Assembly (NCBI GenBank): GCA_946183785.1
Contig: CAMHCS010000016.1
Span: 1-64,000 of the forward strand
Reading direction: 5' to 3'
From: an uncultured Selenomonadales bacterium
GTDB lineage: Bacteria; Bacillota; Negativicutes; Selenomonadales; Selenomonadaceae
DNA: 64,000 nucleotides
In this document: piece by piece, positions 1-64,000 of the stretch
Layout: the number at the start of each line of letters is the position of its first letter
Position numbering within the stretch: the first letter of the stretch is position 1
The notes under the pieces: model-generated
What the model saw: the letters and a program-made list of their open reading frames with translations, nothing else
The model's database searches: none
What the model was told of the DNA's origin: nothing
Position numbers and translations under genes: made by a program

Positions 1-2
1 CT

Positions 3-170
3 TTAGGGAAGCACTGAATAAGTCCCGCCGCGCCCCTGACGGGTCTTTTTCCGTCGTGCTGCGTCAAAGTGCTCTCGACGTAGCTCTGCTACGACTTCGA
101 GCACTTTTCCTTGCCTGACGAAAAAATCCCTCGACAGGGCCACGACTTGACTTAATCAGTGCTTCCTTAG
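3..170. mobile_element. MITE-like fold-back element, copy 1
   Basis: This 168-bp non-coding element has near-perfect terminal inverted repeats of 22 bases (3-24 and 149-170; core GAAGCACTGA and its complement). Its interior is also self-complementary: AAAGTGCTC at 66-74 pairs with GAGCACTTT at 99-107 around an inner CGTAGC/GCTACG stem. A second copy of exactly the same length lies inverted at 47344-47511. It encodes no protein. I call it a MITE or similar non-autonomous element because of the conserved ends and length; the transposase family was not identified. The left end lies only two bases into the window, so flanking target duplications cannot be checked there. Confidence 0.7.
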
Positions 171-210
171 AGTATAGCAGAAAAATCGGCGCAAAGAAAG
201 AATGCAAAAT

Positions 211-239
211 TTGACAAGAAAAATTCGGAACGGTATGAT
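211..239 (+). promoter_or_regulatory. Sigma-70 type promoter for the double-receiver gene
   Basis: A perfect -35 box TTGACA (211-216) is followed by a 17-base spacer and a -10 box TATGAT (234-239). The predicted start of transcription is about 30 bases upstream of the chosen start codon at 274. Confidence 0.75.
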
Positions 240-273
240 AAGGAAAGAAAACGACGAACGGAGGGAATCCCCC

Positions 274-1095
274 ATGACAATGAACAGCGAAGAGCTTTTC
301 GCCCAAACGCTTTCCATACTGATTGTCGACGATGACGCCGAGGCACGCGCGGAGACGCAGACCGCATTGGCCCGCTTTGGCATTGGATCCGACAGCTACG
401 GGAACGTCGAGAAAGCCATGGATATGATTCGCCTGAATCACGCGCGGCGTCAGGATTACGATTTGATTTTGGCGGACCACGATCTGACGGAAACAAACGG
501 CGCGGATTTAATCCATGAGATTCGAAATCTTCTGGGAGAAACCGCCACTGTGATTTTCCTGACCGTGAAGGACGACAATATTGAGAAAGCGGCGGCCGAC
601 GCGGTGTTGGCGAAACCGCTTTCCGTGGAGAATATTTTGCAGGCGTATCGGCAGGCGGCGTCCCGCAAGCAGCGGGAACAGGCGAATCTCTCTATCGCTG
701 AACTGGAAGGGCGACGTATCCTCGTGGCCGAGGACATGACCGTCAACGCCGAAATCGTCAAACAGCTCCTCTCCATGAATTTCATGGAGGTCGACCATGC
801 GAAGAACGGCAAGGAGGCTGTCACGCTGTTCACTAAAAGCCCAAAGGATTACTACGACGCGATCCTTATGGACGTCCGCATGCCGGTCATGGACGGCCTT
901 AAAGCCACCGAAGCAATCCGCGCGTCGGAGCATCCGAACGCCAAGACCGTTCCTATCATTGCGCTGACGACAAATTATTTTGACGAGGATGTGGCCCGCT
1001 CGCTGGAGGCAGGCATGGACGCGCATTTAGAAAAGCCCGTGGAACCGAAGCAGATTTACCGCACCCTTGCAGAGCTGATTGGTAAACAAAAATAA
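274..1095 (+). CDS. Double-receiver response regulator
   Basis: A 273-residue protein made of two CheY-like receiver domains and no output domain. The first (about residues 12-125) has the acidic cluster DDD, the phosphoacceptor Asp in ILADHDL and the Lys in AKPLS. The second (about 145-270) has ILMDVRMP with its Asp, the Thr of ALTT and the Lys of EKPVEP. I chose ATG 274 because an AGGGA-type ribosome site (CGGAGGG, 260-266) precedes it; the longer frame from 202 lacks one and overlaps the promoter. Proteins of this shape act as phosphate acceptors or sinks in phosphorelays. The Hpt protein at 2536 and receiver-GGDEF protein at 1138 are likely partners (inference). Confidence 0.88.
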   Translation: MTMNSEELFAQTLSILIVDDDAEARAETQTALARFGIGSDSYGNVEKAMDMIRLNHARRQDYDLILADHDLTETNGADLIHEIRNLLGETATVIFLTVKDDNIEKAAADAVLAKPLSVENILQAYRQAASRKQREQANLSIAELEGRRILVAEDMTVNAEIVKQLLSMNFMEVDHAKNGKEAVTLFTKSPKDYYDAILMDVRMPVMDGLKATEAIRASEHPNAKTVPIIALTTNYFDEDVARSLEAGMDAHLEKPVEPKQIYRTLAELIGKQK

Positions 1096-1105
1096 CGATA
1101 AAAAT

Positions 1106-1137
1106 GTCGCACGGATCGTTCTTTCCGTGCGACTGTT
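1106..1137. terminator. Bidirectional terminator between convergent genes
   Basis: A perfect 10-bp stem (GTCGCACGGA, 1106-1115, with its complement at 1124-1133) is followed by a T-rich tail and preceded by an A-run. It lies between the convergent stops at 1095 and 1138, so it can serve both strands. Confidence 0.85.
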
Positions 1138-2427
1138 TTACGGATCCATTACCGACCACTCATACGCAAACGCAACGTCCGAGCCCGTCTTTGTCCCGGC
1201 CCAATTTTGCCGCAGACGTTCGACGGCATGTGCAAGGTTGGGATAGTTCGTATTGACCAGCAGCGCAAGGAACTGCCCGCCGTTCTGCGTCACCACATCG
1301 CCCGCGCGGAGCGTCGAGCAGAGCACCGAAAAGAACTCGTCCTCCGTCGCTTCCGCCGTGCCCTTCGGCAGGGAAAACCGCAAAATTGACGACGGTTTGT
1401 CGAAAACCCCCATCGTGCGTTTCAGAAAACGGTATACAGTCCGAAATTCCTCGAAGGGGAGCTTCATCGCGCCCTTTCCAGGACTACGCTCGCCAAGGAT
1501 TTTTTCCACGTTCGTCAGCGTCGCCGTTTCGCCCGATTCTTTCCTTTCCTGCGTTTCGCTAAAAACAGAACAGCTGTGTTTTCCCTGTTGTTTCGCCGTA
1601 TAGAGCGCCTTATCGGCTTTTTTCGCAAGCACCGAAAAATCGGTGCCGCCCTTCGGCACGAAAACACAGCCGATAGACGCGCCGAGAGGAATCGACATAT
1701 CGTCCCCCATCAGTTCCTTCGCCGCCGCCATAATCCGCGCGTTAATCGAAGCCGTCTTGTTGGAGATGCCCTGCTCGTCATGCATGCCGTGAAAGAAGGC
1801 GATGAACTCATCTCCCCCTATGCGCCCCAGCACATCGACCGGGCGCACCGAAGCCCGCAGGATATCGGCAAAGCTCATCAGCAGCTTGTCGCCCATCGAA
1901 TGGCCGTAAATGTCGTTAACCGGCTTGAAGCTGTCGAGATCGATCATTAGGAGGGCGCCGTTTGCGTGGGCGCAAATGCTTTTCAACTCCTCCTCCACCG
2001 AGGACTTGTTGAGCAGCCCCGTCAGCGTGTCGATGCTGGCGTGGCGTTTCAGGCCTTCAATCTGATCTAACGTCTGGAGGATATTTCCGACGCGGCGGAG
2101 CAGCACATCAGGACGGAACGGCTTGCGTATAAAGTCCATCGCGCCGTTTTCAAAGCCCTTACTCTCCATTGCCTCGTCCTGATCCGCCGTCATGAACATA
2201 AACGGGATTGTCTGCTGCATTTCTTCCTGCAGCTGTTGCTGCAACTCATAGCCGTTCATGCCGGGCATTCGAAGGTCGGACAGCACCATATCGGGATGCT
2301 CGCGGCGATAAATTTCTATCGCTTCCCGTCCCGAAGAAGCGCAAAACGTGGTATAATGACCGCAGAGCATATTCTCAGTCATCATCAGGGAAACAATCAT
2401 ATCGTCGACAATCAGGACTTTCTTCAT
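1138..2427 (-). CDS. Response regulator with GGDEF diguanylate cyclase domain
   Basis: A 429-residue protein. Residues 3-120 form a receiver (VLIVDD, phosphoacceptor Asp in VLSDLRMPGMNG, Lys in RKPF). Residues about 135-290 form a GGDEF domain with the intact signature RIGGDEF and the upstream DLDSFKPVND metal/substrate motif, so it should make cyclic di-GMP from two GTP. A further C-terminal part of about 130 residues matches nothing I recognise. Start ATG 2427 is preferred over TTG 2433 on spacing from the GAGG ribosome site. Phosphorylation through the neighbouring Hpt protein may control its activity (inference). Confidence 0.9.
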   Translation of the reverse strand: MKKVLIVDDMIVSLMMTENMLCGHYTTFCASSGREAIEIYRREHPDMVLSDLRMPGMNGYELQQQLQEEMQQTIPFMFMTADQDEAMESKGFENGAMDFIRKPFRPDVLLRRVGNILQTLDQIEGLKRHASIDTLTGLLNKSSVEEELKSICAHANGALLMIDLDSFKPVNDIYGHSMGDKLLMSFADILRASVRPVDVLGRIGGDEFIAFFHGMHDEQGISNKTASINARIMAAAKELMGDDMSIPLGASIGCVFVPKGGTDFSVLAKKADKALYTAKQQGKHSCSVFSETQERKESGETATLTNVEKILGERSPGKGAMKLPFEEFRTVYRFLKRTMGVFDKPSSILRFSLPKGTAEATEDEFFSVLCSTLRAGDVVTQNGGQFLALLVNTNYPNLAHAVERLRQNWAGTKTGSDVAFAYEWSVMDP

Positions 2428-2535
2428 AATCAAAGCAACCTCGCACGAAACAAACTTTCTTGTCTTTTATTGTAACACCGAATCGACGAGTAGAAAACGA
2501 TATTTTTAAATTATGCAGAACAGGAGGAAATCTTT

Positions 2536-2880
2536 ATGTTGACCCTTGACAAAATGAAAGAGCTTGGAATTGACCCGACGGAAGGGCTGACCCGATGCAT
2601 GAACAACGAGGTTTTCTTCTTCAAGATGATTACGATGGCCGTCTCCAACGACTACTTTGAAACCCTCGGCGAATCATTGAAAAAGAACGATCTTGACAAC
2701 GCGTTCGAAGCCGCACACGCGCTGAAGGGCGTCATCGGAAATCTCGCTCTCCAACCCATTTATGAGCCGCTGGCCGAGATGACCGAACTACTGCGAGCGA
2801 AAAAAGAGTTGGACTACGTTTCCATGTACCGCCCAATCAAAGAGATTCGAGATCAGCTTTTGGCGCTGACGCAGAGTTGA
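2536..2880 (+). CDS. Histidine phosphotransfer (Hpt) domain protein
   Basis: A 114-residue helical protein consisting of a single Hpt domain. The phosphorylatable His sits in AAHALKGVIGNL, the classic H-x-L-K-G motif. A strong ribosome site AGGAGG precedes the ATG. Hpt proteins carry phosphate between hybrid kinases and response regulators. The two receiver proteins upstream are the obvious local partners. No histidine kinase is encoded in the window. Confidence 0.88.
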   Translation: MLTLDKMKELGIDPTEGLTRCMNNEVFFFKMITMAVSNDYFETLGESLKKNDLDNAFEAAHALKGVIGNLALQPIYEPLAEMTELLRAKKELDYVSMYRPIKEIRDQLLALTQS

Positions 2881-2891
2881 CGAAAGGAAAA

Positions 2892-2930
2892 GGCTGCCGC
2901 TTCATCCCACGACATTGCGGCAGTCTTTTT
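2892..2930 (+). terminator. Terminator of the Hpt gene
   Basis: CTGCCGC (2894-2900) pairs with GCGGCAG (2917-2923), followed by five T residues. It runs into the end of the convergent tatA gene. Confidence 0.75.
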
Positions 2931-3120
2931 AATTCTCTTTTTTCTTCTCATCCCGACTATCGCCGACTTTTTTCGGCTCTTCTTTTTCCGCGGCCGCCGC
3001 GCGAAACTCGCGGATGCTTTTTCCAAAGGCTCTGCCCGACTCCGAGAGCTTGCCCGGGCCGAAAATGACCAGCCCTATAACGAGAATGAGCAACAGCTCG
3101 GGAACGCCGAGTCCAAACAT
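2929..3120 (-). CDS. tatA: Twin-arginine translocase subunit TatA/E
   Basis: A 63-residue protein with one N-terminal membrane helix (about residues 5-22), the FGPGKL hinge, an amphipathic helix and a charged Lys/Glu-rich tail. This is the standard TatA layout. TatA forms the pore that exports folded proteins with twin-arginine signals. I start at ATG 3120, which follows an AGGAAGGGGG ribosome site; the longer open frame upstream is unlike any Tat N-terminus. No tatC is present in the window. Confidence 0.88.
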   Translation of the reverse strand: MFGLGVPELLLILVIGLVIFGPGKLSESGRAFGKSIREFRAAAAEKEEPKKVGDSRDEKKKEN

Positions 3121-3327
3121 GAAAATCCCCCTTCCTGATTCTGTCGGCAGTATATCACCGCGCAGTGCAGCGGTCAACTCTCCGACGCCTTGCATTCATC
3201 TCCATAACTTGGTATAGGTTTTGTACACTTTATTCGCCATGCTCGTTGGAATATCCTTTTTCCGTTTCGACTGCATGCTAAACTTTATCAAACTTATTTT
3301 TATCACCAACAAAGAAAGGAACTCGTC

Positions 3328-4533
3328 ATGAAAATTGTCGGCGTTGTCGCGGAATACAATCCTTTTCATAACGGCCATCTTCTGCAGCTGCGCGAGATTC
3401 GCCGCCGCTATTCCGACGCGCGGGTCATCGTCGCCATGAGTGGGAGTTTTACGCAGCGGGGATCCGTCGCCCTTCTCGACAAGTGGAAACGCGCGGAGGC
3501 CGCCGTGCGCCATGGCGCTTCCCTTGTTTTAGAGCTGCCCGCCGTCTGCGCGACACGCAGCGCGCAGTATTTCGCCGATGGCGGCGTGAGGCTTCTCGAC
3601 CGGCTCGGCGTTGTCGACTGTCTCGCTTTCGGCGCGGAGTGCGATGATCTTTCGACGCTCTCCCGAATGGCAGAGGCGTCCGCCGGCGACGTCCGGAAAA
3701 AAATGCGTGAGGGCAGCTCCTATGCCGCCGCCCTCACGCAGGACGCGCCCCCCGAAGCGCTGATCCGGCAGCCGAACGTGATCCTCGCCGTCGAATATCT
3801 GCGCGCAATCGCACGCCATGATGCGGGTCTCCTCCCACTCCCGCTGCCGCGCTTTGCCGCCGCCCATCACGATAACAGGCTTCCAACGTCTGAAGGGCTG
3901 CCCGTCGCCAGTGCCTCGGCGATACGCGCCGCCCTCTTGCAGGAGGTTGACAGTGAGGCGGCGCTGCGCTGCGTTCCCGCCGACATGATTGCGCCTCTGT
4001 CGGAGGGACTTCCCGACACGGCGCGGCTCTTCCGCCCAATGCTCGCCCGGCTCCTGACCGCGTCCGCCGAAGAGGTTTCCGCCGTTGCCGGCGTCGGTGA
4101 GGGGCTTGAGCACCGTCTTCACCGCGCCGCCCTCGCCGCACGTTCCTACGAAGAACTGACGGAAGCCGTCCGCTCGAAGCGTTATCCCCTTGCCCGTGTC
4201 CGCAGACTCCTGCTGCATCTCCTGCTTGGGCTGACGGAGGAGACCGCCCGCCGCCTCAACGAAGCCGGGCCTCTCTACGCACGCCCCCTCGCTTTCGACA
4301 ACGAAGGACGGCGGCTGCTCCGAGCTATCGAAAAAAAAGCGGCCCTCCCCGTCGTGACGAAACCCTCCCGATTCCTGACCAATCCTGAAACGCCGCCTCT
4401 CGCGCGCGAAATGCTCGCCCTCGACCTCCGCGCGACCGCCCTTGCCTCACTCGCCTCGGAGCCCGTCGGCGTCCCGGCCGCCAACGCTGACTTTCTCATA
4501 TCTCCTGTATACTTGCAAAAGAAAACGGTGTGA
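3328..4533 (+). CDS. tmcAL: tRNA(Met) cytidine acetate ligase TmcAL
   Basis: A 401-residue protein starting MKIVGVVAEYNPFHNGH. The nucleotidyltransferase-like fold and HxGH-type ATP-binding motif (FHNGH) are characteristic of the TmcAL (YlbM) family. In Bacillus this enzyme uses acetate and ATP to form N4-acetylcytidine at the wobble position of elongator tRNA(Met). The length matches the family. An AAAGGAA ribosome site precedes the ATG. The gene stands alone on the plus strand between minus-strand genes. Confidence 0.9.
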   Translation: MKIVGVVAEYNPFHNGHLLQLREIRRRYSDARVIVAMSGSFTQRGSVALLDKWKRAEAAVRHGASLVLELPAVCATRSAQYFADGGVRLLDRLGVVDCLAFGAECDDLSTLSRMAEASAGDVRKKMREGSSYAAALTQDAPPEALIRQPNVILAVEYLRAIARHDAGLLPLPLPRFAAAHHDNRLPTSEGLPVASASAIRAALLQEVDSEAALRCVPADMIAPLSEGLPDTARLFRPMLARLLTASAEEVSAVAGVGEGLEHRLHRAALAARSYEELTEAVRSKRYPLARVRRLLLHLLLGLTEETARRLNEAGPLYARPLAFDNEGRRLLRAIEKKAALPVVTKPSRFLTNPETPPLAREMLALDLRATALASLASEPVGVPAANADFLISPVYLQKKTV

Positions 4534-4565
4534 CGCCTTTGCAGGAATGTCACACCGTTTTCTTT
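4522..4565. terminator. Bidirectional terminator, tmcAL / glycosyltransferase
   Basis: A perfect 13-bp stem (AAAACGGTGTGAC at 4522-4534, complement at 4549-4561) has an A-run before and a T-rich tail after it. The tmcAL stop codon lies inside the left arm. Confidence 0.85.
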
Positions 4566-4578
4566 TCGCTTTCTGTTT

Positions 4579-5817
4579 TCAGCTTTGCTTTCCCATCAGT
4601 TCGTCATAGCTGAGCGCGCGCGTGTGCTGCGTGTGGCTCCACTCGTGCTCGTTTCTGTGCAGGAAGCCGATAAAGACGATCGGAATCCATGAATAGATGA
4701 AGAAAGGGTACAGCAGAAGATACAGCCATGCTTTCCACTTGACGTGGACCTTCATCAGAATGATGACAGGCAGCGCGTATTGGCCGATCATGATGAACGT
4801 CATCAGCTCTGAGGGCATGAAGCGGTAAATGTTCGTGTAGAACGGCGGCACCGCAAGCTGCACATAGCTCAATATGATGAACACGGTCGAAATCAGCAAG
4901 AAATGCGGCTGGATCAAATGCAGGCAGCCGTCGAGTATGCGAATGTCCCTGCGCTCGATACCCGCCTTGAACATTTTCGGGATAAAGCGGTGGGCAACGT
5001 CGAACTGCCCCTGCGCCCAGCGTTTTCTCTGGTTCCACGACTGCATGAAGGTCAGCGGCTTTTCGTCGTAGACGATGGCGTCGTGCGCCCAGGTTGTCTT
5101 GATGCCTTCAACCAGCGACTTCATCGTGAACTCCATGTCTTCGGTCAGACAGGTCGCGCCCCAACCGTGCCGCTTCAGAATATCGGTGGCGATGCACATG
5201 CCTGTGCCTCCCAGCACCGAAGACAGACCAATATTTGTCTTGGCCAGGTGCCAGACGTAGTCGATGACCCAAAAAGCGATGGCAAAGGTGCCGGACACCC
5301 AGGTGTCATACGGATTCTTTGCGTCGAGGAAGCCCTGCACCACTTTGTCGCCTTTCAACAGTCGATTATTCATTTCCAGCAGGAAGCGCGGGTGGACGAG
5401 ATTGTCCGCGTCGAAAACCACGATGGCGTCGTACTGCCGCTCCATCTTGAACAGCTTGTCAAACATCCACTCCAGCGCGAAGCCTTTGCCCTTGCCCGTC
5501 TCGCTGAACCGTTCGCAGACGATGGCGCCCATGTCCCGCGCGATTTCCGCCGTGTTGTCGACGCAGTTGTCCGCGATGACGAAGACGTCGTACAGTTCCT
5601 TCGGGTACTCGAGAGCGCGCAGGTTGTCAAGAAGCTGCCCGATGACGGCGCTTTCGTTGTGCGCCGCGACAATGACCGCAAAGCTCTTTTCCGGCGTCAG
5701 GATCTTGTCCTCGTGCCGCCGCCACATGCCGCAAAACCCGATGATGAAATAATAGACGGTAAACAGAAAAATAAAGACCTGCATCGGAACCATGATGAGG
5801 TCAAACCAGTGCTCCAT
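4579..5817 (-). CDS. Membrane family 2 glycosyltransferase
   Basis: A 412-residue GT2 protein. One N-terminal membrane helix precedes a GT-A domain with VIVAAHNE, the FDADN metal-binding motif, LTEDME (general base) and QRKRWAQGQ (the Q-x-x-R-W motif of processive synthases). Three or four further membrane helices end the protein. The pattern resembles cellulose/hyaluronan-type synthases or polysaccharide glycosyltransferases. The product cannot be told from sequence. It lies 27 bp downstream of pssA on the same strand and may share its transcript. Confidence 0.82.
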   Translation of the reverse strand: MEHWFDLIMVPMQVFIFLFTVYYFIIGFCGMWRRHEDKILTPEKSFAVIVAAHNESAVIGQLLDNLRALEYPKELYDVFVIADNCVDNTAEIARDMGAIVCERFSETGKGKGFALEWMFDKLFKMERQYDAIVVFDADNLVHPRFLLEMNNRLLKGDKVVQGFLDAKNPYDTWVSGTFAIAFWVIDYVWHLAKTNIGLSSVLGGTGMCIATDILKRHGWGATCLTEDMEFTMKSLVEGIKTTWAHDAIVYDEKPLTFMQSWNQRKRWAQGQFDVAHRFIPKMFKAGIERRDIRILDGCLHLIQPHFLLISTVFIILSYVQLAVPPFYTNIYRFMPSELMTFIMIGQYALPVIILMKVHVKWKAWLYLLLYPFFIYSWIPIVFIGFLHRNEHEWSHTQHTRALSYDELMGKQS

Positions 5818-5844
5818 GAAATAAACTCCTTTACGGTCAAGCGG

Positions 5845-6552
5845 TCACGAACGCCCCACCGTCTTGGCGACGATCGTATTGACGACGCCAAAGATCGCGT
5901 AGGTCGCGAATACGGCGAACAGGACCGCAAAGAAAATGGCGTCCCGTCCGAAATAGAGGATTGCGGCAAAGATGGCCGCGAAAGCGACAATCGAGACCGG
6001 ATATATGCGCTCGCCCTTGCCCTTGAAATCAGGGTAGTGAACCGTGCTGACCATCAGAAGGGCAATCGCGAGTACTACAAGCGGATACAGCAGGCCGAAC
6101 GAATGAGGATCGAGGCCGATGGCCAGAAACAGCAGCGTCGAGGTCGCCACGAAGCACCCCCCTGCCGGAATCGCGAGCCCCATGAAAAAGCCGTGGACGA
6201 TGTTCACGTTGACGTTGAACCGCGCCAGCCGCCATGCCCCGCAAAGCGCGAAGCAGATTGCCACAACGCAGCCAAACCATGAAAACGCGTGCAGACAGAA
6301 ATCATGCGCCAAAATGCAGGGCGCCACACCGAAAGAAACGAGGTCGCAGAGCGAATCCATTTCCTTGCCGATCTCGCTGGAAACGCCGAAAAACCGTGCG
6401 GCCCGCCCGTCCAGGCCGTCCGCCACCAGCGCAATCAAAATGAAAAGCGACCCCCAGAAGAAATCGCCTCGCATTGTTGAAAATATGGAGCAGACCCCGA
6501 ACACAAGATTTGATGAAGTGAGCATATTCGGAATCAATGCTTTATACGTCAT
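5845..6552 (-). CDS. pssA: CDP-diacylglycerol-serine O-phosphatidyltransferase
   Basis: A 235-residue multi-spanning membrane enzyme. The CDP-alcohol phosphatidyltransferase signature is complete: DGLDGRAARFFG, then G and the two later Asp residues of KEMDSLCD. It makes phosphatidylserine from CDP-diacylglycerol and serine. The start overlaps the end of psd by 11 bases, so the two steps of phosphatidylethanolamine synthesis are co-expressed. Confidence 0.92.
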   Translation of the reverse strand: MTYKALIPNMLTSSNLVFGVCSIFSTMRGDFFWGSLFILIALVADGLDGRAARFFGVSSEIGKEMDSLCDLVSFGVAPCILAHDFCLHAFSWFGCVVAICFALCGAWRLARFNVNVNIVHGFFMGLAIPAGGCFVATSTLLFLAIGLDPHSFGLLYPLVVLAIALLMVSTVHYPDFKGKGERIYPVSIVAFAAIFAAILYFGRDAIFFAVLFAVFATYAIFGVVNTIVAKTVGRS

Positions 6553-7177
6553 CCGACTTTACCCTCCCGATTATGGTTTCGCCGCCCTTGACGCGGTCGC
6601 CTTTTTTCACCATGACCTCCACGGACTTCGGCATGACGACCTCGGTACAGGAGCCGAACCGGATCAGGCCGTACCGTTCGCCCTTTTCCAGCACGTCGTC
6701 CAGCGTGACCCACGAGACGATCCGGCGGGCGAGAATGCCCGCGATCTGCGTCACCGTAATTCGAAGCCTGTCGTTTTCTATGCCGATCGTGTGCCGTTCG
6801 TTCTCAAAACCCACCGAATCCTTGTACGCGGGCTTGAAGCGGCCGCAGATGTACTGCTGGCACTTGATCTCGCCCTCCATCGGGCTGCGGTTGATATGCA
6901 CGTCAAAAATCGAAAGAAAAATCACGACCTTGTTGCAGGGCTCCCGCACGAAGTCGTCGTCATCCAACGACACGACCTCCATGACCTTCCCGTCCGCCGG
7001 GGACACAAGAAGCGAGCTATCCTGCGGAATGGAGCGGTCCGGATTGCGGAAGAAATACGCGAAGTAGAGCGCCAGAACCACGAACGGAATCGCCGCATAC
7101 GGCTGAACGGCCGCTCCAAAAACAACGGCGGCTGCAAGCGCGAAAAAGATATAACAATATCCGTCTTTCAAAATCAT
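6542..7177 (-). CDS. psd: Phosphatidylserine decarboxylase proenzyme
   Basis: A 211-residue protein of the short (PSD-A) class, with two N-terminal hydrophobic helices. The self-cleavage site is RFGSCTEVV, where the Ser of GS becomes the pyruvoyl cofactor. It decarboxylates phosphatidylserine to phosphatidylethanolamine. ATG 7177 has a GGGGGG ribosome site at good spacing and is preferred over GTG 7186. It is the upstream partner of pssA. Confidence 0.9.
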   Translation of the reverse strand: MILKDGYCYIFFALAAAVVFGAAVQPYAAIPFVVLALYFAYFFRNPDRSIPQDSSLLVSPADGKVMEVVSLDDDDFVREPCNKVVIFLSIFDVHINRSPMEGEIKCQQYICGRFKPAYKDSVGFENERHTIGIENDRLRITVTQIAGILARRIVSWVTLDDVLEKGERYGLIRFGSCTEVVMPKSVEVMVKKGDRVKGGETIIGRVKSDDV

Positions 7178-7280
7178 CGCCTGCACCCCCCTTTCTCTCT
7201 TCGCTCCTGTTTATCGCATGCTAAAACAGCGCATACGCGCTTTCCTTTTTTATTATATCCTGCCCTCTGCCCTTTGTCCA

Positions 7281-8009
7281 CTACTTTTTGGACGCATGGA
7301 CGCGAAAAACGAACTTTGGCAGCGCGAGCAAGCGTCCCGCCCGTTTCGGCTGCAGAAGACCGCGAAACAGCCATTCGAGTTTCGCTTTCTGCACCCAGAG
7401 CGGCGCGCGCTTCGCCGTCCCCGCCATCACGTCCAGCGTGCCACCGACGCCGATGGAGACTGGCACCTCCAGCTCATCCTTGTGCTTTTTCAGCCATTTC
7501 TCCTGCTTCGGCACGCCGAGTGCCGCCAGAAGCAGATCCGGCTTCGCTGCGCGAATCTCGCGAATGATCTCCTGCTCGTCCGCCTCGCTGAAATACCCGT
7601 TCCGCGTACCGACGACCCGAATGCCCGGATAGACCGCCTCCGCCTTTTGCTTCGCCTTCTCCGCGACGCCCGGCGCGGAGCCGAAAAAGAACACGCGGCG
7701 GTCCTTCTCCGGCGCGCGCTTCAAAAGTTGCTGCGCCAGATCGTACCCTGCGACCCGCTCCGGCATTTCATGGCCCAGATGGTGCGCCGCCCAGACCGTT
7801 CCCGCGCCGTCCGGCACCACGAGATCGGCTACGCGCAAGATTTCGAATAGCTCCTCGTCCCGCGTCGCATTCATAATCATCTCGGCGTTGGCCGTGGCAA
7901 TCAGCGCGCCGCGCCGCTCGTCCATCCAGCGCTCCGCCTGCCCGACGGCTTCAGCCATCGTCAAAGCCGCCACCGGCACGCCAAGAATTTCCACGATAGG
8001 AAATGACAC
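7281..8009 (-). CDS. WecG/TagA/CpsF family glycosyltransferase
   Basis: A 242-residue GT26 protein. Family features are the early TANAEM motif, the VPDGAGTVWA motif with the catalytic Asp, FFGSAPGVAEKA, and the late GVGGTLDVMAG. TagA-type enzymes move ManNAc onto a lipid-linked GlcNAc; WecG makes the enterobacterial equivalent. The likely role is an early step in a cell-surface polymer. Translation probably starts at GTG 8009 after an AGGGG ribosome site. It is not tightly linked to neighbours. Confidence 0.85.
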   Translation of the reverse strand: MSFPIVEILGVPVAALTMAEAVGQAERWMDERRGALIATANAEMIMNATRDEELFEILRVADLVVPDGAGTVWAAHHLGHEMPERVAGYDLAQQLLKRAPEKDRRVFFFGSAPGVAEKAKQKAEAVYPGIRVVGTRNGYFSEADEQEIIREIRAAKPDLLLAALGVPKQEKWLKKHKDELEVPVSIGVGGTLDVMAGTAKRAPLWVQKAKLEWLFRGLLQPKRAGRLLALPKFVFRVHASKK

Positions 8010-8066
8010 CTGTTATTCCCCTCTCCATGCTTTTGTTTATCTTCGCATTATATCATACAGCGCAAG

Positions 8067-8864
8067 TCAATCAAACCGCATAATCCCGTATCGTACGTTA
8101 CTGTACTTCCCGCCCTCGAATTCCGTAAAGCCGAGCCGCGCGAATTCCCCGCTCTTGCTAGACTCCTTCAGCACGACGCGGCTGCGGGCGACACGGCGCG
8201 CCTCAGAAATCGCCTCCTCCGAGACGGGGCGTGGGTCGGCCAGGAACCGGAGCGGGTGAATGCCCGCGCTTTCCGTGAACGGATGGCGAAACATCGGGTC
8301 GAAATAGACGGCGTCGAAAGAATCTTCCGCCTGGGCCCGAAGATAATCCAGATAGTCGGTACAGACGACGCGGACGCGGCGCATGGCCGCCACCGTCGCC
8401 GGGTGCTCTCCTTCGGACGTTTGCAGTCCGTGAGCGATCAGCGCGGCGACGACGGGATTTTTTTCCAAAGCGACGACCTCCCCCTCCGTCCCCGCACCAA
8501 AGCTCTCGACGATGGCGTCCGCCCCCATGCCGAGTGTACAGTCGAGGATACGCATGCCCTCCGAAATACCAAGGGACCTCAGCAGATGATCGTTCTCGCC
8601 CCGCCGCAGATTTTTCAGGCGCAGGTGCGCCATGCCCGGATGAAAATACAGCTCGCCGTCCGGCGTATCGACGACGAGCTTCTCTTTCACGACCATCACG
8701 AAGGGAACGCCGTAGATGGCGCGAAGCGCGTCCAGCGACGTATTCCCGCGCTCTGAGAAAGGCGCGCCGAGCTTTTCCGCCATTTCCCGCGCCAGCGCGA
8801 AATGCTCGGACTTCGCCTTGTGCCCGACCGTCACGACGACGTTGTTTCCAAACTCCATCGTCAT
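8067..8864 (-). CDS. Class I SAM-dependent methyltransferase, RsmJ-like
   Basis: A 265-residue protein with the SAM-binding motif LDCTLGMGADA and the acidic ALEKN after strand 2; FDAVYFDPMF resembles the motif IV region of the RsmJ (YhiQ) family of rRNA guanine methyltransferases. I place the start at ATG 8864, which overlaps the mutL stop as ATGA and has a GAGGA ribosome site. The open frame extends further upstream but only inside mutL. Translational coupling puts it as third gene of mutS-mutL. An rRNA substrate is an inference from family resemblance. Confidence 0.78.
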   Translation of the reverse strand: MTMEFGNNVVVTVGHKAKSEHFALAREMAEKLGAPFSERGNTSLDALRAIYGVPFVMVVKEKLVVDTPDGELYFHPGMAHLRLKNLRRGENDHLLRSLGISEGMRILDCTLGMGADAIVESFGAGTEGEVVALEKNPVVAALIAHGLQTSEGEHPATVAAMRRVRVVCTDYLDYLRAQAEDSFDAVYFDPMFRHPFTESAGIHPLRFLADPRPVSEEAISEARRVARSRVVLKESSKSGEFARLGFTEFEGGKYSNVRYGIMRFD

Positions 8865-10711
8865 GTCCTCTTGAACATTTTCGCGAGCTCTCCGCCGGTG
8901 AACCGCAAAATCGTCGGCCTGCCGTGAGGACAAGTGTACGGACGCGCGGTTTGCGAAAGCTCCTCCAGCAGAAGCTGCATTTGCCGAAGATTCAGCTCAT
9001 CGCCGCGCTTGATTGCGGCCTTGCAGGCGGTCATGGCAAGACAGGCGTGGCGTATCTCCGCCGCCGTCGGGTCGTGCATTTCCATCAGCCAACCGAGAAT
9101 CTTTCGGAGTATCGTCTCCGCTTCGCCGACGGGAATATCGGCGGGCAGCGAGCAAAGGCGGAACTGATTTTCGCCGCATTTCGCCAACTCGAAGCCGAGC
9201 CGCGAGAGGGCCTCCTGATGCGCCTCCAACAGCTCCGATTCCCGCGCACTGAAATCAAGCAGCAGATGGACGAGAAGCTGCTGAGACGGCATGTCTTCCG
9301 CCAACGCGGAGAACCGATCGTACAAAATGCGCTCGTGGGCGGCGTGCTGATCGACGATATAAAGCGTATCGCCGTCCTGCGCAATGATGAAGCAAAGGGC
9401 AACCTGTCCGATGGGCACCATCGAAAGCGACTTGCCGTCCTTTTCTTCCGGCGCGTCGGCGACCAGCGGCCCGATAGCCTGCTGCTCGTAAATGGCGGGC
9501 GTCCCGCCGCTCTTCTCGGCCAACAATTCCTTTTGCACCTCGGCGAAATTCGCCGCGTCTTTCTTCCCCGCGAAGGGAACTGTCGGCATAAAGGGCCGCG
9601 GCAGGGAAGACGGCTCCGATGCGCGGGGACGATCAAAGGACGCCACTGAAAACGACGGCGTTGGAGTTCCGTCCCGATGCTCCGGTACATGCGCGACCGC
9701 CGCGACCTGCTCGAGACTTTGCCCCTCGGGCCGCACGGCGTCGACGACAGATTTGTAGACAGCTTTGAAAATCCGCCCCTCGTCCTCGAACTTGATCTCA
9801 GCCTTGCGCGGATGAACGTTGACGTCGACGCTCCGCGCCGGGACTTCAACGACGAGCACCGCCAGCGGGTAACCGGCTTTCGGCAGAAGCGAATGGTATG
9901 CGTTGTCTATCGCGCGAGCCATCGCCTTGTTCTCGACGACGCGCCCGTTGACGATGAACGTCTGCCATCCCCGGCTGCTGCGGAGCATCGAGGGCTTCGT
10001 CAAAAAGCCCGTGATCCTGACGTCCTCGTCCTCAAAGAACAGCGGCAGCAGCGATTCCCCCACAGCGCCGCCGTAAATGCTGACGATGGCGTCGCGAAGC
10101 TCCCCGCTACCCGGGGTCTTGACGACCGTCTTGTTGTTGCTGATGAGACGAAAGGAAATCCCCGGCTCGGCCAGCGCGGCCTTGACGACACAGTCGTTGA
10201 TCTTCATGCCTTCGGTGTGTGGCGTCTTCATGAATTTCTTCCGCGCGGGCGTGTTGAAAAAAAGGTCCTCCACCTTGACGGTGGTGCCGGGAGCCGCGCC
10301 AGCGTCGGCAATCTCCGGCGCTTTTCCACCTATAATGCGGACGGAAACGCCGAGTTCGTCCTCCGCCCGACGTGTGACAAGTGAGAACCGCGAGACCGCG
10401 GCGATAGTCGGCAGCGCCTCTCCGCGAAAGCCCAGCGTTGGCACGGACAGGATATCCTCGCTGTCCTTGATCTTGCTCGTCGCGTGGCGTTTCACAGCGA
10501 GCGCCGCGTCCTCCCGGCTCATGCCGCAGCCGTTGTCGGTGACGCGCATAAAGCTGGTCCCTCCCGCCATGACCTCGGTTTCGATAAAAGTGGCGCCGGC
10601 GTCCACGGCGTTCTCGATCAATTCCTTGATCACGGAGGCCGGTCTCTCGACTACCTCGCCCGCCGCGATCTTGTTGACGGTGTCATCGTCCAAAAGATGA
10701 ACGAGGCTCAT
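8861..10711 (-). CDS. mutL: DNA mismatch repair protein MutL
   Basis: A 616-residue protein. The N-terminal GHKL ATPase has ELIENAVDAG, DNGCGM and GFRGEAL. The C-terminal half carries endonuclease-type motifs: DQHAAHERI, ACKAAIKRG and CPHGRP. The first motif is normally written DQHA-x2-E-x4-E; here the last position reads Asp, a conservative change. It overlaps mutS by 4 bp (ATGA). It links MutS recognition to strand cutting in mismatch repair. Confidence 0.95.
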   Translation of the reverse strand: MSLVHLLDDDTVNKIAAGEVVERPASVIKELIENAVDAGATFIETEVMAGGTSFMRVTDNGCGMSREDAALAVKRHATSKIKDSEDILSVPTLGFRGEALPTIAAVSRFSLVTRRAEDELGVSVRIIGGKAPEIADAGAAPGTTVKVEDLFFNTPARKKFMKTPHTEGMKINDCVVKAALAEPGISFRLISNNKTVVKTPGSGELRDAIVSIYGGAVGESLLPLFFEDEDVRITGFLTKPSMLRSSRGWQTFIVNGRVVENKAMARAIDNAYHSLLPKAGYPLAVLVVEVPARSVDVNVHPRKAEIKFEDEGRIFKAVYKSVVDAVRPEGQSLEQVAAVAHVPEHRDGTPTPSFSVASFDRPRASEPSSLPRPFMPTVPFAGKKDAANFAEVQKELLAEKSGGTPAIYEQQAIGPLVADAPEEKDGKSLSMVPIGQVALCFIIAQDGDTLYIVDQHAAHERILYDRFSALAEDMPSQQLLVHLLLDFSARESELLEAHQEALSRLGFELAKCGENQFRLCSLPADIPVGEAETILRKILGWLMEMHDPTAAEIRHACLAMTACKAAIKRGDELNLRQMQLLLEELSQTARPYTCPHGRPTILRFTGGELAKMFKRT

Positions 10712-13284
10712 GCTCTGCCCGCCTCCTTCTGCGCCTTCTGCTGCAATTTATAAAGTTCGTTCAGAGCCTCGATCGGCGTCATGGCCATGACGTCGATTGC
10801 CAGAAGCTCGTCGGCCAGCGGCGACGCAAAGAGGGACGCCATGCCCGTTTCCATCGGCGCCAGTTCCGCCGCAGACGCCGTCTTTTGCGGAGCGGGCGCG
10901 TTTGCCTCCAGTCCCGCAAGGATGACCTCCGCGCGGTCGGTGACGGACTTCGGCAACCCGGCGAGGCGCGCGACGTGAATACCGTAAGATTTGTCCGCGC
11001 TGCCCGGCACGATCCGGCGCAGAAAAACCACCCTGCTGCCGCGCTCGCGCACAGCCACGCAGCAATTCTTGATATGCTCGCTTTCCATATCGGTCAATTC
11101 ATGATAATGGGTGGCGAACATGGTCTTCGCGTGGATATGGTCGCGGATGTGCTCGACGACGGCGCGGGCAATGCTCATGCCGTCGAATGTGCTGGTGCCT
11201 CGCCCGATCTCGTCGAGGATAACGAGGCTGTCCTTCGTTGCGTATTTCAAAATCTGCGCGACTTCGTTCATCTCAACCATGAAGGTGCTCTGCCCGCTGA
11301 CGAGGTCGTCGCTGGCGCCGATGCGCGTGAAGATACGGTCGACGGGCGAGATTGACGCCTCCCGTGCCGGCACGAAGCTTCCCATCTGAGCCATTAAAAC
11401 AATCAGCGCGGTCTGCCGCATATAGGTGGACTTACCCGCCATGTTCGGCCCGGTAATCAGCATGATCTCGCTTTCCCCGTGATCCAGTTCGGCGTCGTTC
11501 GGCACGAAGAGATCCTGCGTCAAAATCCGTTCGACAAGCGGGTGACGCCCGTCCAGGATATGGATCACGCCGTTTTCCCTAAGGACGGGCCGAACATAGC
11601 CGTATGCGTCCGCCGCCTCGGCCATCGACGCCAATACATCGACAACGGCCAGTTCCCGCGCAGTGCGCTGTATACTTTCCAGTTCGGCGACGACTCGCTC
11701 CCGGACGCCGTTGAACAGATTGTACTCAATAGCGACGATCTTTTCCTGCGCGCCGAGGATTTTCGTCTCAAACTCCTTGAGCTCCTCTGTGATGAACCGT
11801 TCCGCGCTGGCCAGCGTCTGCTTCCTGACGTAATGCGCGGGCACAAGGTCCTTGCCGCTGTTCCTGACCTCGATGTAATAGCCGAAAACCTTGTTGTAAC
11901 CGACCTTCAGCGTCTTGATTCCCGTCTTTTCGCGCTCGCGCTCTTCAATCTCCTGCAGCATTTTCTTGCTGTCGCGGGCGATACGGCGATATTCGTCCAA
12001 CTCTGCGTCGTAGCCGGTCTTGATAATGCCGCCCTCGCGAATGGACAGCCCCGGCTCGTCGACGATGGCGCGTTCCAAAAGCTCGACCAGTTCGTCGTAA
12101 GTCCCGATATTCGTCTGCCCGCGCCGAAGCAGCGCGGCCCGCGCCGAAGCCGTCAGCGCCCTGACGTCCGGCAGCGCCCGCAGGGAGACCTTCAGCGCCA
12201 CGAGGTCACGGGCATTGGCCACGCCAACCTCCGCCCGGGTCAAAAGCCGCTCGAAGTCGTAGATCTCCTTCATTTTTTCCCGCAGCCCCGACCGCATGGA
12301 AAAGTCTTTCAAAAGCTCCTCGACGGCATCGTGACGCGCGCGGATATCCACGACAGACGTCAAAGGCTGCTCCAGCCATCTCCGAAGCAGCCGCCCTCCC
12401 ATCGCTGTACCCGTGAAGTCCAATACGTCCAGCAGGGTGTTTTTCTTCCCGCCGTCGCGCAGGTTTCGCGTAATCTCAAGATTACGGAGCGTCGTCGAGT
12501 CGAGCACGAGCCGCCCCGACGATTCGAGCCGCGCAAGACGGCTGATATGACTGAGATCGGTCATCACTGTCCCGTGCAGATAGTCGAGGAGCGTCGCCAG
12601 CGCCGTTTCCGCGTCCGCGTCGCCCGGACGGCGCTCCGCCCCAAAATGCCGCATCATCATCTCGTCCGGCCGCCCGACCGGCGAAAGCTCGGTAAACGGA
12701 CACCGCGCCATGCGCTGCGCGACAAATTCGTCAAGCGCCTGACGGAAGGAAAGCTCCCCCGCGAACAGGAGCTCCGCCGGCGCCAGCCGATACAGCTCGT
12801 CGAACATCGCCTGTTCCCTGTTTTTTCCCTCGTAAACGCCGTAAAAGCATTCTCCGGTGGAAATATCCGCGCCGGCGAGTAAAACGCGCTCGCCGTTTTC
12901 ATACAGAAGCGCGATATAGTTGTTCTGCGCCGCCGTCAGCGCGTCCTCGGACAGGACCGTCCCCGGCGTAATGACCTTGATGACCTCACGCTTCGTCAGT
13001 CCCGGCGCTTTCGGATCGCCGATCTGCTCGGCAATGGCGACTTTGAAGCCGCGCCGGATCAGCTTCGTGATATAACGCTCCGCCGAATGGTACGGCACGC
13101 CGCACATCGGCGATTTTTCCGTATCCCCGCTGCGACTCGTCAGCGTCAACCCCAACTCCTTCGAAACGAGCACGGCGTCGTCGAAAAACATCTCGTAAAA
13201 ATCACCCAGACGAAAAAAAAGGATCTCGTCCGGGTGCAGCGCCTTCGTCTCCTGATACTGCCGCATCATCGGCGTAAGTTCCAT
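10708..13284 (-). CDS. mutS: DNA mismatch repair protein MutS
   Basis: An 858-residue protein. The mismatch-binding FYE motif is at GDFYEMFF near residue 35, and the C-terminal ABC-type ATPase has GPNMAGKST (Walker A) and LVILDEIGRGTST (Walker B). The start at ATG 13284 follows a GGAGAGGGG ribosome site; the longer frame contains no family sequence. First gene of a translationally coupled mutS-mutL-methyltransferase run. Confidence 0.96.
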   Translation of the reverse strand: MELTPMMRQYQETKALHPDEILFFRLGDFYEMFFDDAVLVSKELGLTLTSRSGDTEKSPMCGVPYHSAERYITKLIRRGFKVAIAEQIGDPKAPGLTKREVIKVITPGTVLSEDALTAAQNNYIALLYENGERVLLAGADISTGECFYGVYEGKNREQAMFDELYRLAPAELLFAGELSFRQALDEFVAQRMARCPFTELSPVGRPDEMMMRHFGAERRPGDADAETALATLLDYLHGTVMTDLSHISRLARLESSGRLVLDSTTLRNLEITRNLRDGGKKNTLLDVLDFTGTAMGGRLLRRWLEQPLTSVVDIRARHDAVEELLKDFSMRSGLREKMKEIYDFERLLTRAEVGVANARDLVALKVSLRALPDVRALTASARAALLRRGQTNIGTYDELVELLERAIVDEPGLSIREGGIIKTGYDAELDEYRRIARDSKKMLQEIEEREREKTGIKTLKVGYNKVFGYYIEVRNSGKDLVPAHYVRKQTLASAERFITEELKEFETKILGAQEKIVAIEYNLFNGVRERVVAELESIQRTARELAVVDVLASMAEAADAYGYVRPVLRENGVIHILDGRHPLVERILTQDLFVPNDAELDHGESEIMLITGPNMAGKSTYMRQTALIVLMAQMGSFVPAREASISPVDRIFTRIGASDDLVSGQSTFMVEMNEVAQILKYATKDSLVILDEIGRGTSTFDGMSIARAVVEHIRDHIHAKTMFATHYHELTDMESEHIKNCCVAVRERGSRVVFLRRIVPGSADKSYGIHVARLAGLPKSVTDRAEVILAGLEANAPAPQKTASAAELAPMETGMASLFASPLADELLAIDVMAMTPIEALNELYKLQQKAQKEAGRA

Positions 13285-13311
13285 GCTGTCCCCTCTCCTT
13301 GAAAACAAATA

Positions 13312-13337
13312 AAGGAGTGATGTCCCCATCACTCCTT
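13312..13337 (-). terminator. Terminator downstream of the S1 gene
   Basis: Read on the minus strand, AAGGAGTGAT pairs perfectly with ATCACTCCTT around a six-base loop and is followed by a T-rich stretch. It separates the ispH-S1 group from mutS. Confidence 0.8.
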
Positions 13338-13352
13338 CACCTCATGCTTCGA

Positions 13353-14441
13353 TTACTCTTCGGCGCCCTCGGCCGCTTCCTTCGCCGCTTTCGTAATGCT
13401 GAGCGAAATGCGCTTGCGCGCCGTGTCGATGCGAAGAACCTTGACCTTCACCATATCCCCGGTATGGACGGCCTCGTCCGCACGCGCGATACGCTTTTCG
13501 GAAAGCTCTCCCATCGGGATCAGACCGTCGAATCCCGGCTCGATTTCCATGAACGCGCCGAAATCCGTCAGCTTGATGACCTTGCCTTCGATCAACTGGC
13601 CCTCCTGATAGCGAGCCGCACGGTCAAACCACGGATCAGGCAACGTATCTTTGACGCTGAGCGAAATCTTATGATGCTCCTGATCGATCTCTTTGACGAA
13701 AACGTCGAGCTCCTGCCCGACCTTCAGCACATCGGACGGATGCTTGACGCGATCCCATGCAAGATCGGAGATATGCGCGAGACCGTCCACGCCGCCGACG
13801 TCGATGAATGCGCCGTAATCGAGAATGCGCTTGACCGTGCCTTTGATCGTCTGCCCGGCCTCCAACGTCGAGAACACCCGCTCCTGCGCTTCCTCGCGCT
13901 CCTTCGCCAGGAGCTCCTTGCGCGAAAGGACGAGCTTATGGTTCGACGCGTCGAACTCAATCGGCAGCGCCTCAAAAACTTTTCCTTCATAGGAAGAAAG
14001 ATCCTGCACGTAATGCAGTCCCACATGGGAAGCCGGAATGAATCCGCGCAGTCCCTGCACGCTGACGGAAAGTCCGCCCTTGATGGCCTTGAGCACGGTA
14101 ACTTCCAACGGCTCCTTTTTCTCTACACAGCCGTCCAGCTTTTTCCAGGACTCCTCCTGGTCGGCCTTCAGCTTGGAAAGCGTGTAGCCGTATTCGCCGC
14201 CCTTGGAGACGACGTAGACGTTGATGACGTCGCCGACCTTGACGACGTCTTCCGCCGAATCCGGCTCGGGATAAGCAAGCTCCTTTTTCAATATGGGAAC
14301 GTCATTTTTCGCGCCGATGGACACCAACGCCTGCGCGTGCTCCACCTGCTCCACCGTCGCCTGGACGACAGTGCGCTCCTGAATATCCTGCAGGCTCTCC
14401 GCCAGCAGGGCTTCCATGTTTTGTTCGTTCACATCTGACAC
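13353..14441 (-). CDS. S1 RNA-binding domain protein (ribosomal protein S1-like)
   Basis: A 362-residue protein with four S1/OB domains at about residues 20-100, 105-175, 190-265 and 275-350. The last two are the best conserved (DYGAFIDVGGVDGLAHISD and DFGAFMEIEPGFDGLIP). The start is not trivial: GTG 14441 lies 10 bases after a GGAGG site and gives MSDVNEQNME; it overlaps the ispH end by 13 bases. Many Clostridia and Negativicutes have IspH fused to S1; here they are separate but overlapping. It probably helps mRNA loading on the ribosome. Confidence 0.87.
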   Translation of the reverse strand: MSDVNEQNMEALLAESLQDIQERTVVQATVEQVEHAQALVSIGAKNDVPILKKELAYPEPDSAEDVVKVGDVINVYVVSKGGEYGYTLSKLKADQEESWKKLDGCVEKKEPLEVTVLKAIKGGLSVSVQGLRGFIPASHVGLHYVQDLSSYEGKVFEALPIEFDASNHKLVLSRKELLAKEREEAQERVFSTLEAGQTIKGTVKRILDYGAFIDVGGVDGLAHISDLAWDRVKHPSDVLKVGQELDVFVKEIDQEHHKISLSVKDTLPDPWFDRAARYQEGQLIEGKVIKLTDFGAFMEIEPGFDGLIPMGELSEKRIARADEAVHTGDMVKVKVLRIDTARKRISLSITKAAKEAAEGAEE

Positions 14442-15253
14442 TTTTGATAAACCTCCCTGATGATCCAGTCCGGAGTTGAGGCCCCGGCTGTGATCCCAAT
14501 TTTCTTTATATTGAGAAACCATTCGTCCTGAATCTCGGACGCCGTTTCAATATGGTGAACAACAGTCTTTTCCGCACAAAGCTGCGCAAGACGCGTGGTG
14601 TTCGCACTGTTCTTGCCGCCGATGACCAGCATCATGTCCACGTCCGCCGCAAGGGAAAGCGCCGCCGATTGGCGCTGATCCGTCGCCGTGCAGATCGTCC
14701 GGACAATGCGGATATCGTTGGACTTCGCGATCAGCCGCGACACGATTGTCTGAAACCGAACGCCCGGAAACGTCGTCTGCGCGACAATTCCGAGTTTCAC
14801 AAACGTTGGAAGGGCTTCCGCCTCTTCCTCAGTCTCGACGACAGCCGCATCGCCGCCGGCCCATTCCAGAATGCTCTTGACCTCCGGGTGCTGCTTCTCG
14901 CCAACGATGACAACGCTGTAGCCTTTCTCCGCGAGCCGGTGAGCCGACATCTGCGCCTTTTTCACATGCGGGCAGGTGGCGTCGACAACCTGGATCGGGC
15001 GTGTCTCCAACTCTTTGTAGACAGAAGGCCCCACTCCATGAGACCGGATAATGGCCGTTCCCCCATCAGGCACTTCATCGATGGAATCGACGGAACCAAC
15101 GCCCTCTTCCTCGAGCCGGGCGACCATTTGCGGATTATGGATAATCGGTCCCAGCGTCGAAGCGTTTTTCTGCGCCGCGCTTTCCCGCGCAAGCCGAATC
15201 GCCCGCTTGACGCCGTAACAAAAGCCAAGGTGTTCCGCTAAAATCACTTCCAT
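14429..15253 (-). CDS. ispH: 4-hydroxy-3-methylbut-2-enyl diphosphate reductase IspH
   Basis: A 274-residue [4Fe-4S] enzyme. The three cluster cysteines are visible in GFCYGV, DATCPHV and RTICTAT, and the His motifs of the family are present. It performs the last step of the MEP pathway, making IPP and DMAPP. The end overlaps the S1 gene, implying coupling. The upstream neighbour plsC is on the same strand. Confidence 0.94.
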   Translation of the reverse strand: MEVILAEHLGFCYGVKRAIRLARESAAQKNASTLGPIIHNPQMVARLEEEGVGSVDSIDEVPDGGTAIIRSHGVGPSVYKELETRPIQVVDATCPHVKKAQMSAHRLAEKGYSVVIVGEKQHPEVKSILEWAGGDAAVVETEEEAEALPTFVKLGIVAQTTFPGVRFQTIVSRLIAKSNDIRIVRTICTATDQRQSAALSLAADVDMMLVIGGKNSANTTRLAQLCAEKTVVHHIETASEIQDEWFLNIKKIGITAGASTPDWIIREVYQKCQM

Positions 15254-15310
15254 AAGATTACCACATCACCCAGCCTTTTACAAGCTAATTTAGAGTATAA
15301 CACAACTCTA

Positions 15311-15889
15311 TCATTTTTTGCTATGAAAATTTTTCATTTTTATGATTTCCTCGCGAATTTTTTCCGAGAACGCGTCCAGCGCCTCTCGGTCCGATTTGCC
15401 CTCGAAGCGCATCGGCTCGCCGTAGATGACTCTGAGTCCCTTCATTTTGTCCGTTCCGATGATAGCTGCCGGGACGACGGGCGCGCCGCTCATCGCGGCC
15501 AAAAGCGCAACGCCCGCGCCAAACCGATGAATCTCTCCATCCTTGCTTCTCGTGCCCTCGGGAAAAATACCGACGCAGCGGCCCACACGAAGCTCTTTGA
15601 CCGCCGCCTTGACCGCCGAGCGGTCGGCTGCGCCGCGCCGCACGGGAAACGCGAACAGCCAGCGGATCACCGTGCCGAAAACCGGAATCTCAAAAAGCTC
15701 CTGTTTCGCCATATAGCCGACGGGACGCTTCAAAAAGCTGGCGAGAAACGGCGGGTCCCAGTTACTCATATGATTTGCCGCGACTATCACGCCGCCCTCC
15801 GGCGGCAGATTCTCCTCGCCGTAATATTCGGCGCCCAGTAGCCGGAAAAAGGCTGGAAAAAGGACGTGAAGAATCCGATACAATATCAT
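15311..15889 (-). CDS. plsC: 1-acyl-sn-glycerol-3-phosphate acyltransferase
   Basis: A 192-residue protein with the two acyltransferase motifs NHMSNWDPP (H-x4-D catalytic dyad) and FPEGTRS (phosphate binding), and a hydrophobic N-terminus. It makes phosphatidic acid from lysophosphatidic acid. The start overlaps the cmk stop by four bases, a typical cmk-plsC arrangement. Confidence 0.92.
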   Translation of the reverse strand: MILYRILHVLFPAFFRLLGAEYYGEENLPPEGGVIVAANHMSNWDPPFLASFLKRPVGYMAKQELFEIPVFGTVIRWLFAFPVRRGAADRSAVKAAVKELRVGRCVGIFPEGTRSKDGEIHRFGAGVALLAAMSGAPVVPAAIIGTDKMKGLRVIYGEPMRFEGKSDREALDAFSEKIREEIIKMKNFHSKK

Positions 15890-16548
15890 CGCCCGTCACC
15901 GCACAATTCCATCACCTTTTGGACGACCTCCTCGATCGTCATACCCGTCGTGTCGAGCAGCGCTGCCTCCGGCACGCGCACCAGCGGCGAAATCGCGCGC
16001 TCGCTGTCCGCCTTGTCCCGGGCGATAATCTCCTCCCTGAGTTGCTCCATCGTCCCGTCGTAGCCCTTAGCCTTCATTTCTTTCCAGCGACGGCGCGTGC
16101 GCTCCTCGATCGAGGCGGTCAGAAAGATTTTCACGTCGGCGTTCGGCAGCACGTTCGAGGCGATGTCCCGCCCGTCCATCACGACGCCGCCGTCCTTCGC
16201 CATTGCCCGCTGAAGCTCCACCATTTTCTCGCGCACCGGGCCGAGCTGCGCCACTTTCGACACGAGCGCCGTAACTTCGGGCGTGCGGATTGATTCCGTC
16301 ACGTCCGTATCGTCAGCGAATACGCGCACGGCGCCGCCGATGGAGCGCAAGCGCACGTCGAGCTTTTGCGCCGTTTCCACGATATTCCCATCCGTCTTCT
16401 CCACGCCCGCGTCGATTACCTTCCACGCGACAGCGCGGTACATCGCGCCGGTGTCGATATAAATATAGCCGAGTTTTTCCGCCGCCAGCTTCGCGATCGT
16501 ACTCTTGCCCGCGCCTGCGGGGCCGTCGATTGCCACCGTTTTTTTCAT
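15886..16548 (-). CDS. cmk: Cytidylate kinase
   Basis: A 220-residue protein with the P-loop GPAGAGKST at residues 9-17 and the CMP-binding RDIASNVLPNADVK. It phosphorylates CMP and dCMP. I chose ATG 16548, preceded by a GGGGGAG ribosome site. An ATG at 16569 overlapping the aroA stop is possible but has no such site. It lies in aroA-cmk-plsC-ispH-S1 order, common in Firmicutes. Confidence 0.93.
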   Translation of the reverse strand: MKKTVAIDGPAGAGKSTIAKLAAEKLGYIYIDTGAMYRAVAWKVIDAGVEKTDGNIVETAQKLDVRLRSIGGAVRVFADDTDVTESIRTPEVTALVSKVAQLGPVREKMVELQRAMAKDGGVVMDGRDIASNVLPNADVKIFLTASIEERTRRRWKEMKAKGYDGTMEQLREEIIARDKADSERAISPLVRVPEAALLDTTGMTIEEVVQKVMELCGDGR

Positions 16549-16565
16549 GCCGTTCTCCCCCATAA

Positions 16566-17876
16566 TCATCTTTGTAAATCCGCTAAGGTTTTATAAAACG
16601 TCGGATATGAAATGTCTACGCATTCCGGATTCCCGATTGTCACACCGGCTCCAGCAGCGCCCGCAACCGCCAGCGACATCGCCATGCGATGGTCGTCGTA
16701 GGAAAAGCATTCCGCGTGGCGGATTTTTTTCGCGCCGCCGTGAATCACAAGCCCGTCCTCCGATTCCTCTACGAAAGGCGCGAGCTTGTTATACTCGACG
16801 GCGACAGCGTGCAGCCGGTCGGTCTCCTTGACGCGAAGCTCCCCCGCGTCCGAAATCACCGTGTCGCCGTCGGCAAACAACGCCGCCACGGCGAGTATCG
16901 GGATTTCATCGATAAGACGCGGAATGATCGCGCCGCCGAAGGAAACGCCGCGCAGCTTCGCCGAACGGACGCGGATGTCCGCGATCGGCTCGCCGCCGCT
17001 TTCCCTTTCTTCCAAAAGCTCGATATCCGCGCCCATATCCAACAGGACGTCAAGGACACCGGTGCGTGTCGGATTAACGCCAACGCCCTTCAACAGGAGA
17101 TCGCTTCCCTCAATGATCGACGCCGCGACGAGCCAGAACGCCGCCGAGCTGATATCGCCGGGCACCTCGATTGATTTCGGCGCCGAAAGTTTTTTCACAG
17201 CATGACAGGAAATCTTCGCGCCGTCCTGCCGTATCTCCGCTCCGAACGCGCGAAGCATACGCTCCGTATGGTCGCGGGAAGGATACGGCTCGATCACCGT
17301 CGTCTCGCCTTCAGCGCGAAGTCCCGCTAGCAGTATCGCCGACTTCACCTGAGCGCTGGCCATCGGCATTTTGTATTTGATACCATGCAACGGCTTTTCA
17401 GCAGGCATAATCGTAATCGGCAAATACTTTCCGCCTGCCCGGCCTGCAATACGCGCCCCCATACCCGAAAGCGGTTCGATCACGCGCCCCATCGGGCGGC
17501 GGTACAGAGCCGCGTCGCCGGTGAAGGTCGATAGAAACGACTGCGGCGCGAGCAGCCCCATCATCAGCCGAAGCATCGTTCCGGAATCCCCAGCGTCGAG
17601 GATTCCCTCCGGCTCCGTCAGTCCATCGAAGCCGCGCCCCGTCACGGTGAGCGTCGTATCGTCCGCCCAATGCACGGAAACGCCCAGCGCCTCCATCGCC
17701 GCCGCCGTCGAAAGGCAGTCCGCCGCGTGCAAATAATTCGTAATACGCACGGGCGTATCGCAAAGTCCCGCCAGCATCACACTCCGATGGGAAACTGACT
17801 TGTCGCCGGGAATCGCAACCTCGCCCCGCAGCCCGCCGACAACCCGGGAGATTTCTTTTTTATTCTTCTGGTCCAT
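16566..17876 (-). CDS. aroA: 3-phosphoshikimate 1-carboxyvinyltransferase (EPSP synthase)
   Basis: A 436-residue enzyme with the signature regions GDKSVSHRS, LDAGDSGTMLRL, and KETDRLHAVA followed by DDHRMAM. It adds enolpyruvate to shikimate-3-phosphate. ATG 17876 was chosen over an upstream ATG because the sequence MDQKNKKEISRVVGG aligns with the normal N-terminus and has a GGAG site. It is the first gene of the aroA-cmk-plsC-ispH group. Confidence 0.94.
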   Translation of the reverse strand: MDQKNKKEISRVVGGLRGEVAIPGDKSVSHRSVMLAGLCDTPVRITNYLHAADCLSTAAAMEALGVSVHWADDTTLTVTGRGFDGLTEPEGILDAGDSGTMLRLMMGLLAPQSFLSTFTGDAALYRRPMGRVIEPLSGMGARIAGRAGGKYLPITIMPAEKPLHGIKYKMPMASAQVKSAILLAGLRAEGETTVIEPYPSRDHTERMLRAFGAEIRQDGAKISCHAVKKLSAPKSIEVPGDISSAAFWLVAASIIEGSDLLLKGVGVNPTRTGVLDVLLDMGADIELLEERESGGEPIADIRVRSAKLRGVSFGGAIIPRLIDEIPILAVAALFADGDTVISDAGELRVKETDRLHAVAVEYNKLAPFVEESEDGLVIHGGAKKIRHAECFSYDDHRMAMSLAVAGAAGAGVTIGNPECVDISYPTFYKTLADLQR

Positions 17877-17896
17877 CCAACTCCACTCTCCATACT

Positions 17897-19153
17897 TCAC
17901 TCTTCACTCTTTTTTGCGCTCCACGTTCCCGCCGCAGCACCCATCGAAAACGCGGCCTGCAGATTGTAGCCGCCCGTGAAGCCGTCCACGTCTGCGACCT
18001 CGCCGGCGAAATACAGCCCGCGCACGAGCTTCGACTCCATCGTTTTCGGGTTCAGCTCCCTGACAGAAACGCCGCCCGCCGTCACAATGGCCTCGTCGAT
18101 CGGCCGCGTGCGGGAAATCATCAGCGGCAGGCGCTTCAGCGCCTCGACGACGCGAAGCCGTTCCGCCCGCGTAATCTGATGCACAGGCTTTCCCTCGTCG
18201 ATATAGGCAAGGTCGAGCACCGGCGCGATCAATCGTGCCGGCAGCAGGTCGACCATCGCGTTTTTTACCTGCTTATTTTTATATGTTTCAAAGTCACGCT
18301 GCACGCGCTTTTCCAAGGTCTCCGCGTCGAGAGCGGGCTTCAGGTCGAGCTCCATATCGAGAGCTTCATGAGTTCGCAAGTACATCGCCGCAACCCGGGA
18401 GAGCGTCAGGATAATCGGTCCCGTGACGCCAAAATGAGTGAACATCATTTCGCCGAACGCCTCGCCAATCTTCTCTCTCGGCTCACTGTCCGAAAACAAT
18501 CGAACGCGGACGTTTTTCAGGGAAAGCCCGGAAAGCGCCTTCGGCCAGTCTTCCTCCGTCTCCAACGGCACGAGGGCCGGAGTCGGCGTCTCCACCGTGT
18601 GCCCGACAGCCTCCGCCATTCGGAAGCCGTCGCCCGTCGAGCCGGTGCGAGGATAGGAAGCGCCGCCCGTTGCGACAATTACCGCGTCTGCGGCAATAAC
18701 TTCCCCCGACGAGAGCCGCACGCCCGAGACGCGCCCGTCCTCCGCCATCAGACCGCGCACTTCCGCCCTGAGCCTGACTGCGACATGCAGCTCGTGCAGC
18801 CGACGCAGGAGCGCGTCCACCGCGTCGGAAGCTTTAGAGCTGGCGGGAAACACCCTTCCGCCGCGTTCCGTAACTGTTAACACGCCTTGGCTTTCAAAGA
18901 ACGCAACGACGTCCCCATTGTCGAAAAAGCGGATCGCGCTGTTCAGGAACGCGCCGTTGCCGGGTATATTTTTGATGATCTCCGGCACGGAGGCCGCATT
19001 CGTCATATTGCAGCGCCCCTTGCCCGTGATCGCCATTTTCTTCCCGACGCGCTCCGTCTTTTCCAGCAGCGTGACGGACGCGCCGTTTTCCGCCGCCTTG
19101 ACTGCCGCCATCATGCCCGCCGGACCCGCGCCGACCACAAGCACCTTGCCCAT
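17897..19153 (-). CDS. NAD(P)/FAD-dependent oxidoreductase, YhiN/HI0933 family
   Basis: A 418-residue flavoprotein with the FAD dinucleotide motif VGAGPAGMMAA at the N-terminus, GKGRCNMTN, and the late YFAGEVADVDGFTGGYN motif, all typical of the HI0933-like family. The reaction is not established for the family. It is closely spaced with aroA downstream. Confidence 0.88.
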   Translation of the reverse strand: MGKVLVVGAGPAGMMAAVKAAENGASVTLLEKTERVGKKMAITGKGRCNMTNAASVPEIIKNIPGNGAFLNSAIRFFDNGDVVAFFESQGVLTVTERGGRVFPASSKASDAVDALLRRLHELHVAVRLRAEVRGLMAEDGRVSGVRLSSGEVIAADAVIVATGGASYPRTGSTGDGFRMAEAVGHTVETPTPALVPLETEEDWPKALSGLSLKNVRVRLFSDSEPREKIGEAFGEMMFTHFGVTGPIILTLSRVAAMYLRTHEALDMELDLKPALDAETLEKRVQRDFETYKNKQVKNAMVDLLPARLIAPVLDLAYIDEGKPVHQITRAERLRVVEALKRLPLMISRTRPIDEAIVTAGGVSVRELNPKTMESKLVRGLYFAGEVADVDGFTGGYNLQAAFSMGAAAGTWSAKKSEE

Positions 19154-19162
19154 TTGTTCAGT

Positions 19163-19912
19163 TCAGCCCTTCCGTCCTGCGCCGTGCGCGGGCAAATTTG
19201 CAAGTTCATAAAGATACGCGACCTCTTCCGCCGTCAGCGCGCGATACTCGCCGCGTTTTACGCCGGACAAATTCAGTCCCGCAAATTCCGTACGCTTCAG
19301 GGCGTGTACGGGGTGATCCACAGCTTCACACATGCGGCGCACCTGACGATTTTTCCCCTCGTGGATTGATATTTCGAGTTTTGTCCTGCCCTTTCTGTCG
19401 TCCCAGTCGAGCACGCGCACCTTCGCCGGAGCCGTGACGCCGTCCTCCAGCTTTACGCCGTTTTTCAGCGTTTGGAGTTCCGGCCGAGTCAGCCGTCCCT
19501 CGACCTGCGCAAGATAGGTTTTCCAGACTTCCCGCGCCGGGTGCAGCAGGCCGTTCATCAGCCCGCCGTCGTTCGTCAGGAGCAAAAGCCCTTCCGTGCC
19601 GCTGTCGAGCCGCCCCACCGGATAAATGCGTTCTTTGACCTCCGGCAGGAGATCGAGCACCGTCTTTCGTCCGCGCTCGTCCTTTGCCGTCGAGATATAG
19701 CCCTTGGGCTTGTTCAGCAGAAAATAGACGTGCGCCTCCGGTCGCCGGAGCGGTTTGCCGTCTATGCAGATTGTCTGCGTGCCGGCGTCCGCCTGCGCGC
19801 CGAGCTCCGCCACGACGCCGTCCACCGTCACACGCCCTTCCCCGATTATCTTTTCAGCCGCGCGCCGCGAAGCAACGCCCGCCTGGCTGATGATCTTCTG
19901 AAGCCTTTCCAT
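19163..19912 (-). CDS. rluB: rRNA pseudouridine synthase, RluB family
   Basis: A 249-residue protein with an N-terminal S4 RNA-binding domain (residues 1-60, ASRRAAEKIIGEGRV) and the catalytic pseudouridine synthase motif GRLDSGTEGLLLLTNDG, whose Asp is the nucleophile. RluB-type enzymes modify 23S rRNA helix 89. The RluB/RluF distinction is not certain from sequence alone. Confidence 0.88.
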   Translation of the reverse strand: MERLQKIISQAGVASRRAAEKIIGEGRVTVDGVVAELGAQADAGTQTICIDGKPLRRPEAHVYFLLNKPKGYISTAKDERGRKTVLDLLPEVKERIYPVGRLDSGTEGLLLLTNDGGLMNGLLHPAREVWKTYLAQVEGRLTRPELQTLKNGVKLEDGVTAPAKVRVLDWDDRKGRTKLEISIHEGKNRQVRRMCEAVDHPVHALKRTEFAGLNLSGVKRGEYRALTAEEVAYLYELANLPAHGAGRKG

Positions 19913-19931
19913 GGAACCCTCTTTCTGTTCT

Positions 19932-21200
19932 TTATGAAAACAATGATGTAATCCTGTGCCAAAACCGTGAGAAGCCGGCTAAAAATGAATTGTCCGCCCC
20001 GACGGCGCTTTCCGCCGTCAGCGCCACCGAAGCGATCTTTTTATCCCGATAATAATAGACCGCTTCGCCGATTTTGTCACCCCGCCGCACCGGCGCCTCC
20101 ACCGTGCGCGGCGTCCTGATTTTCCGCCGATAGGCTGAGGCGTCCCCGTTCGGCACGGGAAGCCTGAGCGTCTTTTCCGCCGCCAGAGCGACAGTCTCCT
20201 GATCGCCGCCCGCAACGCAGACCGTCGCAAGTGTTTCGCCCTTTTTCACGAAGTCCCGTCCTTCGATATGACGAAAGCCGTAATCGAGCATCGCGATCGA
20301 ATCGTTCCACATATAGGCGCCGTCAAGCACTACGGCGATGAGCTGCACGCCGTCTCGCTCCGCCGCCGTCACGACACAGCGCCCCGCCGCATCCGTGTAC
20401 CCGGTCTTGACGCCGTTCGCCCCCTGATAAATCCAAAGCAGCATATTCTCGTTTTCCAGATTCCGTGAAAACGGCGGCTTCATCAAAGGCACGCGCCGCT
20501 CCTTCGTCGACACGATTTTACGAAACGTCGGGTTTTGATATCCATAAGCCGCAATCAGCGCTAGATCGTATGCCGTCGTATAATGACGCGGGTCGTGGAG
20601 GCCGCAGGAATTTGTGAATCTCGTATCCTTCGCGCCAATCTCCTGCGCTTTTTCTGTCATGCGTTTGGCAAATGCAGGCACGCTGCCGGAAACGTGCTCG
20701 GCAACAGCGGCGGCGGCGTCGTTGCCCGAGACGAGCATCATGCCGTATAATAGCTCCTCCAGACGGAAACGATCTCCCCGCTCCAGCCACATGGTGGAAC
20801 CTTCCATATCCGCCGCCCCGTCGCTGATTCTGACAACGTCGTCGAGCCTGACGTCCCCTGTTTCCAGCGCCGTAATCAGCGTCATGATCTTCGTAGTGCT
20901 GGCCGGGTAGTGGCGATCGTTCATACAGCGCTGATAGAGAATCTCTCCTGTCAGCGCGTCCATGACCACAGCCGACCTTGCCGTCACCTGCGGCAGCGCG
21001 TCTCCCGGCGGGATATATATGGGCGGCTCCTCCGGCTCGCCTGTCTGCGCAGGCGCTCCGTTTCTTTCTGCGGCGTGAGGATCGCCGTCCTCCATTTGGA
21101 GCGGCAGCCCAAGTTCCTCCGCCTCCGCGCTGAGCATCGCAGGCGCCATGAAGCACAGCGCCGCGGCTGTGAGGCAAAGGACAATCTCTTTCCGTCTCAA
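19932..21200 (-). CDS. D-alanyl-D-alanine carboxypeptidase (DacF-like)
   Basis: A 422-residue exported penicillin-binding protein. A signal peptide occupies residues 1-25. The three active-site motifs are STTK (SxxK), SGN in LVSGNDAAAA, and KTG in GVKTGYT. A C-terminal beta domain (PBP5_C) follows. It trims D-Ala from peptidoglycan side chains. It overlaps the upstream 64-codon gene by four bases. Confidence 0.92.
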   Translation of the reverse strand: MRRKEIVLCLTAAALCFMAPAMLSAEAEELGLPLQMEDGDPHAAERNGAPAQTGEPEEPPIYIPPGDALPQVTARSAVVMDALTGEILYQRCMNDRHYPASTTKIMTLITALETGDVRLDDVVRISDGAADMEGSTMWLERGDRFRLEELLYGMMLVSGNDAAAAVAEHVSGSVPAFAKRMTEKAQEIGAKDTRFTNSCGLHDPRHYTTAYDLALIAAYGYQNPTFRKIVSTKERRVPLMKPPFSRNLENENMLLWIYQGANGVKTGYTDAAGRCVVTAAERDGVQLIAVVLDGAYMWNDSIAMLDYGFRHIEGRDFVKKGETLATVCVAGGDQETVALAAEKTLRLPVPNGDASAYRRKIRTPRTVEAPVRRGDKIGEAVYYYRDKKIASVALTAESAVGADNSFLAGFSRFWHRITSLFS

Positions 21201-21391
21201 AATTCCGCGCCTATGCCGGAAACGACCGCTTGGGCGTCCTCCGACTCCGCCTCGGGAACCTGTATCTCAAACGCCGCGTCTTCACCGCACGCAACGGACT
21301 TCACCCGCGCAAGGAACCCCTCCCCCGTCAGGAGCTCGCACAGCTTGTCTGCCTGCGTTCGTTTCGCGGCGACGTAAATCGCCTTCCACAT
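21197..21391 (-). CDS. Small protein of unknown function upstream of dacF-like gene
   Basis: A 64-residue soluble protein, start MWKAIYVAAKRTQADKLCE. It has a beta-alpha-beta look similar to small DUF2007-type signal-transducing proteins, in which an N-terminal strand and a helix of the form QADKLCELLTGEGF recur. The identification is tentative. It is translationally coupled to the carboxypeptidase and preceded by a GGAGG site. Confidence 0.7.
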   Translation of the reverse strand: MWKAIYVAAKRTQADKLCELLTGEGFLARVKSVACGEDAAFEIQVPEAESEDAQAVVSGIGAEF

Positions 21392-21431
21392 CGCTGAAAC
21401 CTCCTCGATTTTAATCTCCCCCAGACCACTG

Positions 21432-24400
21432 TCAACGCTCGCGCACCGAGCCCGCGCCGTATATCTTCTCCACCGCGGCCGCAGCCTCCGGCGATCCGTC
21501 CATGCGAAATTCCGGCCCCAAATCTGTATTGCGCCGCCGATCCGAAATGTAAAGATGCACCGCGTGATCGCCGCTATGCGCTTTTGCCGTCTCTCTGAGC
21601 CGCTTGAGATTTTCCGCCGTCGCCAGCGCGCTCGTCGTCACGATAAAGTACTCCGTCCGATACCCTTCCATCGGCCAGATTTTATCCGCCAGTATCTTGA
21701 CGCCCGAGTCTGATATGTCCACGCGCCCCTGCACAACGAGGGGCCGATCCTCCGCCAAAAGCTCCGTAGCGTCGTAATACACATTCGGAAACACGATCAC
21801 CTCGATATCCCGCGTGAAATCTTCCAGCGTCAGAAACGCCATCGTGTCTCCCTTTTTCGTCGAGGACCGCTTCACCTTCGTCGCCAGCCCTGCCACACGG
21901 ACAAGCTGTCGCTCCTTCGCCTCTCCGTCCATAATCCGCGAAATCGACGCGAGCTTTCCCAGCAGGTCCTTATAGGCGTCCAACGGATGCCCCGTGATGA
22001 AAAATCCCGTGATTTCCTTTTCCCACGCCAATATTTGAGGCATCTCCGCCTCGGGTACGTCCGGAAGCTCGATCTCCCTGTCCCCCATCTCTTCCTCACC
22101 GAACAGCCCCATCTGACCGCTGTCCTCGTCCTTTTGCGCCCGCGCCGCCATTTCCATCGTCTGCGCCGCCACGGCGAGAAGCTGCGAACGTTTCGCGCCG
22201 AAGGAATCGAATGCGCCGCATTTGATCAGGCTTTCCAGCGTCCGCTTGTTGATCTGTTTCGAGCCAACTCGTCGGCAAAAATCGTACAATGAAAGGAACG
22301 GGCCGCCCTCCGCCCTGATCTTCTCCATCTCGCCGATAGCCTGCTCCCCCACGTTGCGGACTGCGGCAAGTCCGAATCGGATTGCCCCGCCGTCCACGCT
22401 GAAGGTCGCCGCGCTGGCGTTGATATCGGGCGGCAGAATTTGAATTCCCATACGCCGCGCCAGTTCTATATAGACGCCAACCTTATCGTTGACGTCCATG
22501 ATGCTGGTCAGCATCGCCGCCATGAACTCGGCCGGGTAATGCGCTTTCAGATACGCCGTCTGCCACGCCACCAGAGCGTAAGCCGCGCTGTGCGACTTAT
22601 TGAAGCCGTAATTCGCGAAATGCGTGAGCAGCTCGAAGATTTTTCCCGCCAGCGCATCGTCGATCCCGTTTTTCTTCGTCCCGGCGAGAAACGTCTCTTT
22701 CTTCTGCATCAGGAGTTCCGGCTGCTTGTGTCCCATTGCGCGGCGCAGGATATCCGCCTCGCCGAGAGAAAAGCCGGCCAGCACCTGCACGATTTGCATG
22801 ACCTGCTCCTGATACAGCACTACGCCGAAGGTCTCTTTCAGGATTGGCTCCAGCAAAGGATGCAGATACGTAACTTCTTTCTTTCCTTTGCGTCCCTCGA
22901 TAAAGTCCTTCACCATGCCGCTGCCCAGAGGTCCTGGGCGATAAAGCGCCACTGTCGGGATCAGATCCTCGAAGCATTCCGGCGCGAGGTCTCTGACGAG
23001 CTGCGTCATGCCTGCTGATTCCATCTGAAACACGGCGCCTGTCCTGCCCTCACAGAGCATGCGCGACGTCTTCTCGTCCGCCAGCGGGATATCGTGCATG
23101 TCAATCTTCTCGCCGCGGGTCTCCTCGATAATTTTAATCGTGTCGCCGATGACCGTCAGCGTCCGAAGGCCGAGAAAATCCATTTTCAAAAGGCCGAGCT
23201 CTTCGACGAGGTCCTTGTCGAAAGCCGTCACCAGCGTCCCTTCGGACATTTGCACCGGCATATAGTTCGTCAACGGCTCGCGGGCAATCACGACGCCCGC
23301 CGCATGCGTGGAAGACTGGCGAGGCAGGCCTTCGATCTTGCGGGCGAAATCGATCATACGCCTCGCACCGGAATCCGCCTCATAGAGCTTCCGGAAATCC
23401 GCCGAATCTTTCAGCGCCTTGTCCAGCGTAATGCCGAGCTCTGTCGGGATCAGCTTCGCCGCCTTGTCCGTATCGGCGTAGGAAAGCCCCATCACCCGTC
23501 CCACGTCCCGGACCGAGCCCCGCGCTGCCATCGTGCCAAAGGTGACGATCTGCGCCACATGGTCGTCTCCGTAACGCCGCTTCACATAATCGATGACCTC
23601 TTTGCGGCGGATATAGCAAAAGTCCACATCGATATCGGGCATCGTCACGCGCTCGGGATTCAGGAAGCGTTCAAACAGCAGCGCATATTTCAGCGGGTCG
23701 ATATCCGTGATGCCGAGAATATAGGCGACGATACTGCCCGCCGCCGAGCCGCGTCCCGGACCCACCGCGATGCTCTGCTCCCGCGCGTAATTGATAAAAT
23801 CCCAGACAATCAGGAAATAGCTGTCGAAGCCCATCTGATGAATGACGCCTAGCTCGTATTCCATGCGCGCACGCGCTTCCGGCGTCACGGGGTTATACCG
23901 ATTGCCGATCTTCTCTTCGCAGAGCTCTCGGAGATACGCCTCGTCCGTCAGCCCCTCCGGCAGCGGGAAGCGGGGCAGGATATGCTCGCCGAACGTGAAC
24001 TCCACATTGCACCGCTCGGCAATCCTCGCCGTGTTTTCCATCGCTTCAGGATATTCGGGAAAAAGCTTCTCCATTTCCTCCGGCGACTTCACATAGAACT
24101 CGTCGTTCTGGAAACGCATGCGTCCCGGAGTCTCCAGCGTCTTGCCCGTCTGGATGCAAAGCAGCACGTCGTGGAAGTCCGCGTCCTCCTTATGAGTATA
24201 GTGGGAATCATTGGTCACCACCATGCCGACGCCGTATTTTTTCGCGAGGCGTATAAGGCCCTCCGCCGCTTTCTCTTCTTCGGGAATACCGTGCTTTTGC
24301 AGCTCGATGAAAAAATTGTCCTTTCCGAAAATGTCGATGTATTCGGCGACCAACTCGTCCGCCCTGTCCGGCTGATCCTGGATCAGCGCGCGGGGAATCT

Positions 24401-24827
24401 CCCCCGCGATACAGGCGGACAGGCAGATAATCCCCTCGTGATAAAGGCGCAGCAGTTCCTTGTCCACGCGGGGCTTGTAATACGTCCCCTCGATGTTCGC
24501 GAGGGAAACAAGCTTCACGAGATTACGATACCCCGTCTCGTTTTCTGCCAGCAAGATCAAATGATAATAGCGGACGCCGCCGACTTCGAACATATCCTTG
24601 CGCGACGCGGGCGCAAGATAGACCTCGCAGCCGATGATCGGCTTGATCCCGGCTTTCTTCGCCGCTTTGTAAAATTCCATCACGCCGTACATCTGCCCAT
24701 GGTCGGTAATGGCGACGGCCTTCATGCCGAGCTTCTTCACTTCGTCGATCAGCTCGCCGATACGACTCGCGCCGTCCAGCAGGCTGTACTCCGTATGCAC
24801 ATGCAAATGCGTGAAATTCTCCGTCAT
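21432..24827 (-). CDS. dnaE: DNA polymerase III alpha subunit DnaE
   Basis: An 1131-residue polymerase. The PHP domain starts HLHVHTEYSLLDG; the palm carries the catalytic PDIDVDF and GRGSAAGS motifs; helix-hairpin-helix and OB-fold regions follow toward the C-terminus. Length and order fit the DnaE1 class rather than PolC. It is monocistronic by spacing. Confidence 0.96.
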   Translation of the reverse strand: MTENFTHLHVHTEYSLLDGASRIGELIDEVKKLGMKAVAITDHGQMYGVMEFYKAAKKAGIKPIIGCEVYLAPASRKDMFEVGGVRYYHLILLAENETGYRNLVKLVSLANIEGTYYKPRVDKELLRLYHEGIICLSACIAGEIPRALIQDQPDRADELVAEYIDIFGKDNFFIELQKHGIPEEEKAAEGLIRLAKKYGVGMVVTNDSHYTHKEDADFHDVLLCIQTGKTLETPGRMRFQNDEFYVKSPEEMEKLFPEYPEAMENTARIAERCNVEFTFGEHILPRFPLPEGLTDEAYLRELCEEKIGNRYNPVTPEARARMEYELGVIHQMGFDSYFLIVWDFINYAREQSIAVGPGRGSAAGSIVAYILGITDIDPLKYALLFERFLNPERVTMPDIDVDFCYIRRKEVIDYVKRRYGDDHVAQIVTFGTMAARGSVRDVGRVMGLSYADTDKAAKLIPTELGITLDKALKDSADFRKLYEADSGARRMIDFARKIEGLPRQSSTHAAGVVIAREPLTNYMPVQMSEGTLVTAFDKDLVEELGLLKMDFLGLRTLTVIGDTIKIIEETRGEKIDMHDIPLADEKTSRMLCEGRTGAVFQMESAGMTQLVRDLAPECFEDLIPTVALYRPGPLGSGMVKDFIEGRKGKKEVTYLHPLLEPILKETFGVVLYQEQVMQIVQVLAGFSLGEADILRRAMGHKQPELLMQKKETFLAGTKKNGIDDALAGKIFELLTHFANYGFNKSHSAAYALVAWQTAYLKAHYPAEFMAAMLTSIMDVNDKVGVYIELARRMGIQILPPDINASAATFSVDGGAIRFGLAAVRNVGEQAIGEMEKIRAEGGPFLSLYDFCRRVGSKQINKRTLESLIKCGAFDSFGAKRSQLLAVAAQTMEMAARAQKDEDSGQMGLFGEEEMGDREIELPDVPEAEMPQILAWEKEITGFFITGHPLDAYKDLLGKLASISRIMDGEAKERQLVRVAGLATKVKRSSTKKGDTMAFLTLEDFTRDIEVIVFPNVYYDATELLAEDRPLVVQGRVDISDSGVKILADKIWPMEGYRTEYFIVTTSALATAENLKRLRETAKAHSGDHAVHLYISDRRRNTDLGPEFRMDGSPEAAAAVEKIYGAGSVRER

Positions 24828-24917
24828 GCCGTCGCCTCCTTCCGGACTATTTCATATCTTTATAATTATAACAGAGAAAAAGCGCGCCGCAAGCCTTTTT
24901 TACCTCCGGAACGAAAA

Positions 24918-24942
24918 GGGAGCGGGAATCGTCTCCCGCTCC
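24918..24942 (-). terminator. Terminator of the 209-residue secreted protein gene
   Basis: Read on the minus strand, GGGAGCGGGA and its exact complement form a 10-bp stem followed by TTTTCGTT. Confidence 0.8.
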
Positions 24943-24957
24943 CCACGTTTTTATCTC

Positions 24958-25587
24958 TCAGGGAAATTGCATTTCTTTCAATACCGGCTGATACCCGGTG
25001 CCGAGATCGGTGTACGTGATCCAACTTGCCTCCGGATCCCATTCCAGATCGTAGCGATGAGACTGGGGCTCGACGTTGCCGAAATTTTCAAAGGACAACA
25101 CCAGCGCGCCGCCGTTCAAAGGCGTGATATCCGCCTCGCCGGAGGGAACGCCGGAACGGAAATTCCTGCTGTCGACGTAAATCTGCATTTTACCCGCCGC
25201 AGCGTCATATCCGTATAGCTTCGCCTGCTCACGGCTGGCGATGATAAAGAAAGTCTTGTCGTTCTCTTCGTCGCGCACAGCGCGGAACCAATAGCCGTAA
25301 GGCACCTCCGGCAGATATTCCTCATGGACGCGGTCCTTGTCGCGCCACATAATCACATGGTAGCGCCCTTTGTCGTCGGCGGCGAGCATGCTGCGTATCT
25401 GCACGCTGATTTTACCGTCCGGCGTCGTGAAAGTCTCCTTCCACGCCTGCGTCTTGCTGATCTGTGCGGTCAGGTTCGCCTGATATTTGATCAGCGCGAA
25501 TGAGCTTGCTTCCGTCGCTTGCGGCTGCATACCCAAAATCGTGCCCGCCATCAGCGGGACCATTAAAAACTTATGCCACATTTTCAT
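24958..25587 (-). CDS. Predicted exported protein, unknown function
   Basis: A 209-residue protein with a clear signal peptide (MKMWHKFLMVPLMAGTILG, cleavage near QATEA). The mature part is beta-rich with many aromatic residues, as in RYHVIMWRDKDRVHEEYLP. I recognise no family. ATG 25587 is favoured over 25596 because the GGAGG site is too close to the latter. It lies 20 bases downstream of gpmI but ends with its own terminator. It is probably periplasmic. Confidence 0.7.
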   Translation of the reverse strand: MKMWHKFLMVPLMAGTILGMQPQATEASSFALIKYQANLTAQISKTQAWKETFTTPDGKISVQIRSMLAADDKGRYHVIMWRDKDRVHEEYLPEVPYGYWFRAVRDEENDKTFFIIASREQAKLYGYDAAAGKMQIYVDSRNFRSGVPSGEADITPLNGGALVLSFENFGNVEPQSHRYDLEWDPEASWITYTDLGTGYQPVLKEMQFP

Positions 25588-25607
25588 GAAGAACATAACC
25601 TCCTTTA

Positions 25608-27140
25608 CTATCCCAGAATCAGGGATTCTCCCGTCATTTCTTGCGGCGCGCTGAGCCCCGCGAGCTGCAGCAACGTCGGCGCAATGTCGCAGAGCTTGCC
25701 CTTGCGAAGTTTATGCAAACGGTGCGCATTCACGAGAATGAACGGCACTGGGTTCGTCGTGTGCTGCGTAAAGGGCGCGCCCGTCTCTTTGTCCAGCATC
25801 TGCTCGCAGTTTCCGTGATCGGCGGTGATGCAGAGCACTCCGCCCGCTTTTTTTATCGCCTCGACCACGCGTCCGACGCAGGCGTCCACAGTTTCCACCG
25901 CTTTGACTGCCGCGTCCATCACGCCCGTATGGCCGACCATGTCTCCGTTGGCGAAATTCAAGATGATAAAGTCATACTTTCCGGAACCGATGGCCTCGAC
26001 CACTTTATCCGTAACCTCGATCGCGCTCATTTCCGGCTGTAAGTCATAGGTTGCGACCTTCGGGGACGGAACGAGGATGCGGTCCTCATGATCGTAAGGC
26101 TTTTCAAGACCGCCGTTGAAGAAGAAGGTGACGTGCGCGTACTTTTCCGTCTCGGCGATACGAAGCTGGGTAAGCCCCGCCGACTCGATCACTTCGCCCA
26201 GCGTCTTTGTCAGCGCCTCCGGCGGATAGGCGATCTTGACGTTCAGCCCCGCCTCGTACTGCGTCATCGTGACGTAAGGCGGACGAAGCGCCTCGTCGCG
26301 CGCAAAACCGTCAAACGTCTCGTCGGTGAACGCATGGGTCAATTCCCTTGCGCGGTCGGGACGGAAATTGAAGAAAATCACGCCGTCCTCTTTCTTCATG
26401 CCGTCGTAACCGTCCATCACCGCTGGAATCACGAATTCGTCGGTTACGTCCTGCGCATAGGAAGCGGCAATCGCCGAAGCCGAATCTTTTTCCTTCACGC
26501 CGTCGGCATGGGCAATCGCCTCGTAAGCCTTCGTCACACGCTCCCAGCGCTTGTCGCGGTCCATGGCGTAAAAGCGGCCCGAAATCGTCGCGATTTTCCC
26601 CACGCCGATCTCCGCCAGCTTTTTTTCGAGGTCTGCAAGATAGCCGTCCGCGCTTTTCGGCGCCACATCGCGCCCGTCAAGGAATGCGTGAACCCATACT
26701 TTTTTCAGCCCTTCTCGCTTCGCCATCTCAATCAGCGCGTAAAGATGATCGGTGTGGCTGTGGACGCCACCAGGAGAAACGAGCCCGAACAGATGCAGCG
26801 CTCCGCCGCTTTTTTTCACTTTCCCCATGACGCCGGAAAGCGCCTCGTTCTTGAAAAAAGAACCGTCGCGAATCGCACGGGTAATGCGCGTCAACTCCTG
26901 ATAAACGACGCGCCCCGCGCCGATATTCGTATGCCCGACCTCGGAGTTTCCCATCTGCCCGTCAGGAAGCCCCACGGCCTCTCCGGAGCAGAGCAGCTCG
27001 GTCACCGGGCAGGACTTCATCAGCCCGTCAATCACCGGCGTCTTGCCGACGGCGACCGCGTTGTCCTTCGCCACTGGGTCGCCGTTTCCCCACCCGTCCA
27101 TGATGACCAGCATTACGGGCGCGTTTTTCAGTTTTGCCAT
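25608..27140 (-). CDS. gpmI: 2,3-bisphosphoglycerate-independent phosphoglycerate mutase
   Basis: A 510-residue alkaline-phosphatase-fold enzyme. MDGWGNG binds metal and the phosphoserine is in [14 protein letters not shown]; the late ITADHGNCE completes the metal site. It interconverts 3- and 2-phosphoglycerate. ATG 27140 follows GGAGGTAATT. It is last of the glycolytic run gap-pgk-tpiA-gpmI. Confidence 0.95.
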
Positions 27141-27206
27141 AATTACCTCCAACAATGAAGGGGCAGAGTCCGTTCCCTTCACTCCGCCCCCTTTTTGCTC
27201 GTTATG

Positions 27207-28082
27207 TTAGTCCGTCCTGCTGATTTCCTTTTCCTCATCCTTCGCCTTCGGCTTCTCCGGCTTCTTCTGGCCAAACTTGACAATCCTGCTGAAGTCCTGC
27301 GCCTTCAGCGAAGCTCCGCCGACCAGCGCGCCGTCCACGTCCGGCTTTTCCATCAGGCCGTCGATGGTGTCCGGCTTCACACTGCCGCCGTAAAGGATGC
27401 GGATTGCGTCGGCCACTTCGGCGTCGTAAAGTCCCGTCAATGTGGCGCGGATCATCTCACAGACCTCCTGCGCCTGCTCAAAGGTGGCCGTCTTGCCGGT
27501 GCCGATCGCCCAAATCGGCTCGTATGCGACAACGCATTTCGCGGCGGAAAGCGCGCCCATGTCCGCAAAGGCTTTCTTGACCTGTGCCGCGACAAAATCC
27601 TTGTAAGCGTTTGCTTCACGCGTTTCCAGCGATTCCCCCACGCAGATGATCGGAACGATCCCGGCGGCAACCGCCGCCTTGGCACGCTTGTTGACAGTCT
27701 CATCCGTATCGCCGAAATATTCACGGCGCTCGGAATGGCCGACGATGACATATTTTACGCCAGCGTCCTTCAGCATGGCGGCAGACAACTCGCCGGTGTA
27801 TGCGCCGCTTTCTTCCCAATGCACATTCTGCGCGCCCACGCTGATATTCACTGACTGGCCGACCTTCTTAACCGCCATCGTCAGCGCTGTGGCCGGCGGA
27901 CAAAGCACGACCGCCCGGTCTTTCACATCGTCAACCAGCGGCAAAAGCTCTTTCAAAAGAGCCTCCGCTTCAGTATTCGTCTTATTCATCTTCCAGTTGC
28001 CAGCGATGATTGGCTGACGTTTCCACGGAGACGGCTGCTCCGCCTCGTCGGAAGAAAACTTCTTGATAATTTCTTCAATCAT
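27207..28082 (-). CDS. tpiA: Triosephosphate isomerase with terminal extensions
   Basis: A 291-residue protein, about 40 longer than a usual TIM barrel. Core motifs are GNWKMNK (substrate Lys), GHSERR (catalytic His) and YEPIWAIGTG (catalytic Glu). About 25 residues precede the core and about 25 charged residues (KKPEKPKAKDEEKE) follow it. ATG 28082 has a GGAGG site nine bases upstream, so the N-terminal extension is probably translated. The role of the tails is unknown. Confidence 0.93.
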   Translation of the reverse strand: MIEEIIKKFSSDEAEQPSPWKRQPIIAGNWKMNKTNTEAEALLKELLPLVDDVKDRAVVLCPPATALTMAVKKVGQSVNISVGAQNVHWEESGAYTGELSAAMLKDAGVKYVIVGHSERREYFGDTDETVNKRAKAAVAAGIVPIICVGESLETREANAYKDFVAAQVKKAFADMGALSAAKCVVAYEPIWAIGTGKTATFEQAQEVCEMIRATLTGLYDAEVADAIRILYGGSVKPDTIDGLMEKPDVDGALVGGASLKAQDFSRIVKFGQKKPEKPKAKDEEKEISRTD

Positions 28083-28098
28083 TGCCAATTACCTCCTG

Positions 28099-29292
28099 TT
28101 ACTTATCTGCAATAGCCGCGAGCCCCGGCAGCGTCTTTCCTTCCAGATATTCCAGCGTCGCGCCGCCGCCCGTCGAGATATGGGAAATCTTGTCCGAAAG
28201 ACCGGTCTTTTTCAGCGCCGCGATCGAATCTCCTCCGCCGACGATACTGACCGCCCCGGCCTCCGTCGCCTCGGCTACCGCGTGAGCCACTGCCTCGGTG
28301 CCTTTCGCAAACGCGTCGAACTCGAAGACGCCCATCGGCCCGTTCCAGACGATGGTCTTCGCTCCTTTCAAAGCCTCGGCATACAGCTTCGCCGTCTCCG
28401 GGCCGCTGTCGAGCGCCTGCCAGCCGTTCTCGATGCGATCGACCTTGACCGTCTTGTGGTTCGCGTCCGCCTTGAAATCGTCGGCGACCTCCACATCTAC
28501 CGGCAGAACCAGCTTCACGTTGTTCGCGTGGGCTTTCGCCGCGAGCTTGCGCGCGAGCTCATATTTGTCCGGCTCGGTCAGTGATTTGCCGACATTCAGC
28601 CCCTGCGCGGCGAGGAACGTGTTCGCCATGCCGCCGCCGATGATAATCGTGTTGACCTTCTCGATCATGTTGTCGATGACAGCAATCTTATCCGAAACCT
28701 TCGCGCCGCCGAGAATCGCGACAAACGGACGCTCCGGCGCTTCGAGCGCCTTTCCGATGAAGTCCAGCTCCTTGCCGATCAGGTAGCCCGCCACTGTTTC
28801 CTTGTACTTCGTAATGCCCTCGTTCGAGGCGTGGCCGCGATGGGCGCAGCCAAATGCGTCGTCCACCACCACGTCCGCAAGGTCGGCCAGCTGCTTCGCA
28901 AAACCCGGATCGTTCTTCTCCTCTTCCGGGTGGAAGCGCAGATTTTCAAGCAAGAGCACCTCGCCCGGCTGGAGCTTCGCCGCCGCTTCCGTCGCAGGCG
29001 CGCCGACACAGTCTGCCGCAAAAGCCACGGGCTTGCCGAGAAGCTCCGACAGGCGCGCCGCCACCGGCTTCGTCGACATTTCCGGCACGACCTTCCCTTT
29101 CGGGCGCCCGAGGTGGCTCGCAAGAATGACCGCAGCGCCTTGCTTCAAAAGATATTCAATCGTCGGCAACGTCGCGCGGATACGCTTGTCGTTGGTGATG
29201 TTCTGATTCTCGTCCAGCGGCACGTTAAAATCCGCGCGCACGAATACTTTTTTCCCCTTGACGTCAATGTCTTCAAGTGTTTTCTTGGCCAT
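28099..29292 (-). CDS. pgk: Phosphoglycerate kinase
   Basis: A 397-residue enzyme with [14 protein letters not shown] (residues 17-30), HLGRPKG, and the C-terminal nucleotide-binding GGGDSIAA. It makes ATP from 1,3-bisphosphoglycerate. The start follows a GGGAGGG site; the longer frame crosses the terminator after gap. It is spaced 16 bases from tpiA. Confidence 0.96.
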
Positions 29293-29322
29293 GAAAAAAT
29301 CCCTCCCGTTCCTGAAAAAAAG

Positions 29323-29347
29323 ACCCGGCCCGTAAAAGGCCGGGCCT
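29323..29347 (-). terminator. Terminator between gap and pgk
   Basis: Read on the minus strand, GGCCCGGCC pairs with GGGCCGGGTC, followed by seven T residues. It would limit read-through from gap into pgk, giving gap its own expression level. Confidence 0.8.
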
Positions 29348-29377
29348 CTCAATATTACCCGAAATCACACGATATGC

Positions 29378-30391
29378 TTATTTCTGCACCAGCGTCTCCA
29401 AATACTTGATCGTGCGGACCATCTGGCTTGTGTAGCTGTTCTCGTTGTCGTACCACGAAACGACCTGCACCTGCGTCAACTCGTCGTTGATCGGGTTGAC
29501 CATCGTCTGCGTCGCGTCAAACAGCGAGCCGTAAGTCATACCGACAATGTCGCTGGAAACGATCTCGTCCGTGTTATAGCCGAAGGACTCGTTCGAAGCC
29601 GCCTTCATGGCCGCGTTGACCTCGTCCACAGTGACCTTGCCCTTGACGACGGCAATCAGGATCGTCGTGGACCCCGTCGGGGTCGGAACGCGCTGCGCCG
29701 CGCCAATCAGCTTGCCCTTCAGTTCAGGGATGACAAGGCCGATCGCCTTTGCCGCGCCTGTGGAGTTCGGAACGATATTGATAGCGGCGGCACGGGAGCG
29801 GCGAAGATCGCCCTTCCTCTGCGGGCCGTCCAGCGTCATCTGATCGCCGGTATAAGCGTGGATCGTCTGCATGATGCCGCTCTGGATCGGAGCCAGCTTG
29901 TGGAGAGCCGCCGTCATGGGAGCGAGGCAGTTCGTCGTGCAGGACGCCGCCGAAATCACATCGTCTTCCGGCTTCAGCGTCTTATGGTTGACGTTATAAA
30001 CAATAGTCGGCAAATCGTTGCCTGCCGGCGCGGAAATGACAACCTTCTTCGCGCCCGCTTTGATATGCGCGGAAGCTTTCTCCTTCGAGGTATAGAAGCC
30101 TGTGCACTCCAGCACGACGTCCACGGCCAGCTTGCCCCAGGGCAGATTCGCGGCGTCCGCTTCCTTAAAGATTTTGATCGTCTTGCCGTCCACCGTAATG
30201 CCGTCTTCCTCAGCTTTCACATCATGATCGTAACGGCCCTGCGTGGAATCGTACTTCAAAAGATGCGCGAGCATCTTCGGGCTCGTGAGGTCGTTGATCG
30301 CGACAATCTCATACCCCTCGGCGGCAAACATCTGACGGAACGCCAGACGACCGATACGCCCAAACCCGTTGATTGCTACTTTTACTGCCAT
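29378..30391 (-). CDS. gap: Glyceraldehyde-3-phosphate dehydrogenase, type I
   Basis: A 337-residue enzyme: [11 protein letters not shown]-binding motif at residues 7-14, catalytic Cys in [12 protein letters not shown], and the substrate-binding ATQTMVNP region. It oxidises and phosphorylates glyceraldehyde-3-phosphate. ATG 30391 follows TAGGAGG. It heads the glycolytic cluster. Confidence 0.96.
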
Positions 30392-30513
30392 AAGACACAG
30401 CCTCCTAAAAATAAAAATTTTGACCCATTCGGGAAAATATCCCCAGTTGTCCGAAAAATCCTGCTTTTTATTATACCGCAAACCGCCTGCAAACGCAACG
30501 GAAAACAACGCGG

Positions 30514-31890
30514 TCAAACGTCCGCTTTTTTTCCGGCTTTTTCCAATGCCAGCTCCGCCTGCACTCGAATCGCGCACTCCAATCTTTTTTTCTGGATTGC
30601 GCAGCCGACTTCGTAAGGCTCTCGGATGTCGCCGTGGAACAGTTCGGCGTTCGCGTGGCAGCCGCCGCTGCAAAAGAACCGCGCCCAGCAATCCGCGCAC
30701 TTCGGCTTGTTCAGTACATGGCTCTCACGGAAATATTTCGGCAGGTCCTTATTTGTCACGCCCTCGAAAACCGAGCCGAGACGGTAGCCGCCGCGCCCGA
30801 CGAACTGGTGGCACGGGTAGAGGTCGCCGTTCGCCGCCACCGCATAATACTCATGGCCCGCGCCGCAACCCGACAGCCGTTTCGCGACGCAGGGCCCGCC
30901 CGACAAATCCATGTTGAAGTGAAAAAAGAAAAATCCCCTGCCCTCTCGATGACGTTTGAGATAAGCCTCTGTCAGCCGGTCATATTCCTCATAGACGCGC
31001 GGCAAGTTCGACTCCTTGATTGCGTAAGGCGCGTCCTTAGCGACGACCGGCTCCACGGACAGCACGTCGAAGCCCGCGTCCGCCATCGAAAGCACATCCT
31101 TCGTAAAATCGAGGTTATATTTCGTATAAGTGCCGCGCAGATAATAGTCTTTGCCGCCGCGGGAGTCCACCATCGCCCGAAAGTTTTTCAACACCCGGTC
31201 ATAGGTACCATTGCCTCCCGCGTCGGGACGCATACGATCGTGAACCTCGCGCCGCCCGTCGAGGGACAGCACTAGACTCACGCGGTTCGCGTTCAACCAG
31301 TTTCGTGTGTCCTCATCAAGCAAGAGTCCGTTGGTCGTCAGCGTCAGCTTGAAGATTTTACCCGTCTCTTTTTCGCGGCGGCGCACATATTCGGTCACAT
31401 GCTTCACCACGGAGAGATTCACCAGCGGCTCGCCGCCGAAGAAGTCGATCTCGCAATGCTTTCGCCCTTTGCTGTGCCCGATGATATACTCGACCGCCGC
31501 CTCGCCGACTTCGTTGCTCATCAGCTCGCGTTTGCCGCCGTATTCGCCCGTCCCCGCGAAGCAGTATCCGCAGCGCAGATTGCAGTCGTGGGCGACCATC
31601 AGGCACATGGATTTTACGACGCCCTCCGCCGCAAAGGTCGGCGGCACGTCGATATCCGGCGCGAAAAGCTGCTTCGCGTCCATCAGCTCGTGGAGCTCCG
31701 AAAGGACTTCGCGAAGCTCCGATTCCGGGTACTTGCCGGAAAGCGCCTGTGCCGCCTCGTCGTCGTTCGTCCCGTCGAAGACGTCCAGCAAATCAAAAGT
31801 CATGCGGTCGATCAAATGCACAGCGGCGCTGTTCACATCCAAAAGAATGTATTCGCCGCCCTGCTCGAATTTATGGATTCTTTCTTTCAT
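30514..31890 (-). CDS. scfB: SCIFF peptide maturase, radical SAM/SPASM protein
   Basis: A 458-residue protein. An N-terminal RiPP-recognition-like segment (residues 1-90) precedes the radical SAM cluster motif CNLRCGYC and a SPASM domain with cysteines in PCHQF and [14 protein letters not shown]. ScfB family enzymes install thioether crosslinks in the six-cysteine SCIFF peptide (ranthipeptide class). Its substrate gene lies immediately upstream at 31953-32090. ATG 31890 replaces a longer frame that crosses the intervening terminator. Confidence 0.93.
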
Positions 31891-31915
31891 TGCAGTTTTT
31901 ATCTCCCAAAAGAAA

Positions 31916-31940
31916 AGGAGATGCCGTTCGGGCATCCCCG
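31916..31940 (-). terminator. Terminator or attenuator between scfA and scfB
   Basis: On the minus strand GGGATGCC and GGCATCTCC form a stem with a five-base loop and a TTTTCTTTT tail. It probably allows more peptide mRNA than maturase mRNA. Confidence 0.75.
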
Positions 31941-31952
31941 CTTCTTATCCTT

Positions 31953-32090
31953 TTACTTCTCGCAAGTCTGATTGCCTACAGTGCAGCTCGTCTTGCAGGC
32001 GGACTGGCAGGATGCCTGGCACTCGCCGCAGCCGCCCTTCTTTATCGTCTCCTGGAGCGTCGGCTTGTTGACCGTCTGAATATGCTTCAT
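31953..32090 (-). CDS. scfA: Six-cysteine SCIFF precursor peptide
   Basis: A 45-residue peptide starting MKHIQTVNKPTLQETIKKGG and then holding exactly six Cys residues spaced through the C-terminal half (GCGECQASC, SACKTSC, final C). The leader plus six-Cys core is the definition of the SCIFF family. An AGGAGGAGA ribosome site precedes the ATG. The maturase gene scfB lies directly downstream. The biological role of the mature peptide is not known. Confidence 0.95.
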   Translation of the reverse strand: MKHIQTVNKPTLQETIKKGGCGECQASCQSACKTSCTVGNQTCEK

Positions 32091-32156
32091 CGTCTCTCCT
32101 CCTCTGCAAAGATATATATTCATTGTACCCTTTTTTTCATTCATGCGCAAGCCGCG

Positions 32157-33818
32157 TCACGATTTTCCTTTTCCTTCTTCCGTTTTCAAATCTTCCGGCG
32201 CGAGAATCAAAAGCACGGGAAGGTTTGACGCACCCGGCGGCGAGAACTCAAAAAAGATCGGCGGCTTCGCCCGGTATGTGCCAAGCTCCGAAAGCTCCGC
32301 CGACGTCGGCAACGTCGTCGTATTTTCCTTTCCCAACGGCGGATGAAAACTATTTTCGCCGAAATAATAGACCCGCCCATCCGGCACGTTCACAAGCTTC
32401 GTCCCCGACGCGCCCGCCTCAATACGGAGCGCGCCCGCAAAGGCTCCGCCCATCGGGCTGAGGAAATACTTTGCCCTGTACCGCGAGGACGCTTCGATGC
32501 GATACAGCATACCGTAATTCCCCACATTCGTGACGAGGCTGCCATCCGTTGCGTCCACCCCCGCGTGATATTTATCGCGCTCACCGTCGACCAGTACGAC
32601 GCAGGCGACGCCGTCATCCTCCGGATCGTAGCTTTCCAGCCGTATGACGCGATCCATGCCAATGAAAGTGCCGCGCAGCCGATGCTCGTCGGCGGGCAGT
32701 ACTTCCGCCTCGTCGACATATTTCAAAGGATTTTTATTGGCGGGATAGCAAAGGACTGTGACGCGAACCGGCGCGGACGCGGTAAAATCCACCATGCCGG
32801 AAACCAGCTCGCCGGGGTTCAGGATCGTCTTGTCCATTTCCTCTAAAAGAAGACGCCGCTCCTCCGAAGCGATATACATCTTTTCCGTACCGTGTTCGTC
32901 GGAAAAATATGCCTGCTGAAGCCCTTTACCGACTTTAAAATAGTCCGTACTGGGGGCCGCCGTTGCGCGGCGCGTGACGCGCACCACCGCGTATTGCCCG
33001 TCCACGCTCTCCAAAACGACGGCGACCTTGTACTTCTTTTTCGTATCGTTCAGATGATAGTAAAAGACCCTCGCGTCGCCCTTGACGACGTCGGTGTAGA
33101 GAACGCCCGGCTGTCTCACATACTCGGGGCTGTCGGAAAACAGCAATGTGCCGCCCGTATCGACGAACTCCGCGTGCAAAAGCTTCATCGGATATTCTTT
33201 GACAACATGAAGCGACGGCTTCCCCTCCAGCGCGGCGGCAACGCCCTGCGTGCGCTCCCTCGCACGACGCAACAGCTGCTGCAAAAAGCTCTCGCCTGTC
33301 GTAACGTCCGCCTCCTCCGTCGTCGTCTCCGGCTGCCGCTTCGCTTCCCCGGCAGTTTTTTGTTCTGATTCCGCCGCGCGCTTCACTTCCTCGACGGCCT
33401 TTTGTTCCGCCTCCGCCGGTTGATGTTTCTCCGTTTCCTCAGTTTGCCGTTCGCGCTCGCGAGCCTCTTCCTCCTGCGCCTCTATTTGGCGGCGCTCCTC
33501 CGTCGTCCGGGCTTCCCTCTCCCCGCGCGCTCCGTTTTGCTCTTCTTCCTCCAACTCCTCGTCGACGTCCTCTTCGTCTTCCTGATTCTTGACAGCGCGT
33601 CGTTCCGCATCCCGCCGTTCCCATTCCTCGGCGGCGCGTCGACGCGTTTCCGCCTGCTCCCGAAGCCGGGCGTCGCGCGCTTCCTCCTCGAGGCGTTCCC
33701 GCCGCTCGCGGTGAACCCGCTCGATGTATTCTTCGGCCAGATGCCGCGCCGACGCCGAAGGCGCCGCGCCGAAAACCGTCAGCGCCGCCAACACCGCTGC
33801 GATTGCTCTCCCCTTCAT
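32157..33818 (-). CDS. Exported protein with a long Glu/Arg-rich coiled-coil
   Basis: A 553-residue protein. A signal peptide (MKGRAIAAVLAALTVFGAAP) is followed by about 150 residues of highly charged helix (repeated E, R, A, Q; for example ERVHRERRERLEEE), probably a coiled coil. The remaining C-terminal part of about 350 residues looks globular and beta-rich. I recognise no family. ATG 33818 follows GGGAGGA. It may span or decorate the cell envelope (inference from signal plus coil). Confidence 0.75.
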   Translation of the reverse strand: MKGRAIAAVLAALTVFGAAPSASARHLAEEYIERVHRERRERLEEEARDARLREQAETRRRAAEEWERRDAERRAVKNQEDEEDVDEELEEEEQNGARGEREARTTEERRQIEAQEEEARERERQTEETEKHQPAEAEQKAVEEVKRAAESEQKTAGEAKRQPETTTEEADVTTGESFLQQLLRRARERTQGVAAALEGKPSLHVVKEYPMKLLHAEFVDTGGTLLFSDSPEYVRQPGVLYTDVVKGDARVFYYHLNDTKKKYKVAVVLESVDGQYAVVRVTRRATAAPSTDYFKVGKGLQQAYFSDEHGTEKMYIASEERRLLLEEMDKTILNPGELVSGMVDFTASAPVRVTVLCYPANKNPLKYVDEAEVLPADEHRLRGTFIGMDRVIRLESYDPEDDGVACVVLVDGERDKYHAGVDATDGSLVTNVGNYGMLYRIEASSRYRAKYFLSPMGGAFAGALRIEAGASGTKLVNVPDGRVYYFGENSFHPPLGKENTTTLPTSAELSELGTYRAKPPIFFEFSPPGASNLPVLLILAPEDLKTEEGKGKS

Positions 33819-33843
33819 TCGGTCCGTCCTCCCGCCGCCGTGA

Positions 33844-34704
33844 TTATTCCATAGCGCCCACATTCTGCCCAAGCCCCAAGAGCGTCATGGCTTTCGCTTT
33901 CCAAATCCGGAAACGGAATTCCCTGACCCCGAAATGCGGCGGAGGGACGTTGGTTCGAAGCAGCCGGTACGGATCGGTCTGGAACGTGTTCAGACCGGCG
34001 TCGCCTGTGACCGCCGCCAGGTATTCCTCTTCCTTCAGAATGCCTGGCAGGAATTTATCGTATTTTCCGTTCGGATAAGACAGCACGAAAATCGTCTTAA
34101 GCCCCTTCCACTCCATCATCAGCTTCGACTTTTGCACTTCGTCCCGCGCCTCTTCCAGCGTCATTTCCGTCAGCGGGCGGTGATTCGCCGTATGGCTGCC
34201 CAGCTCGACGCCACGCTTTTCCATGTCCTGCAGCTGGTCCCATGTCAGGTACCCCGGCAAGCCGATGTCGTTCGTCACCATGAAAACGGTCGCCTTCATG
34301 CCGCGCTTTTCAAGAATCGGAAGCGCTTCCGTATAGTTGTCGCTGTACCCGTCGTCGAAGGTCACGACCACGGGCTTTTCGGGAAGCTTCTGCTTGCCCT
34401 TTTTCGCTTTCAGGAAATCAAGTACGGAGATTGCCGTGTAGCCGTCCTCTTTCAGCGCGTCCATCTGCGCCGCGAAATCCGCCGTCGAGACCGTATACTC
34501 GTCCTTCGTGCGGTCGTTGACCTTGTGATACTCCAGGATCAGCATACCCTGCGGCGGATGCATCTCCACCATCGCCGCCAGGGCGCCGCCCAGCATCAGG
34601 ACAAGAAACAGCAGCAACAGGATCAGGCGGAACAGCCAACCCCCGCCTCCCGATCTTTCATGTATCTCCGATCTTCCATATCCGGCCACATAAATCTTTC
34701 CCAA
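33844..34704 (-). CDS. Polysaccharide deacetylase (NodB domain), membrane anchored
   Basis: A 286-residue protein with a single N-terminal membrane helix (about residues 23-45) and a NodB deacetylase domain: TFDDGYSDN (metal Asp) and SHTANHRPLT (metal His pair). It should remove acetyl groups from an extracytoplasmic sugar polymer. TTG 34704 is the likely start, nine bases after GGGAGG; TTG 34710 is too close to that site. No sugar-polymer operon surrounds it. Confidence 0.83.
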   Translation of the reverse strand: MGKIYVAGYGRSEIHERSGGGGWLFRLILLLLFLVLMLGGALAAMVEMHPPQGMLILEYHKVNDRTKDEYTVSTADFAAQMDALKEDGYTAISVLDFLKAKKGKQKLPEKPVVVTFDDGYSDNYTEALPILEKRGMKATVFMVTNDIGLPGYLTWDQLQDMEKRGVELGSHTANHRPLTEMTLEEARDEVQKSKLMMEWKGLKTIFVLSYPNGKYDKFLPGILKEEEYLAAVTGDAGLNTFQTDPYRLLRTNVPPPHFGVREFRFRIWKAKAMTLLGLGQNVGAME

Positions 34705-34769
34705 GACCAATGGCCTCCCTTCATTCTTAATCGTTGTAGTGCCGGCGAACCGCCTTCGCCGTCTTACGC

Positions 34770-35699
34770 TTATCCTTCCGCCTGCTCCGCCGCCAACTCC
34801 ATCAGCCGCCGCAGCCGGTGATTGACGCCGGACCGTCCGACGCCAAGCTCCGCGCCGAGCTCTGAAAGAGAAGCCTCGGGATGAGCGAGCCGAGCTTCTG
34901 CCGCCGCCCGAAGCCCCGGCGCGAGCTTCGCAAGACCGCCCGATGCCGCGAAGGAGCGGATCGCGGCCACCTGCCGCGCCGCCGCCGCCGCCGTCTTACT
35001 CAAATTCGCCGTTTCACAGTTCACAAGGCGGTTGACCTGATTTCTGACCTCCTTGATGTTGCGCGCGGCTTCAAAGGCCGTCGCCGCCTCCTCGGCGCCG
35101 GCCATCGCGAGGAAATCAAGAATCGCGTCGCCTTCCTTCAAATAGACGACGTAATCTTCCTTACGCCCGGTCAGTCCCGCCGAGAAGCCGAGGCGATGAA
35201 GCAGCGCCTGTAAAAGCTCCGCAAACTGATAATTCGTCGTAACATACTCTAAATGGCATGACGCCTCAGGCCGGCTCACGCTTCCCCCGGCAAGGAACGC
35301 GCCTCGTAAATAGGAGACGCGGCAGCATTTACGCCGCAGGAGTGTAGTTTTTCCGCCGGAAGAAATGGCCTCCGGTGAAAGCCCAAGCTCCGAGAGCAAC
35401 ACTCCTACCGTCGCGCCCGGCACCACGCGCACAGTATAGCTTTTCATTTTCCCCAGCCGCCGGGACCGACGCACAACGACTTCCGTCCCCATGGCGCCCG
35501 CTTCCCGAAGCAGGACGAGCGTCCGTCGCGCCACCGCCGCATGCTCCGTCGAAAACGCGAGCCCTAGCGAACGATTCGCGCCCAGCGTCAGCGACGCACC
35601 CATACGGAGCAGTCCAGCCAGCTCCGCCCGCTCGCAGCATTCTTTCGACAGCGGCAGACGTGCCAGCTCATTCTTTACATCGCCGGAAAAAGAAGGCAT
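34770..35699 (-). CDS. whiA: DNA-binding protein WhiA
   Basis: A 309-residue protein with the LAGLIDADG-derived N-terminal fold (residues 1-200, LAGLLRMGASLTL near the start) and a C-terminal helix-turn-helix (SLSELGAELGVGRSGVNHRLRRL). WhiA is a conserved regulator in Gram-positive-type genomes. It is four bases from yvcK, in the common rapZ-yvcK-whiA order. Confidence 0.94.
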   Translation of the reverse strand: MPSFSGDVKNELARLPLSKECCERAELAGLLRMGASLTLGANRSLGLAFSTEHAAVARRTLVLLREAGAMGTEVVVRRSRRLGKMKSYTVRVVPGATVGVLLSELGLSPEAISSGGKTTLLRRKCCRVSYLRGAFLAGGSVSRPEASCHLEYVTTNYQFAELLQALLHRLGFSAGLTGRKEDYVVYLKEGDAILDFLAMAGAEEAATAFEAARNIKEVRNQVNRLVNCETANLSKTAAAAARQVAAIRSFAASGGLAKLAPGLRAAAEARLAHPEASLSELGAELGVGRSGVNHRLRRLMELAAEQAEG

Positions 35700-35702
35700 T
35701 TC

Positions 35703-36998
35703 TCACGCCCCCAGTCCGTACACCATTTTCATGACCGCGTCTCGAAGCTTCACCGGGTCGTGATGGCCGGCATCCTCCTCGCTCATGATGTCCGCCTGCA
35801 CAAAGCCAACGCCAAGCTTGTTCAGCGCCTCGCGGTCCACCGCCACCGGGTACGAGCCTTTCGCCGCGTAGCCCGCCAACATCTTTTCCGAGATTGGCCC
35901 GGAATTGACCAGAACGTAATCGACGACGCCCTTTCCCGCGTGCTCGAGAATCGCCTTGACGTGCATCGACGCCGTGTAGCCGTCCGTTTCTCCTGGCTGC
36001 GTCATCACGTTGCAGATATAGATTTTCACCGCGCGGCTGCGGCGAAGCGTCTCCGCCATGCCGTCCACGAGGAGGTTCGGCAGAATGCTCGTATAAAGAC
36101 TGCCCGGCCCCAGAATCACTGCGTCCGCCGTGCGGATTGCCTCAAGCGCCGTCCCGACAGCCTGCGCGTGCTCCGGGAACAGCCTGACACGGCGGATGCG
36201 TTTTTTTGCCTCGGGGATATGAGACTCGCCCTCGACCACCGTGCCGTCCTCCATCACCGCGTCAAGCCGCACATGCTCTTTGCTCGCGGGCAAGACTCGA
36301 CCCTTGACCACGAGGACTTTCGACGCCTCGACCAGAGCCGTCTCCATGTCCCCAGTCACCTCGTTCATCGCCGCGATGAAGAGATTCCCGAAGCTGTGCC
36401 CCGCCAAAGTGCCCTCGCCCTCGAAACGGTACTGGAACAATTTCTCCATTAACGGCTCGGTGTCCGCCAAAGCCACAAGACAATTCCGAAGGTCGCCGGG
36501 CGGAATGATGCCCAGTTCCTCCCGGAGCCGTCCCGACGAGCCGCCGTCGTCCGCCACCGTCACGATGGCCGTCACGTTGCTCGTCGCTTCTTTGATCCCG
36601 CGGAGCAGCGTCGAAAGCCCATGGCCTCCGCCGATTACCGCGATGGACGGCCCTCTGCCGAGCTTCCGCTTCTCGTAGATCATATCGACGAGATTGCCGG
36701 AATTCTCCGGCAGCAGAACGAGAATCACCGAGCGAATGACGAACCGCGTCGCCGCCAGCATGATCGCGACGCCCACCAGCACGACAAGCGCCCCGACGAG
36801 AGCCGTCGCCGTGTAGTCGTATGAACCGCGCCATGTATAGACAAAGCGAAAAATCGCTTCCTCAATCTGGTCGAGATACTTGTAGTTAAAAATCAAAGCC
36901 AGCCCCATGCTCACGAGGAACACGCCCGCCGCAAAAAGTAACAGCCATCGCTTGAACTTCATGCCCGGGTACAGCCATTTCAGCAAATGCCAATGCAT
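35703..36998 (-). CDS. yvcK: YvcK/CofD-like gluconeogenesis factor
   Basis: A 431-residue protein with two N-terminal membrane helices (about residues 18-36 and 62-85) and then the CofD-like fold starting PSIAVIGGGHGLSTLLRG. Bacillus YvcK is needed for gluconeogenic growth and cell shape and binds UDP-sugars. The membrane helices are an extra compared with Bacillus YvcK. It lies between rapZ and whiA. Confidence 0.92.
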   Translation of the reverse strand: MHWHLLKWLYPGMKFKRWLLLFAAGVFLVSMGLALIFNYKYLDQIEEAIFRFVYTWRGSYDYTATALVGALVVLVGVAIMLAATRFVIRSVILVLLPENSGNLVDMIYEKRKLGRGPSIAVIGGGHGLSTLLRGIKEATSNVTAIVTVADDGGSSGRLREELGIIPPGDLRNCLVALADTEPLMEKLFQYRFEGEGTLAGHSFGNLFIAAMNEVTGDMETALVEASKVLVVKGRVLPASKEHVRLDAVMEDGTVVEGESHIPEAKKRIRRVRLFPEHAQAVGTALEAIRTADAVILGPGSLYTSILPNLLVDGMAETLRRSRAVKIYICNVMTQPGETDGYTASMHVKAILEHAGKGVVDYVLVNSGPISEKMLAGYAAKGSYPVAVDREALNKLGVGFVQADIMSEEDAGHHDPVKLRDAVMKMVYGLGA

Positions 36999-37004
36999 TG
37001 CGTC

Positions 37005-37904
37005 TCAAACCTCCTGCGGCATATGCTCCCGCACATCGTTCTTCATCAAATCGCGATGCTCCAGCGTCGCCTGGTAACCGAGCCTTGTCACCAACTCGAA
37101 AATATGCTTTGCGATGAAAACCGAACGGTGCATGCCGCCCGTGCAGCCTACCGCGATTACGAGCTGATTTTTCCCTTCCTTTATGTACTCGGGTACAAGA
37201 AACGTCAGCATATCGTCGAGCCGTTTCTCAAACGACTTCGTCACCCTCGATTTCTCGATATATGCGCCGACCTCCGGCATCATGCCGCTCTTGTGCTTGA
37301 GTTTCTCTTCATAGAACGGGTTCGGCAGGAAACGCACGTCGAACACGAGATCGGCGTCCATCGGCAGACCGAACTTGAAACCGAAGGAGAGCACGTTGAC
37401 ATTGAAGTTTTCTCCCTCCGCCGCGCCGAACAGACGGATAATCTTTGATTTCAGCGTCGTCTTCTTCAGCTCCGACGTGTCGATGATATACGTCGCTTTC
37501 TCCCGTATCCGTGAAAGCTGCACACGCTCCTTCGCAATACCCTCGGGCAGACGCGAGCTCGGCGCCATCGGATGACGACGGCGCGTCTCCTTGTATCTCC
37601 GAATAATTGCGTCGTCCGACGCGTCCATGAACAAAAGCTCATAGCGCACGCCGTCGCGCTCCATCTCCTCCAAAACATGCAGAAACGTATCAAAAAACTC
37701 GCGGCTACGCGTGTCCACCACAAGCGCCACTTTCGCAATATGCCCGCCAGACTGCGCGCAGAGCTCCGCAAATTTTGGGATAAACACCGGCGGCAGATTG
37801 TCCACGCAGAAAAATCCGAGATCCTCCAGATAACGGTAAGCCTGCGTCTTCCCGCCGCCCGACATACCCGTCACGATCACAAAACGATAATTCCCCTGCT
37901 CCAC
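37005..37904 (-). CDS. rapZ: RapZ family P-loop protein (YvcJ)
   Basis: A 299-residue protein with the Walker A motif GMSGGGKT near residue 12 and the family sequences CVDNLPP and GCTGGMHRSVF. RapZ in E. coli regulates glucosamine-6-phosphate synthase through an sRNA; YvcJ in Bacillus is a nucleotide-binding protein. GTG 37904 is chosen because GGGAGG lies seven bases upstream. The alternative ATG 37928 lacks a good site and adds eight residues. Confidence 0.9.
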   Translation of the reverse strand: MEQGNYRFVIVTGMSGGGKTQAYRYLEDLGFFCVDNLPPVFIPKFAELCAQSGGHIAKVALVVDTRSREFFDTFLHVLEEMERDGVRYELLFMDASDDAIIRRYKETRRRHPMAPSSRLPEGIAKERVQLSRIREKATYIIDTSELKKTTLKSKIIRLFGAAEGENFNVNVLSFGFKFGLPMDADLVFDVRFLPNPFYEEKLKHKSGMMPEVGAYIEKSRVTKSFEKRLDDMLTFLVPEYIKEGKNQLVIAVGCTGGMHRSVFIAKHIFELVTRLGYQATLEHRDLMKNDVREHMPQEV

Positions 37905-38145
37905 GACTTCGCCTCCCGGAAAATACATGTTCCCAACCTTTTCCTTTATATCGTAATATCATATCATCTTTCCGCGACTTTTTCACCCCGTAATTTCGAT
38001 TTTGCTCTTCCGCAAAAAGGGCCGGAACCTCCACCCATTGCCTGCGAGGATCCCCTCCCCAGTATGAGAGGGCTATGCGTCCATATGGCGAAATTAATGG
38101 CCAAAGTGATAATCAATGTTTTCTAAAAAAGGAAGCTTCAAAATT

Positions 38146-40521
38146 TTATTTGAGCTTCACGACCGTCGCGCCGAGGCCGCCCTCGTCCATGTCGGCGAAA
38201 GCGAAAGACCGGACGCTTTTGTGCGTCTTCAGATACTCATGAATGCCCTTGCGGAGCGCGCCTGTACCCTTGCCGTGAATCACCAGGATTTCCTTCAGTC
38301 CTGCGATCTGCGCATCGTCGATGAATTTAGCGACGAGCTGTTCTCCTTCGTCCACAAGGCAACCTCGAATATCAAGCTCCCGATGGACGGAGGACGTCTT
38401 TTCAAGCAGCGCGCCGGAAGCGACGACCGCACCGCTTCTCTTCTCCGGCTTTTCCTTTTTCGCGCGGCCGACGAAGCGGCAGGAATCCGCCTTGACAGTC
38501 GTAGTCATGCCGCCAATCTGCACAAAGATTTCCTTGCCCTTTGTTTCCAGCACGATTCCCTTTTGATCGAGCGGAACGACATATATCTCGTCGCCTGCAC
38601 GTAGTTTATCGGCGTCTACTTTTTCACGATAGGCGGGATTCGACGAAAAACCGGGGCGCGTTTCCTCCGCCATATCACGGAGTCTGCCGCGTGAGTCATG
38701 CATCGCCGCGTTTCGACTTTTCTCGTCCTGTTCCTTTGCCTGCGCCTTCAGGTTCTTGATAATTTCCTCGGCCTCGCGCCGCGTACGCCGCACGAGCGCC
38801 GCTCCCTCGCTTTTGGCGTTTTTCAGGATTTCCGTTTTTTTCCGCGCGACCTCGTCCTTCAGCTTCTGCCATTTTTCTTCCAGTTCCTTCGCCCGTGCGC
38901 TGCGCTCGGCGATTTCCGCGTTTTTCTGCTCGTAGAGAATTTTTTCCCGTTCCAACGCGCTGACGACTTTTTCAAACTGAGCATGGTCGGCACGTATCAG
39001 AGCCTCGGCGCGAAGCAATATCGACTTCGCAAGCCCGAGACGCGCGCCGATGGCGAACGCATTGCTGGCGCCGGGAATGCCAAGCAGCAGACGGTAAGTC
39101 GGGCGCAACGTCTCCGCATTGAACTCCACGCAGGCGTTTTCCACGCCATCCCGCGTATAGGCGAAGGTCTTCAGATCGGAATAATGGGTGGTGGCGACCA
39201 CGGAAGCGTCAATTTCCAACAACCGCTCCAAAATTGCCATCGCAAGCGCCGCCCCCTCCTCCGGGTCGGTGCCCGCACCAATCTCATCAAGCAGCAACAA
39301 GTCTTCCCGCTCTGCCTCGCCAAGAATTTTCACAATATGGCTCATGTGCGAGGAAAAGGTCGAAAGGCTTTGCTCGATACTCTGCTCGTCGCCGATATCA
39401 GCATATATCTCTCGGTAGACGGTCATTTCCGAGCCGACGGCAGCGGGGACAAACAGCCCCGACTGCGCCATCAGCGAAAGCAGCCCCAGCGTCTTCATGC
39501 TGACGGTCTTACCGCCGGTGTTCGGACCGGTGACGAGAAGCATGCGAAAATCGCCGCCCAGCGTCAAATCGATTGGCACGACCTTCTCATCCGGAATCAG
39601 CGGGTGCCGCGCTTTTTCGATATGCACGCGTCCCTCCCGGTTCATCTCCGGTCGCGAAGCGCGGAGCTTTCTCGCCAGCCGAGCCTTAGCGAAAGCGAAA
39701 TCCAGCCCCGCAAGAATCGAGAGATTTTCCGAGAGTACTTCGGCGTTTTTCCCGATGTCGGCGGACAAACCGCGTAAAATCCGCGCAACCTCCTGACGCT
39801 CGGACAGCGTCAGTTCCTTGATGTCGTTGTTCAGTGCGACGACTTCCATCGGCTCGATGAAAAGCGTCGCACCGGTGGCGGACTGGTCGTGCACGATCCC
39901 CGGCACCGACTGCCGATACTCCTGCTTGACGGGGATTACATAGCGATCCTCTCGCATAGTGACGATGGCGTCCTGAAGATATTTTTGCTGTGCCGTCGAG
40001 TGAATCATCGACGACAACGCATCTTTGATTTTCTGCTGCGAGGCGCGGATATTCCGGCGCAGTTTCGCCAATGTTATACTCGCGTCGTCGCGGAGGGAGC
40101 CGTGTTCATCGATGGCATTTTCGAGCCGGTTTTCCAGCTGTCCGAGGATTTCAAGTCCTCGCGCCCGCTCCTTCAGTGTCGGCGCCAGCTCCGGCGAAAG
40201 TTCTTTGAAAAACCTCTTTGCCTCCCGTGTTGCATAAAGTACGCTGACCACGTCGGCCAATTCTTCTATTTCCAACGTGGCGTCCATCGCCGCCTTTTTC
40301 AACGCGGCACGGATATCGCGAATCGCTCCGAGCGGCGGCGAGGATACCGACAACACGTCCCGTGCCTCCGCCGTCTCGCTGAGCCGATCCTCCACCTCGC
40401 CAAAATCCGAGGACGGCAACAGAGCCGCGGCGGTCTCCTTGCCGAGAAACGACCCAGCCTCCGCCGCCAGCAACGCAAGAATTTTTTCATATTCCAAAGT
40501 TTGCAGCGTTTCTTCTTTCAT
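38146..40521 (-). CDS. mutS2: Endonuclease MutS2
   Basis: A 791-residue protein. The MutS-like ATPase has GPNTGGKTVS (Walker A) and LLLDEIGAGTDP (Walker B), a long coiled region follows (about residues 500-620), and a C-terminal Smr nuclease domain ends it (ELDIRG, HGKGTGALRKGI). Mismatch-binding domains are absent, as usual. MutS2 suppresses recombination or rescues collided ribosomes depending on species. Confidence 0.95.
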   Translation of the reverse strand: MKEETLQTLEYEKILALLAAEAGSFLGKETAAALLPSSDFGEVEDRLSETAEARDVLSVSSPPLGAIRDIRAALKKAAMDATLEIEELADVVSVLYATREAKRFFKELSPELAPTLKERARGLEILGQLENRLENAIDEHGSLRDDASITLAKLRRNIRASQQKIKDALSSMIHSTAQQKYLQDAIVTMREDRYVIPVKQEYRQSVPGIVHDQSATGATLFIEPMEVVALNNDIKELTLSERQEVARILRGLSADIGKNAEVLSENLSILAGLDFAFAKARLARKLRASRPEMNREGRVHIEKARHPLIPDEKVVPIDLTLGGDFRMLLVTGPNTGGKTVSMKTLGLLSLMAQSGLFVPAAVGSEMTVYREIYADIGDEQSIEQSLSTFSSHMSHIVKILGEAEREDLLLLDEIGAGTDPEEGAALAMAILERLLEIDASVVATTHYSDLKTFAYTRDGVENACVEFNAETLRPTYRLLLGIPGASNAFAIGARLGLAKSILLRAEALIRADHAQFEKVVSALEREKILYEQKNAEIAERSARAKELEEKWQKLKDEVARKKTEILKNAKSEGAALVRRTRREAEEIIKNLKAQAKEQDEKSRNAAMHDSRGRLRDMAEETRPGFSSNPAYREKVDADKLRAGDEIYVVPLDQKGIVLETKGKEIFVQIGGMTTTVKADSCRFVGRAKKEKPEKRSGAVVASGALLEKTSSVHRELDIRGCLVDEGEQLVAKFIDDAQIAGLKEILVIHGKGTGALRKGIHEYLKTHKSVRSFAFADMDEGGLGATVVKLK

Positions 40522-40537
40522 AAACTATCCTTTACTG

Positions 40538-43042
40538 TTACAGCACGCCCCGGAAATAATGGCCGCGCGTAATCTCGCCGCCTTCGATCCGACGCGCCCG
40601 TTCCCTCTGCACTTCCGATAGCTCTTCGTCGTACAGCAGAAATTCCCGATATCCGCGCACGACCTCGCCGATTTCCTTTTCTGTCATATAGCGCCCATCG
40701 ATTCGCAGGCGGTCGATTCCCATCTGCGCAAACCGCCCTGCGCAGGACAGCGTGCTCAATATCTTCGAGTTCAAAATGTGCATTTGACAACCCGCATCAG
40801 TCACAACGGGAAAAAATGCGCCGGTACGATCTTTCAGGAAATAGCTGCCGCGAATACACGGCGCGGAACATACGCCACTTCCAACGTTTCCTATAAAACT
40901 CCCCGCCGCGCAGTACGCCGACACCATCAACTCTATGCGTCCGTGAACGATACATTCAAGCGGCAGCGCGCTCTTCGCCGCCAGCGCCTCTATCTGAGAA
41001 AAATTCAACTCCGGCGAAAGCGTCGCCCGTGAAAACCCGAGATCCGCAAGCTCCCGCACCGCCAAAGCGTTGTACGCCAGTAGCGAAAAATCGCTGACCG
41101 CGGGAATCGCCGTATATTCACGTACGATGCGGAGCGCGCCGAGGTGATGGACGTAAATCTCGTCGGCGGGCGCCTCCGAAAGCGCACGCAAAAGCGCCTC
41201 GACGGAGGGCAGGAAGCTTTCTCGCAAAATGCGCGGCGTCGCCAGCGATACGATCCGCCCCGCGCCTCGCAAAAATTCCCAAACTTCTTTGTATTCCTTC
41301 GGCGTAATCAGATGATGGTCGTAGGCGTCGCCGCCGTAGAGCACACCCTCCGCCCCGGCCTCCAAAGCCGCCCGTGCTTTTTCAAGCGTATCGGCATGAA
41401 CGATCAGCTTCGGCAACACGTTCCTTTTCCGTTGGAAACCTCCTGTTTTCTCCGTTTGCGCAGGCACAAACGCCCGCGCCGCCGTCTCCGCCCTTTTCTC
41501 TTTGAAACGCGTCAGCCGCGTCTCATCCAGTCGGGCTAGCGCCTCACGGCGCGTCTCGTTCATCACGCTCATCGGAACCATCACTGCGTCCTCGATTTCC
41601 GCATCGAGAGATTCCAACGTATACGCCGTCGTTCCCATGCGCTCCATCTGTTTTTCCAGCGTTTCCTGCGTCAGCGGTCTCTTTTCTGCCTGCGGACAGA
41701 TATACTCGGCCTGCGCCTCGCCCCGGACGCCATCCGCCTCTGCCGCCACGAAAAACGGCTCTCCCACTGCCGCCTTTACGACCAGCCGCACGAGAGTCCG
41801 ACGCTTGCCCGCGCCCGTATAGGATGCCCGCGCCTCTTCGGTCAGCGCTGCGTCATACACGCAAAAAACACGGTCGTGGGGATGCGCCGCCTTAGTAATC
41901 GGAAAAGTCACTTCGTCCCCCGCCGCACCGCGCGCGATCTCCCGCCCGCGCGCGTCCTTCAGCTCCCGCACCGTCTCCGTCACGCGCCCGCCGGTCTTCA
42001 CCCATACGTCCGCCTGATCTCCGACAGCCAGCGATTCCGTCAGCTTCACGCGCACACGTTTTTCCCCCGCGTCATAGGAAACGACGCGCCCGATGAGAAG
42101 GCCGCGATTGTTCGGCCGCCTGTCGCTCATCATTTCCTTTCCGGGATTTTTCAAAAGATACGCCGTCGTGAAATCGCGGTTGAAAATCTGCGCCAAGCGA
42201 CGGTTTGCCTCCCGGGCCGCCGCGCCGTCCGTTTCTCCCGAGAGCGCGCGGTCAATCGCGCCCCTATACGCTGACACGGCCACCGCCACGTACTCGGGCC
42301 GCTTCATGCGCCCTTCCAGCTTCAGCGAGGCGACGCCCGCCTCGATCAACTCCGGCAAAAGCTCAATCGTTTTCAGATCGCGGGGCGACAGCAGATATTT
42401 TCCCGCCGTGCCCCCCGTCGCGTCCTCGCCGTTCTCGTCCACCAACGCATAAGGCAGGCGACAGGGCTGGGCGCACCGCCCCCGGTTTCCCGACCGTCCG
42501 CCAATCATACTGCTCATCAGGCATTGACCGGAATAGCAAACGCAGAGCGCGCCGTGAGCGAAAACCTCGATTTCCGCGCGGCTCTCCGCACAAATCTTCC
42601 GTATCTCTTCCAAAGTCATTTCCCGCGACAGCACCACGCGGGAAAAACCCAAATCCTCCAACGCGCGGACGCCCGCAAGATTATGCACCGTCATCTGCGT
42701 GCTGGCATGCAGCGGAAGCCCCGGCGCGGCCTCCCGCGCCAAACGCGCGACGCCCAGGTCCTGCACCAAGACCGCGTCCGCCCCCGCTTCCTCCAAAAAG
42801 CGCAGATAATCAGCAAGACCGGAAAGCTCCGTATCGTCCACCGCCGTATTCACCGTGACGTGTACCGCGACGCCGCGAAGATGCGCGTACCGGATCGCCT
42901 CGCGCATCGCCGCCTCGTCGAAATTCTCCGCGTAGGCCCGCGCGCCGAAGTGATTTCCCGCCAGATATACCGCGTCCGCTCCGTTTTCCACTGCCGCCGC
43001 GAGCGCCTCCCGGCTGCCTGCCGGCGCCAAAAGCTCAACCAT
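40538..43042 (-). CDS. U32 family peptidase-like protein (long form)
   Basis: An 834-residue protein. The first U32 domain starts VELLAPAGSREAL and contains the cysteine cluster CVCYSGQC and RGRCAQPCRLPY. A collagenase-associated middle region follows and a second U32-like half ends the protein (HGRIELMVSAYC, GVCSAPC). Long U32 proteins such as E. coli RlhA act in rRNA hydroxylation rather than proteolysis, so an RNA-modifying role is plausible but unproven here. ATG 43042 was chosen for its GGGAG site. Confidence 0.88.
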   Translation of the reverse strand: MVELLAPAGSREALAAAVENGADAVYLAGNHFGARAYAENFDEAAMREAIRYAHLRGVAVHVTVNTAVDDTELSGLADYLRFLEEAGADAVLVQDLGVARLAREAAPGLPLHASTQMTVHNLAGVRALEDLGFSRVVLSREMTLEEIRKICAESRAEIEVFAHGALCVCYSGQCLMSSMIGGRSGNRGRCAQPCRLPYALVDENGEDATGGTAGKYLLSPRDLKTIELLPELIEAGVASLKLEGRMKRPEYVAVAVSAYRGAIDRALSGETDGAAAREANRRLAQIFNRDFTTAYLLKNPGKEMMSDRRPNNRGLLIGRVVSYDAGEKRVRVKLTESLAVGDQADVWVKTGGRVTETVRELKDARGREIARGAAGDEVTFPITKAAHPHDRVFCVYDAALTEEARASYTGAGKRRTLVRLVVKAAVGEPFFVAAEADGVRGEAQAEYICPQAEKRPLTQETLEKQMERMGTTAYTLESLDAEIEDAVMVPMSVMNETRREALARLDETRLTRFKEKRAETAARAFVPAQTEKTGGFQRKRNVLPKLIVHADTLEKARAALEAGAEGVLYGGDAYDHHLITPKEYKEVWEFLRGAGRIVSLATPRILRESFLPSVEALLRALSEAPADEIYVHHLGALRIVREYTAIPAVSDFSLLAYNALAVRELADLGFSRATLSPELNFSQIEALAAKSALPLECIVHGRIELMVSAYCAAGSFIGNVGSGVCSAPCIRGSYFLKDRTGAFFPVVTDAGCQMHILNSKILSTLSCAGRFAQMGIDRLRIDGRYMTEKEIGEVVRGYREFLLYDEELSEVQRERARRIEGGEITRGHYFRGVL

Positions 43043-43062
43043 GATTTTTCTCCCGTCCCAGT

Positions 43063-43284
43063 TCAATGCCGTTTCCGCTTTGCAGCGCGCTTCACCTTTT
43101 TTTCCCGTTCCTTTTCCCGCTTCGCTTTCTCCGCCTCAAAAGCCGCCTTTTCTTCCTCCAAGGCTTTCTTTCTCGCCCGGCTCTCGCGAAACAGGATAAC
43201 CAGCCCGATCGTCGAAAGCACCGCCGCCACTATGTACAGCGCCATATACTGAGGATCAAGCTCCATGCTGCCTAAAAAACTCAT
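43063..43284 (-). CDS. Small membrane-anchored basic protein
   Basis: A 73-residue protein with one membrane helix (about residues 13-33, LYIVAAVLSTIGLVILF) followed by a highly charged helix (RARKKALEEEKAAFEAEK) and a basic end RAAKRKRH. Unknown function. ATG 43284 follows AGGGAAG. It precedes the U32 gene and may be co-transcribed with it. Confidence 0.65.
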   Translation of the reverse strand: MSFLGSMELDPQYMALYIVAAVLSTIGLVILFRESRARKKALEEEKAAFEAEKAKREKEREKKVKRAAKRKRH

Positions 43285-43305
43285 TCTTTGCTTCCCTTTC
43301 TGCAC

Positions 43306-43330
43306 AAAAAGCCTTCCGCATGGAAGGCTT
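43306..43330 (-). terminator. Terminator of the trpS-scpA-scpB unit
   Basis: On the minus strand GAAGCCTTCC and GGAAGGCTT form a stem with a short loop followed by TTTTTG. Confidence 0.8.
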
Positions 43331-43339
43331 CCTAATAAG

Positions 43340-43897
43340 TTACTCCTGCTCGTCGTCCTCCCCGTCATAAGGCAGGGAAAGCTGCTCCATATCCGGTTCC
43401 GGCAAAATTGGCAAATCCTCCAGATTTTTCAACCCGAACGCCCGCAAAAACGTATCCGTCGTTCCGTACTGGATTGGCCTCCCAATCACGTTTTTGCGCC
43501 CGACCTCCCGCACCAGTTCCCGCGCCACGAGCTGCGCCAATACGCGCTCCGCATGCTGTACTCCGCGAATCTGCTCGATTTCCAGCTTCGTCACAGGCTG
43601 CTTGAACGCGATAATCGAAAGCGTTTCCATCGCTGCCCGCGACAATCTTCGGTTCGTTTCCTGAGAAAGACGCTCCACATAGGTGAAATGTTCAGGGCGA
43701 GTGACCATCTGCCACCCGCCGGCGGCCTCCTTCAACATCAAACCGCTGCCCCGCTCCGAAAGCTCGTCCCCAAGCGATGAAAGCAACCCCCGCAGCGTTT
43801 CCGCATCCGTCTCCAAAATCTCCAGAAGCTGCGTCTCCGTCAGCGGATCGCCGCCCGCGAACAGCACTGCTTCCAAAGCTCCCTTCAAATCCGCCAA
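43340..43897 (-). CDS. scpB: Segregation and condensation protein B
   Basis: A 185-residue protein with two winged-helix domains; EAVLFAGGDPLT and AALETLSIIAFKQPVTKLEIEQIRG-type sequence (here AMETLSIIAFKQPVT) are typical. With ScpA and SMC it forms bacterial condensin. The start is TTG 43897, three bases from the scpA stop, after a GAGG site. Confidence 0.93.
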   Translation of the reverse strand: MADLKGALEAVLFAGGDPLTETQLLEILETDAETLRGLLSSLGDELSERGSGLMLKEAAGGWQMVTRPEHFTYVERLSQETNRRLSRAAMETLSIIAFKQPVTKLEIEQIRGVQHAERVLAQLVARELVREVGRKNVIGRPIQYGTTDTFLRAFGLKNLEDLPILPEPDMEQLSLPYDGEDDEQE

Positions 43898-43900
43898 AAC

Positions 43901-44674
43901 TCAACCCTCATTTGCCGCCATCGCCAAACCCGGCGGTTCCACCGGCTCGCGCAATTCCACCCGAATCGGCCCGAAAAGTATCGGCTGCCGCACGACAATC
44001 ATTCTGCGTCGGATCAATTCGAGCAGCGCGAGGAACGTAGCCACCAGTTCGTCCCGCGTCCCCGAAAGAAATAAATCCCTAAACGCCGCCGTACCGTCCT
44101 CCGTCGCCAAAAGCCTCTCAATAATCATCTGCATTTGATCCTCAACCCGGTACTCCTCATGGGCTACAATGGCCTCGGGAATCGTCAGTTCGCGCTTCAC
44201 AGCAAGCACCGTCTGGAACGCTTCCCAAAGCTCTTTGACCGAAAGCCCCTGCGGCGGCGCGAAACGTACCGGAAGCTCTGTCGGCGCGCGACTGACATAG
44301 CGGCTCTCGTCCTCGGCGCGCTCTTCCATCACCAGGCTGACCTTTTTGTACCGTTGGTACTCGACGATACGCCGCACCAATTCCTCTCGGGGATCGACGT
44401 CTTCGTCCTCTTCCGTTTCCTTCGGCGCCTTCGGCAGCATCATGCGCGACTTGATCAAAAGAAGCGTCGCCGCCATGACCAGGAACTCGCTGGCCACCTC
44501 AATATCAAAACGGCGCATTTCCGCCAGATACGCCATGTACTGCTCCGTCAGCGCCGCAATCGGAATATCGTAAATGTCGATTTTATTGACTTGAATCAAA
44601 TGCAGCAAAAGCTCCATCGGCCCCTCGAAGGTCGCAAGCTTTACCTGATACTTTTCTCCGGTTCCCTCAGGCAA
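43901..44674 (-). CDS. scpA: Segregation and condensation protein A
   Basis: A 257-residue kleisin. The N-terminal FEGPMELLLHLIQVNKIDIYDIPIA block is nearly canonical (written here in two parts: FEGPMELLLHLI and KIDIYDIPIA). It bridges SMC heads with ScpB. The likely start is TTG 44674 inside the end of trpS, an eight-base overlap, suggesting coupling. Confidence 0.93.
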   Translation of the reverse strand: MPEGTGEKYQVKLATFEGPMELLLHLIQVNKIDIYDIPIAALTEQYMAYLAEMRRFDIEVASEFLVMAATLLLIKSRMMLPKAPKETEEDEDVDPREELVRRIVEYQRYKKVSLVMEERAEDESRYVSRAPTELPVRFAPPQGLSVKELWEAFQTVLAVKRELTIPEAIVAHEEYRVEDQMQMIIERLLATEDGTAAFRDLFLSGTRDELVATFLALLELIRRRMIVVRQPILFGPIRVELREPVEPPGLAMAANEG

Positions 44675-45659
44675 GGTGCATAACCTCGCGGACTTCTTCC
44701 ATCGTTTTCTCCGCGATTACCCGCGCCTTTTTCGCTCCTTCTTCGAGAATCTCCCGGATTCTCTCCGGCTTGTCCTTATACTCCTGCCGCCGCACGTGCA
44801 TATCGGTCATCGCGTCCACCATCTTTTCGGCGAGGCGCTTCTTGCACGCCACGCAGCCGATGCAGCCCTCGCGGCAATCCTTCTCGATTGAATCGACCTC
44901 TTCCGCGTTGAACAGCTTCTGGAACTTGAACGCCACACAGACCTCAGGGTGCCCTTTATCCGTCTTCTTGATCCTCGCCGGATCGGTCACGATCATTCGC
45001 ACCCGCTCACGAAGCTCGTCCGGGCTCGCCGCAAACGGAATCGTATTTCCGTAGGACTTCGACATCTTCCGCCCGTCGATCCCCGGCAGCACCGCCGCAC
45101 GGCTCATCAACCCCTGCGGCTCTACGAAGACGTCCTTGCCATACATCAGATTGAACCGACGTACAATCTCCCGCGCCAGTTCCAAATGGGGGTTCTGGTC
45201 CTCGCCCACCGGCACCCAGCCTGCCTTGTAAAGCACGATATCCGCCGTCATCAACTCAGGGTAGCCGAGGAAACCATACGTGTTGATATCCTTGCCCTGC
45301 TCGCCGAGATTCTGCAGTTTGTCCTTGTATGTCGGCACCCGCTCCAGCCAAGACAACGGCGTCATCATCGAAAGCAGCAGATGAAGCTCCGAATGCTCCT
45401 TGACATGCGACTGCACGAAGATGATGTTCTTCTCCGGATCGAGCCCCGCCGACAGCCAATCCAGCATCATATCGTGAATATATCCAGGCAGCTTGCTTGT
45501 GTCCGCGTACGCGCTGGTCAGCGCGTGAAGATCGGCAATCGCGAAAATGCAGTCGTATTCGTCCTGCAGCTTCACCCAGTTTTCCAAAGCGCCCATATAA
45601 TTGCCGAGGTGAAACTTCCCTGACGGCTGCATTGCGCTGAAAATACGTCCCTTGCTCAT
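44667..45659 (-). CDS. trpS: Tryptophanyl-tRNA synthetase
   Basis: A 330-residue class I synthetase. The HIGH-like motif is in PSGKFHLGNYMGAL and the KMSKS loop is intact in GRKMSKSYGNT. An insert after the catalytic core holds four Cys (CREGCIGCVACKK), possibly a metal site. No T-box leader is present. It leads the trpS-scpA-scpB transcript from a strong promoter. Confidence 0.95.
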   Translation of the reverse strand: MSKGRIFSAMQPSGKFHLGNYMGALENWVKLQDEYDCIFAIADLHALTSAYADTSKLPGYIHDMMLDWLSAGLDPEKNIIFVQSHVKEHSELHLLLSMMTPLSWLERVPTYKDKLQNLGEQGKDINTYGFLGYPELMTADIVLYKAGWVPVGEDQNPHLELAREIVRRFNLMYGKDVFVEPQGLMSRAAVLPGIDGRKMSKSYGNTIPFAASPDELRERVRMIVTDPARIKKTDKGHPEVCVAFKFQKLFNAEEVDSIEKDCREGCIGCVACKKRLAEKMVDAMTDMHVRRQEYKDKPERIREILEEGAKKARVIAEKTMEEVREVMHLA

Positions 45660-45730
45660 AAAACTTCGAGCTCCTTTTCTTTTTCAAAATCCCCGCCGAA
45701 AAATGACGGCAAAAATACACATATAGTAGA

Positions 45731-45759
45731 ATGATAAAACGAAACGGCGGGTTTGTCAA
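45731..45759 (-). promoter_or_regulatory. Strong promoter of trpS-scpA-scpB
   Basis: On the minus strand a perfect TTGACA (45754-45759) is followed by a 17-base spacer and TATCAT (45731-45736). The start codon is about 70 bases downstream. Confidence 0.8.
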
Positions 45760-45795
45760 TTTCGGCACGCCCCCGCTTCACGAAAAAAGTCCCGC

Positions 45796-45825
45796 TTGAC
45801 AGAGTTCCTTCTCGGCGGTTATAAT
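45796..45825 (+). promoter_or_regulatory. Consensus promoter of the riboswitch-transporter unit
   Basis: A perfect TTGACA (45796-45801), an 18-base spacer and a perfect TATAAT (45820-45825). The predicted start is near 45832, just before the riboswitch. Confidence 0.88.
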
Positions 45826-45844
45826 CGAATCGTAAAAGCCGAAT

Positions 45845-45946
45845 AGGTTTTGCACGGCTGACGGATTAGTGGAATCGACCACGTGTCGCGCAAAGCTGAG
45901 ATGAGCCGACCGTCTGGGCAGAGAGGAATTGCCCGGGCGTTTTTTA
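45845..45946 (+). promoter_or_regulatory. Likely ZTP (pfl) riboswitch with expression-platform terminator
   Basis: The leader holds a GGCTGACGG segment, a short hairpin GTGG/CCAC, GTGTCGCG and then the conserved 3' block CCGTCTGGGCA (45910-45920), the hallmark of ZTP/ZMP riboswitches. The same block pairs with TGCCCGGGCG (45930-45939) followed by six T residues, so aptamer and terminator are mutually exclusive. ZTP signals folate one-carbon shortage; binding should allow transcription of the downstream transporter. A covariance search was not possible; the 5' half is recognised less surely than the 3' block. Confidence 0.75.
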
Positions 45947-45992
45947 TTTCCCGGATACAACCTCTCGGGTTAAACCACAGGAGGGGTTCGTC

Positions 45993-47219
45993 ATGAGAAA
46001 TCGTTGGTTGATTGCATTATCCGCCGTCGGGATACATATTTCCATAGGCAGCGTCTACGCCTGGAGCGTATTGACGCGCCCGATCATGGAGGCCGTCGAC
46101 GCTTCCCTGCGAGACGTCACATGGGCGTTTTCCGTCGCTATTTTGTTCCTCGGCACGTCCGCCGGATTTCTCGGCAACTTCGTCGAACGCAGCGGCCCGA
46201 AAAAGAGCGGTCTGATTTCCATGCTGCTTTTCGGCGTCGGCATGCTGGGCACCGCATTCGCCATCTCGCAGCAAAGTCTCGCGCTGCTCTATCTGTTCTA
46301 CGGCGTGATCGGCGGTATCGGTCTCGGCGTCGGTTACATTACCCCGGTTTCCACACTGGTCAAATATTTCCCCAAGCATCGCGGCTTTGCCACCGGCATG
46401 GCCATCATGGGCTTCGGCTTCGCCGCGCTGATTGCCGGCCCCGTCATGCAATACCTGGCGGCGGCGTACGGCCTGAGTTATGCCTTCATCATTCCCGGCG
46501 TCGTCTACATGGTCGTCATGGGCGCCTCTGCCCTCTATCTGAAGCCTCCGGCGAAAACCGCTCCCGTCCCGTCGGAAAAGCATGTGGGAACAGTTCCCAC
46601 CGTCGAAGGTCTCTCCACGGAAGAAGCGGTGCGGACTTGGCAATTCGCTGCCCTCTGGTCGATTTTCTTCATCAATATCACCTGCGGCATCAGCCTGCTC
46701 GCCGTAGCCTCGCCTATGGCGCAGGAAACCTGCGGCATGACGGCAGGCGAGGCAGCAAGCCTCGTCGGCGTCATCGGCCTCATTAACGGGCTCGGGCGTA
46801 TCGCCTGGTCCACCGTGTCCGACTACATAGGCAGGGGCGCGACTTACGCGCTGTTCTTCCTGATTGAAATCGGCGCCTTCATCGCGTTGGCGGACGCGAA
46901 ATCACCGGGGCTGTTCCAATTCCTGACGCTACTGATTATCAGCTGCTACGGCGGCGGTTTTTCCTGTATGCCCGCCTATCTCAGCGATATCTTCGGCGTC
47001 CGCTGCCTCAGCGCCATCCACGGCCGCGTCCTGACCGCCTGGGGGCTTGCCGGCATCGCTGGTCCTACCCTCGTGTCTTTGCTCCACGATCAGGGGTACG
47101 GCTACGCGGTAACGCTCTATCTCTTCGCGGGACTCTTCTTCGTAAATCTCGTCATCGCACTGGTGCTCTGGCGCAGCCGCCGGACGCGCACCGTATGGCA
47201 GCCCGTGCCGGAAGTGTAA
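45993..47219 (+). CDS. MFS transporter, oxalate/formate antiporter (OFA) family
   Basis: A 408-residue protein with 12 predicted membrane helices. The start, RNRWLIALSAVGIHISIGSVYAWSV, is typical of OFA-family (OxlT/YhjX) proteins (shown here by IHISIGSVYAWSV), and GIGLGVGYITP and KYFPKHRGFATGM are family motifs. The substrate is likely a small carboxylate; control by a ZTP riboswitch makes a link to formate or one-carbon supply attractive (inference). ATG follows AGGAGGGG. It is the last gene before the accessory island. Confidence 0.88.
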   Translation: MRNRWLIALSAVGIHISIGSVYAWSVLTRPIMEAVDASLRDVTWAFSVAILFLGTSAGFLGNFVERSGPKKSGLISMLLFGVGMLGTAFAISQQSLALLYLFYGVIGGIGLGVGYITPVSTLVKYFPKHRGFATGMAIMGFGFAALIAGPVMQYLAAAYGLSYAFIIPGVVYMVVMGASALYLKPPAKTAPVPSEKHVGTVPTVEGLSTEEAVRTWQFAALWSIFFINITCGISLLAVASPMAQETCGMTAGEAASLVGVIGLINGLGRIAWSTVSDYIGRGATYALFFLIEIGAFIALADAKSPGLFQFLTLLIISCYGGGFSCMPAYLSDIFGVRCLSAIHGRVLTAWGLAGIAGPTLVSLLHDQGYGYAVTLYLFAGLFFVNLVIALVLWRSRRTRTVWQPVPEV

Positions 47220-47233
47220 TAATTGTTTCCAAT

Positions 47234-47268
47234 AATAGGCCCTCCCTTTTTTGTGGGAGGGCCTATTT
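47234..47268 (+). terminator. Terminator of the MFS transporter gene
   Basis: A perfect 13-bp stem (AATAGGCCCTCCC, 47234-47246, with 47255-47267) encloses a T-rich loop. It is nearly symmetric and could work in both directions. Confidence 0.8.
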
Positions 47269-47343
47269 GCTCATACTGGCACTTCAGTATCACACTGGTA
47301 ACACGAGAAGAAAGCACGGACGAAAAGACAAAACTTTTACACT

Positions 47344-47511
47344 TTAAGGAATCACTGATTAAGTCAATTCGTGCATCTGGCGAGAGATTTTTTCGACTGT
47401 CTAGGAAAAGCCCTCGAAGGCGTAGCATCGCTACGTCGAGAGGGATTTGACGACGGCAGTCGGAAAAAGATCCGGCAGAGGCGCGGAGGGACTTATTCAG
47501 TGGTTCCTTAA
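47344..47511. mobile_element. MITE-like fold-back element, copy 2
   Basis: A 168-bp element with 22-base terminal inverted repeats (47344-47365 and 47490-47511), the same length as copy 1 and inverted relative to it. The inner arms CCCTC (47411-47415) and GAGGG (47440-47444) pair, although copy 1 has different, equally complementary bases there. It marks the edge between the dense chromosome and the gene-poor island. Confidence 0.75.
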
Positions 47512-48019
47512 GCAAAAGTCGACAACACATCCATCTGTCGATTTCAAAACTTTACAGCCTGGTCAATCCACCCCTCGGCTGCGTTTCCCATCCCAAATCA
47601 AAAGCCTTAAGCCTCCCCATCAAACACTTCGCTGAATATTTAATCGCGCACTTTTCCTATGGGTTCCTTCAACTATGGATGAATAAATCAGTGGAATCGT
47701 GCAGAAGATCTGTCGGTGCGTTTGCCTTGTGCCGGCTTCATATTCGTTTTTCTGGTTGGACAGAATTTGCAAAAAAATATCTTACCTCGTATTATGAAAT
47801 CATATAACCTCATTATCGCCTGTTAAAACGCCGTTTTTGACGAATGCCTAAAGCAAACATAAATGCTAAAAAACGTCTAAAACGGGTAAAATTACTCGAT
47901 AATGGTCCCTCAAGTGGTCCCTATTTTATCTCGAGTTTGGGGCAACGACAATCCGGCTTAATGGCCCCTTTTCGTGAGAGCGCGAAACACGTGGCACGAG
48001 GACACATAAAAGAAAAAGC

Positions 48020-48060
48020 CCCGCCCTCGCGTTATCGTTGAGCGAGAGCGGGATTCTTTT
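48020..48060 (+). terminator. Island inverted repeat, copy 1 (terminator-like)
   Basis: CCCGCCCTCGC and GCGAGAGCGGG form an 11-bp stem with one mismatch, followed by a T-run (48053-48060). This is one of about nine related hairpins scattered between 48 and 63 kb. Confidence 0.7.
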
Positions 48061-48097
48061 TTGTGCGGGAGACTAGCCAAGGGGTTCTGGGCGCATT

Positions 48098-48146
48098 CGC
48101 GTCATCATCTTCCCGTTCATGTTTCGTGGGAGAAAACGCCCTCGCG
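48098..48146. repeat. Direct repeat DR1 on the left of the pilin-like gene
   Basis: CGCGTCATCATCTTCCCGT at 48098-48116, then a spaced GGGAGAAAA and CGCCCTCGCG. The same order of blocks recurs at 49562-49615 on the other side of the pilin-like gene. Confidence 0.75.
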
Positions 48147-48170
48147 CTATCGTGTATGACGGAGCGAGAG
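48136..48170 (-). repeat. Island inverted repeat, copy 2
   Basis: CGCCCTCGCG (48137-48146) and GAGCGAGAG (48162-48170) form an imperfect hairpin. On the minus strand it precedes TTTTC and may terminate the pilin-like gene. Confidence 0.6.
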
Positions 48171-48252
48171 AATGAGATGGAATTACGACTTGGTGTCGCA
48201 ATAAATCCTCTTTGAAGCCTTCCGATATAAAGAAGCCGCTTTCGCTATAAGT

Positions 48253-49428
48253 TCAATACCCAATAGCAAAATAGAAAGCGCGGAATGGATAGATGAAACC
48301 TTCAACGCCAGAATACGATACAACGACTTTATTTTTATCGTATGATACTAAATCAATCCAACCATGTGTTTCCGACGGATAGCTGGGCGGAATTAATGCA
48401 GTAGATGTTGAGCAAAATAGAATTCCATTTGGGAATGGTTTTTTAAATGGAATAGGAAATCCATGCAAGGATGCGTCATAAACTAGATTATCTGTTCCAC
48501 CATACGTTTGCTTCGAAAATCCCCATTGAAGAATCAACCCGCTACCTAGTCTCACCCAGCCGTCTTCAAGCCCAGCAGGTTTCCCACTGCCTCCGGCAGA
48601 AGATAGCGGCACTTTTGTTCCACCAAGGTAAGCATATAAAGCTTTCCCTTCGGGCATGCTGACACTATCGTCTTGGTTTTCATATTTGAAAGACATTTCG
48701 AATGAGTTTCCGTTTTTCACGAAAGCGTTGTTAATCTGCGCCTTCGTATAATAATCTCCGAGCGAACTACTGACAGCCGCCGTCGTCGCGTAACTGGCAA
48801 GTGCTGAGTTTATCTGCGCCTTTGTGTAATAATTCCCGAGCGAACTACTGACGGCCGCCGTCGTCGCATAACTGGCAAGTGCCGAGTTTATCTGTGCCTT
48901 CGTGTAATAATCCCCGAATTTGTTCTCGGCAGCCGCAACCCGCGTCTCCAGATTCGCGATACGGCTCGATGGAGAGGCAACGCGGATTGCCTTCACGGGT
49001 CCCAGCGGCGTCGTCCCCTCTGGCCCCGTAACGGTCAGTGTCACTTGGCGGCACAGTTGCTCCGTCCCGCTCGCCGTGCCGGCGACGCAAGCGCCCGTCG
49101 TCGCGTTGTACTTGCCCGCTGCCGCGTATTCTTCTTTCACAGTGTATTTCCCGTAGGTCGTGGTTTTCGTCGTCGCCGTCTTGAGCTGGTCAATGCTCAT
49201 GTCGTTGATGATATGCCAGCGGTCTTCCATGACGGCCTGCATTTCGAGCTGGGCACTGAGCGCCGCCACGCTCCTTTCGTTCGCGGCGATTGTCTGTGTC
49301 ATCTGTATGATCCACCGCGCCATCGGGATAGCAAGAATCCCAAATGCCAATGCCCCGAGCAAAATCCCTATGAGCGTTACGCCCTTTTTCTCTTTAATTT
49401 TGTTTGCGATTTTCTTTTGCAAAGTCAT
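48253..49428 (-). CDS. Prepilin-like protein with phage tail-fibre-like C-terminus
   Basis: A 391-residue protein. Residues 1-40 resemble a type IV prepilin: a basic start, then KKGVTLIGILLGALAFGIL, with cleavage expected after the Gly; the usual Glu at +5 is Gly here. Residues 41-155 look like a pilin globular part with two Cys (about 114 and 126). Residues 172-240 hold two full and one partial 26-residue repeat (YYTKAQINSALASYA), as in phage tail fibres. The last 150 residues (GLILQWGF, final FYFAIGY) resemble tail-fibre receptor-binding tips. ATG 49428 follows GGAGGG. A minor, tip-located adhesin pilin analogous to PilV is the best guess. Confidence 0.72.
   Translation of the reverse strand: MTLQKKIANKIKEKKGVTLIGILLGALAFGILAIPMARWIIQMTQTIAANERSVAALSAQLEMQAVMEDRWHIINDMSIDQLKTATTKTTTYGKYTVKEEYAAAGKYNATTGACVAGTASGTEQLCRQVTLTVTGPEGTTPLGPVKAIRVASPSSRIANLETRVAAAENKFGDYYTKAQINSALASYATTAAVSSSLGNYYTKAQINSALASYATTAAVSSSLGDYYTKAQINNAFVKNGNSFEMSFKYENQDDSVSMPEGKALYAYLGGTKVPLSSAGGSGKPAGLEDGWVRLGSGLILQWGFSKQTYGGTDNLVYDASLHGFPIPFKKPFPNGILFCSTSTALIPPSYPSETHGWIDLVSYDKNKVVVSYSGVEGFIYPFRAFYFAIGY
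48744..48917 (-). repeat. 78-bp in-frame tandem repeats in the pilin-like gene
   Basis: Two full copies and a part copy of a 78-bp unit encode the YYTKAQIN repeats. The copies differ at only a few bases, so expansion or contraction by slippage is likely. Confidence 0.8.
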
Positions 49429-49561
49429 ACGAATTCCCTCCACTAGGATCTTATCAGGATCGTATTTCTTTTACAATTTGTCAGGGCGTGAATCGACTGC
49501 CGGCTTCTTACCTTTTTGGTAATACAATCCCGCGCTGAACGCTAGGCAAGGTCGTCGCAAG

Positions 49562-49615
49562 CGCGTCATCATCTTCCCGTAGCACATTCGCGGGAGAAAA
49601 GAAAGCGCCCTCGCG
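49562..49615. repeat. Direct repeat DR2 on the right of the pilin-like gene
   Basis: This repeats the block order of DR1: CGCGTCATCATCTTCCCGT (49562-49580), GGGAGAAAA, CGCCCTCGCG. With DR1 it brackets one gene and its promoter region. Confidence 0.75.
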
Positions 49616-49645
49616 ACTCATGAAGAGAAAGAGGCGAGAGCGGGA
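49604..49645 (-). repeat. Island inverted repeat, copy 3
   Basis: CGCCCTCGCG and GGCGAGAGCGGG pair across a loop of about 16 bases. A GCGAGAGCG word sits at 49634-49642. Confidence 0.6.
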
Positions 49646-49734
49646 GAGAGACAACGCGATTGCGCCAGAACCTCTTGGCTAGCTTTATTTTTTGGGAAAG
49701 GTACGCGAGAGCGCACAGAAAAGAAAAATTCGTG

Positions 49735-49740
49735 TATAAT
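49735..49740 (+). promoter_or_regulatory. -10 box in the leader of array 1
   Basis: A perfect TATAAT lies about 25 bases before the first repeat. The surrounding leader is closely matched by the leader of array 2 (common blocks GCGAGAGCGCACAGAAAAG, AATTCG, GTATAATA and GGCGCTTTTGGGCG). No clear -35 box was seen. Confidence 0.6.
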
Positions 49741-49762
49741 AACGAGAGAGGTATGGGACGAG

Positions 49763-49995
49763 TCGTTGCGGCGCTTTTGGGCGTAGGACGAATGAAAAGG
49801 ATAGTCCAAATTACGCTTCGAAATAGTTGTCGTCCTTCGCTCAGCGTTGGACGAATGAAAAGGACAAGGTGGATCACATCGACTATAAGTTGTCGTCCTT
49901 CGCTCAGCGTTGGACGAATGAAAAGTAGCCTAATCTCAACGGGGGCGGCGTTACCGCCGTTGTCGTCCTTCGCTCAGCGTTGGACGAATGAAAAG
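49763..49995 (+). CRISPR. CRISPR-like array 1 (no cas genes)
   Basis: Three identical 37-base repeats (49826-49862, 49889-49925, 49959-49995) follow a divergent leader-side repeat (49763-49799). Each repeat can form a hairpin TCGTCC/GGACGA and ends in ATGAAAAG, like the 8-base handle of type I/III crRNAs. The unique spacers are 26, 26 and 33 bases. Spacer 3 (49926-49958) nearly equals the sequence at 51866-51897. No cas gene is in the window, and spacer lengths vary more than usual, so the CRISPR label is provisional. Confidence 0.6.
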
Positions 49996-50095
49996 ACTAT
50001 GTATTTCCGCGCTCTCGAGGTATCTTCTCTACCGCGATCCCTTTTGGTCAGCGGGTTTCCGAGCCTGCGCTTTTTGCCACCTTGTCAATAAAAAA

Positions 50096-50131
50096 GCGCC
50101 ATCGCGCTATCGTAAGACAGGGCGAGAGCGG
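50096..50131. repeat. Island inverted repeat, copy 4
   Basis: GCGCCATCGCGC and GGGCGAGAGCG form an imperfect hairpin between array 1 and array 2, just after an A-run. Confidence 0.55.
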
Positions 50132-50180
50132 ATATCGGATAGGGGATAACGCGAGAGCGCACAGAAAAGCGGAATTCGCG

Positions 50181-50186
50181 TATAAT
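50181..50186 (+). promoter_or_regulatory. -10 box in the leader of array 2
   Basis: A perfect TATAAT in a leader that duplicates that of array 1. Confidence 0.6.
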
Positions 50187-50207
50187 AAGAGAGATGAATA
50201 GGCTGTG

Positions 50208-50374
50208 TCGTTTCGGCGCTTTTGGGCGGCGGACGAATGAAAAGAATGGGGAAAGTCCCTAATATCAATTGTCGTCCTTCGTTTACTGTAGGATAAATGA
50301 AAAGATGATGCTCGCGATATTGTCCAGTCGATTTGCGGTTGTCGTCCTTCCTTCGCGTCGGACGAATTAAAAAA
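50208..50374 (+). CRISPR. CRISPR-like array 2 (degenerate)
   Basis: A leader-side repeat like that of array 1 (50208-50244), a diverged repeat (50268-50304) and a degenerate last repeat (50338-50374) enclose spacers of 23 and 33 bases. Spacer 2 (50305-50337) is a diverged copy of part of the recombinase gene: 22 of its last 25 bases match 51031-51055. Degeneration of the last repeat is common in CRISPR arrays. Confidence 0.5.
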
Positions 50375-50407
50375 AGAGAGCAAATCCGCGGGTTCGCTCT
50401 CTTTTTG
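50370..50407. terminator. Bidirectional terminator, array 2 / recombinase
   Basis: AAAAAGAGAGC and GCTCTCTTTTT pair across a 14-base loop. It lies between array 2 and the convergent recombinase gene. Confidence 0.75.
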
Positions 50408-50409
50408 TA

Positions 50410-51429
50410 TTACTTTAGGTAGGTTTCGACGACGTCTAAGCGCGTGTGGAAAAGTTCTTTGGACACCATAGCTTTCGCTCGAACATCGCTGAAGCCCTGT
50501 TTGCGTAGTGAGTTGTATAGGTTTTTTGCAAAAGTATGACGAAATCCATGCGATGAGTGTTTGCTGTAGTCTACGCCAATCCTCCGGCATGCGCCCTCGA
50601 GCTTGTCTAAATAGGTTCTATAACTTATCAGTTCGCACCGTCCATAATTCCCACCGTTGAAAGATAGCGCCCGCGCGTATAAATCTTGCGGAAGCTGGTA
50701 ATTTTGGTGCGGCATTCCGCCTTTCGAAGTGATTGCGATTTTTCCATTTGGCTTCAATTCAAATCTTCTTGCGTTATCGACACGCAACCCTGTGCGCAAT
50801 TGGATTTCCGCGACCAGTTGAGCGCGAGCGTTTAAATTCGGGCTTCCCGTTCCGTTTGCAAGTTCCTTGATTACGGCTTCGGGGTTTTCATAGGCGCGAA
50901 TGCGCGCCTGCGATTGGGGCATATCCGGCAAAATTTTTTCACGAAATTCCGCTATCTTTTTTTCCATTTCAGGGGCAAGATTCGTCCCTCGCGCTCTGTC
51001 TGCGCAAACTGCCCATTTGTTGCAGAGCGCCGCAATATTATCCATTCGATTTGCGCACTGTCCCATTTTTTCTCCGTTCGCAACTTTTTCGAGATTTTCT
51101 TCGACTTTCGCGGACAACCATGAATACGCATGGTCGGCGTTCACCATTTTGATGTCAAAATGACCTTTTTCATCCAGACACTCGCCGCGACTTTTCAGAT
51201 AGTTGCCCATTTCCGAAAGTGTGCCAATATATTCCTTCGCTGTCGCCTGCCTGATTGGCGTGTATTTCGCAGTTTCGTGAAACTCCGAGATTCCCTGATT
51301 GCGCAAATCGCGCTTAATCTCGAACTTTGTCCGACCGTCCTCCTGCTGGCTTCGGGTACCATAAACGAGTCCTGAATCCCAAAAATCCGCTCGGAATTGG
51401 GCGGAGACGGACATGTGGTTTTTGCTCAT
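50410..51429 (-). CDS. Tyrosine recombinase/integrase
   Basis: A 339-residue protein. Catalytic residues are recognisable in the C-terminal half: Arg in LRTGLRVDNARR, Lys in ITSKGG, HGFRHTFA (His-x-x-Arg), a His in KELFHTRLD and the nucleophile Tyr in VVETYL at the very end. The N-terminal 150 residues are a core-binding domain. ATG 51429 follows AAAGGGGG. It could integrate the island, or act on the repeats around the pilin-like gene as Rci does on shufflons. No partner excisionase was seen. Confidence 0.85.
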   Translation of the reverse strand: MSKNHMSVSAQFRADFWDSGLVYGTRSQQEDGRTKFEIKRDLRNQGISEFHETAKYTPIRQATAKEYIGTLSEMGNYLKSRGECLDEKGHFDIKMVNADHAYSWLSAKVEENLEKVANGEKMGQCANRMDNIAALCNKWAVCADRARGTNLAPEMEKKIAEFREKILPDMPQSQARIRAYENPEAVIKELANGTGSPNLNARAQLVAEIQLRTGLRVDNARRFELKPNGKIAITSKGGMPHQNYQLPQDLYARALSFNGGNYGRCELISYRTYLDKLEGACRRIGVDYSKHSSHGFRHTFAKNLYNSLRKQGFSDVRAKAMVSKELFHTRLDVVETYLK

Positions 51430-51530
51430 ACGAAAAACCCCCTTTTCATTGCGGAGGTGGATGAATGACGATATAATATTGGAAAAGGTATTATAAATGA
51501 AATGCAAAAGGAAAATGAAAACTTCTTCGT

Positions 51531-51569
51531 ACCGCCCTCGCGTTATCTTATGATAGAGCGAGAGCGGTA
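51531..51569. repeat. Island inverted repeat, copy 5
   Basis: ACCGCCCTCGCG and GCGAGAGCGGT pair in an almost perfect 12-bp stem upstream of the recombinase. Confidence 0.65.
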
Positions 51570-51865
51570 TTATATTTGGCTAATTAACGGATTTTCATGC
51601 AGAGACATGAGGCTCCGTGAGACCCCAAAAAGACATACCCGCCCGCAATCGCGGCACCCAACGTTTTTGGCGTTGGAACAGGCACCCACCGTGCTGTGGC
51701 CCATTATGCTTCAAGATTTTTAGCAGATTATTAGGAAAATCAAGCAACCGTTTAAAACCAGTCCCTACTGGGACCGACCGACGAAATCGAAGGGGAGTTT
51801 TAGCAGACTTGTTGAAGCCGTTACCGATTAATTACGGCACAGAGCTCACAGATTAGAGAATCATT

Positions 51866-51897
51866 TAGCTAATCTCAAGGGGGCGGCGTTACCGCCC
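51866..51897 (+). other. Site resembling spacer 3 of array 1
   Basis: Aligned to spacer 3, all bases of this site match, apart from two single-base insertions in the spacer. The right half is the stem-loop GGCGG-CGTTA-CCGCC. It is not inside a recognisable gene. Confidence 0.75.
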
Positions 51898-52145
51898 CAA
51901 ATTGAAATATCGTATGTAGTTGCCTCCCCTTTTGCGACCCTCTTTCCCACAAAAAAGAATCGCTAAAAAGTCGCTTACTTGTGGTTGCAAGCTTTCCTTT
52001 TTGGGCGCTTCGCCCAAGCAACACATACGGCGGGCTACCGCAATGGGCCCCGCAAAAGCCTTTCGGCTCCTTTGACACTTTCATTATACCGATCATACAT
52101 AAAGATCGCAAGTCGAAAATATTATACAAAAGGAAACTTGTTTTT

Positions 52146-52268
52146 ATGGAAACGCGAGAGCGTAAAATAAAATCATTTTTTAAAATTTCAATTATTAATA
52201 TAGAAGGATTTCGTCATCAAAAATCTTCCAAAGCATTAGATTTCGATTCTACGATTTTTGGTATATAA
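52146..52268 (+). pseudogene. Possible stub of an AAA/OLD-family ATPase
   Basis: A 40-codon frame starting ATG after AAGGAAA. Its sequence (ISIINIEGFRHQK, then LDFDSTIFG) resembles the first strands of RecF/OLD-type ATPases just before the P-loop, but it stops exactly where the Walker A motif would begin. AT-rich. It may be a truncated defence-type ATPase gene, or chance similarity. Confidence 0.35.
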
Positions 52269-52404
52269 AATGAATAATCTATTTATATAAATAAAAGACC
52301 GAAAACAGATTATTTAACGATTTTTTTTGTAATACTGTCCAAATATTTTTTTCTACGGCAATAACAAATACTATTGAAAAAATTTTTAAAATCGGCGATA
52401 ATTA

Positions 52405-52440
52405 AACCGCCCTCGCTCCATGACAGAGCGAGGGCGGTTA
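52405..52440. repeat. Island inverted repeat, copy 6
   Basis: AACCGCCCTCGC and GCGAGGGCGGTT form a perfect 12-bp stem. Both neighbouring sides are AT-rich. Confidence 0.7.
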
Positions 52441-52818
52441 TTTCTGTATTATTTTTGTTTTTGCGGGAAAACTCTCCCGAAGATTTTTCTCCGTGAGATT
52501 CCATATAATCAGAACACCAGTTCCGCCCTAAACAGATTCCAAAAAGGATGAGGCGAGAGCGCACTCCTTATTCCAAAACGAAAAAGTAATACCGACTACG
52601 CCTTGGCTAGCATTGTCATCCTGTCTCAAAAATCAACAGCGCTCTCGCGTAATCGTAACACGAAAGCGAAGTGAATCCACCACCGATCATCACCGAAAGG
52701 ACAGTGCAAGGGCGGGAACAAAATCGACGCCCCGCGACCCTACCGTACCTTAAAAGAAAAGCGGACGCCAGTTCGGAGATGAAGCGATGACGCAACGCGA
52801 CCGATCCGTCATGCTAGC

Positions 52819-53690
52819 CCTGAAATGTATGACAAAACGACGGTGGATACTCGAAGCGCTCTCGCATAAACATCGAACTCCAAATCTGGCGAAAAAGCAC
52901 AGAGCACTTCCGTAAAATTATTCCGCGATAGCGAAACACCGTCCGTAAAACAGTGAAATCTATCGACCAAGCACTCCGACATCCTACCGAATCAAAAACG
53001 GCGCACGGCTCCGCCTTAAAAGCGAGCACCAGTTCGGCAGTAAAGCGACGGCGCCCGACCCTACCATACCCTACCTTGAAAATTCAGAGCAAACATCCTC
53101 TCAAAAACGGCGCTCTCGCGTTCCTGTGGCGGAGAATAATATCATTTTGAGAAGTTGTGACGCGAGAGCGCAACGTTATACAAAAGGTCATCAATCAAAA
53201 ATGGGGAACGCCCTTCCCGAAAGGTGTGGCGATGGCGAAGCAAAAATCGAGTCCCGCGCGACACTACCATGAAAATGTCTTACAATGCAACGACAGCGCA
53301 GGGGCGAAGCGAAGGTAATAACTTTGAAAAGGTGGACGGTGCGAGGGCGTAGGGGGACGGAAGCGGCAACCCTACCTTGAAAAAGTCTTACAACGCGACC
53401 GCGCTATCGCGGAATGAAGTCAGTGACTTTGAAAATGTGTGACGGCGCTATCGCGGAACAAACTCAGCAAACTTACCTTGAAATTGTGTGACAACGCAAC
53501 GGCTCAGGGGGGGAGGTCGGCAACTGTGAAAATGTGTGACAACGCGACGGCGCGGACTCCTGAGCGTGCAAATATTCAGCGCTCATCGGGAAAAGTATAG
53601 CGCGAGAGCGTGGCATAATCCACCGACTCAAAATCTATCAATCAAAAAAAAAGAGGACAACGCCTTTCCTAAAATGTGACTCGAGGGCGG
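52819..53690 (+). repeat. Degenerate iteron-like direct repeats
   Basis: About nine same-strand copies of a unit like TTGAAAATGTGTGACAACGC occur, at about 52819, 53146, 53268, 53321, 53375, 53426, 53475, 53524 and 53668. Several continue into GCGCTATCGCGG and several are preceded by CCCTACC words. Spacing is irregular (mostly about 50 bases in 53268-53550). Replication-protein iterons have this character, but no rep gene is present. Confidence 0.5.
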
Positions 53691-53766
53691 AGGCTATTCA
53701 CCTTTCCGAGACCTTTTCAGGGGGGTCTTTTTTGACGGAGCGAGAGCGAAAATCCGCAGCGCCTCG

Positions 53767-53800
53767 ACCCTACCATACCCTACCTTACCTTACCTTGATA
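53767..53800 (+). repeat. CCCTACC/TACCT iterated tract
   Basis: ACCCTACCATACCCTACC is followed by three TACCT units. Related words recur at 52737, 53058, 53380 and 54113, often just before an iteron-like unit. Confidence 0.55.
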
Positions 53801-53908
53801 GTGTGCTGCGAACGATTACGGTAATACGAAACGAAAACGCTCACCGCAACACACCGACCGGCTAGGCCAGCCTCGAGACCGGCCCCACCCCCTACGGCTA
53901 CACGCAAG

Positions 53909-53961
53909 GGCCGCACAGTGACCGGCGGTCCGCTTCGCTACCCGCCTGTCACTGTGCGGCC
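53909..53961. repeat. Large GC-rich perfect hairpin
   Basis: A perfect 14-bp stem (GGCCGCACAGTGAC, 53909-53922, with 53948-53961) is extended by a further 5 bp after one mismatch. The T-run expected of a terminator is missing. Two more GC-rich hairpins follow at 53967-53984 and 54035-54059. Confidence 0.75.
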
Positions 53962-54034
53962 GGATAGCGGGCGCTCGCGCCCGCGTCACGGAACGGCTCA
54001 TCCGCTACTGCGACGCGCCCGCTGCGCACCTGGA

Positions 54035-54059
54035 GACGAGCGGGTGACCCCCGCTCGTC
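54035..54059. repeat. GC-rich perfect hairpin
   Basis: GACGAGCGGG (54035-54044) and CCCGCTCGTC (54050-54059) form a 10-bp stem with a five-base loop and no T-run. Confidence 0.7.
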
Positions 54060-54239
54060 GGTGCCCGTCTGACGCCGGCCACCCGTCCGCTTCGCGTCCG
54101 CTTAGCCAGCCTGACCCTACCTTAAGACCTCCGACGCGCCATCGCGAAACCGCCGCGCGCCTACGCCGGCGCGGCTTTGCGAACTTGCTGCGCGGTGCGT
54201 GTTTTATCCTCCGTTAAACTTTTACGCGTAACTTTTACA

Positions 54240-54343
54240 CGCAGAATGTAAATTTAGAATGTAAATCTAAAATATAAATTTAGAATTTAGATTTAGAATA
54301 TAGATTTATATTTTAGATTTAGAATTTAGATTTACAATTTACG
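54240..54343. repeat. AT-rich degenerate tandem tract
   Basis: Repeated TTTAGAAT and TAGATTTA words fill about 100 bases of nearly pure A/T next to the GC-rich hairpins. Such a tract melts easily. Confidence 0.6.
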
Positions 54344-54491
54344 ATTTGCGCAATCTTTATGAAGCCACTCTCGCGACTCGAATAGAAGAGCGGCGGATTC
54401 ACAATTCGAGTTCCGTCCCAGCCCACCCAAACTTTTCATATGGACTCTGCAAGCCCTGCTTTTTGATAATGAGTTCATTCAAAAATTGCAT

Positions 54492-54536
54492 AAAAAACGC
54501 TCTCGCGTTATCGTTGAGCGAGGGCGTTTTTCTACG
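54492..54536. terminator. Island inverted repeat, copy 7 (terminator-like)
   Basis: AAAAAACGCTCTCGCG and GCGAGGGCGTTTTT pair around GTTATCGTT, with A- and T-runs on either side, so it can act in both directions. Confidence 0.75.
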
Positions 54537-55067
54537 TCTATCTGTAACACTTTCCCAAAAGACCTCTGGCTAGCTTTGACAAATTTCATAATAGGACAGG
54601 GGAGGGAATCTTCATAACCGTTCCTCTGAACATATAAAAAGTTTAACTTTTCATATCTCCACCCTGAACGGATAGGGCAAACATAACGCCGTGACGCCTT
54701 TCTCTGCCCACGCGCCTGTGCCAGCTAGCCAACAGGGTACGTGGAAGTTGTTGCAAGGTGTCCGTGCAGTCATGCCGTTGTTGCTTGGATTTCCTCGCCC
54801 CACGCGGTCGAGCCTGCCGAATCCTTCGGGACGGTAGGTTTCCGCGCAGAGCAAATCTTTCGCAACCCATAAACTAAAACCTTATTAATCGCTCAGAAGA
54901 TAATCGCCTCCCTTGTGTTTTTCTTGATTTTATTATAGCCGAAAATATTATATTTGTACGGAATTTTTATAAGAGTTTATATATCGAGCCGAACTGTTAT
55001 TTAACCCCAAAAACAATTTTTTTCAATTTGAAAAATGTAAAACCAATGCCCAGAAATAGAATTTGTA

Positions 55068-55147
55068 TGCTATAATCTAGTTGAAGGCGCTCGCGATTCC
55101 TTTCTTTTCCTATCCACTGAACCTATCTTTCGCGAGCGTTTTTTCAT
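55068..55147 (+). ncRNA. Candidate small RNA 1 (tandem pair)
   Basis: An extended -10 box (TGCTATAAT, 55068-55076) is followed within a few bases by GGCGCTCGCGA, a loop of about 35 bases rich in C and U, then TCGCGAGCG and six T residues. The whole predicted transcript is about 65 bases: one hairpin with a large pyrimidine-rich loop. A near-copy follows 79 bases later. No ribosome site or frame is present. Confidence 0.55.
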
Positions 55148-55232
55148 GCTATAATTTCGTTGGAAGGCGCTCGCTAAACCTTTCTCCTAATTCCCATTCA
55201 TTAACCCCTTTCTTTGCGAGCGCTTTTCGTTT
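55147..55232 (+). ncRNA. Candidate small RNA 2 (tandem pair)
   Basis: The same layout as the preceding unit: extended -10 box TGCTATAAT (55147-55155), GGCGCTCGC stem, a loop with CCTTTCTCC and other C/U words, GCGAGCGC and a T-rich end. The stems are conserved between the two units while the loops differ. Confidence 0.55.
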
Positions 55233-55243
55233 GTTTCCTGAAT

Positions 55244-55378
55244 TTGTATTCCAGCAAAGGACCTGATAAAATATTAACAAGCCTTGGGAAATCCCCACCC
55301 CCGCTGTTGCAGATTTTCGGCGGGATCGTGGTGCCGGCGTTTCCCGAGGGGGAGTCAGTGCAGACGACTCCACATTTT
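55244..55378 (+). ncRNA. Candidate structured non-coding RNA
   Basis: TTGTAT (55244-55249), a 17-base spacer and TAAAAT (55267-55272) suggest a promoter. The predicted RNA of about 100 bases has a closing 10-bp stem (CCTTGGGAAA with TTTCCCGAGG), an inner hairpin CCCGC/GCGGG, and a terminator hairpin GGAGTC/GACTCC followed by ATTTTT. I recognise no known RNA family. Confidence 0.5.
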
Positions 55379-55379
55379 T

Positions 55380-55405
55380 AAAGCCCGCTCTTTGAGCGGG
55401 CTTTC
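55380..55405. terminator. Terminator of the six-gene small-protein operon
   Basis: AAAGCCCGCTC and GAGCGGGCTTT form a perfect stem with a three-base loop directly after the stop of the last operon gene. It is symmetric. Confidence 0.85.
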
Positions 55406-55407
55406 TC

Positions 55408-55914
55408 TTATGATGTGGGTTCTTTTTGGCCGGCTTTCTCCAGTTCCTTCACAAATTTCCTTATGGTATCCGGATGAGCCTGTCCTTTTCGATACTTGCG
55501 CGAGTGGCTCAAGTACTGTGATATCTGTTTAAATGTCAAACCTTTTTTTCGCATTTCCAGAATGACTTCTTTGTCCTGAAAGAGTTTTTCTCGCGTTGGA
55601 AGCCCCCTGCACATGTTCCGCGCCGCCCTCTCCGCTCTCGCTTCATGAATGGTCGCGGCTCGCATGCCGTCCGTGGGCATGTGTTTTTTGCAATAATTCT
55701 CCGCAATCGCTAGGCCGTATGCCAGCCGAGCAGCCGCATTGTCTCGAAGCCTTGGGACGTCGCGGAGCCACTGCGCAATCTTTAAGGCTTGCCCGCACTC
55801 GCGGATATGGTCCGCCTGTGTGCGCCGCCCGAAGCGCTCCATCTCTTTTTCGTACGCTATCAGGTCTTCGTCGAGAGCGGCGAAGACCGAGAGCGCTTTA
55901 ATCTTCGTGTACAT
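55408..55914 (-). CDS. Small-protein operon gene 6: putative helix-turn-helix protein
   Basis: A 168-residue protein. The first 110 residues are helical and charged. Near the end, EVILEMRKKGLTFKQISQYLSH followed by HPDTIRKFVKELE looks like a helix-turn-helix (quoted here as KGLTFKQISQYL). Plasmid transfer accessory proteins such as TraK have similar ends, but no relaxase or transfer gene accompanies it. ATG 55914 follows GGAGGAA. It overlaps the upstream gene by 17 bases. Confidence 0.65.
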   Translation of the reverse strand: MYTKIKALSVFAALDEDLIAYEKEMERFGRRTQADHIRECGQALKIAQWLRDVPRLRDNAAARLAYGLAIAENYCKKHMPTDGMRAATIHEARAERAARNMCRGLPTREKLFQDKEVILEMRKKGLTFKQISQYLSHSRKYRKGQAHPDTIRKFVKELEKAGQKEPTS

Positions 55915-56167
55915 CTGCGAGTTCCTCCTCTTGCAACTCGTGTGCGGCGACAAGGAAGCTCCATTTCCATCGCTGGACTTCTCCTTTCTTCTTCATCTCT
56001 TTCGGATATAACTCGAAAAAGTATGACGAGTATTGAATCGACCGCGCGACGATTGTCTCGATTTCGCTTGCTTTACGCCCGCCAATCCACCTCATGAGTG
56101 TGTAGAATTTTTTCGGCTCAGATTGAAGCTCATGGACTGTCTGGCAGGCTTTTTCCTTGGTCAGCAT
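55898..56167 (-). CDS. Small-protein operon gene 5, unknown
   Basis: An 89-residue protein, start MLTKEKACQTVHELQSEP. Rich in aromatic residues in the middle (SIQYSSYFFELYPKE) and acidic at the end. No family recognised. It overlaps gene 4 by seven bases and gene 6 by 17, so the run is tightly coupled. Confidence 0.65.
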   Translation of the reverse strand: MLTKEKACQTVHELQSEPKKFYTLMRWIGGRKASEIETIVARSIQYSSYFFELYPKEMKKKGEVQRWKWSFLVAAHELQEEELADVHED

Positions 56168-56430
56168 TCCACGGCCTCTTTTGCCTTCTGGCGGTAGCTA
56201 GCCAGGTAGCCTTTGAGTTCGGCGAATTCTTCTTCCGTTGTCCAAATCGAGTGTCGGCGGGCCCCCTCGGGCAGGGTCTTGGGTCTGTGCCCTCCATGGT
56301 AGCCGCCGCGCTTTTTCTTCGGCGGCTGCTCTGCCGTTTCAGCAAGGACAGCCTCCTCATTCTTGTCCGGCGCTTTCGCGATTGCCTCATCTTCGAATAA
56401 TAATTGGGTTTGCATGATTGTTCCTTCCAT
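56161..56430 (-). CDS. Small-protein operon gene 4, possible DNA-binding protein
   Basis: An 89-residue protein with an acidic N-terminal half and a basic middle (PPKKKRGGYHGGHRPK), then RRHSIWTTEEEFAELKGYL, a strand-helix pattern reminiscent of ribbon-helix-helix proteins. ATG 56430 follows GGAGG at nine bases. Function unknown. The sequence GGTAGCTAGCCAGG inside it is a variant of the island's TTGGCTAGCCAA palindrome. Confidence 0.65.
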   Translation of the reverse strand: MEGTIMQTQLLFEDEAIAKAPDKNEEAVLAETAEQPPKKKRGGYHGGHRPKTLPEGARRHSIWTTEEEFAELKGYLASYRQKAKEAVEC

Positions 56431-56443
56431 AAATATCGACCTC

Positions 56444-56728
56444 CTACTTTTTCTTTTTGGCTAGCCAAGCACGACTTCGGGTTTCCTCGCTTACGTGCCC
56501 CAGCCCAGTTAGACTATGATATAATTCCTCGCTGGCGCGCTTGTTCTTCTTGTACAAGCGATCCAGAATCTCCTGCGCCGCCGCGATATCCTTTTTGGTC
56601 TCTTCGTCAAGGATTTCCGAGTCACTGATATCGCATATAATATCAATCATCAGAAGCCATGCGTTGAACGCTTTCGAAGCGGCGTAATCATACGCGCGGG
56701 CTTTTTTCAGTTTTTCCTTGGCGGTCAT
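56444..56728 (-). CDS. Small-protein operon gene 3, unknown
   Basis: A 94-residue, mostly helical protein (MTAKEKLKKARAYDYAASK at the start, AWLAKKKK at the end). ATG 56728 overlaps the stop of gene 2 as ATGA and has a GGAGG site. The end of the gene contains a full TTGGCTAGCCAA palindrome. Confidence 0.65.
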   Translation of the reverse strand: MTAKEKLKKARAYDYAASKAFNAWLLMIDIICDISDSEILDEETKKDIAAAQEILDRLYKKNKRASEELYHSLTGLGHVSEETRSRAWLAKKKK

Positions 56729-56973
56729 TTCTTTGCACCTCCGAGCACAACCTTCTCCCATGGCGGCGCCGGAGGAGTCGGAGGGCTATGCCGCGCTTTC
56801 TCGAGGAGCAAGCGGCGCTCCACGTTTTGCTTCGCGTCCCAGACCGATCGGAACGCCTGGTCGAGCGTTTCGTGGGTTTCATCGTCCTTGGGGATTGAGT
56901 TAATCATTTCAAGGATTCTGCCGCATTTTTCGTTGGTCTCCGCAAGCTCCGATGGCGTAAATTCCGTTGTCAT
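56725..56973 (-). CDS. Small-protein operon gene 2, paralogue of gene 1
   Basis: An 82-residue protein. Its core (FTPSELAETNEKCGRILEMI, then DDETHETLDQAF) aligns along its length with gene 1 (FTEAELIDANEKCEQLFQII, then DDETYNLLDSAF). Both end in a Pro-rich tail. No family recognised. ATG 56973 follows GGAGG. Confidence 0.68.
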   Translation of the reverse strand: MTTEFTPSELAETNEKCGRILEMINSIPKDDETHETLDQAFRSVWDAKQNVERRLLLEKARHSPPTPPAPPWEKVVLGGAKK

Positions 56974-56988
56974 CGCAAACACCTCCAG

Positions 56989-57213
56989 TCAATTCCTTTT
57001 CCCTCGTCGGGAGGGGGGATCGGGAACGTCCCGACGGATATACTCGAGAGGCAAGCGCCGTTCAATACTCCGTTTTGCTTCCCAGATTCGCAGGAAAGCG
57101 CTATCGAGCAAATTATATGTTTCGTCGTCTTTTGCGATTGAAAATATAATTTGAAATAATTGTTCGCATTTTTCATTCGCGTCTATAAGTTCCGCTTCTG
57201 TGAATTTCGCCAT
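56989..57213 (-). CDS. Small-protein operon gene 1, paralogue of gene 2
   Basis: A 74-residue protein and first gene of the operon. It shares ANEKC, DDET and WEAKRSIERRL-type sequence with gene 2, so the pair arose by tandem duplication. Helical, with a Pro/Arg-rich tail. Conservation of both copies at protein level, with diverged DNA, argues that both are used. Confidence 0.68.
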   Translation of the reverse strand: MAKFTEAELIDANEKCEQLFQIIFSIAKDDETYNLLDSAFLRIWEAKRSIERRLPLEYIRRDVPDPPSRRGKRN

Positions 57214-57749
57214 TTCCAACACCTCTTATCCATCAGATGAAATGAACCTCGAAATGGCGACTAAAACAGAATGAGCTTGCTGTAGAAGTGGCTGAAATAA
57301 TATCCAAGGAATATTATTATCAGCGGAATCTACAGTCCAATCATAGAGTTTTCCCCGTCATCTCTTATAAGATTGTAGCACAAATGAAAATGAGGTCATG
57401 GCTTCGCCCGCTCTCGCGTTTTAAATAAAAATCGGTCAACTTTTTCAGTGAGGGAGGGTTTTGGGCAGGAACTCTCTTGGCTAGCCAAGGAGTCGCTTGC
57501 GGAAGCGTGTTCTTCTCCATGCCAGGAGCACATTAGAACGACGCGGGCGACAGGCTTCTGCGGAGCTTCAATTATACCGCTCCTGATATTTTCATTATAC
57601 TGTCATTCTTAATAAATTCGGGGATTTTGCATTGTTCCACATAGTTATTTGTCTTACCAAAATGGGGCTGAAATTCCGTTACAGAATAAAGCTAGCCAAG
57701 GCGTTGTGGCGTTTTCGGACTCTTTGATGAAGATGGACGCGTCCAAATA

Positions 57750-57785
57750 AAAAACGCCCTTGCGTTGCGATGGCGCGAGGGCGGC
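57750..57785. repeat. Island inverted repeat, copy 8
   Basis: AAAAACGCCCTTGCG and CGCGAGGGCGGCG pair around TTGCGATGG. This variant loop is shared with the copy at 63020. Confidence 0.6.
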
Positions 57786-57936
57786 GAATCTTTATGAAGA
57801 TTTTGGCGAAATGCGAGGCGAGGGCTCTCTGCATACTCGCGGGTACGGTTCTCTTTGCGGCGATAGTGTTCCGCTGGGAGTAAAGACCGTTACTTCGTCA
57901 CCGTTCAAAAGTGTGGCCTTTCCTCGCGAAATAGTA

Positions 57937-57942
57937 TATAAT
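57937..57942 (+). promoter_or_regulatory. -10 box of the restriction-modification operon
   Basis: A perfect TATAAT 38 bases upstream of the start codon. The -35 region is weak, as is common when a controller or low expression is involved. No C-protein box was seen. Confidence 0.5.
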
Positions 57943-57980
57943 ATCACTATTATTTAACTTGCAGAAAGGATAGGTTGGCT

Positions 57981-59957
57981 ATGACTCTCGACGATATCCT
58001 GCACGGCTCGAAATACAATATGGAGCGGTTCACCGAGGCAAACAAGAAAGCACTCCTCGCCCGGACGACAACAAAGACCGTGAAAGGAAAAGAAGCGCTT
58101 TATGTGCTTTGCCCCGTTCGCCAGAAGGATATCAAGCTCACACCGGAGGAAATCGTGCGCCAGCTTTACCTTGACGAACTGACGACTTCTTACGGCTATC
58201 CGCTCTCGCGTCTTTCAGTTGAGTACGTTGTCCAGATCGGTCGGGATAAGAAACGCGCCGATATCGCCATCATGGACAAAGACCGCCCGAATACGCCCTA
58301 TATCCTCATCGAGTGCAAAGAACCGACGCTAAAGGACGGCAAGGAACAGCTTAAATCATATTGCAACGCCACGGGGGCACCCATCGGAGTATGGACGAAT
58401 GGGAATTCTATTTCTTATTACAATCGCAAGGATCCGAACTATTTCGAGGATATCCCGAACATTCCAAGCGCGGCGGAGTCCCTTTCCGATATCTTGACGG
58501 AGCGATGGACGATTGACACGCTCGTCAAAAAAGATAAGCTCGTCACCGAACGCAAATCCTTGAAAGAACTGATTCTCGAAATGGAGGACGAAGTGCTCGC
58601 GAATGCGGGTGTGGATGTTTTCGAGGAAGTTTTTAAGCTGATTTTCACCAAGCTTTATGACGAATTGCAGAGTGGGCGTGACAAAACGCGTGTCCTGCAA
58701 TTCCGCAATTATGGCTATACGGAAGCGGAGCTGAAGAAAAAGATTCAATCCCTTTTTGAGAAGGCGAAGGAAACATGGGAGGGCGTTTTCTCCGAGGGCG
58801 AGAAAATCGATCTCAGCGACTCTCACCTTTCCATTTGCGTCGCCAGCTTGCAGGATGTGAAGCTTTTCAACTCGAATCTTGACGTCGTGGACGACGCTTT
58901 CGAGTATCTGATGAGCAAGAGCCAAAAGGGCGAGAAGGGGCAATACTTCACGCCGCGTTATGTCATTGATATGTGTGTGCGCATGCTGAACCCCACCGCC
59001 GAGGAAAACATGATTGACCCTGCGGCGGGAAGTTGCGGCTTTCCGATTCACACGATTTTCTATGTTTGGCGGAAGATTTTCGAGGAAAAGGGGCTTTCGC
59101 AGAGCCACCTTTTCACAACGGAGCAGAAGCCGTCCGAGTGTATCGACTATGTGAACAGCCACGTTTTCGCGATTGACTTCGACAAGAACTGCGTGCGCGT
59201 CTCCCGCATGCTGAATCTGATTGCTGGCGACGGCAAAACCAACGTCATAAAGCTGAACAGTATCGACTTCGACCGCTGGACAGAAGAAACGAAAAATGAA
59301 GATTGGATTGACGTCTACAACGAAGGCTGGAAGAAGCTGAAAAAGTTCCGCCGCAACAAGGATAACGACCAATTCTATAATTTCGACGTACTGATGGCGA
59401 ATCCGCCATTTGCGGGGGATATTAAGGAGAGCCGTATTATCGCTAAGTACGAGCTAGGAAAGAACGCCAAGGGCAAGCAACAAGGGAAAGTCGGTCGCGA
59501 TATCCTCTTTATCGAGCGCAACCTGAATATGCTGAAGCCCGGAGGGCGTATGGCTATCGTGTTGCCGCAAGGGCGCTTCAATAATTCGAGCGACAAGTAT
59601 ATTCGCGATTTTATTGCCGAGCAATGCCGTATTCTCGCGGTGGTTGGACTTCATGGTAATGTGTTCAAGCCGCACACAGGTACAAAGACCTCCGTGCTTT
59701 TCGTGCAGAAGTGGGACGACGAGCTTTGCCCGAAAAAGGACGACTATCCGATTTTCTTCGCGACCATGCAGGAGCCGAGCAAGGACAGCTCCGGCGAGAA
59801 AATCTTTGAAGCGAAGAATGGGAAGCCAATCCTTGACACGCACGGGCATTTGATTGTTAAACATGATCTTTACAACCACGACGGCTTGACGCAGGACGGT
59901 ATCGCCGAAGCGTTCGCGGAATTCGCGAAGAAGGAGAAGTTGAGTTTTTTCGCCTAA
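57981..59957 (+). CDS. BcgI-like restriction-modification subunit: nuclease plus N6-adenine methyltransferase
   Basis: A 658-residue fusion protein. Residues about 55-115 form an HsdR-N-type PD-(D/E)xK nuclease (RADIAIM, then LIECKEP: D94, E111, K113). Residues about 300-600 are an HsdM-type methylase: GQYFTP, motif I DPAAGSCGF (near 345) and motif IV NPPF (near 473). There is no translocating helicase. Together with the S subunit next door this is the layout of type IIB enzymes such as BcgI, which cut on both sides of a bipartite site. ATG 57981 follows AAAGGA. Confidence 0.87.
   Translation: MTLDDILHGSKYNMERFTEANKKALLARTTTKTVKGKEALYVLCPVRQKDIKLTPEEIVRQLYLDELTTSYGYPLSRLSVEYVVQIGRDKKRADIAIMDKDRPNTPYILIECKEPTLKDGKEQLKSYCNATGAPIGVWTNGNSISYYNRKDPNYFEDIPNIPSAAESLSDILTERWTIDTLVKKDKLVTERKSLKELILEMEDEVLANAGVDVFEEVFKLIFTKLYDELQSGRDKTRVLQFRNYGYTEAELKKKIQSLFEKAKETWEGVFSEGEKIDLSDSHLSICVASLQDVKLFNSNLDVVDDAFEYLMSKSQKGEKGQYFTPRYVIDMCVRMLNPTAEENMIDPAAGSCGFPIHTIFYVWRKIFEEKGLSQSHLFTTEQKPSECIDYVNSHVFAIDFDKNCVRVSRMLNLIAGDGKTNVIKLNSIDFDRWTEETKNEDWIDVYNEGWKKLKKFRRNKDNDQFYNFDVLMANPPFAGDIKESRIIAKYELGKNAKGKQQGKVGRDILFIERNLNMLKPGGRMAIVLPQGRFNNSSDKYIRDFIAEQCRILAVVGLHGNVFKPHTGTKTSVLFVQKWDDELCPKKDDYPIFFATMQEPSKDSSGEKIFEAKNGKPILDTHGHLIVKHDLYNHDGLTQDGIAEAFAEFAKKEKLSFFA
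59945..59951 (+). other. Possible -1 ribosomal frameshift site
   Basis: The heptamer T TTT TTC lies in phase two codons before the methylase stop (59955-59957). A -1 slip would continue into the S-subunit frame, which is open and protein-like for 15 codons before its first ATG (reading RLSPQPFDAKKYERL). Confidence 0.4.
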
Positions 59958-59995
59958 GCCCGCAGCCGTTTGACGCGAAGAAGTATGAACGGCTA

Positions 59996-61417
59996 ATGAG
60001 CGGGCTTGAATGTAGCGAAATATTAAAAGGCGATTTGGAGGAAAGTTTTCGCATAGACGCAGAATTTTTCCAAAAGAAATATACTTTTTTTGCTGATTGG
60101 GTAAAGACCGTTAAGCATACATCTCTATCGAAAGAATCTCTTGTTGCACGCAAGGGAATATTTGATGTAAATGCCAGTTTTTACACAGACAAAGGAGTTC
60201 CTTTTGTTCGTATTTCCAGTCTGCGTAATATGCTAATAGATAATGCAAATGTAGTGTGTATTCCGCAAGTTATTGATGTTGCTAACATGGATACACATTT
60301 ATCTTATGGAGATATTGTTTTATCAAAGACTGCAATCCCAGCGGCTTCTTTTATAAATCTTCCTGACTGTAATGTGTCACAAGATACAGTCGCAATCAAA
60401 TTAAAACCTTCATCAAATCTTCTTTCAGAATTTCTCGTTGTATTTTTTAATACAAAGTACGGGCTTGCTGCTATGGAACGCCGTTTCACGGGCAATGTCC
60501 AAATGCATTTAAATTTAGTTGAGTGTAAAGAAAAGCTATTGATTCCTGTTTTTTCTTCTGGATTGCAACAGGAAATCAAGGAATTATTTACTACAGCCAT
60601 TGATTTATTCAAAAATGCCAATATTAAGTATCAAGAAGCCGGAACTCTCCTTCTTTCCACGCTTGCGCTCAATGATTTTATCCCCTCAAAAGAGAACACA
60701 AGCGTCAAGACCTTTTCTCAATTCAAGGAAAGCGGACGGCTCGACGCTGAATATTATCACCCAAAGTTTGACGAGCTAATGAAGCGACTCCATACTCATG
60801 CGGAGAAAATGGTTTTGGTGAAAGAGATTCGCACAGAAAATCATCGAGGCGTGCAGCCAGATTACATCGTTGGAGGGGAAATTGCCGTCGTCAATAGTAA
60901 GAACATCCTTGAAAACGGCTTGGACTATGACAATTTCAGTGCGACGAGCCGCGAGCTTTGGGAATTGACACAAAAGGCACATATCGAAAAAGGTGACATT
61001 CTCATCTATACGACGGGCGCGAACGTAGGCAGAGCTGCATTATATCGGTTGAGGGTCCCTGCATTGGCTAGCAATCACGTCAATATTTTGCGGGTTACAC
61101 ATAAGCACCCGAAATATATTGCCTTCGTCATCAACTCCATGATTGGCAGACTGCAAACGGAACGACTAAGCACGGGGTCGGCACAGCAAGAGCTTTATCC
61201 ATCGGATATCGATAATTTCTTAATCCCGATTGTGCCCGAAGCGAAGCAAGCGGAAATCGAAGCCTTGCTTGACGAATCCCATGCCCTCCGCGAGCAAAGC
61301 AAAGCCCTTTTGAAAGCGGCCACTCGGGCGGTAGAAATCGCCATCGAGCAGAATGAAGCAAATGGAATGGAGTTCTTGGAGAAGGCGCGAGAGCGAAATA
61401 AGGAGATGGGAATATAA
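59996..61417 (+). CDS. Specificity (S) subunit of the restriction-modification system
   Basis: A 473-residue HsdS-type protein from the first ATG. Two target-recognition halves are visible: one after FRIDAEFFQKKY (residues 15-200) and one after GRLDAEYYHPKFDEL (about 245-445), each with IxxGDI-like motifs (SYGDIVLSKTA; IEKGDILIYTTGA). It should choose the bipartite DNA site for both cutting and methylation. The ATG has only a weak ribosome site and the frame is open upstream into the methylase gene. The first recognition half is visibly more AT-rich than the rest, a sign of domain exchange. Confidence 0.85.
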   Translation: MSGLECSEILKGDLEESFRIDAEFFQKKYTFFADWVKTVKHTSLSKESLVARKGIFDVNASFYTDKGVPFVRISSLRNMLIDNANVVCIPQVIDVANMDTHLSYGDIVLSKTAIPAASFINLPDCNVSQDTVAIKLKPSSNLLSEFLVVFFNTKYGLAAMERRFTGNVQMHLNLVECKEKLLIPVFSSGLQQEIKELFTTAIDLFKNANIKYQEAGTLLLSTLALNDFIPSKENTSVKTFSQFKESGRLDAEYYHPKFDELMKRLHTHAEKMVLVKEIRTENHRGVQPDYIVGGEIAVVNSKNILENGLDYDNFSATSRELWELTQKAHIEKGDILIYTTGANVGRAALYRLRVPALASNHVNILRVTHKHPKYIAFVINSMIGRLQTERLSTGSAQQELYPSDIDNFLIPIVPEAKQAEIEALLDESHALREQSKALLKAATRAVEIAIEQNEANGMEFLEKARERNKEMGI

Positions 61418-61500
61418 TGTGAACTTGTAACATTGTCGACCTGTGCTTCACTTTGAGATTTGACAATCACAAAGACAAAGACATTACAGGAGGAGAAAAC

Positions 61501-62205
61501 ATGTTAAAAAAGATTATTGCCTGCTTGATTGTACTCAATAGTTTTTTCATTTCCGTTGCCAGCGCAGAGTTGATACCTGTGAAGCTAAAATTTTTCAAGG
61601 ATTGCGCGAGCGGAAAAGCTTCATGCAAATATCGCAACGACAACGATATAAGTTATTATGAAGATGAGCAAATAAAGGTGCATTTGAGAGACGTTCTTGG
61701 CTCATGCTACCAAATTGGAATTACCAGCAAGAAGGCATTCACCAGTTCGCATACTGACGGCCTTTATCGGACAATACAATTTTTGCTTGGCGGCAGGGCT
61801 CAATATACCACCGCTATCGGGGTTGTACTCGATATTACGAACAAAACAAACGAAGTCATGTTCATAGATTTGAACAAGAGCTTGATTTCCATTGGAAGTT
61901 ATCAAGGCAAACCCATTGTAGGCGGTATAAAATATATCGATAGCCAAAGCGCCTCCATTCCGCCTATAATCATTATGCCAGGAAAAACAGTAACCAAAGA
62001 ACTCTACCGTGGCGATTCTGAATTTCTCGATAACGGCGAAGGCGGTCGGTCGTGGGTAGCTCCTTGCGATTTTCCGATAGGAAGAAATATATTTGGCGAC
62101 GGGACTTTCCTTTTCGCGATAGGCGACGGAAACGCGAAGTTCGTGCCAATGATGTTCTATCGTGAATTAGATTTATCATCAATAGAACAATATAGGGAGA
62201 AGTAA
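61501..62205 (+). CDS. Predicted exported protein, unknown
   Basis: A 234-residue protein with a signal peptide (KKIIACLIVLNSFFISVASA, cut before ELIPV). The mature part is beta-rich and has three or four Cys residues that could form disulfides (DCASGKASC). No family recognised. ATG 61501 follows AGGAGG. It lies 83 bases after the S gene but there is no reason to think it belongs to restriction; its AT-rich composition matches the first half of the S gene. Confidence 0.68.
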   Translation: MLKKIIACLIVLNSFFISVASAELIPVKLKFFKDCASGKASCKYRNDNDISYYEDEQIKVHLRDVLGSCYQIGITSKKAFTSSHTDGLYRTIQFLLGGRAQYTTAIGVVLDITNKTNEVMFIDLNKSLISIGSYQGKPIVGGIKYIDSQSASIPPIIIMPGKTVTKELYRGDSEFLDNGEGGRSWVAPCDFPIGRNIFGDGTFLFAIGDGNAKFVPMMFYRELDLSSIEQYREK

Positions 62206-62292
62206 TAACACGTAAACAGTAAAAAAGCCGTCCCCAAGGACGACTCCGCCGCCCTCGCTTTATCACTACTCAATCGCGTCCTCTTAAAAACG

Positions 62293-62328
62293 AACGCCCC
62301 CGCTCGACTAATGAGCAGGGGCGTTTCT
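62293..62328. terminator. Terminator between convergent genes
   Basis: AACGCCCCCGCTC pairs with GAGCAGGGGCGTT (one mismatch) and has T- and A-rich sides. It lies between the exported protein gene and the convergent 134-residue gene. Confidence 0.75.
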
Positions 62329-62339
62329 TGCGGGAAGCC

Positions 62340-62744
62340 TCAGTCGTCTTCCTCTTCCTCTAGTTCTTCGTGGAACTTCATTTCGGGCATTAATGCGTCT
62401 AGCCATTCGATGAACTGCTTCCAGTTAGGCGGGTAGGCGTTCGAGCCGTATATGCGCCTCGTTTTCTTCCCGTCCTCGCGATAGGCCAGTTCCCACTGTG
62501 TCCCGTCGCAAGCGGTCTGCGCATATTCGTCGCTCCATGAATTTACAGCGAGGGCGTCCCACTTGGCTAGCCAAGCCATGTCCTTCACAGGAAGCCGCTT
62601 CCCTTCGTACTGGTCGAAGTCCCCGATATGGTTGAAATTCATGGAGAGGATTTCGTATTTGGCGCTGTGCTTGTATATCCAGAGCCGTACCTCGTCGGAG
62701 CCGCCAAAGAAGCCACCGATCTTGAACCGCATAAATTTAAGCAT
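62340..62744 (-). CDS. Conserved-looking hypothetical protein
   Basis: A 134-residue acidic protein, start MLKFMRFKIGGFFGGSDEVRLW in the frame (quoted MLKFMRFKIGG). DGTQWELAYREDGK and RRIYGSNAYPPNWKQF are distinctive, and it ends in an acidic run. I believe similar small proteins occur in Firmicute mobile elements but cannot name a family. ATG 62744 follows GAGGTGGA. A complete TTGGCTAGCCAA palindrome lies inside it. Confidence 0.65.
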   Translation of the reverse strand: MLKFMRFKIGGFFGGSDEVRLWIYKHSAKYEILSMNFNHIGDFDQYEGKRLPVKDMAWLAKWDALAVNSWSDEYAQTACDGTQWELAYREDGKKTRRIYGSNAYPPNWKQFIEWLDALMPEMKFHEELEEEEDD

Positions 62745-62843
62745 TCCGTCCACCTCGCTTTGCACTACATTATAGCTTCGCCGAAGAGGATTTTCAATCG
62801 TGGCGTCGAATCATAATGCAGGGAAGTGGTTCAAGTGGCTCTC

Positions 62844-62996
62844 ATGATTCAGATTATCGTATTTCTATTTTTAATCGCGATCGCGGTGCTTTACTTCTCC
62901 ATTATCGTGAAAATGATTGCCGAGCTTCTCTTTGCCTTTTTGCGTGGCTTTGTGTGGTGTTACGACAAAATACTATCCTTGTTCGGGAGTAGATAG
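62844..62996 (+). CDS. 50-residue membrane protein
   Basis: A 50-codon frame (MIQIIVFLFLIAIAVLYFSI at the start). One long hydrophobic helix covers residues 2-22 and a second amphipathic hydrophobic stretch residues 26-40, with a short basic tail. Such peptides are seen as type I toxins or small membrane regulators; no antisense RNA was recognised. The ribosome site is weak, and a terminator follows at 63058-63088. Confidence 0.5.
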   Translation: MIQIIVFLFLIAIAVLYFSIIVKMIAELLFAFLRGFVWCYDKILSLFGSR

Positions 62997-63019
62997 ACAG
63001 TAGATATATGATAATATAT

Positions 63020-63052
63020 CCCGCCCTTGCGTTGCGATGGCGCGATGGCGGA
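63020..63052. repeat. Island inverted repeat, copy 9
   Basis: CCCGCCCTTGCG and CGCGATGGCGG pair around TTGCGATGG, the same loop as the copy at 57750. Confidence 0.55.
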
Positions 63053-63057
63053 GTATG

Positions 63058-63090
63058 AAAAAGCCGGGGCGTTACAGCCTCGGCTTTTGT
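63058..63090 (+). terminator. Terminator after the 50-residue gene
   Basis: AAAAAGCCG pairs with CGGCTTTT across a 13-base loop. Confidence 0.7.
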
Positions 63091-63099
63091 TTCATCAAA

Positions 63100-63169
63100 A
63101 AACCGCTCAATGGTTGCAGTCCGCCGGGGTCCAATTCCCCATGGAGGCAACCTATCGAGCGGCTTTTTA
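63100..63169. ncRNA. Nested-stem RNA or complex terminator
   Basis: Three nested stems, CCGCTC/GAGCGG, GGTTGC/GCAACC and GGGG/CCCC, end in T-runs on both strands. It could be a terminator for the convergent gene at 63536 or a short RNA. The middle stem is more elaborate than a plain terminator. Confidence 0.4.
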
Positions 63170-63535
63170 GGATGTTCCCCTTCAAACCGCCGCCAAGTTT
63201 TTGAACTCCAAGCCGCACGGAGGGAACAACCTATTCACCCGACAACGCGGAGGAGGGCGGGCGTTCCACGTTTACTGCCGCCGGAACTCCTCCGACGGAG
63301 CGGATACATGAATAAGTCAGGTGCAATCGGCGAGGTTTGTACTCACTCCGACGCTACGCAAACCGAGCCTACGTTTAGTCGTCTCGATCTGGGTGCTGAC
63401 TTGAATTTTATTGTATCAAATATTAGTCGGAAAGGGAAGATAGAAACAAAAAAGGCGCTCCTCTCGTTCGTCTCCAGGTTATTGCCCCGGGCGTCGCGGA
63501 GCGTCAAGGGGCGATAGAGCGCCCTCGCCGCGCCA

Positions 63536-64000
63536 TTATTCCCACAAGCTATCGAAATGATAAGCGAAAGTGATAAGACCTTTGATGATTTCCAGATTGT
63601 ATTTCGATTCCTGCTCCATGATTTCATCCGGGGCGTTCGGCACCGCCAGCAACCATTTTCCGTTTTCGGAAAGTTGCCACGGTTCGATACCTTGCTCTTC
63701 CAGTTTTATGCATTCTTCCTCGAACCATTGTGCACGTGGGCTGTGCCGCTTACAGGAGGCAATTTCCTCAAACGAATAGAGCATTTTCCGCAGGTCGGCT
63801 TCCCATTCTTCTGTCGCCTGCGCAATCGCTTCTTTAGATGGGTTTTCCTTTTGGTCGTCCGGCAAGTACGATGTTGGAACCCGTCGGCGCTTCATGTTCA
63901 GAAATGTTCGAATGCCAGCGGCGTTGATTCTTGCCAGTTTGTAGAACAGACACCAACAATCCTTCGGCTTGAAATGTGGCTCCCCCTTAAGTTTCGCGAT
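63536..64000 (-). CDS. Partial gene running off the window, phage-type hypothetical
   Basis: The frame is open from its stop (63536-63538) through the window end; an internal ATG at 63895 is not the start, because 35 more protein-like codons precede it (for example HFKPKDCWCLFYKLARINAAG). At least 154 residues are visible. The end (LEIIKGLITFAYHFDSLWE) resembles small proteins common in Firmicute phages with an xGLxLFAxYFxxLWD ending. Function unknown. Confidence 0.65.
   Translation of the reverse strand: MAKLKGEPHFKPKDCWCLFYKLARINAAGIRTFLNMKRRRVPTSYLPDDQKENPSKEAIAQATEEWEADLRKMLYSFEEIASCKRHSPRAQWFEEECIKLEEQGIEPWQLSENGKWLLAVPNAPDEIMEQESKYNLEIIKGLITFAYHFDSLWE

Follow-up and report, generated by a model that had tools for sequence, protein, structure and literature searches.

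CRISPR mini-arrays are known chiefly from viruses. The mini-arrays of the archaeal viruses SPV1 and SPV2 carry spacers against sister viruses; the targets lie near the array, and the virus's own copy of the target is mutated (PMC6858448). The described viral mini-arrays share the repeat of their host. The DNA analysed here (the window) is a stretch of 64,000 nt from an uncultured Selenomonadales bacterium of the family Selenomonadaceae (positions 1 to 64,000 of contig CAMHCS010000016.1, assembly GCA_946183785.1), and positions 49703-50409 held two tandem leader-repeat-spacer units made up of hairpin repeats and unique 23-33 nt spacers (Table 1). The hallmarks of a mini-array were present: unique spacers between repeats, few units and no cas genes next door. 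However, a repeat identical to that of the host is a defining feature of mini-arrays and was not found here, so the locus is regarded as a variant, not as a proven member. We read the two units, with about even confidence, as element-borne mini-CRISPR arrays of a plasmid-derived Selenomonadaceae element, aimed at sister elements and idle in the present host.

Array 1 contained three identical 37-nt repeats (GTTGTCGTCCTTCGCTCAGCGTTGGACGAATGAAAAG), and four diverged copies were found across the two arrays; the spacers measured 26, 26, 33, 23 and 33 nt in order. In the identical repeat, TCGTCC paired with GGACGA in a 6-bp stem, and exactly 8 nt (ATGAAAAG) came after it; equal folding was reached in only 1 of 200 shuffles. 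A stem with exactly this 8-nt tail was present in every well-formed repeat, which is the layout of repeats cut by Cas6 and of Cas6-processed CRISPR RNA. The atypical first repeats of both arrays folded no better than shuffles, and the stem was weakened in the second repeat of array 2. When the two TATAAT leaders were compared, 49703-49742 and 50149-50188 were 90% identical. Neither leader was called in a consensus promoter scan and only an extended -10 was evident (TGTATAAT and CGTATAAT); both are putative promoters, judged from their sequence. The anatomy described in the earlier note was confirmed: three identical 37-base repeats and diverged copies with unique spacers, a TCGTCC/GGACGA fold with a crRNA-handle-like end, a duplicated TATAAT leader ahead of each array and a terminator common to array 2 and the recombinase.

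Table 1. Features of the array locus and the adjoining recombinase (window positions)
Feature	Position	Strand	Remark
Leader 1, extended -10 TGTATAAT	49703..49762	+	90% identical to leader 2 over 40 nt
Array 1, atypical first repeat	49763..49799	+	form common to array 2
Array 1, spacer 1	49800..49825	+	no target found
Array 1, repeat 2 (37 nt)	49826..49862	+	
Array 1, spacer 2	49863..49888	+	with next base, 27/27 to host rpsR (G000:C38:12755-12781)
Array 1, repeat 3 (37 nt)	49889..49925	+	
Array 1, spacer 3	49926..49958	+	near-match to 51866-51897
Array 1, repeat 4 (37 nt)	49959..49995	+	
Terminator-like hairpin and T tail after array 1	50051..50078	+	hairpin proper 50051-50068
Leader 2, extended -10 CGTATAAT	50149..50206	+	
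Array 2, atypical first repeat	50207..50244	+	
Array 2, spacer 1	50245..50267	+	no target found
Array 2, repeat 2, diverged, weak stem	50268..50304	+	
Array 2, spacer 2	50305..50337	+	near-match to recombinase gene 51031-51055, 22/25
Array 2, last repeat, diverged	50338..50373	+	
Bidirectional terminator-like hairpin common to array 2 and recombinase	50368..50409	.	abuts recombinase stop codon
Tyrosine recombinase, small-plasmid family	50410..51507	-	likely start 51429
Long non-coding stretch upstream of recombinase	51500..52300	-	GGTATAAT-type promoter near 52090
Sequence resembling array 1 spacer 3	51866..51897	-	recombinase upstream region; two one-base gaps

When the relatives were searched with the repeat patterns, arrays were found in the window's genome only, together with a few double-handle matches elsewhere that lacked this hairpin repeat. 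Two matches of the pattern in viral contigs were set aside as chance, both lying inside apparent coding sequence. No significant match to the array DNA was observed among phages and plasmids, and Rfam returned for the array region only a miRNA match at the terminator hairpin, taken as chance. A reading as integron cassettes was dropped on judgement: gene cassettes need more than the 60-70 bp of these units, and the repeat did not look like attC.

A third locus, missed in the earlier note, was present on contig C39 of the same genome (G000:C39:14011-14111, equal to L012:10011-10111), where one spacer stood between two repeats of the window's repeat family. Downstream of it the sequence resembled the DNA after the last repeat of array 1 (76% over 68 nt), a second leader-like sequence without an array followed at L012:10180-10225, and a Rep_1 replication gene lay 1.6 kb downstream of the array. 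Non-coding DNA near both array loci (49600-57800 and L012:10480-11280) was rich in GCGAGAGCG / CGCTCTCGC / CGCCCTCGC units, which were much like small interspersed hairpin elements. Elsewhere in the window, a ZMP/ZTP riboswitch (45844-45926, +) immediately preceded an MFS transporter gene (45993-47219), and the protein encoded at 48253-49443 (-) combined a hydrophobic N-terminus like a type IV prepilin signal with repeats and a C-terminus resembling phage tail fibres (Gp53-like_C, slightly under the cut-off). Type I restriction-modification methylase and specificity genes (57975-61417, +) adjoined the island. A perfect 14-bp palindrome (CTTGGCTAGCCAAG) was located at 57476-57489 and 62562-62575, with half sites in intergenic DNA of several contigs.

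Homologues of the recombinase were rare among the relatives, occurring in 5 of the 125 genomes searched, the window's genome included. In PLSDB they were carried by small gut and Selenomonas plasmids, namely pTRACA41, pSRC8 of Selenomonas ruminantium, pTRACA66 and pTRACA63; the alignments spanned 83-95% of the protein with 26-31% identity. The window element is therefore most likely plasmid-derived. No homologue was found in viral contigs or phages; among GTDB contigs a single recombinase query gave no match and an alignment query recovered Schwartzia only. Rep and resolvase genes lay near the related loci. A paralogue on contig C17 of the same genome was 43% identical, and the distal part of the non-coding stretch upstream of the recombinase, including the GGTATAAT-type promoter, was conserved upstream of it (L013:5040-5344, +; 68% over 317 aligned columns); the window copy of this stretch had no match in Rfam. 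No arrays were found beside the recombinases of C17, other Negativicutes or plasmids, indicating that the arrays are optional cargo. Upstream of the pTRACA66 recombinase, three 8-6-8 palindromes of the AGTTCGTA-6-TACGAACT type (L121:2122-2205) are candidate recombination sites.

Schwartzia succinivorans DSM 10502, which encodes a recombinase homologue 29% identical to that of the window, provided a second, independent case. Its mini-array (L023:4600-4840) was placed about 0.9 kb past the recombinase stop, convergent with the recombinase; after a leader came three 28-nt repeats separated by 32-nt spacers, and the final repeat was followed by a terminator. The repeat (GTTATTCACCGCATAGGTGACTTAGAAT) matched at 24 of 28 positions an array of the Psychrobacter plasmid pA11BP5 that adjoins a full set of type I-F genes (cas3f, csy1-3 and cas6f), and at 23 of 28 the I-F arrays of other Selenomonadaceae, with two stem pairs differing by compensating changes. 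The locus had the 28-nt repeat, the stem and handle and the 32-nt spacers of an I-F array. Csy3 was not found in the Schwartzia genome (G029), and the array adjoining its Cas1 had a different repeat from the mini-array. The resolvase adjoining the mini-array was 40% identical to pTRACA41 orf4. A second copy of the leader (72%) was observed at L023:5278-5469 (+), ahead of a structured non-coding stretch with its own terminator.

Across the small number of loci (window, C39 and Schwartzia), four of the eight spacers matched sequence near their own array. The local-alignment scores of these matches were 18-25 against chance means of 11-12.6 and were reached by none of 150 shuffled spacers in each case; random genomic segments reached them in 0, 1, 0 and 5 of 150, the last value being too high because the DNA from which the segments came includes a CRISPR array. 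Array 1 spacer 3 resembled the region upstream of the recombinase. Array 2 spacer 2 matched the recombinase gene over the 3' part of the spacer and, read by hand, gave ANRLDNIASI where the element's own gene gives ANRMDNIAAL, as expected of a homologue. The match of the C39 spacer fell at the beginning of a small open reading frame lying 0.6 kb upstream. Schwartzia spacer 1 matched a site about 10 kb off, near a putative replication gene, with a genome-wide E of 0.07; its near-match to pTRACA41 (16/18) was judged chance. Within the first eight spacer positions, which form the seed of type I guides, each of the four own-neighbourhood matches was interrupted by a mismatch or an indel. The matches were of mixed strand orientation. 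The 5' flanks of the best matches in the window's genome were GTG, ATT, TTG and GTT, each with T at -2, which are too few to define a PAM. Searches of phages, plasmids and viral contigs yielded no perfect protospacer belonging to a sister element. Three of the eight spacers had no match, and the first spacers of both window arrays had no target anywhere searched.

The remaining spacer pointed to the host. Array 1 spacer 2, with one further base, was identical over 27 of 27 positions to the sense strand of the host rpsR coding sequence. This stretch was conserved (88-100%) across some two dozen further genomes of the family, and the exact match held for this species and two congeners, which suggests a recent event. 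Such a spacer does not fit a sister-targeting role. It suggests either a capture from the host, tolerated because the present host seems to lack interference, or a hypothetical regulatory or host-penalising role.

The cas families were searched one by one, and four were covered; no Cas1, Cas6 (PF10040), RAMP or Csy3 was found in the window's genome. An effector of another type (Cas3, Cas9, Cas12, Cas13, type IV or Cas6 families outside the tested set) is possible. Type I-F genes occurred in 13 of the 125 relatives, 12 in the same family and one a further Negativicutes genome, and congeners had I-C-like or type III loci. Beyond the C39 mini-array, no further array with this repeat was present in the window's genome, which counts against the earlier note, where mini-arrays on a mobile element were proposed to use host Cas proteins in trans. 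The first part of that proposal gained support from the plasmid kin of the recombinase, the Schwartzia array and the element-like spacers; the part concerning host Cas was not supported for this host, given the four absent families and the lack of a host array. Conservation of the spacers base for base in unrelated strains, which would also have told against the note, was not seen in the relatives searched.

From the likeness to the archaeal virus pattern we infer guides against sister elements that would be active only where a compatible Cas system exists. Transcription of each array would start at the leader ahead of it, and cleavage of the hairpin repeats at the stem base would yield short guide RNAs that carry a handle of 8 nt at the 5' end; in the window strain and in S. 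succinivorans DSM 10502 these RNAs would be expected to start with AUGAAAAG (or CUUAGAAU). When a host supplies a compatible Cas effector, the guides may recognise the recombinase gene, its upstream region and the neighbouring genes of sister elements. The carrier would be spared by the seed mismatches, and the outcome would be superinfection exclusion among related elements. In the present host, without the tested cas families, the arrays are probably idle cargo. Several observations were counted against this reading of sister-directed arrays: the exact rpsR spacer would be harmful if the guides directed DNA cutting in the present host; the four tested cas families and a host array with the repeat were missing from the window's genome, Csy3 was missing from Schwartzia, and no perfect sister target was found in the phages, plasmids and viral contigs searched; the spacers varied from 23 to 33 nt; and Schwartzia spacer 1, one of the four local matches, reached only E = 0.07.

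A decaying relic, in which an adaptation module supplied the array while it was in another host and function has since been lost, with self-derived spacers tolerated for want of interference, appears unlikely. The diverged repeats with weakened stems, the absent cas families, the self-matching rpsR spacer and the leader left without an array on C39 are consistent with decay. However, the three identical 37-nt repeats, the conserved duplicated leader and the terminators speak against long neglect, and the apparent recency of the rpsR match points the same way. Slightly more doubtful is an RNA anti-CRISPR decoy of the Racr kind, in which the repeats sequester host Cas6 or Cas7 and the spacers are irrelevant. 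In favour of a decoy, the promoter-led repeat units lack cas genes and sit on a plasmid-type element, repeats are degenerate and the first units are atypical; the Schwartzia copy mimics type I-F, the type that RacrIF1 inhibits, and 12 other Selenomonadaceae plus a further Negativicutes genome possess I-F genes. A decoy has no need for spacers, yet half of them match their own neighbourhood and one matches host rpsR exactly; moreover, Racrs are described as solitary repeat units, and here there were 2-4 repeats per array.

We consider it quite improbable that the arrays encode CRISPR-derived regulatory guides, steering a non-cutting effector to host rpsR and the element's own recombinase and tuning expression in the manner of CreA. 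An exact host-gene match beside imperfect own-gene matches, and degenerate repeats like those of creA genes (PMC8501985), agree with regulation. However, the own-element matches are broken in the seed, the very part through which CreA-like guides should pair, no effector of the tested families was found, strand orientation was mixed, and the matches lay in or upstream of genes and none at a recognised promoter. A non-CRISPR repeat system, such as a small-RNA array or recombinase binding sites, is the least credible reading: spacer length varies, as the earlier note also raised, the repeat is unclassified and a tyrosine recombinase adjoins, but the Schwartzia array by a homologous recombinase is I-F-like in repeat, 28+32 nt period and handle, and the array hairpins are unlike the palindromes upstream of the pTRACA66 recombinase.

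If the preferred reading of sister-directed mini-arrays is true, CRISPR-based rivalry among mobile elements would extend to small bacterial plasmids, different CRISPR repeat types would occupy the same position beside the recombinase in different hosts, and guide arrays would travel through hosts without the machinery. It is also unusual for such an array to contain a piece copied exactly from an essential host gene, and this can be tested directly. A bolder version, to which we give very little credence, is that a lineage of small tyrosine-recombinase plasmids of Selenomonadaceae keeps exchangeable guide cassettes of differing CRISPR type (I-F-like in one host, undescribed in another) beside its recombinase, excludes sister elements and, through the perfect rpsR guide, penalises hosts with a CRISPR system able to use the guides, its persistence thereby falling to hosts from which CRISPR has been lost.

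With CreA and other crRNA-like regulatory RNAs (PMC8501985) the arrays share degenerate CRISPR repeats around a partly self-matching guide; they differ in having several guides with a mismatched seed, and no toxin RNA was identified. The Schwartzia locus resembles type I-F arrays (pA11BP5 and Selenomonadaceae chromosomes) in repeat, 28+32 period and handle; unlike them, it has no nearby cas genes and no Csy3 in the genome, and the window repeat is 37 nt long with another stem and handle and spacers of 23-33 nt. Racrs (PMC10651486) are likewise repeat mimics that follow a promoter and lack cas genes, and they sit on mobile elements, as the present arrays probably do; the I-F mimicry in Schwartzia is a further likeness; unlike Racrs, the present loci carry several repeats with matching spacers and no solitary unit. 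The arrays of SPV1 and SPV2 (PMC6858448) differ in that here the carrier is most likely a bacterial plasmid-derived element, at a chromosomal locus, the window host has neither the tested cas genes nor a host array with the same repeat, and one window spacer is exact to a host gene, with no perfect sister target found in the phages, plasmids and viral contigs searched. As in those viruses, the arrays are preceded by a leader, lack Cas, hold few spacers and probably reside on a mobile element, and their spacers resemble element sequence near the array, the element's own copy bearing mismatches or indels.
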